NCBI GenBank assembly: GCA_903959175.1
Contig: CAJBVW010000353.1
Coordinates: 1-35,743, forward strand
DNA from: an uncultured Pseudomonadota bacterium
Lineage (GTDB): Bacteria > Myxococcota_A > UBA796 > SXON01
DNA length: 35,743 nucleotides
Direction of reading: 5' to 3'
In this document: positions 1-35,743 of the stretch, piece by piece
Position numbering within the stretch: position 1 is the first letter of the stretch
Layout of the letters: each line of letters begins with the position of its first letter
Made by a program: the position numbers and the translations under genes
Notes under the pieces: model-generated
Seen by the model: only the letters and a program-made list of their open reading frames with translations
Databases searched by the model: none
What the model was told of the DNA's origin: nothing

Positions 1-1119
1 AAGACGTCGCTGACCGCCGCGATCACCAAGGTGCTCGCGAAGTCGGGCGGCGCGACGTTCCTGGCCTATGACCAGATCGACAAGGCTCCCGAGGAGAAGG
101 CTCGCGGGATCACGATCAACACGGCGCACGTCGAGTACGAGACGAAGAACCGTCACTACGCGCACGTCGATTGTCCGGGTCACGCGGACTACATCAAGAA
201 CATGATCACGGGCGCCGCGCAGATGGACGGCGCGATCCTGGTGGTGTCCGCGGCCGACGGCCCGATGCCCCAGACGAAAGAGCACGTCCTGCTCGCGAAG
301 CAGGTCAACGTCCCCTACATCGTCGTGTTCCTTAATAAGTGCGACGTGCTGGACGACGCGGAGCTTCTCGACCTGGTCGAGATGGAAGTCCGTGAGCTCC
401 TGTCGGCGTACGACTTCCCGGGCGACAGCGTCCCCGTGATCCGCGGTTCGGCGCTCAAGGCGCTCGAAGGCGACATGAGCGAGATCGGTGAGCCGGCGGT
501 GCTGAAGCTGATGGCGGCGGTCGACGCCTCCATCCCCCAGCCGATCCGTGAGACGGAGAAGCCGTTCCTGATGCCGGTCGAGGACGTGTTCACGATCTCG
601 GGTCGTGGCACGGTGGCGACGGGCCGCATCGAGCGCGGGATCGTGAAGGTCGGCGAGAGCATCGAGATCGTGGGCTTCAAGGACACGGTGACCACGACGG
701 TCACGGGCGTCGAGATGTTCCGCAAGCTCCTCGACGAAGGCCAGGCGGGCGACAACGTCGGTCTGCTCCTCCGCGGCGTGAAGCGCGAAGACATCGAGCG
801 CGGCCAGGTGCTCTCGAAGCCGAAGTCGGTCATGCCGCACACGAAGTTCAAGGCCGAGGCCTACATCCTGAAGAAGGATGAGGGTGGCCGCCACAAGCCG
901 TTCTTCGACGGGTACCGTCCCCAGTTCTACTTCCGCACGACGGACGTCACGGGCGTCATCAAGCTGAAGGAAGGAGTGGAAATGGTCATGCCGGGTGACC
1001 GCGTTGAGATGGAGATCGAGCTCATCACTCCGATCGCTATCGAGAAGACCCTCCGTTTCGCGATCCGCGAAGGTGGCCGTACCGTCGGCGCCGGCGTCGT
1101 GTCCGAGATCATCAAGTAA
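1..1119 (+). CDS. tuf: Elongation factor Tu (5' end outside window)
   Basis: GTPase that delivers aminoacyl-tRNA to the ribosomal A site in the cytoplasm. The frame is open from base 1, beginning at the Lys of the P-loop (K-T-S-L-T-A-A), so roughly the first 23 residues are missing and about 372 remain. Visible G-protein motifs are the switch I region [16 protein letters not shown]3 DCPGHADY, G4 NKCD and G5 SALKALEG, followed by the two beta-barrel domains. The P-loop has Ser after GKT where many EF-Tus have Thr. The stop lies 9 nt before rpsJ, so tuf heads the S10 cluster in the str-S10 arrangement. The identification is secure; only the start is unknown. Confidence 0.98.
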
Positions 1120-1128
1120 GGAAGACCA

Positions 1129-1443
1129 ATGGCCTCCACCAACAAGATCCGCATTCGCCTCAAGGCGTACGATCACAAGCTGCTCGACAAGTCTGCGCGG
1201 GAAATCGTGGACACCGCTCGCCGTACCGGCGTGGCGATCCGCGGCCCCTTCCCTCTGCCGACTACGATCAGCCGGTGGACGGTGCTTCGCGGCCCCCACG
1301 TCGACAAGAAGTCGCGTGAGCAGTTCGAGCGCCGCACGCATCATCGTCTGCTCGACATCCTCGAGCCGACGCAGGCGACCGTGGATGCTCTGATGAAACT
1401 GGATCTTTCGGCCGGAGTCCACGTCGAGATCAAGCTGTCCTAG
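1129..1443 (+). CDS. rpsJ: 30S ribosomal protein S10
   Basis: Small-subunit protein of the 30S head that also pairs with NusB in transcription antitermination. The 104 residues match the family length. They contain the typical start ([14 protein letters not shown]), the loop GPFPLPT and the C-terminal strand VHVEIKLS. The start follows GGAAG by a few bases and lies 9 nt after tuf. In the classical S10 operon the next gene is rplC (L3). Here rplD follows after only 29 nt, which contain a good AGGAGG ribosome-binding site and no room for L3. Confidence 0.98.
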
Positions 1444-1472
1444 GCTGCATCTCGTCGGAACAGGAGGCGTTC

Positions 1473-2096
1473 ATGCCGGTGGTTGATTTGTACAATTCCG
1501 CTCGCGAGAAGCTCGGCACGGTCGAGTTGGACGAGCGGGTCTTCTCGGCTGATGTGAAGGAGCACCTCTTTCACATGGTCGTTCGGCACCAACTCGCCGC
1601 AAGGCGCTCGGGCACGCATGCGACCAAGCAACGCGCCATGGTCGCTGGCGGCGGCAAGAAGCCGTGGCGTCAGAAGGGCACGGGCCGGGCTCGTGCGGGT
1701 TCAACCCGCGCTCCGAACTTCCGCGGCGGTGGCGTGGTCTTCGGACCTCATCCCCGCAGCCACGCCTTCCAGCTCCCCAAGAAGGTTCGGCGGGCCGCGC
1801 TTCGTAGCGCCCTGTCGCGTCGTCTCGGTGAGCAGGCGCTCTACGTGCTCGACCAGGTGGTGCTGCCCGAAGTGAAGACGAAGCACTTCCGCACCTTCCT
1901 CGAGAGCTTCGGCTTCGAGAGCCTGCTGTTGGTCGTCGCGCAGGAGGACCACGCGGTTCGCCTCGCCTCGCGCAACATCCCGGGCGTCACCGTCCTCCCC
2001 GTCGCCGGTCTGAATGTCTACGACATCCTGCGGCACCGCAACATCGCTCTCACCGCGCCCGCGATCGCCCCGATCGTCGAGCGCCTGACGAGGTGA
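1473..2096 (+). CDS. rplD: 50S ribosomal protein L4
   Basis: Large-subunit protein that lines the peptide exit tunnel; in enterobacteria L4 also represses its own operon. The 207 residues are close to the usual length. The conserved extended loop KKPWRQKGTGRARAGSTRAPNFRGGGVVFGP is present in pieces around residues 66-97, and the C-terminal part carries the usual VYDILRH segment. The ATG follows AGGAGGCGTTC, a near-perfect Shine-Dalgarno. The gene sits directly after rpsJ, where L3 would normally intervene, and is followed 3 nt later by rplW. Confidence 0.97.
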   Translation: MPVVDLYNSAREKLGTVELDERVFSADVKEHLFHMVVRHQLAARRSGTHATKQRAMVAGGGKKPWRQKGTGRARAGSTRAPNFRGGGVVFGPHPRSHAFQLPKKVRRAALRSALSRRLGEQALYVLDQVVLPEVKTKHFRTFLESFGFESLLLVVAQEDHAVRLASRNIPGVTVLPVAGLNVYDILRHRNIALTAPAIAPIVERLTR

Positions 2097-2099
2097 GTC

Positions 2100-2387
2100 A
2101 TGGCTGAGCTTCACGACATCATCCTCCGCCCGCTCGTGACCGAGAAGGCCGCAGCAGGCGAAGCCGCCGAGAACACCTACGTGTTCGAAGTCGGCGAGAC
2201 GGCGAACAAGCACGAGATCAAGAACGCTATCGAGCGCTTCTTCAACGTGAAGGTTGAGGACGTTCGTACGGTTCGCGTGCGAGGCAAGTTCAAGCGGTTC
2301 GGTCGCTTCTACGGGAAGCGCTCGAACTGGAAGAAGGCCTACGTCAAGCTCGCGTCCGGCCACACCCTCAACTTCTTCGAGGCCTGA
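2100..2387 (+). CDS. rplW: 50S ribosomal protein L23
   Basis: Protein at the tunnel exit rim, a docking site for trigger factor and SRP. The 95 residues have the family signature: the N-terminal [11 protein letters not shown], the central [21 protein letters not shown] and the basic loop [21 protein letters not shown]. The start codon lies 3 nt after the rplD stop, and its Shine-Dalgarno (GAGGTGAG) overlaps the end of rplD, which suggests translational coupling. rplB begins 1 nt after the stop. Nothing is unusual in the protein itself. Confidence 0.97.
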
Positions 2388-2388
2388 G

Positions 2389-3216
2389 ATGGGTACCAAG
2401 CGCTATAGCGCCAATACGCCGGGCCGCCGCTTCCTCGTCACCGCGGATTTCGCGGAGGTGACGGCGGACAGCCCGGAGCGCTCGCTCACTGCGCCCCTCC
2501 GGCGTACGGGCGGCCGCAACAATATGGGCCGGCGGACGTCCCGCCACATGGGCGGTGGGCACAAGCGCCGCTACCGCATCATCGACTTCCGTCGCGACAA
2601 GATGGAAGTGCGCGGTGTCGTGGCTACGATCGAGTACGATCCGAACCGCAGCGCTCGCATCGCGCTCATCCACTACGTGGACGGCGAGAAGCGGTACATC
2701 ATCGCGCCCCTCGGGCTGAACGTCGGTGATTCGGTTGTCGCGAGCGACTCGGCCGACATCAAGCCGGGCAACGCGCTCCGCCTGACGGCGGTACCGCTCG
2801 GTACGTTCATCCACAACGTGGAGCTCAAGGTGGGTCGCGGCGGGCAGATCTGCCGCTCGGCTGGCTGCTTCGCACAGGTCATGGCGAAGGAGGGCAAGTA
2901 CGTCCTCCTCCGCCTCCCGTCCGGCGAGCTCCGCAACATCCTGGCCGAGTGCCATGCGACGATCGGGCAGGTCGGAAACATCGAGCACGAAAACATCGTC
3001 CTCGGCAAGGCGGGTCGCGCGCGCTGGTTGGGCTATCGCCCGGCCGTTCGCGGTACCGCCATGAACCCCATCGATCACCCGCATGGCGGTGGTGAGGGGC
3101 GCACCAAGGGTGGCCGGCATCCGGTTACCCCGTGGGGCAAGCCCACCAAGGGTTACAAGACCCGGTCCCGGAAGAAGCCGTCCGGCCGGTTCATCGTCAA
3201 GCGGCGTGAGAAGTAG
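2389..3216 (+). CDS. rplB: 50S ribosomal protein L2
   Basis: Core large-subunit protein needed for subunit association and peptidyl transferase assembly. The chosen ATG at 2389 gives 275 residues, the normal length, starting [14 protein letters not shown]. An in-frame start at 2254 would only add sequence that overlaps rplW. Hallmarks are [22 protein letters not shown] near residue 45 and the near-invariant [15 protein letters not shown] around residues 225-240, which includes the His close to the peptidyl transferase centre. The ATG is only 1 nt beyond the rplW stop. Confidence 0.98.
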
Positions 3217-3225
3217 GGAGAAGCC

Positions 3226-3501
3226 ATGGCGCGTTCTGTAAAGAAGGGTCCGTTCGTCGACCAGTACCTCATCGCCAAGGCAGCCGCTGCTCGCGCGGGT
3301 GGTGGCCGCGTGATCAAGACGTGGAGCCGTCGCTCCACGGTGATTCCCGACTTCATCGGTCTGACCTTCGCCGTGCACAACGGCAAGAAGTTCGTCCCGG
3401 TGTACGTCTCGGAGAACATGGTCGGGCACAAGTTCGGGGAGTTCGCGGCGACGCGTACGTTCTACGGGCACGCCGCGGACCGCAAGACCAAGGTCCGCTG
3501 A
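3226..3501 (+). CDS. rpsS: 30S ribosomal protein S19
   Basis: Head protein of the 30S subunit that contacts S13 and the A-site tRNA region. The 91 residues match the family. Landmarks are the start [15 protein letters not shown], the segment [45 protein letters not shown] and the end [26 protein letters not shown] precedes the ATG. A 56-nt spacer follows, unusually long for this operon, and holds a strong hairpin annotated separately. Confidence 0.98.
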
Positions 3502-3511
3502 ACCTGTTTCC

Positions 3512-3545
3512 GGTTGCCGCCGGCCCTTGCGGGCTGGCGGCAACC
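3512..3545 (+). promoter_or_regulatory. Intra-operon hairpin between rpsS and rplV
   Basis: An inverted repeat with 14 paired positions: 3512-3525 (GGTTGCCGCCGGCC) pairs with 3532-3545 (GGCTGGCGGCAACC) around a 6-nt loop, with one G-U pair in RNA. No T-tract follows, so it does not look like a simple terminator. In the mRNA it would end 12 nt before the rplV start. Its role is inferred: an mRNA processing or stability element, or an attenuator. Confidence 0.75.
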
Positions 3546-3557
3546 ACCGAGTGAGTC

Positions 3558-3905
3558 ATGGAATCGACTGCCATCCTTCGGTTCGCCCGAGTCTCTCCCC
3601 AGAAGGCACGCCTGGTCGCTGACCTGATCCGTGGCCGCGACGCGGGTGAGGCCCTGGAGATCCTTTCGTTCCTTCCCAAGAAGACGGCGCCGATGATCAA
3701 GGCGCTTGTCGAGTCCGCAATGGCCAACGCCGAGCACGCCGCCGAGCGCGCGAGCCGGCAGCTTGACATTGATGACCTGTACGTGAAGACCATTCACGTC
3801 GATCAGGGTGCGATGCTGAGGCGGTTCCGCCCGCGTGCGCAGGGTCGGGCTACCCCGATCCAGAAGAAGACCGCCCACATTACTGTCGTCCTCGACGTCC
3901 GCTAG
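3558..3905 (+). CDS. rplV: 50S ribosomal protein L22
   Basis: Protein whose beta-hairpin reaches into the exit tunnel near the constriction. The 115 residues are typical, with AILRFARVSPQKARLVADLIRG at the N-terminus and the tunnel hairpin region MLRRFRPRAQGRATPIQKKTAHITVVL at the C-terminus, where macrolide-resistance changes occur in other species. The ATG at 3558 lies 12 nt beyond a strong hairpin and has only a weak purine-rich ribosome-binding site (GAGTGAG), so initiation could be influenced by that structure. rpsC follows after 9 nt. Confidence 0.98.
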   Translation: MESTAILRFARVSPQKARLVADLIRGRDAGEALEILSFLPKKTAPMIKALVESAMANAEHAAERASRQLDIDDLYVKTIHVDQGAMLRRFRPRAQGRATPIQKKTAHITVVLDVR

Positions 3906-3914
3906 GAGTTCCAG

Positions 3915-4562
3915 ATGGGACAGAAGGTCAATCCGATCGGCTTCCGCGTCGGCATCACGCGGCCCTGGGAGTCCAAGTGGTTTGCGGAGCGCGATTACCA
4001 GCGCTTCCTTCACGAGGACATCCAGATCCGCCGGTACCTCAAGGAGAAGCTGTACGTCGCTGGCATCAGCAAGATCCGCATCGAGCGGGCTGCGAACAAG
4101 GCCAAGGTGTACATCCACGCTGCCAAGCCCGGCGTGATCATCGATAAGCGGGCCCGCGGTCTGGATCAGCTCCGCATCGACCTCCAGAAGCTCGTCCAGA
4201 CGGAGGTTTTCCTCAACGTCATGGAAGTGCGCAAGGTCGACACGGACGCGCTGCTCGTCGCCGAGAACATCGCGGCGCAGCTCGAGAAGCGCGTCAGCTT
4301 CCGCCGCGCCATGAAGAAGGCGATGCAGCAGTCGAAGAAGGCCGGCGCGAAGGGCATCAAGGTGATGTGCGCTGGTCGTCTCGGTGGTGCGGAAATGAGC
4401 CGCACCGAGTGGTATCGCGAAGGCCGCGTTCCTCTCCACACCCTCCGGGCCGACGTCGACTATGGCCTCGCCGAAGCCCGCACCACCTACGGCGTCATTG
4501 GCGTCAAGGTGTGGATCTTCAAGGGCGAGATCATGCCCGGCGACGAAGACCGTTCGCTCTGA
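3915..4562 (+). CDS. rpsC: 30S ribosomal protein S3
   Basis: Head protein at the mRNA entry channel. The 215 residues contain the start [24 protein letters not shown], a type II KH domain around residues 40-110 with the [15 protein letters not shown] segment, and the C-terminal domain with [34 protein letters not shown]. The length is near the family minimum of about 210-230, without a long C-terminal tail. The ATG follows AGGAGTTCCAG, 9 nt after rplV. A 25-nt gap precedes rplP. Confidence 0.98.
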
Positions 4563-4587
4563 ACTCACGCGGCAGCAGAGGTAGACT

Positions 4588-5007
4588 ATGCTTTCCCCCA
4601 AGCGAGTAAAGTTTCGTAAGGTCCAGAAGGGCCGTACTCGTGGTCTGGCGTATCGCGGCGGCGACGTGAGCTTCGGCGACTACGGTCTCCAGGCGGTCAC
4701 CTCCGGATGGCTCACGTCCCGTCAAATCGAGGCGGCGCGTATTGCGCTTACCCGCCACGTGAAGCGCGGCGGTAAGATCTGGATCCGGGTGTTCCCGGAC
4801 AAGCCCATCACCAAGAAGCCCGCCGAGACCCGGCAGGGTACCGGTAAGGGCGCCCTGGAGTACTGGGTCGCGGTCGTTCGGCCGGGCCGCGTGCTCTACG
4901 AGCTCGAGGGCGTGCCGGAAGACGTGGCGCGTGAGGCCCTGCGTCTCGCGAGCCACAAGCTCCCCATTTCCACCCGCGTCGTGAAGCGCGAAGAGGTGAT
5001 CGGATGA
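4588..5007 (+). CDS. rplP: 50S ribosomal protein L16
   Basis: Large-subunit protein near the A-site tRNA elbow and the central protuberance. The 139 residues fit the family. Landmarks are [24 protein letters not shown], the [36 protein letters not shown] block and [21 protein letters not shown]. The ATG follows a GCAGAGGTAG ribosome-binding site. The stop overlaps the rpmC start (ATGA at 5004-5007), so the two genes are probably translationally coupled. Confidence 0.98.
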
Positions 5008-5327
5008 AGATCGACGAACTCGCGAGCCTCGGCGACGAGCAGCTCGTTCACAAGGAGCTCGAGCTCGAGCGCACGATGATGGGGCACACGTTCCGTCACC
5101 GCCTGCAGCAGCTCGAGAACACCAGCGTCCTCAAGACCACTCGTCGCGACATCGCGCGCACCCAGACGCTCCTGGTCGCGCGTGAGCATGAAGCAGGCCT
5201 TCAGCGCGGGTCCCTCAAGGCTCGCCATCGCTCCACCTTCGTCGCCGCTGCGCCCGCCGCTTCTGCTGGCGGTGCTGGCGATGACTTCTTGAAGGGCGTT
5301 CTTGACAGCCGGGAGCCGGCTGAATAG
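5004..5327 (+). CDS. rpmC: 50S ribosomal protein L29 with C-terminal extension
   Basis: Small helical protein at the exit-tunnel rim near L23. The first 65-68 residues are ordinary L29 ([14 protein letters not shown], then [21 protein letters not shown]). Most L29 proteins end there, at 60-70 residues. This one runs to 107, with an Ala/Gly-rich linker ([14 protein letters not shown]) and a short acidic end ([13 protein letters not shown]). The start overlaps the rplP stop. Because the tail is a low-complexity linker and ends in a clear stop, I read it as a real extension rather than a frameshift, but homologs should be compared. Confidence 0.93.
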
Positions 5328-5442
5328 AAGCTGATTCTGCCGGACGGGTGCGAAAGCACTGTGTCCTACCGCGGCGTCCACGGAAGTGGAGACCCGCGGC
5401 GTCCTCTTCAAAACCCGGGAATCCGGGCTCAATAGGTGAGAG
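5328..5442 (+). promoter_or_regulatory. Structured spacer between rpmC and rpsQ
   Basis: This 115-nt gap is long for the operon. It holds an 11-bp direct repeat CCGCGGCGTCC (5369-5379 and 5394-5404). Between the copies is a small hairpin TCCAC-GGAA-GTGGA (5377-5390), with a GNRA-type loop. A second hairpin CCCGG-GAAT-CCGGG follows at 5414-5427, just before the rpsQ ribosome-binding site (AGGTGAG). No ORF was recognised here. A regulatory function is only inferred. Confidence 0.5.
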
Positions 5443-5709
5443 ATGTCGGACGAGAACTCCACTGGCCGTCGCCGCCAGGTACGCGGCAAGGTCGTGTCCA
5501 GCAAGATGGACAAGACCATCGTGGTCGCGGTCGAACGTACCGTGAAGCACAAGCAGTACCGTAAGTACATCACGCGGGTGCGCACCTTCCAGGCGCACGA
5601 CGAGCAGAACAGCTGCAGCGTCGACGACGTGGTGATCATCGAGGAATGCCGGCCCCTGTCCCGCCATAAGCGTTGGACGTTGGTCGAGCGCATTCCGGCG
5701 AAGTCCTGA
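5443..5709 (+). CDS. rpsQ: 30S ribosomal protein S17
   Basis: Primary 16S rRNA-binding OB-fold protein of the 30S body. The 88 residues contain [33 protein letters not shown], then [25 protein letters not shown], which are the diagnostic family segments. The ATG at 5443 follows AGGTGAGAG and is preceded by a 115-nt structured spacer after rpmC. A gap of 22 nt separates it from rplN. Residues 1-10 ([10 protein letters not shown]) form a short polar extension, common in this family. Confidence 0.97.
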
Positions 5710-5731
5710 ACGGCGCCGGGAGGACCACACC

Positions 5732-6100
5732 ATGATTCAAATGCAGTCTCACCTCGATGTCGCTGACAACTCCGGCGCTCGCCGCGTGCAGTGCGTCAAG
5801 GTTCTTGGCGGCAGCAAGCGGAAGTACGCCTCCATTGGCGACATCATTGTCGTCAGCGTGAAGGAGGCCATTCCGAACGGTAAGGTGAAGAAGGGTGACG
5901 TGCATAAGGCCGTCATCGTTCGTACCGCGAAGGAAATCCGTCGTGCGGATGGTACGTACATCCGCTTCGATACGAACTCCGCGGTTCTCATCGACAACAA
6001 GGGCGAGCCCGTCGGTACCCGCATCTTCGGCCCTGTTGCACGCGAGCTTCGCGGTCGGCAGTACATGAAGATCGTCGCCCTCGCGCCTGAGGTGCTCTAA
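5732..6100 (+). CDS. rplN: 50S ribosomal protein L14
   Basis: Protein at the subunit interface that forms bridges with 16S rRNA. Its 122 residues are the exact usual length. It begins [28 protein letters not shown] and contains [45 protein letters not shown], followed by [13 protein letters not shown]. The GGGAGGACCACACC ribosome-binding site precedes the ATG. The last base of its TAA is the first base of the rplX ATG (TAATG at 6098-6102), which implies coupled translation. Confidence 0.98.
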
Positions 6101-6417
6101 TGAAGGCCAAGCTTAAGATTCGTCGCGACGACACGGTGATCGTGATCGCGGGGAAGAGCAAGGGCAAGGTTGGTAAGGTCGTTCGAGTCCTTCCTGAGGA
6201 CGGGCGCCTGGTGGTCGAGGGTGTTGCCATGGTCAAGCGCCATGTGAAGGCCCAGGGTCAACAGGCGGGCTCGGTTGTAGAGAAGGAAGCCGCCATCCAC
6301 ATCTCGAACGTTGCGCTCTGGAGCGTGGCCGAGGGGCGCCGGATCAAGGTCGGCTACAGCATCAAGGAAGACGGCACCAAGGTGCGCGTCGACCGCAAGA
6401 CCGGCGCCACGGTCTGA
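6100..6417 (+). CDS. rplX: 50S ribosomal protein L24
   Basis: Assembly-initiator protein that binds domain I of 23S rRNA. The 105 residues carry a KOW motif near the N-terminus ([40 protein letters not shown]). The C-terminal half has [13 protein letters not shown] and the terminal [14 protein letters not shown]. The ATG at 6100 overlaps the rplN stop by one base, and rplE starts 16 nt after the stop. Length and motifs are typical. Confidence 0.97.
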
Positions 6418-6433
6418 GTGGAGAGAACCAGAA

Positions 6434-6979
6434 ATGCCTGAAACTCGTCTCAAGAAGCACTACCACTCGTCGGTGATGCCTGCGCTCCAGAAGGAGTTTG
6501 GGTATTCCAACGTGATGAAGGTGCCTCGCCTCGAGAAGATCGTCCTCAATGCGTCAATCAAGGAGGCCACGCAAAACGTGAAGCTCCTGGAGACCGCTGC
6601 TGAGGAGCTCTCGCTCATTACTGGACAGAAGGCGCAGATTCGTCGCGCTCGCAAGTCCATCGCGAACTTCAAGTTGCGCGAGGGCATGCCCATCGGTGCG
6701 CGTGTGACCCTTCGGGGCGCGCGTATGTGGGAATTCCTCGATCGGCTCATCCACATCGCTTTGCCGCGCGTGCGCGACTTCCGCGGTGTGAATCCGAAGG
6801 CTTTCGACGGCCGTGGGAACTATTCCCTGGGCGTCACCGAACAGATCATCTTTCCCGAGATCAACTACGACCGTGTGTCGAAGGTGACCGGGATGAACAT
6901 CGCGTTCGTCACCACCGCCGAGAACGATGTCGAGGGGCGGGCTCTGCTCCGTCACATCGGCGTCCCGTTCCGGCAGTAA
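6434..6979 (+). CDS. rplE: 50S ribosomal protein L5
   Basis: Central-protuberance protein that binds 5S rRNA and contacts P-site tRNA. The chosen ATG at 6434 gives 181 residues, beginning [31 protein letters not shown], the usual family start. An in-frame upstream start would overlap rplX and is not supported. Other landmarks are [35 protein letters not shown] and the ending [35 protein letters not shown] precedes the start. rpsN follows after 11 nt. Confidence 0.98.
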
Positions 6980-6990
6980 GGGAGGAGACA

Positions 6991-7176
6991 GTGGCCAAGA
7001 AGTCTCAAATCGCCCGCTCGAAGCGGACGCCCAAGTTCGCGGTGCGAGCGAAGAATCGTTGTCCGCTCTGCGGGCGGCCCCGCGCTTTCCTCCGCAAGTT
7101 CAACATGTGCCGTATCTGCTTCCGGTCGCTTTCGCTTAAGGGCGAGATCCCCGGAGTCATGAAGGCAAGCTGGTAG
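6991..7176 (+). CDS. rpsN: 30S ribosomal protein S14, zinc-binding (type Z)
   Basis: Short S14 of the 30S head. The 61-residue protein has four cysteines in two CxxC pairs (CPLCGRP and CRICF), the zinc-ribbon form. This contrasts with the longer, Cys-free S14 of enterobacteria. The start is a GTG at 6991, preceded by GGGAGGAGACA; the family N-terminus ([15 protein letters not shown]) supports it. It lies between rplE and rpsH in the standard order. The zinc-type form implies dependence on zinc unless a paralog exists elsewhere. Confidence 0.96.
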
Positions 7177-7195
7177 GCAGACCGGGAGCGAACCC

Positions 7196-7594
7196 ATGTC
7201 CATGACCGATCCCATCGCTGATCTGCTGACGCGCATCCGCAACGCCATTCAGGCGCGTCATGCCAGCGTAGTGGTGCCCCGCTCGAAGCTGAAGCTCGAG
7301 CTGGTGAAGATCCTCAAGAGCGAAGGCTTTGTTGAGGGATTCATCGACAGCCCGACGGATGCGAAGGGCACCATCAAGATCTTCCTCAAGTATGACGGCG
7401 GCAAGCAGGGCGTCATCCAGGGCCTCAAGCGTGTGAGCTCGCCTAGCCGTCGTTTCTACGTCGGTAAGGATGAGATTCCCCGCGTGCGGAACGGCCTCGG
7501 CCTCGCAATCTTGACCACCCCGCAGGGTGTTCTCTCCGACCGAGCGGCTCGTACCGCGGGCGTCGGCGGGGAAGTCCTCTGCTACGTCTGGTAG
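7196..7594 (+). CDS. rpsH: 30S ribosomal protein S8
   Basis: Primary 16S rRNA-binding protein, known in enterobacteria as the translational repressor of the spc operon. The 132 residues include [17 protein letters not shown] at the N-terminus and the conserved C-terminal [33 protein letters not shown]. Two ATGs lie at 7196 and 7202; the first has GGGAG 7 nt upstream (7184-7188) and is preferred. It follows rpsN by 19 nt and precedes rplF by 25 nt. Confidence 0.98.
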
Positions 7595-7619
7595 CGCACA
7601 CTTCCGCGAGGAAACTACG

Positions 7620-8159
7620 ATGTCTCGTATTGGAAAGCTCCCCGTCGCCCTGCCGGCGGGGGTTTCTGTGAACGTTGCCGAAGGCGTAGTCCGGGTCAAG
7701 GGGCCCAAGGGCGAGCTGAGTCAGCGTATGGCGACCGGCGTGTCGATCGAACAGGAGGGAAACTTCCTCAAGGTCGTGCGTCAGGACGACAGCCGCCAGT
7801 TCCGTTCGAACCATGGTCTTACGCGCGCACTCGTGAACAACATGGTTCAGGGCGTGACCAAGGGATTCGAGCGGCGCCTCGAGATTCAGGGCGTCGGCTT
7901 CAAGAGCGAGGTGAAGGGCAAGAGCCTTATTCTCTCGCTCGGCTACAGCCACACCATCGACTTCCCGTTCCCGGCTGGGATCACGATTGAAGTCGAGAAA
8001 GGCACCAAGCTCAGTATCAAGGGCAGCGACCGCCAGACCGTTGGAGAGACGGCGGCCAAGTTGCGCGGATTCCGCTCCCCCGACAGCTACAAGGGTAAGG
8101 GCGTCCGCAACGAAGGCGAGCACATCAAGCTCAAGGCCGGCAAGACGGCGAAGAAGTAG
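7620..8159 (+). CDS. rplF: 50S ribosomal protein L6
   Basis: Protein near the sarcin-ricin loop and GTPase-associated region, made of two duplicated domains. The ATG at 7620 yields 179 residues starting MSRIGKLPVALPAGVSVNVAEGVVRVKGPKGEL, with GAGGAAACTACG in front. The C-terminal domain contains the GVGFKSEVKGKSLILSLGYSH block and FRSPDSYKGKGVRNEGEHIKLKAGKTAKK. An earlier in-frame start at 7527 would lie inside rpsH and does not match the family, so it is rejected. Confidence 0.98.
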   Translation: MSRIGKLPVALPAGVSVNVAEGVVRVKGPKGELSQRMATGVSIEQEGNFLKVVRQDDSRQFRSNHGLTRALVNNMVQGVTKGFERRLEIQGVGFKSEVKGKSLILSLGYSHTIDFPFPAGITIEVEKGTKLSIKGSDRQTVGETAAKLRGFRSPDSYKGKGVRNEGEHIKLKAGKTAKK

Positions 8160-8168
8160 AGGTCCAAG

Positions 8169-8534
8169 ATGGCGTATGCTCAAGCTGGTGATTCGCGCGA
8201 ACGTCGCAAGAAGCGCATCCGTAAGAAGGTGTTTGGCAGCAGCGAGCGCCCGCGTCTCACTGTGTTTCGCACCGATTCGCACATGTACGCGCAGATTGTC
8301 GACGACGTGACGGGTGTCACGCTCGCGGCAGCCTCTACCCTGAGCTCTGATCTCAAGGGCCACGAGGGACACCGCGGCAACATCGAAGCTGCCAAGGCCG
8401 TAGGTCGGCTTATTGCCGAGCGGGCGAAGGCGGCATCGGTGGACAAGGTGGTCTTCGACCGCAACGGGTTCCTCTACCACGGCCGCGTTCAGGCCTTGGC
8501 TGACTCGGCCCGCGAGGCTGGCCTCGATTTCTGA
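8169..8534 (+). CDS. rplR: 50S ribosomal protein L18
   Basis: 5S rRNA-binding protein of the central protuberance. The 121 residues show [47 protein letters not shown], the family core, and end with the classical [26 protein letters not shown]. The ATG follows GAGGTCCAAG, 9 nt after rplF. A 66-nt spacer with small hairpins separates it from rpsE, longer than most spacers in this cluster. Confidence 0.98.
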
Positions 8535-8582
8535 TCCCCATTCCCCGTCGGGGTTCTCGGTCTCGAACCGCAGGACCCACGG

Positions 8583-8597
8583 CGACTCCCGGAGTCG
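8583..8597 (+). promoter_or_regulatory. Hairpin covering the rpsE ribosome-binding site
   Basis: CGACTC (8583-8588) can pair with GAGTCG (8592-8597) across a 3-nt loop. The only Shine-Dalgarno-like bases ahead of the GTG at 8601 (CGGAG, 8590-8594) are inside this stem and loop. Translation of rpsE may therefore depend on unfolding. The spacer also has CCCC-GTC-GGGG at 8543-8553. The stems are short, so the effect is inferred. Confidence 0.4.
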
Positions 8598-8600
8598 AAC

Positions 8601-9170
8601 GTGAACAGCAGGAAGTCCCGCCCTCGGAAGGCTGCCGAGGAAGTGCAGCTCATCGAGAAGACAATCTACGTCAACCGCGTCGCGAAGGTCGTGAAGGGTG
8701 GACGTCGGTTCAGCTTCAGCGCTCTCGTCGTCGTCGGTAACGGCGCCGGGCGCATCGGTGTCGGGCACGGTAAGGCCAACGAGGTCCCGGAGGCCGTCCG
8801 TAAGGCGACCGAACGGGCCAAGGGCAGCATGGCGGACGTGCCTGTTGTCGACGGTACGGTTCCCCACGTCTCTACCGGTGCCTTCGGCGCTGGCAAGGTG
8901 CTCATCCGCCCCGCCAGCCCCGGGACCGGCGTCATTGCGGGTCCTGTGGTTCGCGCCATCCTCGATGCCGCGGGCTATCACAACGTGCTTACGAAGAGCC
9001 TCGGCAGCTCGAACCCCCACAACGTGGTTCGCGCTACGCTCGATGCTCTTTATCAGCTCGAGTCTCCGGAGCAGGTCGCAACTCGTCGCGGGATTCCCCT
9101 CGACGATGTGATCGCCAACCACAACGTCGGCTCGCGTGTGTGGGGCGCGCGCGCAGGCGCCCAGCACTGA
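8601..9170 (+). CDS. rpsE: 30S ribosomal protein S5
   Basis: Protein near the decoding centre that influences accuracy and mRNA unwinding at the entry site. The 189-residue product has the N-terminal double-stranded-RNA-binding-like domain ([31 protein letters not shown], then [17 protein letters not shown]). The C-terminal domain carries [42 protein letters not shown]. The start is GTG at 8601 and its ribosome-binding site lies in a small hairpin. A basic N-terminal extension ([13 protein letters not shown]) precedes the family core. rpmD follows after 11 nt. Confidence 0.97.
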
Positions 9171-9181
9171 TCGGAGTTCGG

Positions 9182-9376
9182 ATGTCTCGCCTGAAGGTCA
9201 CGCTCTCGCGTAGCTCGATCGGTTGCACCGAGCGGCAGCGCGCTACGCTCATGGGTCTGGGGCTCCGCCGTATCGGCCGGAGCCGCACCCTCGAGAACAC
9301 CCCCGCGGTTCGCGGGATGGTCAAGTCTGTCCTCCACCTCATTGAGGTTGAGGAAGTCGCGTCTTCGGACGCCTGA
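9182..9376 (+). CDS. rpmD: 50S ribosomal protein L30
   Basis: Small large-subunit protein, present in many but not all bacteria. The ATG at 9182 gives 64 residues: [59 protein letters not shown] in outline, matching the family. An upstream in-frame start at 9140 would overlap rpsE and is not supported; CGGAGTTCGG precedes the chosen ATG. rplO begins 7 nt after the stop. Confidence 0.97.
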
Positions 9377-9383
9377 GGTTCCC

Positions 9384-9839
9384 ATGGCTGATGAACTCTC
9401 CAATTTGCATCCCGTCGTAGGGGCTCAGCGCCCCCGTACCCGCGTGGGTCGCGGTCAGGGCTCTGGGCTCGGGAAGACCGCGGGCCGCGGCACCAAGGGC
9501 CAGCAGGCCCGTGCCGGCTCTGGCAAGCGTCTGGGGTTCGAGGGTGGCCAAGTGCCCCTTCTGCGCCGCCTGCCGAAGCGCGGCTTCACGAACATCTTCG
9601 CCAAGGACTACACTGAGGTCAACGTAGCCCAGCTGTCTGCCTTCCCGGCGGGTTCGGAAGTTGACGCGAAGATCCTGAAAGATTCGGGCGTTATCTCCCG
9701 AATCGGGCGCGATGGCGTGAAGATTCTCGGGAACGGTGAGCTCGCGGTTGCACTGACGGTGCGTGCAGCTCGCTTCACGACCGGCGCGAAGTCCAAGATC
9801 GAAGCGGCCGGTGGTACGGCCGCGGAGAACGCTGCGTGA
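9384..9839 (+). CDS. rplO: 50S ribosomal protein L15
   Basis: Late-assembly protein of the large subunit. The ATG at 9384 gives 151 residues, beginning MADELSNLHPVVGAQRPRTRVGRGQGSGLGKTAGRGTKGQQARAG, with the Gly/Arg-rich extended region that threads into rRNA. The rest contains FEGGQVPLLRRLPKRGFTN and the C-terminal ALTVRAARFTTGAKSKIEAAGGT. TGAGGTTCCC precedes the start. The stop TGA overlaps the GTG start of secY (GTGA at 9836-9839), so secY translation is probably coupled to it. Confidence 0.98.
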   Translation: MADELSNLHPVVGAQRPRTRVGRGQGSGLGKTAGRGTKGQQARAGSGKRLGFEGGQVPLLRRLPKRGFTNIFAKDYTEVNVAQLSAFPAGSEVDAKILKDSGVISRIGRDGVKILGNGELAVALTVRAARFTTGAKSKIEAAGGTAAENAA

Positions 9840-11185
9840 ATCGCTGGATTGCCGCGATCATGTCCATGCCGGAGCTCCGGAATCGGATCCTCTTCACGCT
9901 GGGCATGCTCGCGGTGTTCCGGCTCGGGGTCCATATTCCGGCTCCGGGTGTGGACCGCCAGGCCCTCGGAGAATTCATCACCGCGAACCGCGGAACGATG
10001 TTTGGTCTCTACGACATGTTCAGTGGCGGGGCGCTTGAGCAGTTCAGCGTCTTCGTACTCGGGATCATGCCGTACATTACGGCGAGCATCATCATCCAGC
10101 TTCTCACGGTTGTTCTGCCTCCGCTTGAGCGTCTCTCCAAGGAGGGGCAGCAGGGGAAAGGGCTGATCACCCAGTACACGCGTTACGCCACCATCGGCAT
10201 CGCGCTGGCGCAGTCCTTCACGATTGCGGTCTCTCTCGAGCAGATGAAGACGGCCGCGAACGCGGACGTGGTGTTGAACCCCGGTTGGGAGTTCCGCCTC
10301 CTGACGATGATCACCATGACTGCAGGTAGCTGCTTTGTCATGTGGATCGGAGAGCAGATCTCGGAGCGAGGAATCGGGAACGGATCCAGCCTGATCATCA
10401 CGGCAGGCATCGTGTCCCATTTCTGGTCGGGCGTGATGCAGATCGTGCGGAAGATCGAGCTCGGTGAGCTCAACCTTCTCCAGGCCACCTTGCTTCTCGG
10501 CGTCGTCATCCTCGTCATCGGTGCCATCGTGTGGATCGAACGCGGTCAGCGCCGCATTCCGATTCAGTACGCTAAGCGCGTTGTCGGTCGGCGGGTGTAC
10601 GGCGGGCAGACCACGCACCTGCCGTTGAAGGTGAACACCACGGGCGTCATCCCTCCCATTTTCGCCTCTTCGGTGTTGATGGCGCCGGCGACGCTCGCGA
10701 CCTTCCTCAAGACGGATGCGATGGGCGCGATCACGAGTGCGTTCGCTCCCGGCGCCTGGCTCTACAACTACTCGTACATTGCGCTCATCGTCTTCTTCTC
10801 GTACTTCTATACCGCCATGATGTTCAATCCGGTGGATGTTGCGGACAACCTGAAGAAGCACGGCGGGTACATTCCCGGGATCCGTCCCGGTAAGCAGACG
10901 GCCGAGTACATCGACGCGCTGCTCACCCGGTTGACCTGTGCCGGGGCGATCTACCTCGCTGCGGTTTGCATCCTTCCTACGCTCCTGATCACGCAGTACG
11001 GGGTTCCTTTCCACTTCGGTGGCACAGGTCTTCTGATTGTTGTGGGCGTGTCGCTCGACACGGTGGCCCAGGTCGAGGCCCAGCTGCTGACTCGCCACTA
11101 CGACGGTCTTCAGGGGCCGGGCGGCGGAGGTCGTGTGGCCGGGCGGCGCCGGATGTTGATGGGTGGGGCCCAGGAGGCGGGATGA
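9836..11185 (+). CDS. secY: Preprotein translocase subunit SecY
   Basis: Channel-forming inner-membrane subunit of the Sec translocon. The 449 residues contain about ten membrane segments. Motifs include ELRNRILFTLGMLAVFRLGVHIPAPGV at TM1, the plug-side GALEQFSVFVLGIMPYITASIIIQLLTVV around TM2, QRRIPIQYAKRVVGRR in the cytoplasmic loop and MFNPVDVADNLKKHGGYIPGIRPGKQTAEYI ahead of TM9-10. The GTG start at 9836 overlaps the rplO stop. Its own stop overlaps the adk start (ATGA at 11182-11185). Its partner SecG is encoded in this window on the other strand at 17405-17863. Confidence 0.98.
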   Translation: MNRWIAAIMSMPELRNRILFTLGMLAVFRLGVHIPAPGVDRQALGEFITANRGTMFGLYDMFSGGALEQFSVFVLGIMPYITASIIIQLLTVVLPPLERLSKEGQQGKGLITQYTRYATIGIALAQSFTIAVSLEQMKTAANADVVLNPGWEFRLLTMITMTAGSCFVMWIGEQISERGIGNGSSLIITAGIVSHFWSGVMQIVRKIELGELNLLQATLLLGVVILVIGAIVWIERGQRRIPIQYAKRVVGRRVYGGQTTHLPLKVNTTGVIPPIFASSVLMAPATLATFLKTDAMGAITSAFAPGAWLYNYSYIALIVFFSYFYTAMMFNPVDVADNLKKHGGYIPGIRPGKQTAEYIDALLTRLTCAGAIYLAAVCILPTLLITQYGVPFHFGGTGLLIVVGVSLDTVAQVEAQLLTRHYDGLQGPGGGGRVAGRRRMLMGGAQEAG

Positions 11186-11826
11186 ACGTTCTGCTGTTCG
11201 GCCCCCCGGGTTCTGGGAAGGGTACGCAGGCGAAGGACCTTGCTGCTGCGTTGGGTATCCCCCACGTCGCGACGGGTGACATCTTCCGCCGCCATCTTAA
11301 GGAAGGCACGGAGCTCGGTCTTAGGGCCAAGAGCTTCTTGCATGGTGGCGGTTTGGTGCCGGACTCGTTCACTTGCGAGATCGTGGAGTCGCGGCTGTTG
11401 GAGCCGGACACCGCGGGCGGCGCGCTGCTCGACGGGTTCCCCCGCACGGCGGTGCAGGCCGAATGGTTGCTCGACTGGTTGGCGGCGCGCGGTAAGCGGG
11501 TCGACGCGGTGATCAATCTGGTCGTCCCAGATCAGGTGATCATTGACCGCGTGTCCGGGCGTCGAGCGTGCCCGTCCTGCGGTGCGACCTACCATGTGTC
11601 TTTCGCCCCTGCTCCCGGCGGTGTCTGTTCCCGTTGCGGAGCGGCCGTTGTGCAGCGTGAGGACGACAAGGAGTTTGTGGTGGTCCGCCGCCTCGAGACC
11701 TACGCACGGGAGACAGTCCCTGTGCTTCCGGTGCTCCGCCCGCGGACCAAGATTCACGACATCGCGGGTACGGGGGAGGTGTCGGAGATTCGTTCGCGCA
11801 TCTTCTCGGCGCTCGGCCTTTCTTAG
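11182..11826 (+). CDS. adk: Adenylate kinase, zinc-LID type
   Basis: Interconverts ATP plus AMP and two ADP in the cytoplasm. The ATG at 11182 gives 214 residues. The P-loop FGPPGSGKGTQ is at residues 6-16. The AMP-binding region includes ATGDIFRRH (30-38) and LLDGFPRT (82-89). The LID carries Cys130, Cys133, Cys149 and Cys152 (CPSC and CSRC), a four-cysteine zinc site known from Gram-positives and several other lineages. The region after ARETVPVLP is somewhat divergent from the usual TxPLxxYY pattern. The start overlaps the secY stop; map begins 11 nt after the stop. Confidence 0.97.
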   Translation: MNVLLFGPPGSGKGTQAKDLAAALGIPHVATGDIFRRHLKEGTELGLRAKSFLHGGGLVPDSFTCEIVESRLLEPDTAGGALLDGFPRTAVQAEWLLDWLAARGKRVDAVINLVVPDQVIIDRVSGRRACPSCGATYHVSFAPAPGGVCSRCGAAVVQREDDKEFVVVRRLETYARETVPVLPVLRPRTKIHDIAGTGEVSEIRSRIFSALGLS

Positions 11827-11837
11827 TCGGCGTACGC

Positions 11838-12617
11838 GTGATCCCGATCAAGGAGCCGTGGGAGCTCGGCGTGATGCGCACCGCCGGCAGGAAGCTCGCC
11901 GAGGTAGTCGCCGGGCTGCGGGAGAAGATCGTTGTCGGTATTCCGACGATCGACCTCGACCGCATCACTGAAGAGGCCATCTTGGCGTTGGGCGCAAAGC
12001 CTGCGTTCAAGGGGTACAAGGTGGGCCGAGCGGTCTTTCCGGCCACCATCTGCGTCTCGATCAACGAGCAGGTGGTGCACGGCATCCCCTCCAAACGGCG
12101 CCTCGAGGAGGGGGACCTCGTCTCCCTGGACTTCGGGCTCGTTTATGGGGGGTATTACGCCGACTCGGCCTTCTCCGTCGGGATGCCGCCCGTTTCCCCG
12201 GCGACGGCGCAGCTCCTTGACACGACCGAGAAGTCCCTATATGAGGCGGTCGCTCGCGCCCGGGTCAACAACCGCATCGGCGACATCGGACACACGGTCC
12301 AGTCGTACTGCGAGTCGAGAGGCCTGGGGGTGGTGACTCAGTTCGTGGGTCACGGGATCGGACGCAAGCTCCACGAGGAGCCGAGCGTTCCGAACTTCGG
12401 CAAGGCCGGCACCGGCTTCCCGCTCAAGGCGGGGATGGTGCTGGCGGTCGAGCCGATGGTCACCCTGGGCTCGCCAAGAACTCGCATCCTGAAGGACGAC
12501 TGGACGGTCGTGACCGAGGATGGGAGTCGCGCCGCACACTTTGAACATACTGTAGCGATCACCCCGACGGGCCCCGAGATCCTCACGGTCTTGGAGCCCA
12601 TCCCCCCCATCCGTTGA
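11838..12617 (+). CDS. map: Methionine aminopeptidase, type I
   Basis: Removes the initiator Met from nascent proteins. The 259 residues have all the pita-bread metal ligands: Asp98 (SLDFG), Asp109 (YYADS), His172 (GHGIG), Glu205 (AVEPM) and Glu236 (HFEHTV), plus the substrate-contacting His81 (VVHGIP). There is no N-terminal zinc-finger extension. The start is GTG at 11838, 11 nt after adk, with no strong Shine-Dalgarno, so a start a few codons away is possible. In many genomes infA lies between map and rpmJ; here only 28 nt separate them. Confidence 0.97.
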
Positions 12618-12645
12618 ACCGGCAATCGCCGGCGAGGAGACTCCA

Positions 12646-12759
12646 GTGAAGGTCAAGGCCTCAGTGAAGGTCATCTGTGACAAGTGCACCGTCATTCGTC
12701 GACGCGGCATCGTCCGCGTGATCTGCGTCACCGCTAAGCACAAGCAGCGTCAGGGCTAA
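12646..12759 (+). CDS. rpmJ: 50S ribosomal protein L36
   Basis: Tiny zinc-binding large-subunit protein of 37 residues. Translating from GTG 12646 gives [19 protein letters not shown] followed by [18 protein letters not shown]. The zinc ligands (CDKC, a later Cys and the final His) are the form seen in classical L36. GGCGAGGAGACTCCA supplies a good ribosome-binding site. It lies between map and rpsM, its usual position when infA is absent. The gene is short and easily missed, but family identity is clear. Confidence 0.96.
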
Positions 12760-12768
12760 GGAGGACGA

Positions 12769-13134
12769 ATGGCACGCATCGAAGGCGTCGATCTTCCGCG
12801 CAACAAGCGGATCGACATTGCACTCAGCTACATCTACGGCATCGGCCGCAAGTACGCAGCGGACATCTTGGTGAAGGCCCAGGTGGACGGCTCGATCCGC
12901 ACGCAGGACCTGTCCGAAGTGGACATCGCGCGCATCCGCGACGTGATTCAGCGCGAGTACCGCGTTGAGGGCGAGCTCCGCAAGGAGGTCGCCATGAACA
13001 TCAAGCGGCTGATCGACCTCGGCACCTACCGCGGGAGCCGCCATAAGCGCGGGCTTCCTGCGCGTGGTCAGCGCACCCACACCAACGCACGTACCCGCAA
13101 GGGTCCTCGTCGCGTTGTCGCCAAGAAGAAGTAG
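12769..13134 (+). CDS. rpsM: 30S ribosomal protein S13
   Basis: Head protein contacting P-site tRNA and subunit bridges. The 121 residues begin [30 protein letters not shown], with a helix-hairpin-helix region. The C-terminal tail is the usual basic [31 protein letters not shown], which contacts tRNA. AAGGAGGACGA before the ATG is a near-perfect Shine-Dalgarno. rpmJ lies 9 nt upstream and rpsK 15 nt downstream. Confidence 0.98.
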
Positions 13135-13149
13135 CGGGAGGGATCGGAA

Positions 13150-13548
13150 ATGAGTACCGCAGCTGGCGCAAAGAAGAAGGGCCCGAAGAGGGTCAAGAAG
13201 AACGTTCCGCACGGGATGGTTCACATCCAGTCAACGTTCAACAACACGATCGTCACCGTGACCGATCCGGGCGGGAATACCGTCGCCTGGTCGAGCGCCG
13301 GCGTGAAGGGCTTCAAGGGCTCCCGCAAGAGCACGCCGTTCGCGTCGCAGCTCGTGGCGGAAGACGCCGCCCGCAAGGCGATGGAACACGGCATGAAGTC
13401 TGCCGGCGTGGTCATCAAGGGCCCGGGTGCGGGTCGTGAGTCCGCGCTCCGCGCGATCCAGAACGCGGGTCTGAAGGTCACGATGATTACCGACGTGACG
13501 CCCATCCCGCACAACGGCTGCCGCCCCCCCAAGCGTCGCCGCGTCTGA
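13150..13548 (+). CDS. rpsK: 30S ribosomal protein S11
   Basis: Platform protein near the mRNA exit (E-site) side. The 132 residues show the family core: [45 protein letters not shown], then [43 protein letters not shown] Lys-rich N-terminus ([13 protein letters not shown]) is typical. GGGAGGGATCGGAA precedes the ATG. The expected next gene rpsD (S4) is missing: the 146 nt before rpoA contain no coding sequence but a strong hairpin. Confidence 0.98.
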
Positions 13549-13555
13549 ATCCACC

Positions 13556-13585
13556 CGACCAGGAGGTGGTCTCACCTCCTGGTCG
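13556..13585 (+). promoter_or_regulatory. Strong hairpin between rpsK and rpoA (possible attenuator)
   Basis: A perfect 13-bp stem: CGACCAGGAGGTG (13556-13568) pairs with CACCTCCTGGTCG (13573-13585) around the loop GTCT. It starts 7 nt after the rpsK stop. The left arm holds a perfect Shine-Dalgarno AGGAGGTG and the right arm its complement CACCTCCT, the same sequence as the 16S anti-Shine-Dalgarno. No start codon follows closely and no clear T-tract is present (GCCTTACCGTT). The remaining 109 nt to rpoA show nothing else clear. Confidence 0.75.
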
Positions 13586-13694
13586 CCTTACCGTTCCGTC
13601 GGCTGGGCCAGCCGCGTCGTTTGGACGAGGGACGGTTCCTAACGGGTGATGAGCGTCGGAGGCCACGACGCAGAAGCCCGAACAGGAGCATCTA

Positions 13695-14702
13695 ATGGTT
13701 GGTGAACACGTCTACAGCAATTGGCGCAGCCTCATCAAGCCGAAGCGGATTGAGCGGGACGCGAAGTCGGGTGAGACCTACGGCAAGTTCGTGGTCAAGC
13801 CCCTTGAGCGCGGTTTCGGCATCACGCTCGGGAACGCGCTCCGGCGCGTGCTGCTGTCTAGCCTTCAGGGCGCGGCCGTCACGACCGTGAAGATCGACGG
13901 TATCCTTCATGAGTTCTCGTCGATCCCTGGCGTCATTGAAGACGTCACGGACATCATCCTGAACGTGAAGGGCATCCTGATCCGTACGGATCGTACCGAG
14001 CCGTTCAACGCGACCATCGACATCGAGGGTACCGCCGGCCAGACCCGCGTGGTCACCGCTGGTGACATCCGCTTCGACGGTGCGGCGGAGATCCTCAACC
14101 CGGATCATCCGATCGCCACTCTCACCGGCGTCGGCCGTCTCCACATGGAGATGGGCGTTGCGATGGGCAAGGGCTACGTGCCGGCTGACCGCAGCAAGCG
14201 TGAGGAGACGCCGATTGGCACCATGCCTATCGACGCGATTCACTCGCCGATTCGCCGCGTGAAGTACACGGTGACCAACGCCCGCGTTGGCCAGCGTACG
14301 GACTTCGACAAGCTCACGCTCGAGGTCTTGACCAACGGTAGCGTGTCCCCCGAGGATGCGGTGGCGTTTGCGGCCAAGATCCTCAAGGAGCAGCTCCAGG
14401 TCTTCATCAACTTCATGGAAGTTGATGAGCCGTCTGCGGGCGAGGAGCGCGTTCCCGAGCAGCAGTTCAACGACGCGCTGTTCAAGCGCGTCGACGAGCT
14501 GGACCTCTCGGTACGGTCGGCCAACTGCCTCCAGAACGCCGGTATCGAGTTCATCTGGCAGCTCGTGGAGAAGACTGAGGCGGAGATGCTGAAGACCAAG
14601 AACTTCGGCCGCAAGTCCCTCAACGAGATCAAGGAAATCCTCTCCGAGCTGGGTCTCTCGCTCGGCATGAAGCTCCACAATTTCCCGAAGAGCCGCGGCT
14701 AG
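13695..14702 (+). CDS. rpoA: RNA polymerase subunit alpha
   Basis: Assembly platform of RNA polymerase; its C-terminal domain binds UP elements and activators. The 335 residues have the N-terminal dimerisation domain with [30 protein letters not shown] (around residues 40-70) and [20 protein letters not shown] linker follows near residues 235-255, and the C-terminal domain has the helix-hairpin-helix motif [17 protein letters not shown] and [30 protein letters not shown] precedes the ATG. It lies downstream of a strong hairpin and is followed by rplQ, but rpsD does not precede it. Confidence 0.98.
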
Positions 14703-14726
14703 CCGCGTCTCCGCTCGGAGGAACAC

Positions 14727-15185
14727 ATGCGTCATCTCAAGGCCGGCCGTAAGCTCAGCATCTACGGCGCCCACCGCAAGGCCATGTTCGGAAACATGGT
14801 CACCTCTCTCATGAAGCACGGCCGCGTGCGCACCACCGAGGCGAAGGCCAAGGAAGTGCGCAAGGTGGCTGACCGCATCATCACGCTCTCCAAGCGCGTC
14901 CCCGCCTCGAAGCTCGCGGGCCTCGAAGGTGAGGAGCTCCGCAAGGCCCAGGCCGATCGGGTGCACTGCATCCGTCAGGCCCGTCTGTGGATCACCGACC
15001 GTGACGTCCTCACGAAGGTGTTCACGGAGTACTCCGCCCTGTACGAGCAGCGTCCCGGCGGCTACACGCGCATTCTGAAGCTCGGGCGCCGCCCGGGTGA
15101 CCAGGCGGAGATGAGCCTCCTTGAGCTCGTCACCGAGGCGTACCCGCCGACGGCGAGCTCCGGCGCGACCGAAGCCTCGGTCTAG
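14727..15185 (+). CDS. rplQ: 50S ribosomal protein L17
   Basis: Exit-side large-subunit protein and the last gene of the cluster. The 152 residues start MRHLKAGRKLSIYGAHRKAMFGNMVTSLMKHGRVRTTEAKAKEVRKVADRIITL. The family motif GGYTRILKLGRRPGDQAEMSLLELV is near residue 110-135. A short polar C-terminal tail (PPTASSGATEASV) makes it longer than the 120-130 residues of many L17s. CGGAGGAACAC precedes the ATG. No convincing rho-independent terminator is visible in the bases after the stop. Confidence 0.97.
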   Translation: MRHLKAGRKLSIYGAHRKAMFGNMVTSLMKHGRVRTTEAKAKEVRKVADRIITLSKRVPASKLAGLEGEELRKAQADRVHCIRQARLWITDRDVLTKVFTEYSALYEQRPGGYTRILKLGRRPGDQAEMSLLELVTEAYPPTASSGATEASV

Positions 15186-15549
15186 CTCCGGCAACACGCA
15201 TCGGCCCGCGGAGTCCTCTCGGGGGTTTCGTGGGCTGACCTGCGTCTGGCGACTGTGTAGGTTTCCTGCGTCGGTCGTGACGGCGTCTCGGGCAGCGTTT
15301 CCCACTCGGATCTGCCGGGGTCCGGATGGACGCCAGGATGGGGCCGGGATCGTTCGCTGCGATGTAGGCGCCGGTGAACGCCACCCCCGAGCTTCGGGTG
15401 ACCCGGCGGGGTGCGGCATCTCACGCGGACTCGTCGCCGTCGGAGTCCGTGCGTCGATCCTCCAGGCGGGGCTGCAGGGCGCCGCGGGCGCGGGCCTCGC
15501 TCGCCGTTCCGTCCCCGCGACTGGTCAATCGGCGGGTGGGCTCGCCTTG
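15186..15549. other. Non-coding stretch after rplQ, no recognised gene
   Basis: About 360 bases with short overlapping frames on both strands, none matching a family I recognise. A weak imperfect hairpin (CCGCGGAG/CTCGGGGG) followed by TTT lies just after rplQ, but it has two mismatches and I do not call it a terminator. The stretch may be the flank of the transposase remnant that follows. Confidence 0.5.
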
Positions 15550-16163
15550 GGTCACCGATCGGGGACTAGGGCCCGGGCCTCCTCGACGGTGTAGTCGCCT
15601 GCAGGCGAGTGGCTCGAAGACGAATGCGAGCCCTGCGGCGAGGTCGGCATTGTGCATCTTCGCCGTGACCAACACCGTGTAGAGGACGGCGAGGCGGTCG
15701 GCGCTCTGTTCGACGCGCAATGCCTCCATTTCTTTCGGCCCACGGCGACGATTCGCATCAGGGGCTGGGCCGCTTTGTCCTCCAGGCGCAGGCGACCGTC
15801 CCCGATGAGGCGCTTCGAGCGCCTGTCCCTGGTTGGTCAGTCGGTGTTCGCTTTTCCCAGGGGGCTACTCGGGGTCACGGTCGGGGTGAGCCGTGCGATC
15901 GGGGGCCCAGCCATCGGGGGTGTCCTCGTCGAGCACGCCCAGGCGGTTGTCGCCCGCCTGGTGCCACCACCTGTGGGCGGTGGCTTCGGGCAGGTCCGCG
16001 CCGAGGCGTCGGAAGATGCCGAGGAGCCGGTTGATTGGCATGTGGTCCACGCCTTTGCGGATCACGACCTCGGCGAGGAGCGCCGTGCCCGGGCACCGTC
16101 GAGGGGCTTGGCCACCCCCGGAACGACCGCGACGCGGCTGACGCGCTCGCCTCGTGGGCGTCG
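15550..16163 (-). pseudogene. Decayed IS66-family transposase remnant
   Basis: Minus-strand fragments in different frames line up in IS66 transposase order. First comes VAVVPGVAKPLDGARA (from 16163). Then LLAEVVIRKGVDHMPINRLLGIF and TAHRWWHQAG (16080 to about 15960), resembling the SKYADHLPLxR region and the following Trp. Next is LDEDTP near 15930, resembling the ADETP catalytic block. After a frame change come SPLGKA, LTNQGQAL, KRLIGDGRLRLE and VAVGRKKW (around 15860-15730). Finally, in another frame, DRLAVLYTVLVTAKMHNADL. A normal transposase is about 500 residues, so the middle (second catalytic Asp and the HxRRKF part) appears deleted, and several frameshifts are needed. It cannot be functional. 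No terminal inverted repeats were identified. Confidence 0.72.
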
Positions 16164-16633
16164 AGCGGTCCGCACCAGGGGCGCCCGATAGGCCCTCGCC
16201 GACCTCATGCCCCGCGCCTTCGCCGTCGGCCGCAACGACTCCCTGCTCGCCGAGAGCGACGCCGCCGCCGAACGCAGCGCCGTTTTCGACGAGGTTGATG
16301 TCGCTTCGGGCCACAAGCACGAAGGCGACCGACAGGGTCGCCTTGCCGTCGCGGCCCGGCGGAACCGTCGCCACTGCGAAAGGGCTTCCTTACCTGCGGC
16401 GCTCCGCGGGCTCTCCGACAGGGGCTGTCCTCCGACCGCCCGTCCGACCTATGCGGTCGCGGCGCTGGGGGACGGGGCCATGGTTCGTGGCCGGGCGGTC
16501 CGTAGGTCGTGGCGGGCGGCCCGCTCGGCGGTGCGGGGGCGGGCCCTAGTTCGTGGCCGGCGCGGGGTGCGTCAATGCGCCGTTTCCTCCTTCCGTGGTG
16601 GCCGGTTTCGGGTCGACCGCGGTAGGGAGGCGC
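16164..16633. other. Region upstream of fur: repeats, no intact gene
   Basis: About 470 bases without a supported gene. A 12-bp direct repeat GTTCGTGGCCGG occurs at 16483-16494 and 16549-16560, with a degenerate third copy (GTCGTGGCGGG) near 16506-16516 between them. The 5' part may be further debris of the transposase. A good ribosome-binding site (GTAGGGAGGC) for the fur gene ends the stretch. No promoter could be assigned with confidence. Confidence 0.45.
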
Positions 16634-17098
16634 ATGAAGGCCGCCGTCGAGGAAGCGCAGCGCAAGCTCAACGTCTACATGCGCGAGCGCGGGCTGAAGC
16701 ACACGCGCCAGCGCGATGAGATCCTCGAGGCCTTCTTCGCTGCGGGGGGACACGTATCCATCGACGATCTGCTGGGTCAGGTGCAGGAGCGTATGCCGGG
16801 TGTCGGCTACGCGACCGTGTACCGGACCATGAAGCTCTTCGGGGAGGCCGGGGTCGCGCACGAACGCCACTTCAAGGACGGGCAGTCGCGGTACGAGCCC
16901 GTCGTCGACGACGAGCATCACGACCACATCATCTGCACCGTGTGTGGGACCATCTTCGAGTTCGAGGACCCCGTCATCGAGCAACGGCAGGCGGACATTG
17001 CCGCGGCCCACGGGCTCACCGTCGAGCACCACCGGCACGAGATCTACGGGTCGTGTCAGACGCCGTCGACCTGCGTGCACCGGGCCCGCGCGGGCTGA
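16634..17098 (+). CDS. fur: Fur-family metal-responsive regulator
   Basis: DNA-binding repressor using a metal cofactor, most likely iron-responsive Fur. The ATG at 16634 gives 154 residues and has GTAGGGAGGC upstream; an in-frame start at 16553 is less likely. Residues 20-80 form the winged helix (GLKHTRQRDEILEAFF, GYATVYRTMKLFGEAGV). The metal region has His95, His96, His98 (HHDHIIC), the Cys101/Cys104 pair (CTVCG) and a second pair Cys141/Cys147 (CQTPSTC), the structural zinc site. His132, His133 and His135 lie in the dimerisation domain. Zur or PerR cannot be ruled out from sequence alone. Neighbours give no target. Confidence 0.93.
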   Translation: MKAAVEEAQRKLNVYMRERGLKHTRQRDEILEAFFAAGGHVSIDDLLGQVQERMPGVGYATVYRTMKLFGEAGVAHERHFKDGQSRYEPVVDDEHHDHIICTVCGTIFEFEDPVIEQRQADIAAAHGLTVEHHRHEIYGSCQTPSTCVHRARAG

Positions 17099-17155
17099 GC
17101 GCACCGGCGGTTCGGACGGAGAGGGTAGCGAGGCTCGGCACCCTTGCGCACGGGA

Positions 17156-17187
17156 CCCGCGGACGCTCCTGCGGGCGCGCTCCGTTT
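17156..17187 (+). terminator. Possible weak terminator after fur
   Basis: CCCGCGG (17156-17162) pairs with CTGCGGG (17169-17175), including one G-U pair, with a 6-nt loop. A short TTT follows at 17185-17187. Stem and T-run are both modest, so this is only a candidate. Confidence 0.3.
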
Positions 17188-17210
17188 GTAGTCGCGCGAA
17201 TCGCCCGGGT

Positions 17211-17247
17211 AAAAGCACGAATGCCGCAGGGGGGGACCCTGCGGCAT
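17211..17247 (-). terminator. Rho-independent terminator of tRNA-Leu
   Basis: A perfect 11-bp stem (17221-17231 with 17237-17247) and a 5-nt loop begin 12 nt after the tRNA CCA end on the minus strand. A TTTT run (AAAA on plus at 17211-17214) follows after six bases. It could also stop plus-strand transcription arriving from fur, though it lacks a T-run on that side. Confidence 0.75.
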
Positions 17248-17258
17248 CGTGGTGAGGT

Positions 17259-17344
17259 TGGTGCGCGGAGGGGGACTTGAACCCCCACAGCCTTTCGGCC
17301 ACAAGCACCTCAAACTTGCGCGTCTACCATTCCGCCATCCGCGC
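17259..17344 (-). tRNA. tRNA-Leu (anticodon GAG)
   Basis: A class II tRNA on the minus strand, 86 nt with encoded CCA. The acceptor stem GCGCGGA pairs with TCCGCGC. The D arm contains AATGGTAGA. The anticodon arm is CAAGT-TTGAGGT-GCTTG, giving GAG, which reads CUC and CUU Leu codons. A long variable arm (GGCCGAAAGGCTG region) and the T arm GGGGG-TTCAAGT-CCCCC complete the fold. The long variable arm with this anticodon identifies leucine. Confidence 0.96.
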
Positions 17345-17353
17345 GCGCCCCAA

Positions 17354-17382
17354 CAGTTAGCCTGCTACCCGGGTGGGGTCAA
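17354..17382 (-). promoter_or_regulatory. Candidate sigma-70-type promoter of tRNA-Leu
   Basis: On the minus strand TTGACC (17382-17377) is followed after 17 nt by TAACTG (17359-17354), ending 9 nt before the tRNA 5' end. The -35 is good and the -10 is weak. The spacing to the tRNA resembles the element upstream of tRNA-Gly in this window, which supports it. Confidence 0.4.
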
Positions 17383-17404
17383 GGCCGACGAGCAGAAACT
17401 TCGA

Positions 17405-17863
17405 TCAGGGGGCCGGGGCCACGGGCGCCGGGGCCGCCGGAGCGGCCTCAACGGGGGCGGTCGCCGGGGCCTCGGTGGGGGCCGTGGGCGCCGCCGGGGT
17501 CTCAGCGGGGGCGGGGATCGCCGGGGTCTCGGGCGTGGGGGCGTTGGTGCCGCCCGCGCCGAAGCCGGAGCCCTCCTCGCCCTCGTCGATCACGTCCTTC
17601 AGCTCTTCCTTCACGCCGCTGCCGCCGCTGGCGGACTCGGTGCTGTAGAGCGCGAGCGTGATGCTCGTGACCATGAACAGCCCCGCGACGAGGCCGGTGC
17701 CGCGCGTGAGGAAGTTCCCGGGGCCGGCTGCTCCGAAGAGCTGGGAGGACGAGCCTCCTCCGAAGGCGGAGGAGATGTCCCCGCCCTTCCCTGGTTGCAT
17801 CAGGATGACGAGCACCAGGATGAGGCAGAGCACGACGTGCAGGGTGACGACGAAGACGTACAT
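17405..17863 (-). CDS. secG: Preprotein translocase subunit SecG
   Basis: Small two-helix partner of SecY/SecE that aids protein export. The 152-residue protein starts MYVFVVTLHVVLCLILVLVILMQPGKGGDISSAFGGGSSSQLFG, the SecG signature with TM1 and the cytoplasmic loop. TM2 (TGLVAGLFMVTSITLALYS) lies around residues 55-73. The remaining 75 residues are a Pro/Ala/Glu-rich tail (repeated APAETPAAPTAP-like units), a tail type common in GC-rich bacteria. It follows tpiA on the same strand after 83 nt containing a nested inverted repeat. Confidence 0.96.
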   Translation of the reverse strand: MYVFVVTLHVVLCLILVLVILMQPGKGGDISSAFGGGSSSQLFGAAGPGNFLTRGTGLVAGLFMVTSITLALYSTESASGGSGVKEELKDVIDEGEEGSGFGAGGTNAPTPETPAIPAPAETPAAPTAPTEAPATAPVEAAPAAPAPVAPAP

Positions 17864-17875
17864 GGACCTTCCAAG

Positions 17876-17942
17876 CCCCTCGCGCTATCGCGGCGGGGGC
17901 CCTGTCGCCAGGATCGCCCTTCGGACGATCCGAAGCGAGGGG
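17876..17942 (-). promoter_or_regulatory. Nested inverted repeat between tpiA and secG
   Basis: CCCCTCGC (17876-17883) and GCGAGGGG (17935-17942) form an 8-bp outer stem. Inside it, GGATCG (17911-17916) and CGATCC (17926-17931) form a smaller hairpin. It lies in the minus-strand transcript between tpiA and secG. No T-run marks it as a terminator. It may modulate secG expression or mRNA stability; this is inferred. Confidence 0.4.
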
Positions 17943-17946
17943 TTGA

Positions 17947-18701
17947 TTACCGAGCGGCAGCGACGATGGCGAGGAAGTCCTCGGAGACGAGGGCCGCTCC
18001 GCCGACCAGTGCGCCGTCGATGTCGGGCTGGGACAGCAGGCCAGCGGCGTTGCTGCCCTTGACCGAGCCGCCGTAGAGGATGCGCATCCCCCGAGGGACG
18101 AACGGCGGGTACCGCTCGGCCAGCCACTCGCGGATTGTCGCGTGCATCTCCTGCGCCTGCGCGGGCGACGCCGTCCGCCCCGTGCCGATCGCCCAGACGG
18201 GCTCGTACGCGAGGGTGACGGAAGGGAGCTGGTCGGCCGTGAGCTTCCCGAGCGCGGCGGCGAGCTGCCGGCGCACGACGGCTTCGGCCTGGCCGGATTC
18301 GCGCTCGTCGAGCGTCTCTCCGACGCAGACAATGGGGAGCAGACCCGCGCGGAAGCAGGCGTGGACCTTCTTCTCGACGACGGCGTCGGTGTCTCCGAAG
18401 AGGGCGCGCCGCTCCGAGTGCCCGACGATGCAGTAGGTCACGCCGGCCTGCCGCAGCATCTCGCCGCTGATCTCGCCGGTGAACGCGCCCTGCTGCTCCC
18501 AGTGGAGGTTCTGCGCCGCGACGTGCACGCCGCTGTGCTTGAGCCGGGCGACCACCGCGGGGACCGACAGGAACGGGGGCGCCACCGCGACGTCGACCGA
18601 GCCCTGGCCGGTCAACGCGCGCTTGAGCACCTCGGCGAGGGCGTCGGCCTCGGCCGGGCCCTTGTGCATCTTCCAGTTGCCCGCGATGAAGGGGCGCCGA
18701 C

Positions 18702-18705
<4 letters not shown>
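17947..18705 (-). CDS. tpiA: Triosephosphate isomerase
   Basis: Interconverts dihydroxyacetone phosphate and glyceraldehyde 3-phosphate. The ATG at 18705 gives 252 residues, the family length, starting MSRRPFIAGNWKMHKG. Catalytic residues are Lys12 (NWKM), His96 (VGHSERR) and Glu168 (AYEPVWAIGTG), with the flexible loop right after Glu168 and the phosphate-binding YGGSVKGSNA and GALVGGAAL near the end. The start overlaps the pgk stop (ATGA), which indicates tight operon coupling. The longer frame beginning at 18873 is inside pgk and is rejected. Confidence 0.98.
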
Positions 18706-19885
<1,180 letters not shown>

Positions 19886-19889
<4 letters not shown>

Positions 19890-20902
19890 GCGGCACCCTG
19901 CATCACGGCGATCTTCTTGCAGAGATCGACCATTCGGTTGGAGAAGCCCCACTCGTTGTCGTACCAGGCGAGGACCTTCGCCATGTTGTCGCCCATGACG
20001 GAGGTGAGCTCGAGGTCGACGATGGAGGAGTGGGGGTTGCCGTTGAGGTCCCCGCTGACGAGCGGCGCATCGAGCGCGAGGAGGATGCCCTTGAGGGGGC
20101 CGTTCGCCGCGGCGATGAGGGCGTTGTTGATCGCCTCCTTCGTCACGGGCTTCGCGGTGTTGACCACGAGGTCGACCAGGGAGACGTTCGGCGTCGGCAC
20201 GCGGATCGCGAGGCCGTTGAGCTTGCCCTTGAGCTGGGGGAGCACGAGGCCGACGGCCTTGGCGGCGCCGGTGCTCGTCGGGACCATGTTCAGGGCCGCG
20301 GCGCGGGCGCGGCGGAGGTCCTTCTTGTGGGGGGCGTCGAGGAGGTTCTGGTCCATCGTGTAGGAGTGGATCGTCGTCATCAGGCCCTGCACGATGCCGA
20401 AGGTTTCGTCGAGCACCTTGGCGAAGGGGGCCAGGCAATTGGTCGTGCAGCTCGCGTTCGAGATGACGAAGTGCTTGTCGAGGTCGAGCTTCTCGTCGTT
20501 GACGCCGAGGCACACGGTGATGTCCTCGCCCTCGCCGGGGGCCGAGATGATCACGCGCTTGGCGCCCGCGGTGAGGTGCATCGCGGCCTTCTCGCGCTTG
20601 GTGAACAGGCCGGTGCACTCGAGGACGATGTCGATGTTCTCGTCCTTCCAGGGGAGCTTCGAGGGGTCCTTCTCGGCGGTGACGCGGACGAGCTTCCCAC
20701 CGATGGTGAAGCCGCCGTCCGTCACGGCGACCGGCACGTTCCAGGCGCCGTGGACGCTGTCGTGCTTGAGGAGGTGCGCGAGCTGCTCGGGGCTCGTGAG
20801 GTCGTTGATGTGGACGATCTCGAACTCCGGCGCGCCGTGCGCGGAGCGCAGGACGCAACGACCGATTCGACCGAAGCCATTGATGGCGACGCGGAGAGCC
20901 AT
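19886..20902 (-). CDS. gap: Glyceraldehyde-3-phosphate dehydrogenase
   Basis: NAD-dependent glycolytic enzyme. The ATG at 20902 gives 338 residues, beginning [19 protein letters not shown] (Rossmann motif). An in-frame GTG at 20911 is possible, but AGGTG 6 nt before the ATG favours 20902. Asp34 in HINDL suggests NAD preference. The active site is Cys152 ([12 protein letters not shown]) with His179 ([10 protein letters not shown]). It heads a gap-pgk-tpiA run with overlapping ends and probably supplies the promoter for it, in the 83-nt gap shared with the divergent FAD gene. Confidence 0.98.
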
Positions 20903-20985
20903 GGGACACACCTGTGGGAAGGGGCGGGCCTTAACCCCGCGGAGGCGCTGGCGCCGGGGGGAATCGCGGCGTAGGGGGCGGACCG

Positions 20986-22569
20986 ATGGCCCTCTTCGTA
21001 TCCAACGTCGCGCTCCCGGAAGGTGAGGCGAACCCCGCGGTGGCCGGCGTCCTGGGCGTGCCGGTCGGCCGCCTCTCCAGCGTCGAGCTCTTGCGCCGCT
21101 CGCTCGACGCGCGCGCCCGCCCGCCGATGTGGCGCGGCACCTTCAAGGTCGAGCTGGACAAGGGCGAGGCCGAGGTCCTCGCGCGTGGCCTGCCCGGCGT
21201 GCGCGCCTACACCGCGCGGGACGAACTCAAGCGCACCGGCGACGTGCCCATCCCCACTGGTCTCGGCTGGACCTCCCGCCCCATCGTGGTCGGCGCGGGG
21301 CCCGCGGGCATCTTCGCGGCGCTCCGCCTCGGCGAGGCCGGCGCCCCGGCGATCCTCCTCGAACGCGGCGGCCCGGTCGACGCGCGCGTCGCCGCGGTCA
21401 ACGGCTACTGGCGCGGGAAGCCGCTCGATCCGGAGAACAACATCCTCTACGGAGAGGGCGGCGCCGGCACGTTCTCAGACGGCAAGATCTATACCCGCCG
21501 TCGCGACGGGGAGCTCGGCTACGTGTTCCGGCAGCTCGTCGCCGCGGGCGCGGATCCCGGGATCCTCCAGGAGGCCTGGGCGCACCTCGGCACGGACAAG
21601 GTGCGCGCGATCCTCCCCGCGCTCCGCCAGCGCATCCTCGACAGCGGGGTCGAGGTCCGCTTCAACGCCGCGGTCACCGCCTTCCTCGTCGAGGGCGGCC
21701 GCTGCGTCGGCGTGCGGCTCGCCAGCGGAGAAGAGGTGCGCGGCGGACCGGTCATCGTCGCCACGGGCCACTCCGCGCGGGACACCATGCGCGCGCTCCT
21801 CGACGCCGGCGCCGTCGCCGACCTGCGCCCCATCGCCATCGGCGCGCGCATCGAGCACCCCCAGGCCCTCGTCGACACCGCGCGCTACCCGAGCGGTCGC
21901 GGCGAGCTCCCCCCGGCCTCCTACCGGCTCACGGACAACCTGCCCGGCGGCCGCTCCGCCTACACCTTCTGCATGTGTCCGGGCGGGATGGTCGTCCCGG
22001 CCGGCAACCAGGACGGCACCGTCGTCGTCAACGGCATGTCGTTCGCAGCGCGCCGCGCGATGTGGGCGAACGCCGCGCTGATCGTCCAGGTGGGCGTCAG
22101 CGACTACGGCGCCGCGGACCCTCTCGCGGGCGTGCGTTTCCAGGACCAGATCGAACGCCGCGCCGCCGCCGCGACCGACGGGCGCAAGGCCCCCGCCCAG
22201 CGGGTGGTCGACTTCCTCGCCGGGCGCGCCTCCGTCGATCTGCCGCGCACGAGCTACCCGCTCGGGGTGGAGCCCGGCGACCTCGCCGCGGTGCTCCCGC
22301 CGGTGGTGGTGGACGGCATGCGCCGCGCCATCCGCAACTTCGAGAAGGACATCCCGGGCTACGCCGGCGCCGAGGGCGTGCTCATCGCCCCTGAGACGCG
22401 CACGACCGCGCCGCTGCGGTTCCTCCGCGGCGAGGACCTCCAGAGCCCGTCGCTCCCCGGCCTGCTCCCCGTCGGGGAGGGCGCGGGCTACGCCGGCGGC
22501 ATCGTGTCGGCGGCGCTCGACGGGTTCCGGGCCGCCGAGGCGATCATCGCGGGCGTCGGCAAAGCGTAG
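20986..22569 (+). CDS. FAD-dependent dehydrogenase-like protein (COG2509 type)
   Basis: Predicted cytoplasmic flavoprotein of 527 residues; substrate unknown. The first ~95 residues form a small separate domain typical of this group (alpha/beta, ending near [10 protein letters not shown]). The dinucleotide-binding motif follows: [30 protein letters not shown]. Other landmarks are the [18 protein letters not shown] stretch, the second FAD motif [11 protein letters not shown], the Cys-containing [12 protein letters not shown], and the C-terminal [21 protein letters not shown], which contacts FAD. This order matches a widespread but uncharacterised family. The start ATG has a GTAGGGGGCGG purine stretch upstream. 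It diverges from gap and converges on a lipoprotein gene. Confidence 0.88.
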
Positions 22570-22609
22570 GGGCGATCGCGCGCGACCGCTCCCTCGTCGG
22601 GCCGTGCGC

Positions 22610-23071
22610 CTACCGGAAGACGATGCGGTACTCGCCCTTGTCGATGCCGACCTTGAGGCGCATCGTGGCGGCGTCCGGGCGGCCGGCGCAGGTCGTGCGG
22701 TCGAGCTTCCACGTCATCTCGGCGGTGTGGTCGTCCTCGGCGGGGTCCATCTCCCAGGTGCCCTGCTCCTTGCAGTCGATCGTCTCGCCGTCCGCCGACA
22801 TCTCCGCGGCGGCCCACCAGGTGTTGTCGGCCTTGAAGTCGACCGAGCGGTAGATGAAGCCGGCGCCGGCGGCGTCCGTGGGCTTGAAGTCCTTCGCGTC
22901 GTGCTTGATGAGCTTCTCCGCAAAGGACTTGCTGTTGGCGTCCGTCGGGAGCTTCGCGCCGTCGATCGACTCGGCGACGGGGGCGGCGTCGCCGGAAGCG
23001 ACGGGAGCGGTCTTCTTGGCGCCGCAGGCGGCGAGGAGGAGCGTCGTGAGCAGAAGTGCAGCGCGGAACAT
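22610..23071 (-). CDS. Small predicted lipoprotein, function unknown
   Basis: The 153-residue product begins MFRAALLLTTLLLAACGAKK, a lipoprotein signal with lipobox LAAC and Cys16 as the predicted lipidated residue. A short Ala/Pro-rich linker follows, then a domain (residues ~45-153) rich in charged and aromatic residues: FIYRSVDFKADNTWWAAAE, CKEQGTWEMDPAEDDHTAEMTWKLDRTTC and MRLKVGIDKGEYRIVF. Two cysteines may form a disulfide. It resembles a small beta-rich periplasmic domain but I do not recognise a family. It lies convergent with the FAD protein. Confidence 0.75.
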   Translation of the reverse strand: MFRAALLLTTLLLAACGAKKTAPVASGDAAPVAESIDGAKLPTDANSKSFAEKLIKHDAKDFKPTDAAGAGFIYRSVDFKADNTWWAAAEMSADGETIDCKEQGTWEMDPAEDDHTAEMTWKLDRTTCAGRPDAATMRLKVGIDKGEYRIVFR

Positions 23072-23382
23072 CAGGAACTCCAGGGGGAACGGGTCGGCTC
23101 TCTAATGCGCCCGTTCGGGGGGCGCACGGGTCGCGACTTGTGCATAGTTGGGGACAAGTGGGCCCGGGCGGCGTAACTGCCGTATATCCGTTCAAGTGGC
23201 TGATATTACAACACTATGAATGTGCTCAAATATTGAGCATACCGTCTGCATGTGCCCGTTTTGCTCCATTCTCGCGACATGGGGCGATGTTGTGCTCGGG
23301 GTTGTCCATAGAGTCGGGGGAGAAGTCCCGGAGGGCTCGCGCTTGACGTGCGCCAGCCGACGGCGGACAAGGGTGTCCGCGC
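23072..23382. other. AT-richer intergenic region upstream of the glycan operon
   Basis: A 311-nt divergent spacer between the small lipoprotein (minus) and the membrane-protein gene (plus). The part at about 23175-23245 is markedly AT-rich compared with its surroundings, as expected for promoters. It contains the inverted repeat at 23223-23239 listed separately. On the minus strand TTGTAA with ATATAC 18 nt later is a weak promoter candidate for the lipoprotein. No ORF was supported. Confidence 0.5.
23223..23239. promoter_or_regulatory. Perfect inverted repeat, candidate operator
   Basis: TGCTCAA-ATA-TTGAGCA: two 7-bp arms around 3 nt, perfectly symmetric, in the AT-rich part of the divergent spacer. 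The size and symmetry fit a dimeric helix-turn-helix repressor site. I do not recognise it as a Fur or LexA box. It lies 144 nt before the plus-strand gene and 152 nt before the lipoprotein start. Confidence 0.4.
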
Positions 23383-25011
23383 ATGCGTCGCCTCCCGCCC
23401 GTCGCCGTCTACCTGGGCCTCGCGGTCCTCCTGACGTGGCCCGCCGCGCTCCACCCCGTGCGCGACGTGCCCGGGGCGGATCGCACCGACCTCTGGGACA
23501 GCCTCTGGTCCATCTGGTACGTCTGGATCCGCTTGTCGGCGGGAGAGCTGCCTTATCGGGTGGGCGGCCTGCTCGACCATCCGGGTGGGGGCGTGCTCTG
23601 GGTCGCCGACCCGGTGAACGCGCTCCTGGCGCTCCCCCTGGTGCCGCTCCTCGGCGTGGCCGCGGCCTGGACCGTCCTCGTGATCGGCCACCTCACCTTC
23701 GCGGGCATCGCCGCGCACCGGCTCGGCGAGGCGGTGTCTCCGACGCGCCCTTGGGCCGGTTGGGTCGCGGGTGTCCTGTACGCGAGCGCGCCGATGACGC
23801 TCGCCCATGTGCGCAACGGCGCGAGTGAGGCAGTGGGAATGGGCTGGATGGCGTGGGCGGCCCTCCGGCTCCTCCGGCTCCAACAGGCGCCGAGCTGGAG
23901 GAACGCCGCGCTCGCCGCGCTCGCGGTGGCGCTCACCACGGTGGCGAACTGGTACGCGGGCGTCGGGATCTTCCTGCTCGCCGGCCTCGTGTTCCTCGGG
24001 ACGCGCACGCGCGCCGGGTGGCTCGGGCTCGCGGCGGCCGGGGTCCTCGCGACCACCCTCGTCTTGCCGGTCGCCTGGCTGGCACGCGGCGCCGCGACCG
24101 CCGAGGACAACGTCGTCGGCATCAAGACCGACCGGGAGATCGCGACGGTGCGCCGGACGATCGGGCCGGCCGACCCCGAGGGCTACGTCCACCCGGGTGA
24201 CTTCCGCTCGCCCGACTTCCGCGAGTTGTCCAGGTACGGAGAGGAGTACATCCACTGCCACTACCTGGGCTGGGTGGCGCTCGTGGTCGCCGCGGCCTCG
24301 CTCCGCACCCGCCAGGGAACGGGGGTGTGGTGGGCCGGTGGCCTCCTCGCCGCGGCCCTCGCCTGCGGTCCGGTCCTCGCGCAGAAGGGCGGGCCGGTGA
24401 TCCTCCCGGGGAACCTCGCGATCCCGCTCCCCTACTTCCTCGTCGAGCAGCTCCCCGGCTTCTCCTCGCTCTCGCTCCTCTGGCGGCTCGCGCAGCTCAC
24501 CGTGCTGGCGTTGGCCGTGCTCGCGGGGCGGGCGGCGGGCGGGCGCGCGTGGCTGGCCGGCCTCGTGGCGGTGGGCGCGCTCGCGGAGACGCTCTGGATC
24601 TCGCCGATGGCGGGCCAGCGGGAGACGACGGACGCGGAGCTCCCGCCGCCGATCGTGGCGCTCGCCGGCGAGCCCGACGGCGCGGTGATGAACTTCCCCG
24701 TCGTCGGCGGCCGCGCCTACCTCTACGAGCAGACGGTGCACCACAAGGTGCTCACGGGCGGGCTCAACTTCCCGAACAACAACGCCTCGCGGCGCGTGTG
24801 GAAGGAGGCGCTCGCGAACGTGGACGCCGCCCCCGCCGCCCTCGCCGCCGCCGTGACGCGCGCGGCGCGTGCGGAGGGCGTGCGCTACCTCGTGGTGCAC
24901 CAGGATCCGATGGCGCGCCCCGACATGCACGACACCGCCGTCCGGGCGCTCGCCGACGCGTTCGCGCCGATCGCGGAAGGGGACGGCATGCGCGTCTACC
25001 GGTTCTGGTGA
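23383..25011 (+). CDS. Polytopic membrane protein, GT-C-like
   Basis: The 542-residue protein has a hydrophobic N-terminus (PPVAVYLGLAVLLTWPAAL) followed by a soluble loop with acidic residues (GADRTDLWDSLWSIWYVW). About ten membrane segments extend to residue ~410, and a periplasmic-type C-terminal domain of ~130 residues follows (FPVVGGRAYLYEQTVHHKVLTGGLNFPNNN). The first loop with Asp residues, the PxG and many TMs resembles GT-C glycosyltransferases that use lipid-linked sugars (YfhO/GT39-like), but no family signature is certain. The ATG at 23383 lacks a strong ribosome-binding site. Its stop overlaps the next gene (GTGA). Context with a GT2 gene supports glycan assembly (inference). Confidence 0.7.
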   Translation: MRRLPPVAVYLGLAVLLTWPAALHPVRDVPGADRTDLWDSLWSIWYVWIRLSAGELPYRVGGLLDHPGGGVLWVADPVNALLALPLVPLLGVAAAWTVLVIGHLTFAGIAAHRLGEAVSPTRPWAGWVAGVLYASAPMTLAHVRNGASEAVGMGWMAWAALRLLRLQQAPSWRNAALAALAVALTTVANWYAGVGIFLLAGLVFLGTRTRAGWLGLAAAGVLATTLVLPVAWLARGAATAEDNVVGIKTDREIATVRRTIGPADPEGYVHPGDFRSPDFRELSRYGEEYIHCHYLGWVALVVAAASLRTRQGTGVWWAGGLLAAALACGPVLAQKGGPVILPGNLAIPLPYFLVEQLPGFSSLSLLWRLAQLTVLALAVLAGRAAGGRAWLAGLVAVGALAETLWISPMAGQRETTDAELPPPIVALAGEPDGAVMNFPVVGGRAYLYEQTVHHKVLTGGLNFPNNNASRRVWKEALANVDAAPAALAAAVTRAARAEGVRYLVVHQDPMARPDMHDTAVRALADAFAPIAEGDGMRVYRFW

Positions 25012-26120
25012 GCGGCGTGACCGGCCATCCCCCGCGGTGCGAGGGCCTCGTCGGCGACCTCGACGCCCGCACGTTCCTCGACGGCGACATCGCCGCGTGG
25101 CGCGCCGCCACCGCGTCCGCCGAGCTCGTGGCGCCGCCGGACGTGCTGTGGTCGCCCGCCGCGGCCGCGGCCGTGCGTGCGTTGGGGAAGGAGGCGCGCG
25201 GCGTGCCGAGGATGGCCCTGCTCGCGCCGATCGCCGCGTTGACCTCTTCGCCCGTGTGGCTGGCGCGCCTCGCAGACGGCGCGGGGACCGCCGAGGCCCG
25301 GCAGGCGCGGGCCCTGGCGCTCCCGGAGCAGACGTTCGACGCCCGCGAGCGCGTGCTCCCGGGCATGGACCTCCCCAGCGGCGCCCTCCGCATCGCGGAC
25401 GCCTGGGTGCTCCCGGTCGGGCACTGGAACCAACTCTTGTGGGCGAACCTGCTCGCGCTCGGACCGTTCCTGTGGAGTCGCCTCGTCGGCGCGAGCGTGG
25501 CCGCCCCGTTCCGGTTGGGATGGGCGGTCCTGCGCGCGGCGTCGGTCGCGCCGGAGGACGTCGCCGCGCGCCTCAACGTCCTGGGGCGCGGGGCGCGGGT
25601 GCACCGCACCGCCACCGTCGAGGGCTGCGTGCTCGGGCCGGGGGCCCGCGTGGGCGCTGGGGCTGTGGTACGAGGCGCCGTGCTCGGAGCGGACGCCGTG
25701 GTGGAAGAGCTCGCGCTCGTCGAGGGGACGGTCCTCGGGGCCGGCGCCCGCGTGCAGCGGCTCGCCATGGCGAAGTTCTCGCTGATCGAGGAGGGCGCGG
25801 CCTTCGCCGGCATCATGCAGCTCGGCGTGATCGGGCGTGGGGCGTCCGTGAAGCACGGCGTCATCCTCATGGACATGGCCTTCGGTCAGGAGGTGCGCGT
25901 CCGCGCCGGCGGCGAGCTCCGCTCCGCTCCGCACGGCCTCTGCGGCGTGTGCGTCGGCGACGGCACCGTGATCGCCAGCGGCATCCGCGTCGCGCCCGGC
26001 CGCGCCATCCCCCCGGGCATCGCGATCCTCGGCGATCCGGCCCACGTCCTGACCCGCCTTGACCTCCCCGAAGGGTGCGGCCGCGCCATCGCGCGCGAAG
26101 GCCGCCTGGAGCCGACCTGA
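25008..26120 (+). CDS. Left-handed beta-helix (hexapeptide-repeat) protein
   Basis: The GTG at 25008 overlaps the previous stop (GTGA) and gives 370 residues; GTG 25017 is an alternative. Residues ~1-185 are an N-terminal region with an acidic start and a hydrophobic stretch near 130-175 (VLPVGHWNQLLWANLLALGPFLW). From ~190 to ~350 come imperfect hexapeptide repeats (VLGRGARVHRTATVEGCVLGPGARVGAGAVV and on), ending VASGIRVAPGRAIPPGIAILGDP-like. Left-handed beta-helix proteins include acyltransferases, sugar-nucleotide enzymes and carbonic anhydrases. No donor- or acceptor-site residues were recognised. A role in modifying a sugar or lipid in this operon is inferred. Confidence 0.7.
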   Translation: MSGVTGHPPRCEGLVGDLDARTFLDGDIAAWRAATASAELVAPPDVLWSPAAAAAVRALGKEARGVPRMALLAPIAALTSSPVWLARLADGAGTAEARQARALALPEQTFDARERVLPGMDLPSGALRIADAWVLPVGHWNQLLWANLLALGPFLWSRLVGASVAAPFRLGWAVLRAASVAPEDVAARLNVLGRGARVHRTATVEGCVLGPGARVGAGAVVRGAVLGADAVVEELALVEGTVLGAGARVQRLAMAKFSLIEEGAAFAGIMQLGVIGRGASVKHGVILMDMAFGQEVRVRAGGELRSAPHGLCGVCVGDGTVIASGIRVAPGRAIPPGIAILGDPAHVLTRLDLPEGCGRAIAREGRLEPT

Positions 26121-27304
26121 TGCAGTGGGGTGAAGCCAGCTTCTCCGCGGTCCTCCTCGGCGGCTACCTCGGCATGCTCACGCTCCTCTGGGGCGCGATG
26201 ACCGCCAGCATCGGCGTCTGGCACCGCCGGAACGCCCTCCCGGCCCCCGCGGCGCGCCCGCTCCCGCGCCTCTCCATCTGCGTCCCGGCGCGCGACGAGG
26301 CGCACCAGATCGCCGCGTGCGTGCGCGGGGCCCTGGCCCAGGACCACGCGGACGTCGAGGTCATCGTGGTGGACGACGGCTCCACCGACGACACCGCCGC
26401 CGTCGCCCGCGCCGCCGCACCGGACGACCCCCGCCTGCGCGTCGTCCGCAACGCGCCGCCGCCGCCGGGCTGGGCGGGGAAGCCCTGGGCCTGCCAGCGC
26501 GCCGTGGCCGAGGCCTCCGGCGCCCACCTCCTCTTCGTGGACGCCGACGTCGAGCTGGCTCCGGACGCGGCGCGCCGCGTGGCCACCGTCCTCCTGGACC
26601 GCAAGCTCGGGATGTTGAGCGCCTTCGGCACCTGGCGCCTCGAGTCCTTCTGGGAGCGCGTCGCCATCCCGGTGATCGGGTGGTTCATCCGCGGCGCGAC
26701 CGACGTCGGCGCGGTGAACACGCCGGGGCGGCCGGAGGCCTTCGCGAACGGGCAGTTCCTCCTCTTCGACCGCGCGACCTACGAGTCCATCGGTGGCCAC
26801 GGCGCGGTGCGCGCCGAGGTCCTCGAGGACGTGCGGATCGCGCGCGTCGCCAAGCAGCGCGGGCACCCCATCGGGCTCTACGCCGCGCCCGACCTCTTCC
26901 GGGTCCGGCTCTACCGCTCCCTCGGGGAGATCTTGCGCGGCTACGGGAAGAACCTCTACGAGGGGATGGACCGCCGGCCGCTTCTCGCGCTGGGGGCGCT
27001 CCTCTTCCTGTTCATCGGCTCGGTCGCGCCGTGGCTCTTCCTCGCGGCCGTCGTGGTCCGCCCTTCGATCTTCCTCACCGGCCTCGAGCCCTTCGGCTTC
27101 TGGGCCGCCTGGATCGCGCTGGTGTGCGCGCTTCCCGTGCTGTTCCGCTGGCGGGTGGAGCGGGTGGACGGTCGGGGCGGCGGCTACGCGTGGTCGCACC
27201 CGCTGGGGAACCTCGTGCTCGCCGCCGTGCTCCTGCGCGCCGTCTTCGCGGTCGAGACGACGTGGAAGGGGCGCCGCTTTCACGACGGGAAGGCGACGGG
27301 GTAG
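26120..27304 (+). CDS. Family 2 glycosyltransferase, membrane-associated
   Basis: Predicted inverting GT-A transferase of 394 residues. The chosen ATG (26120) shares a base with the previous stop (TGATG). A TM segment lies at residues ~10-33. The catalytic domain has ICVPARDE (53-60), VIVVDDGSTDDT (81-92), the PPPPGWAGKPWACQ motif (113-126) and the DXD-type DADVEL (141-146), then LEDVRIA and RVRLYRSLGEILRGYGKNLYEGM. Two or more C-terminal TM segments follow from ~300. This motif set resembles the hopanoid-associated HpnB and carotenoid CrtQ/CruC glycosyltransferases, so a lipid acceptor is plausible. It ends the three-gene operon. Confidence 0.88.
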   Translation: MQWGEASFSAVLLGGYLGMLTLLWGAMTASIGVWHRRNALPAPAARPLPRLSICVPARDEAHQIAACVRGALAQDHADVEVIVVDDGSTDDTAAVARAAAPDDPRLRVVRNAPPPPGWAGKPWACQRAVAEASGAHLLFVDADVELAPDAARRVATVLLDRKLGMLSAFGTWRLESFWERVAIPVIGWFIRGATDVGAVNTPGRPEAFANGQFLLFDRATYESIGGHGAVRAEVLEDVRIARVAKQRGHPIGLYAAPDLFRVRLYRSLGEILRGYGKNLYEGMDRRPLLALGALLFLFIGSVAPWLFLAAVVVRPSIFLTGLEPFGFWAAWIALVCALPVLFRWRVERVDGRGGGYAWSHPLGNLVLAAVLLRAVFAVETTWKGRRFHDGKATG

Positions 27305-27379
27305 GGCGCCGCGGGGAGGTCTGGTGGAGAGGACGGGGCGCCGCGAAGATACGGGCTTCCGACCGCGGACGGGAGGGGT

Positions 27380-27423
27380 AAAAAGCGAGAACCCCGGTGA
27401 TCCACTGGGGATTACCGGGGTTC
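27380..27423 (-). terminator. Rho-independent terminator of tRNA-Gly
   Basis: A strong stem (27389-27403 with 27408-27423, starting GAACCCCGGT on plus and ending ACCGGGGTTC) begins 6 nt after the tRNA CCA on the minus strand. A TTTTT run (AAAAA on plus, 27380-27384) follows. It may also help end plus-strand transcription of the glycosyltransferase operon. Confidence 0.8.
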
Positions 27424-27429
27424 ATCAGG

Positions 27430-27505
27430 TGGAGCGGGAGACCGGACTCGAACCGGCGACAACAACGTTGGCAACGTTGTACTCTACCAACTGAGTTACT
27501 CCCGC
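27430..27505 (-). tRNA. tRNA-Gly (anticodon GCC)
   Basis: A 76-nt cloverleaf on the minus strand with encoded CCA. The acceptor GCGGGAG pairs with CTCCCGC, and the discriminator base is T. The D arm is AACTCAGTTGGTAGAGT. The anticodon arm CAACG-TTGCCAA-CGTTG gives GCC. The T arm is GCCGG-TTCGAGT-CCGGT. The anticodon reads GGC and GGU glycine codons. It is close to the bacterial consensus. Confidence 0.97.
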
Positions 27506-27518
27506 AGTTGGTGTCCCC

Positions 27519-27546
27519 CTATTAACAGGCCAGCCCGATGCGTCAA
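27519..27546 (-). promoter_or_regulatory. Candidate sigma-70-type promoter of tRNA-Gly
   Basis: Minus-strand TTGACG (27546-27541), a 16-nt spacer and TAATAG (27524-27519) end 13 nt before the tRNA 5' end. The arrangement matches the element before tRNA-Leu. Confidence 0.42.
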
Positions 27547-27554
27547 GGCGGCGC

Positions 27555-27602
27555 CCGATCGAAAATCGCGCGATCTAAAAGTACGCGGCGTTTTACGATC
27601 GG
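27555..27602. promoter_or_regulatory. Inverted repeat in divergent tRNA-Gly/lipoprotein region
   Basis: CCGATCGAAAA (27555-27565) and its near-complement (27592-27602) form 10 of 11 pairs across 26 nt. The palindrome ATCGCGCGAT (27565-27574) is between them. The area is AT-richer than its surroundings, so it may be the lipoprotein promoter or operator. No regulator is recognised. Confidence 0.35.
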
Positions 27603-27669
27603 ATGACATTCAGTTGATGATCGTCTATCGTGCATTTGGTGGTTTTCCTTCGCGCCCACCGGAGTGTCG

Positions 27670-29604
27670 ATGACGCGCACGTATTCTGCAGCTTCTACGT
27701 TTCTGATTGCCCTCCTGGCGCTCGCGCTTCCCGGGTGCGACGCGCCGTCGGGTGGCGACAAGGACGAGAGCGGCGTCGATGATTCGGCGGGGTCCGATAC
27801 CTACGTCGCGCCGACGGACGCCGATGGGGACGGCATCACCGTCGGCGACGGCGACTGTGACGACACCAACGCCGCGCTCTACCCGGGCCGCGGCGAGGAC
27901 TGCGACGGTATCGACAACAACTGCAACGGCGTCGTCGACGAGGGCCTGGCGGACACCGACTCCGACGGCACCGCCGACTGCATGGACCTCGAGGAATGCG
28001 ACGGCGTCGACAACGACGGCGACGCGGAGATCGACGAGGGCTACGCCGACGCCGACGCCGACGGCATCGCCGACTGCGTCGGCACCGAGATCTGCGACGG
28101 GCTCGACAACAACGCCGACGGCCGCGTGGACGAAGGCTACGACGCCGACGGCGACGGCGCGACCCAGTGCGGCTCCGCCACCGTGGTCGCGGACTGCGAC
28201 GACGCGAACGCCGACATCGGCCCCGGCTCCGGCGAGACCGCCGGGGACCTCATCGACAACGACTGTGACGGCGTCGTGGACGAGGGCGCGTGGGCCGCGG
28301 GCGACCTCGCCATCAGCGAGCTCATGAACAACCCCGCCCAGGTCGGTGACCCGGACGGCGAGTGGTTCGAGGTCTACAACACCACGAGCCGCACGCTCAT
28401 CCTCAACGGGCTCGTGATCAGCTCCTCGGTCGACGGGGACGAACACATGGTCGCCTCCGACGAGCTCGTTCTCGTCGCCCCGGGTGACTTCTTCGTCTTC
28501 GGCGGCAACGACGACCCCTCCGTCAACGGCGACGTCCCCGTCGGCTACGTCTGGGAGAACATCAGCCTCTCGAACGAGACGGACGAGCTCGTGCTCACGG
28601 CCGACGGCATCATGATCGACACCGTCACCTGGGACGACGGCCGCACGATGCCCGATACGGACGGCGCGTCCATCGGCGCGGACCTCGGCACCTACTCCGC
28701 GATCCTCAACGACGACCCCACCCTCTGGTGCGTCGCCACCCAGCGCTGGAGCACGGACCCCACGGCAGACCTCGGCTCTCCCTTCGCGGAGAACGAGTAC
28801 TGCTCCACGTACGACCACGACGGCGACGGCTACAACGCCGACCAGGGCGACTGCGACGAGGAGGACGCCACGACCTACCCCGGCGCGTGGGAAGGCACGG
28901 ACCCCGCCGATAACGACTGTGACGGCGTCGACGAGACCGCCCCCGTCGCGAACGCCAGCGCCACGACCACTGGCTACTCCTGCGACGACATCTACCTGTC
29001 CTCGGCCGGCAGCTACGACATCGAGTCCGCGCCGCTGACCTACATCTGGGAGCTCACGAGCGCCCCGGCCACGTCGTCGAAGACCACCGCCGACATCGAC
29101 ACGTCGACCTCCGCGAACCCGGTGTTCAACCCGGACGAGGACGGCACCTACGTGTTCACCCTCACCGTGAACGACGGCGGGACCGACTCGGCGCCGACCT
29201 CCGTGTCGGTCTCGATCACCACCCGCTCGACGAACTCGGCCCCCGTGGCGGACGCCGGCGCGGACCAGAGCTACGGCGCGACCTCCACCTGCTCGGCCGT
29301 CGCCTACACGACGACCTACACCTGCGATGACTGCGACAGCTACACCTACACCCTCTCGGGGGCGGGCAGCACCGACGCCGACGCCGACGACCTGACCTAC
29401 GCCTGGTCCATCATCAGCGGCGGCACCTACGCGACGCTCAGCTCGGCCACCGGCGAGAGCACGACGCTCACCGTGTCCGGCGTGCCCGCCACCTACGGCA
29501 GCACGGACACCGAGACTGTCCAGGTCAACATGCTCGCGACCGACTGCATGGGCGCCATGACGCCGGACGTCGTGCAGGTCACCTACACCTGCACCGGGTC
29601 CTGA
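27670..29604 (+). CDS. Acidic lipoprotein: MopE-type metal-binding repeats, lamin-tail and PKD-like domains
   Basis: The ATG at 27670 follows GGAG by 5 nt (a GTG at 27664 is the alternative) and gives 644 residues. The N-terminus has a lipoprotein signal with lipobox LPGC and Cys23. Residues ~50-205 hold repeats of the MopE-like metal-binding motif (DADGDGxxxGDGDCDD, ALYPG, EDCDGIDNNCNGVVDEG). Residues ~210-345 form a lamin-tail domain (LAISELMNNPAQVGDPDGEWFEVYN). Another motif unit follows at ~380-415 (YDHDGDGYNADQGDCDEED). After that, two PKD/cadherin-like segments with several Cys run to the end. Such surface proteins are frequent in Myxococcota-like genomes. A calcium or copper role is inferred. 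Composition is extremely acidic. Confidence 0.85.
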   Translation: MTRTYSAASTFLIALLALALPGCDAPSGGDKDESGVDDSAGSDTYVAPTDADGDGITVGDGDCDDTNAALYPGRGEDCDGIDNNCNGVVDEGLADTDSDGTADCMDLEECDGVDNDGDAEIDEGYADADADGIADCVGTEICDGLDNNADGRVDEGYDADGDGATQCGSATVVADCDDANADIGPGSGETAGDLIDNDCDGVVDEGAWAAGDLAISELMNNPAQVGDPDGEWFEVYNTTSRTLILNGLVISSSVDGDEHMVASDELVLVAPGDFFVFGGNDDPSVNGDVPVGYVWENISLSNETDELVLTADGIMIDTVTWDDGRTMPDTDGASIGADLGTYSAILNDDPTLWCVATQRWSTDPTADLGSPFAENEYCSTYDHDGDGYNADQGDCDEEDATTYPGAWEGTDPADNDCDGVDETAPVANASATTTGYSCDDIYLSSAGSYDIESAPLTYIWELTSAPATSSKTTADIDTSTSANPVFNPDEDGTYVFTLTVNDGGTDSAPTSVSVSITTRSTNSAPVADAGADQSYGATSTCSAVAYTTTYTCDDCDSYTYTLSGAGSTDADADDLTYAWSIISGGTYATLSSATGESTTLTVSGVPATYGSTDTETVQVNMLATDCMGAMTPDVVQVTYTCTGS

Positions 29605-29626
29605 TCCCCGGCCGCCGGGCCTGAAC

Positions 29627-29664
29627 GACCGCCGCGGGGGAGACCTCGCGGCGGTCTGCGTTTT
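29627..29664 (+). terminator. Rho-independent terminator after the MopE-type lipoprotein gene
   Basis: GACCGCCGCG (29627-29636) pairs perfectly with CGCGGCGGTC (29647-29656), with extra inner pairs possible. A TTTT run follows at 29661-29664. It lies between two convergent genes and ends 16 nt before the minus-strand gene's stop. Confidence 0.75.
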
Positions 29665-29679
29665 GGGGACGCCGGAGCG

Positions 29680-30948
29680 CTACTCGGCGCGCTTCGCGAT
29701 GCGGAGGAGCGGCTCGCGGAGGCGCTCGGGCGCGGCGGAGGCGGCGGCGCGCGCGTCGCGTGCGAGGCTCGCCTCGAGGGTGCGGAAGAGGTCCTCGCGG
29801 GTCGTGAGGTCGCCGCCGCCCGCCGCGCGCGAGAGCGCGCGGTTCACCGGGGCGCCGGGGCGCGGATAGAGCAGGAGCGCGCGGTCGATCGTGCTGCCGC
29901 CCCCGAGCAGCACCTCGACGACGCCGTCGAGCGCCTGCGGGAAAGCCGGGGTGTCGTAGGCGGCCTCGAGCCGATCGAGGGCGTCCTTCGCGGCGATGAC
30001 GCGCCACGCCTCCGCGAGCGGCGCCACCGCGGCGTCCCAGCCGCCCGCGGCCCCCATGGCGGCCACGCGGTCGAAGCCGCCGCACGGGGCGTCCACGCAC
30101 GCGCCGCGCCAGCGCAGAGCCGCCTGGGCGAGGAGCGCGCGGCCCGTGGAGGCGTCCGTGGCGGCGTCCGCGGCGAGGCCCTGCCACGCGCGCACGAGCA
30201 GGGTGTTCGTCGGATCGCCTGAGACGCCCGCGCGCACGCCCGCTTCCGTACGGATCGTCTTCATCGCGGCCTGCTCGGCGTCGCGGTCGGCGGCGGCGCC
30301 CATCGCGGCGAGCCAGGTGGCTTCCTCCAGCGCCGCGAGGCCCGCTACCGCCGCGGCGGGATCGCGCTTCTGCGCGGCGCGCGCGAGGAGGAGCGTGCCG
30401 GCGGGCGTCGCGGAGGCGCGATCGTAGGTGGGCGCGGCGAGCGCGCGCGCCACGACGTCGACGGGGATCGTGGGCCCGTCGAGCCAGCCGAGGAGCACCT
30501 GGCGCTCGACGACGCCGAGGAGCGCCTCGGGCTTCGCGCCGAGCCAGTCGAGCGGGGGACGCACCTGGTCCTGGCTCGCCTCGCCCTGCGGGAGCGGCAC
30601 CGCCCAGCCGAGGGCGGTCGCGGGGTCTCCGAGGGTGGTCTCGAGCGCCGCGAGGCGGGCGCCGCGCGCGAGGGCGACCACGGCGGTGCCGCGGTGCTGC
30701 GCCTCGACCTCCAGCCACGCGAGCGGGGTGGACTCGGCCGCGCTGGCGGTTGCGACCCACGCCGCGAGGGCGGGGTCGGCCGGGCCGGTGGGCACGCGCG
30801 GCCGGCGGACGAGGGGATCGTCGCCGATCATCCACGCGAGGCGGGCGGTCGGGTCGGTCGGCTCGGGGAGGACGGTAGCGGCGTCCTGGGCGTCGATCTC
30901 CAACGCGGGGGCGATCGGGCGCACGCACGCCAGCAAGATCAGGAGCAT
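29680..30948 (-). CDS. Ala-rich probable lipoprotein, unrecognised family
   Basis: The ATG at 30948 gives 422 residues with AGGAGCAT-type context on plus, i.e. no clear Shine-Dalgarno on minus. The N-terminus MLLILLACVRPIAP is a very short hydrophobic stretch ending in a lipobox-like LLAC, so Cys8 may be lipidated. The signal lacks the usual basic residues, so this is uncertain. The rest is Ala-rich and mostly helical with repeated 20-40-residue units (TLLLARAAQKRDPAAAVAGLAALEEATW), which suggests an alpha-solenoid. One Cys pair occurs (CVDAPC). No known domain recognised. It is convergent with the acidic lipoprotein and diverges from the hydrolase 34 nt away. Confidence 0.7.
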   Translation of the reverse strand: MLLILLACVRPIAPALEIDAQDAATVLPEPTDPTARLAWMIGDDPLVRRPRVPTGPADPALAAWVATASAAESTPLAWLEVEAQHRGTAVVALARGARLAALETTLGDPATALGWAVPLPQGEASQDQVRPPLDWLGAKPEALLGVVERQVLLGWLDGPTIPVDVVARALAAPTYDRASATPAGTLLLARAAQKRDPAAAVAGLAALEEATWLAAMGAAADRDAEQAAMKTIRTEAGVRAGVSGDPTNTLLVRAWQGLAADAATDASTGRALLAQAALRWRGACVDAPCGGFDRVAAMGAAGGWDAAVAPLAEAWRVIAAKDALDRLEAAYDTPAFPQALDGVVEVLLGGGSTIDRALLLYPRPGAPVNRALSRAAGGGDLTTREDLFRTLEASLARDARAAASAAPERLREPLLRIAKRAE

Positions 30949-30982
30949 GCGGCAACGTAGCCACCGGGCTAGGGACGCGCCG

Positions 30983-31888
30983 ATGTCGTCCCGCTTTGGT
31001 CCCCTCGAGGCCGTGGTCGCCGGCCCCGCCGACGGCGCCGCGCCCACCGCCGTGCTCCTCCACGGGATCGGCCTCGGCCCGTGGTTGTGGGAGCCGTGGG
31101 TGCCGTTCTTCACGGCGCTCGGGATCCGCACCGTCGCGCTGCGGTTGCCCGGGCACGAGCCGAACGCGAAGAACGTGGGCTTCGCGGAGGTCGTCGCCGG
31201 GGTGGAGGCCGCGCTGGACGCGGTCGGCGGCGCCCCGGTGCTCGTCGGGCACAGCATGGGCGGGCTGGTCGCGCAGGTGCTCGCCACGCGCCGCGCCCTC
31301 GCGGGGATCGCGCTGGTGAGCCCGCTCCCGGCGGGGCAGGTGCGGGTGGTGCCGCCACGTCGGGCGATCCTCGGCGGGGTGCGGCTCGCGCGCGCCTTCG
31401 TCACCGGGGCCCCGCTCACCGTCGCCTGGGAGCTCTACCGCGCCGTCGGGCTCGACGTCGTGGACGAGCCCACCGCGCGGCTCCTCCACGCGCGCACCGT
31501 CCCGTGGCCCAACCGCCTCGCGCGCGATCTCGCCCTCTCCCGCCCCTTCGTCGACCCCGCGGCGGTCCACGTGCCCGTGCTCGTCGCGCTAGGTGGCCGC
31601 GACGGCCTCGTGCCCTGGCAGTCCGCACGCCTCCTCGGCGACCTCTACGAGGCCGTCACCTGGCGCTACGACGACCTCGGCCACATGGCCCCGTGGGAGC
31701 CCGGCGGCGCGCGGCTCGGGCGCGATCTCGCCGCGTGGGTGGCGAACCCCTCGCGTCCGCAGGTGCTCGAGAGCGAGGGATACGGCCCCGCCGAGGGCGT
31801 CGGCCACGCGCTCAGGCGGCAGCGCCGCGGCGAGGAGATGAAGCGGCGCAGCGCCTACGGGCAGAAGCGGTCGGCGCGCGGGGAGTGA
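30983..31888 (+). CDS. Alpha/beta-fold hydrolase
   Basis: Predicted serine hydrolase of 301 residues. The oxyanion segment is LLHGIG (26-31). The nucleophile elbow GHSMGG places Ser91; the acid is Asp207 (GGRDGLVP) and the base His234 (GHMAPWEP). This is a complete catalytic triad. No signal peptide is visible, so it is probably cytoplasmic. The last ~30 residues (RRQRRGEEMKRRSAYGQKRSARGE) form a strongly basic tail, unusual for the fold. Substrate unknown. The ATG at 30983 has GGGACGCGCCG upstream. Its stop is one base from the stop of the convergent phosphatase. Confidence 0.88.
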   Translation: MSSRFGPLEAVVAGPADGAAPTAVLLHGIGLGPWLWEPWVPFFTALGIRTVALRLPGHEPNAKNVGFAEVVAGVEAALDAVGGAPVLVGHSMGGLVAQVLATRRALAGIALVSPLPAGQVRVVPPRRAILGGVRLARAFVTGAPLTVAWELYRAVGLDVVDEPTARLLHARTVPWPNRLARDLALSRPFVDPAAVHVPVLVALGGRDGLVPWQSARLLGDLYEAVTWRYDDLGHMAPWEPGGARLGRDLAAWVANPSRPQVLESEGYGPAEGVGHALRRQRRGEEMKRRSAYGQKRSARGE

Positions 31889-31889
31889 C

Positions 31890-32936
31890 TCAGGTCGTCG
31901 GGGCGTGCCCGTCGCGGTCGTCGAAGACGAGGACGCGCTCGGGCCAGCGCAGCGCGGCGAGCCCCCCGTCGAAGCCCGTCGCGTGTGTGCGGCCGTTCGC
32001 ACGCTCCGCATAGCGGCGCCCCACGCTGTAGTCGACGCAGAACACGCCGCCCGACCACGCGAAGGGGGGCACGTCATCCCACACGTCCAGCTTGCCCTCG
32101 ATGGGCGGGCCGCGCCGCCGCCAGTAGTGGCCCACGACGGTGGGGCGGTCCACGGGGCGACGCCACCAGCGGTCCCGCGTCACGAAGCGCCACTTCCCCC
32201 CGACGAAGAACGCCTTTCCGTCGGCCACGGGCACCTCGGCGCCCGAGGTCAGCAGCTTGATCGGGTTCCGGACCTGGTGGGCCACGTCCTCCTCGGCGAC
32301 GGCGGCGAGGTAGCGATCCGGCGGCACGTCGCGGTCCTTGAGCCCGGCGAACGCGGCACGTTCCGCGGCGGCGCGGTGGGGGACCTCGCGGGCGGTGAGG
32401 TCCTCCGCGATCTCGGCCGCGATGCTGCGCGCGAGGGCGGCGTGGTCGCCGGCGTGCGGGAGGGCGGCGGCGGCCTCGGCGTTCCAGCAGGCGTGGACGA
32501 CGCGGAGGTCGGGGCGCTCGAGCGCCAGCGGCAGCTCGGCGAGGAAGGCGCGGACGTGGTCCCGCTCGGTGGTCGTCGCGACACGGGAGCGGAAGGGGAT
32601 CCTCCCGATGCCGTGCTGGGCTTGGTCGTCGGCGTCTCCCCAGTACCAGCCGTTGCCCTCCTTCTTGTCGTCGAGGAGCAGGTTCAGCTCGTGGTTGCCG
32701 AGCACGACGTGGGCGAGCCCGGCGTCGACGAGGCTCGCGACGAGCTCGACCACGGCGACGCTGTCGGGGCCGCGGTCCACGAGGTCTCCGACGAAGACGA
32801 CCGGGCGCGCGGCGCGGCGCCGCTCGGGGTCGACGCCGAGGCGGTGGAGGAGCGCGAGGAGCGCCTCGATCTCGCCGTGCACGTCGCCGACGAGGTCGAG
32901 GGGGCCGTCGGGGAGGGGCTGGACGAGGCGCGGCAT
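31890..32936 (-). CDS. PPP-type metallophosphatase (PrpE/ApaH-like)
   Basis: Predicted two-metal phosphoesterase of 348 residues. The metal-site motifs are GDVHGE (residues 17-22, Asp18 and His20), GDLVDRG (50-56) and GNHE (80-83), with further His at HAC (~148) and VGHY (~275). The order fits the serine/threonine phosphatase superfamily, as in bis(5'-nucleosyl)tetraphosphatases and PrpE. No signal peptide. The length is larger than PrpE (~240) because of a ~100-residue insertion between the GNHE and the last His motif, which may carry specificity. It follows pyrD on the same strand after 42 nt. Confidence 0.85.
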   Translation of the reverse strand: MPRLVQPLPDGPLDLVGDVHGEIEALLALLHRLGVDPERRRAARPVVFVGDLVDRGPDSVAVVELVASLVDAGLAHVVLGNHELNLLLDDKKEGNGWYWGDADDQAQHGIGRIPFRSRVATTTERDHVRAFLAELPLALERPDLRVVHACWNAEAAAALPHAGDHAALARSIAAEIAEDLTAREVPHRAAAERAAFAGLKDRDVPPDRYLAAVAEEDVAHQVRNPIKLLTSGAEVPVADGKAFFVGGKWRFVTRDRWWRRPVDRPTVVGHYWRRRGPPIEGKLDVWDDVPPFAWSGGVFCVDYSVGRRYAERANGRTHATGFDGGLAALRWPERVLVFDDRDGHAPTT

Positions 32937-32978
32937 CGTTCGCAGCTTATCTGGTTTCCCCGGCCGACGCCGGGATGC

Positions 32979-34037
32979 CTACGCGGTGGCGATCAGGGCG
33001 TCCAAGCCGCCGGCGGCGCGGGCACGGGTGGCGAGCTCGGCGTGGATGCCCGAGACGAGCGCCGGGCCGCCGTAGATGAACGCGGTGTAGAGCTGGGTAG
33101 CCGCGCAGCCGAGGCGGAGGAGCGCGAGCACGTCGTCCGCGGTGGAGACGCCGCCGATGCCGACGACGGGGACGCGGCCGGCCGCAGCGCGCACGACGAC
33201 GCCGATCTTCGCGTGGGCGAGGGGCGCGAGCGGGGCGCCGGAGAGCCCGCCTGCCTGCGAGAGGCGGCCGGTGGTGCCGGGGCGCGAGAGGGTGGTGTTC
33301 GTGGCGAGGATGCCGGCGCAGCCGGCCTCGATCGCGACGCCGACGGCCTCGATCAGCGCGTCGTCCTCGAGGTCGGGGGCGAGCTTGAGGAAGACGGGCG
33401 TGCCCGCGGCGGCGGGGACGACGGCGCCGAGGAGCCGCTCGAGGGGCTCCTTCTCCTGGAGCGCGCGCAGGCCCGGCGTGTTGGGCGAGGACACGTTGAC
33501 GACGAAGTAGTCGGCGAGGCCGCGCAGAGCGGCGAGGCTCACGAGGTAGTCGGCGACGGCGTCCTCGTTGGGGACGACCTTGGACTTGCCGAGGTTGGCG
33601 CCGACGGGGGCGTGCGCGGGCCAGTGCCCGGCGGCACGGAGGGCGCGGAGCTCCCCGGCGAGCGCGTCGGCGCCGAGGTTGTTGAAGCCCATGCGGTTGA
33701 TGATCGCGCGCTCCTCCACGAGGCGGAACAGGCGCGGGCGCTCGTTGCCGGGCTGCGCGTGCCCGGTGACCGTGCCGAGCTCGATCGCGCCGAAGCCGAG
33801 GGCGTCCCACGTCCGCACCGCGACGCCGTTCTTGTCGAGGCCGGCGGCGAGCCCGACGGGGCCGGAGAACCGGAGGGGGCCGACGTCCCGGGCCAGAATG
33901 GGGTCCGGGCGGAGGCCGGCCGACTCGGCGAGCACCCGCGCGACGCCAAGGCCCCCGAAGGTGCGCTCGTGGGCGGTCTCGGGGTCCATCTGGAAGAGGA
34001 CGGGGCGGATCGCGCGGTAGAGGGTGTCGAGGAGCAT
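32979..34037 (-). CDS. pyrD: Dihydroorotate dehydrogenase, class 2 (quinone-dependent)
   Basis: Oxidises dihydroorotate to orotate for pyrimidine synthesis, passing electrons to quinone at the inner membrane. The 352 residues start MLLDTLYRAIRPVLFQMDPETAHE, the amphipathic membrane-associating N-terminus that distinguishes class 2. Other motifs are VGLAAGLDKNG (61-71), GFGAIELGTVTGHAQPGNERPRLFR, INRMGFNN (113-120) and the active-site segment NVSSPNTPGLR (181-191) with Ser184 as base. FMN-binding GIGGVSTADD lies near the end. The ATG is the first in frame and has no strong ribosome-binding site. It is followed by the phosphatase gene. Confidence 0.97.
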   Translation of the reverse strand: MLLDTLYRAIRPVLFQMDPETAHERTFGGLGVARVLAESAGLRPDPILARDVGPLRFSGPVGLAAGLDKNGVAVRTWDALGFGAIELGTVTGHAQPGNERPRLFRLVEERAIINRMGFNNLGADALAGELRALRAAGHWPAHAPVGANLGKSKVVPNEDAVADYLVSLAALRGLADYFVVNVSSPNTPGLRALQEKEPLERLLGAVVPAAAGTPVFLKLAPDLEDDALIEAVGVAIEAGCAGILATNTTLSRPGTTGRLSQAGGLSGAPLAPLAHAKIGVVVRAAAGRVPVVGIGGVSTADDVLALLRLGCAATQLYTAFIYGGPALVSGIHAELATRARAAGGLDALIATA

Positions 34038-34129
34038 GGCGCGCCGGCTATCGCGTGGCGGGCGGCGGTGGAGGCGGCCCGGCGCCGCGGGGAGGTGCTA
34101 CCCTCACGCTCCGATCGGAGCCGCCCCGG

Positions 34130-35347
34130 ATGTGGTTGACCCTGCTGGCGAGCGCGCGTGCTGCGTCCTTCGCGATCGTCCACGCGACCGTCCTGCCGGT
34201 GTCCGGCCCGCCCATCGCGGACGGCACCGTCGTCGTGGTGGACGGGCGCATCGCCGCCGTGGGCGCAGCGCTCCCCGCGCCCGCGGGCGCCGAGATCGTC
34301 GACGCGACCGGCATGTTCCTGATGCCCGGCATCATCGACATCCACTCGCACATGGGCGTCTACCCCTGGCCGGACGCGAACGCGCACGGCGACGGCAACG
34401 AGATGGTCGAGGCCTTCACGCCGCGGGTGTGGGCGGGGGACGGCTTCGACGCCGAAGATCCGGCCATCCCCCGCGCCCGCGCCGGCGGCGTCACGACGAT
34501 TCAGGTGCTCCCCGGCTCGGCCAACCTCATCGGCGGCCAAAGCGCGGTCTTGAAGCTCCGCCCCGCCGTGACGATCGAGCCGATGCTCTTCGTCGGCGCG
34601 CCGCGCGGCATCAAGATGGCGGTCGGCGAGAATCCGAAGCGCGTGTACGGCGACGTGAAGGACGGCGACCAGATCCTCACCCGCATGGGCCTCGCCGCCG
34701 CGCTCCGCGCCGAGCTCCAGGCCGCGCTCGACTACCGCGCCGCCCGCGCGCGCCCGAACCCGCCGCCGAAGGACCTCGACAAGGAGGTCCTCCTCGACGT
34801 CATCGACGACAAGATCCGCGTCCACCTCCACTGCTACCGCACCCACGACATCGACATGTTCTTCCGCGTCGCGGACGAGTTCGGCTTCAAGGTCGCCTCG
34901 CTCCAGCACGCGTTGGAGGCGTATAAGATCCGCGACCAGATCGTGGCGCACGGCGCGGGGATCGCGACGTTCGCCGACTGGTGGGGCTTCAAGATGGAGG
35001 CGTGGGACGCTATCCCGCAGAACGCCGCGCTCGTCTCCGCCGCGGGGGCGCGCGTCGCCATCCACTCGGACTCGGCGAGCCACATCCAGCGCCTCAACCT
35101 CGAGGCCGCGAAGATGCTCCGCTACGGGATGAGCGAGGCGGACGCCCTCGAGTCCATCACGCTCGACCCCGCCCGCATGCTCGGGATCGACGCCCGCGTC
35201 GGCTCCATCGAGGTCGGCAAGGACGCCGACCTCGCGCTCTTCGACGCCCACCCCTTCGACGTGTACGGGAAGGTCCAGCGCACCTGGATCGACGGAACCG
35301 TCGTCTACGATCGTCGCACGGAGGGCACCCCCGATGGCGTCCGTTAG
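34130..35347 (+). CDS. Exported amidohydrolase-family protein (metal site intact)
   Basis: The ATG at 34130 (CGGAG 9 nt upstream) gives 405 residues; a frame from 34055 is not needed. The N-terminus MWLTLLASARAASFAIVHATV looks like a short Sec signal. The amidohydrolase features are the beta domain start (ADGTVVVVDGRIAAVG), the metal motif HSH (His72 and His74 in PGIIDIHSHMG), a Lys candidate for carbamylation (IKMAVGENPKR), later His (VHLHC, SLQHALEAY) and Asp in AIHSDSASH, and the ending EVGKDADLALFDAHPFDVYGKV. It resembles imidazolonepropionase-like (COG1228) enzymes. Substrate unknown. Its end overlaps the next gene by 14 nt. Confidence 0.88.
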   Translation: MWLTLLASARAASFAIVHATVLPVSGPPIADGTVVVVDGRIAAVGAALPAPAGAEIVDATGMFLMPGIIDIHSHMGVYPWPDANAHGDGNEMVEAFTPRVWAGDGFDAEDPAIPRARAGGVTTIQVLPGSANLIGGQSAVLKLRPAVTIEPMLFVGAPRGIKMAVGENPKRVYGDVKDGDQILTRMGLAAALRAELQAALDYRAARARPNPPPKDLDKEVLLDVIDDKIRVHLHCYRTHDIDMFFRVADEFGFKVASLQHALEAYKIRDQIVAHGAGIATFADWWGFKMEAWDAIPQNAALVSAAGARVAIHSDSASHIQRLNLEAAKMLRYGMSEADALESITLDPARMLGIDARVGSIEVGKDADLALFDAHPFDVYGKVQRTWIDGTVVYDRRTEGTPDGVR

Positions 35348-35743
35348 TCGTCGCGCGCTCCTCGTCGGAGCCGCCGCCCTCGCGCTCGTCCCGCGCGCCC
35401 GCGCCTCCACGCTCACCCTCTCCAACGCCCGGATCCTCCTCGGCGACGGCACCGAGGTCCGTGGCGGCATCGCCGTCGAGGGCGGCCGGATCTCCGCCGT
35501 GGGCCCCGAGGTCACCGGCGGCGAGGACCTCGGCGGCGCCGTCCTCCACCCGGGCGTCTACCTCTCGGGCGCCCCCCTCGGCCTCTGGGAGGTCGACCTC
35601 GAGGCCGGCTCCCACGACGACACGGAGGCCGGCGGCACCAACGTGCCCCAGGCGCGCGTGATCGACGCCTACAACCCGCGCTCCGCCGTCATCGACGTGT
35701 GCCGAACCGGCGGTATCCTCGGCGCCCTCGTCACCCCCTCCGG
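35334..35743 (+). CDS. Amidohydrolase-like exported protein (cut at window end)
   Basis: The ATG at 35334 overlaps the previous gene by 14 nt. The frame stays open to the last base, giving 136 residues. The N-terminus ASVSRRALLVGAAALALVPRARA has the SRR and hydrophobic stretch of a Tat-type signal. The mature part begins like an amidohydrolase (LTLSNARILLGDGTEVRGGIAVEGGRISAVG) and contains VLHPGVYLSGAPLGLWEVDLEAG. The position where HxH metal ligands normally stand reads YLSGAPLG instead. Then comes VIDAYNPRSAVIDVCRTGGILGALVTPSG. It belongs to the partner subfamily often found in tandem with the first type. Whether it is an enzyme cannot be judged from this part. Confidence 0.82.
   Translation, partial: MASVSRRALLVGAAALALVPRARASTLTLSNARILLGDGTEVRGGIAVEGGRISAVGPEVTGGEDLGGAVLHPGVYLSGAPLGLWEVDLEAGSHDDTEAGGTNVPQARVIDAYNPRSAVIDVCRTGGILGALVTPS

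Follow-up and report, generated by a model that had tools for sequence, protein, structure and literature searches.

Ribosomal protein L3 gene outside the S10 cluster across a bacterial phylum, with a covarying hairpin at its start in one order

The S10 cluster of the window

The DNA analysed here (hereafter the window) is a stretch of 35,743 nucleotides that begins inside tuf and continues into a ribosomal protein gene cluster. The features at its left end are as follows:

1..1119, plus strand, tuf (EF-Tu), 5' end cut by the contig end; named by eye from the translation
1129..1443, plus strand, rpsJ (S10); NCBIfam NF001861 and TIGR01049 over cut-off, 157 bits
1444..1472, no strand, rpsJ-rplD junction, the usual site of rplC; 29 nt, with matching empty junctions in 21 other genomes
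1473..2096, plus strand, rplD (L4); TIGR03953 over cut-off, 241 bits
2100..2387, plus strand, rplW (L23); NF004366 over cut-off
2389..3216, plus strand, rplB (L2); PF03947 and PF00181 over cut-off

The order rpsJ-rplC-rplD is one of the most conserved gene orders in bacteria, and this contiguous, canonical arrangement of the S10 operon does not occur in the window. The rpsJ stop codon TAG (1441-1443) and the rplD start codon ATG at 1473 are separated by 29 nt (1444-1472), which hold an AGGAGG before rplD and no coding remnant, and a tblastn search with L3 (E <= 1e-8) found no L3 in the whole window. A sequence-only reading of the same DNA had claimed that rplC was missing from this place and that the short gap kept a normal ribosome-binding site, and both the coordinates and the AGGAGG agree with it.

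The rplC gene of the window's genome

The window's genome (G000) comprises 7.2 Mb in 611 contigs with a completeness of 95%. The sequence-only reading left two options, a gene located elsewhere or a deletion introduced by assembly, and the first of them holds, as a genome-wide search for rplC returned a single match over cut-off, on contig C342, another contig than that of the window (C353). This rplC is intact, spanning positions 1-202 of the 202 profile positions of TIGR03625 without stops, and its product of 224 aa, scoring 247.4 bits against a cut-off of 142.9, is identified as a bacterial ribosomal protein L3. The upstream neighbour on the same strand encodes a protein with Ig-like (HYDIN/ASH-type) domains, and downstream lies a CoA-transferase gene pair on the opposite strand and, beyond it, an IMP dehydrogenase gene. 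Since the next downstream genes, the CoA-transferase pair, point the other way, rplC is probably a stand-alone transcription unit.

The position of this gene relative to the window was estimated from two further genomes, G029 and G062, in each of which one contig carries relatives of the window genes in order and then, reversed, those of the right end of C342. The reversed set runs to and past rplC, and 6-8 kb between the two sets are unmatched. By synteny, the right ends of the window contig and of C342 appear to face each other, which would place rplC about 44 kb (plus any gap) downstream of rplD in the window's genome, in inverted orientation.

Spread of the relocation across the phylum

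Searches for rplC and rplD covered 63 genomes of the window's order, 71 of its class and an even draw of 245 from its phylum. Both gene places were among the matches listed in 121 genomes (the window's included) from the phylum draw and the order members, a count that leaves out G042 and G057, which gave partial rplD matches only. The two genes lay within 1 kb of each other in none of these 121. Nine of them had both genes on one contig, eight belonging to the window's order, with gaps of 12.7-46.5 kb, rplC downstream of rplD in each case and on the opposite strand in 7/8; in the ninth, G190, the genes are 2.45 Mb apart.

The junction itself was too short for rplC in 21/21 other genomes, with 5-175 nt between the aligned ends, stop codon included, where rplC would need about 620 nt. 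In G001, a genome of the same genus whose S10 is 100% identical to that of the window, the aligned ends of S10 and L4 are 32 nt apart, equal to the window (29 nt plus the stop codon). The genuine relocation proposed from the spacing of the window alone is thus supported both by the rplC found elsewhere in the genome and by the empty junction in relatives. Going beyond that proposal, the empty junction is a lineage trait and not a peculiarity of the window's genome, and the absence of adjacent genes from all 121 judged genomes points to an old trait.

The usual arrangement prevailed in a scan of named loci, in which the best 80 L3 loci were listed. Among these best 80, rplC stood beside rplD in 71, including loci from Actinomycetota, Pseudomonadota, Acidobacteriota, Poribacteria, Chloroflexota, Bacillota and Binatota, and rpsJ-rplC-rplD was contiguous in 68; in the three further loci with adjacent rplC and rplD, rpsJ was cut off (L108) or lay 671-684 nt upstream (L127, L152). 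The other nine were titled Deltaproteobacteria (5), Myxococcales (3) and uncultured bacterium (1), one of them (L148) reaching only 376 nt downstream of rplC. By their taxonomy labels, eight of these nine are filed under Myxococcota and the ninth has no label, and L101, also one of the nine, carries the rplC leader hairpin described below. Considering these labels and the leader in L101, the phylum with the relocated rplC is most likely Myxococcota.

A covarying hairpin at the start of rplC

A leader of the form CGUA-N-[GACGG ... CCGUC]-C-N-AUGCGAGG, with a stem that is usually GACGG...CCGUC, was present in 57/57 rplC loci fetched from the window's order; 58 order genomes had an rplC match, and the 58th, G038, was partial and not included. 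The 3' end of AUGCGAGG is a Shine-Dalgarno-like tract, GCGAGG or GCGGAG, which ends 4-8 nt before the start codon. This tract lies on the 3' side of the stem, and the structure overlaps or abuts the ribosome-binding site, as in ribosomal protein leaders.

Paired changes in the stem were seen as A-U to G-C in three loci of family f4, as A-U to U-A in G036 and as C-G to A-U in members of families f3 and f5. A covariance model was built on 24 of the 57 leaders, with short hairpin loops, after L066 and L090 had been dropped as near copies. In these 24 sequences 98.3% of the cells were paired, and both partners had changed in 11 cells, where shuffles gave 2.3; a shift of the partner by 1-3 columns reduced pairing to 24-49%. 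The 57 distinct rows of model hits, in an alignment fitted to the structure, gave 97.2% paired cells, 20 double changes against 4.2, and 24-58% pairing when slid. Double changes occur in four of the ten pairs. These four belong to the inner helix, which thus covaries as in ribosomal protein leaders; a count of four was reached by 6/500 shuffles of the 24 rows and by 29/500 of the 57 rows, in shuffles that ignore relatedness. The outer helix, CGUA/UGCG, never varies, and is therefore without covariation support and unproven. Folding energies of single leaders are weak (z 0.38 to -2.36 for eight leaders); the best fold of the G000 leader contains the proposed helices at no unusual energy, and that of G001 differs.

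A promoter-like pattern 80-150 nt upstream of rplC, chosen after inspecting the sequences, occurs in 21/57 loci, against 2.5% in shuffles of single letters, which lends support to a putative promoter of its own for the relocated rplC; the other 36/57 lack the pattern. The rplC leader of G048 is closely preceded by a weak hit of the regulatory sRNA family Pxr (L036:8406-8523, minus strand; 31.1 bits, gathering score 80, E 0.098).

Specificity of the leader and related elements

The covariance model hit the stretch right before rplC in 57/57 order loci, of which 33 were outside the training set, some of them close to training rows. It gave no hit in 14 rplC loci of other orders, in 20 junction loci, in the window or in a 23S locus, and one stray weak hit in L061. 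A scan of 377 genomes (E <= 0.1) returned 54 of the 63 order genomes with one hit each, and in 54/54 the rplC match begins 11-19 nt beyond the hit. Among the nine order genomes missed, three belong to the window's own genus, whose leader has a long loop, scores only 26-27 bits with the model and was missed genome-wide, and in the other six rplC was matched in part or not at all. Outside the order, the model hit G349, G332, G320 and G256; the stretches fetched around these four hits contain no L3 match, and the hits were taken as chance. The leader motif, with two mismatches allowed, had no match in the window, and Rfam 15 gave three hits on 16 rplC loci, all far below gathering scores and none on the element.

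A related element, CGCGA-N-GAACG...CGUUC-CAAUCC, lies just upstream of rplC in 11/14 loci of family f17, with some mismatches and with stem changes peculiar to it, the pattern being written from the counted sequences. The covariance model aligns one f17 element in register, weakly (9.1 bits, E 0.92), and by eye UCCAAU[G/C]CGAGG is common to the order and f17 elements, which may owe their likeness either to descent or to convergence. No such element was seen at the rplC loci of families f12, f13, f15, f25, f28 and f30, indicating that the relocation does not require the leader. In family f12 (L205, L207, L208), the sequence GGACTCCAA(C/A)AAGC precedes rplC, and behind it a hairpin may form close to the Shine-Dalgarno sequence; this shared sequence is perhaps another leader.

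Proposed regulation of the relocated gene

According to two reports (PMC10931766, PMC2704228), control of the E. coli S10 operon, and with it of L3, is exerted through L4. A relocated rplC would escape this L4-type operon control, which makes a private feedback loop a sensible substitute. We consider it likely that rplC left the S10 cluster at an early point in the history of the phylum, that it persists elsewhere as an intact single gene and that, in the window's order, its leader hairpin serves L3 autoregulation. The relocation itself, the covarying inner stem and the Shine-Dalgarno-like tract on its 3' side are shown; beyond these, free or excess L3 would bind the leader hairpin, and the bound hairpin would hide the ribosome-binding site and block initiation, whereby L3 output would be tuned to ribosome assembly and the control lost on leaving the operon replaced.

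An L3 autoregulatory leader is the likeliest reading of the hairpin, with L3 as the presumed ligand and the regulation likewise presumed. A less favoured reading, unlikely but of real weight, is that the hairpin is a genuine regulatory RNA whose ligand is not L3, such that another protein, a small molecule or plain folding sets the translation rate. L3 is assigned only because rplC is the sole gene behind the hairpin, and no rRNA mimic is established, which leaves room for such a ligand; on the other side, the order genomes with a model hit have one each, always beside rplC, and the genes downstream of rplC are convergent in G000, which together make L3 the obvious candidate. Mimicry of rRNA by the 3' strand of the leader is not claimed, since the one match to a 23S gene, CAATGCGTGGAG in G212, is short and estimated to be near chance in 3 kb, and since f17 has UCCG where the order has UGCG. 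The 23S genes of G000, G048 and G032 were not found.

The autoregulatory reading can be extended, tentatively and with more doubt than confidence, beyond the window's order: rplC would have been lost from the S10 cluster at the root of Myxococcota, and at least two lineages would keep a homologous, undescribed L3-binding leader, a hairpin ending in CNAU[G/C]CGAGG, with its own feedback loop, as the first autoregulatory leader known for a bacterial L3.

Gene neighbourhoods and history of the relocation

Outside the window's order, 22 rplC loci (8 named and 14 others) were compared, two of which, L041 and L148, end too soon after rplC to show what follows it. The same conserved ORF lies directly downstream of rplC on the same strand in 11/22 of them, and 11/11 of these ORFs match PF01728 (FtsJ/RlmE family of rRNA methyltransferases); for the four run against NCBIfam, the best match was TIGR00438, below the equivalog cut-off. 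A TatD-family gene precedes rplC in 6 of these 11 loci (4 of the 6 tested). In the window's class, an IMP dehydrogenase gene is found on the downstream side of rplC in G000 and f9.

An L3 tree was calculated from 82 rows, namely 19 of the 57 order loci, 14 other phylum loci, the 9 named relocated loci and 40 of the 71 named adjacent ones. On the free quick tree, gene-order state required two changes, against a mean of 27.7 in shuffles, and 0/500 shuffles were as low. The extra change is due to L176 (Binatota, canonical order, long branch), which the free tree places, weakly supported, among the relocated rows. When all 42 relocated L3 rows were constrained to one group, the resulting tree was 8.5 log units better than the free tree (p-AU 0.63). 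These comparisons agree with, but do not prove, a single relocation, which apparently took place at the base of Myxococcota, and the simplest history is one early move followed by later reshuffling.

Several independent exits of rplC from the cluster within the phylum are improbable. The neighbours do differ, since the window's class has CoA-transferases and guaB, other families have RlmE and still others have neither, and the free quick tree requires two state changes; against this, the ancestral order is kept in none of the 121 judged genomes, RlmE behind rplC is common to families f17, f18, f19, f20, f29, f31 and f42, and of the two trees the one-clade version has the better fit. Slightly less probable still is a replacement, in which the cluster's rplC was lost at the phylum root and a foreign copy took over at a new site. 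It would agree with the finding that no S10-cluster gene accompanies rplC in the examined rplC loci, and protein identity is indecisive, with the best two named hits at 59% (Deltaproteobacteria) and 50% (Myxococcales) and actinobacterial ones next at 47-49%, but a single clade can accommodate the L3 rows of the phylum, which are not nested within the sampled Actinomycetota or Pseudomonadota. An assembly artefact, with rplC collapsed or deleted at the junction, is rejected as having practically no chance, since for all the fragmentation of the genome into 611 contigs and the start of the window inside tuf, an intact rplC exists elsewhere in G000, independent genomes (21/21) share the empty junction and 0/121 have the genes adjacent.

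Comparison with known systems

Genes of the S10-spc-alpha cluster are known to relocate. In Borrelia and Treponema, the dispersed genes of this cluster include fus, adk, infA and rpsD (PMC2481283); the present case is alike in that cluster genes lie elsewhere in the genome, and unlike it in that the dispersed genes named in that account do not include rplC. What goes beyond such relocations is the apparent phylum-wide reach and the candidate L3 leader.

The E. coli S10 operon comprises the same genes, and one of its own protein products controls it by binding a structured RNA leader, according to the reports mentioned above (PMC10931766, PMC2704228), whereas here L3 is only a candidate ligand, rplC is no longer part of the operon, and the element precedes rplC instead of rpsJ. 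Table 1 of Eckert and Weinberg (2020) gives 20 new r-protein leaders, none with L3 as ligand (PMC7247131); the comparison covers this table and not their Table S1 of 35 earlier leaders. Like those leaders, the present element is a short covarying RNA upstream of an r-protein gene in a single lineage; unlike those of Table 1, it belongs to the L3 gene, and it has no match in Rfam 15. In the open-licence literature, no description of an rplC relocation or of an L3 leader was found. The new element is the covarying hairpin at the rplC start in the window's order, running into the Shine-Dalgarno sequence.

A phylum-wide exception to rpsJ-rplC-rplD would serve as a marker for the phylum, and it offers a natural experiment on the control of a ribosomal protein once its gene leaves the operon. 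If L3 binds the hairpin, an L3 leader would join the catalogue and show how balance is restored after relocation.

Further features of the cluster

In a number of order genomes, about 450-610 nt separate rplD from a contig start, so that their contigs break within tuf or shortly behind it. A repeated tuf would produce such a pattern, and duplicated tuf may account for these breaks. Within the window, the interval between map and rpsM (12617-12769) contains rpmJ only (12646-12759, PF00444) and has no room for infA, an observation on this locus alone. Nor does rpsD (S4) lie between rpsK and rpoA (13548-13695), where it usually stands, and a full-length rpsD over the family cut-off lies at G000:C505:10155-10757. 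L29 (5004-5327) is 107 aa long, with a family match to residues 5-58 only and a long C-terminal extension.
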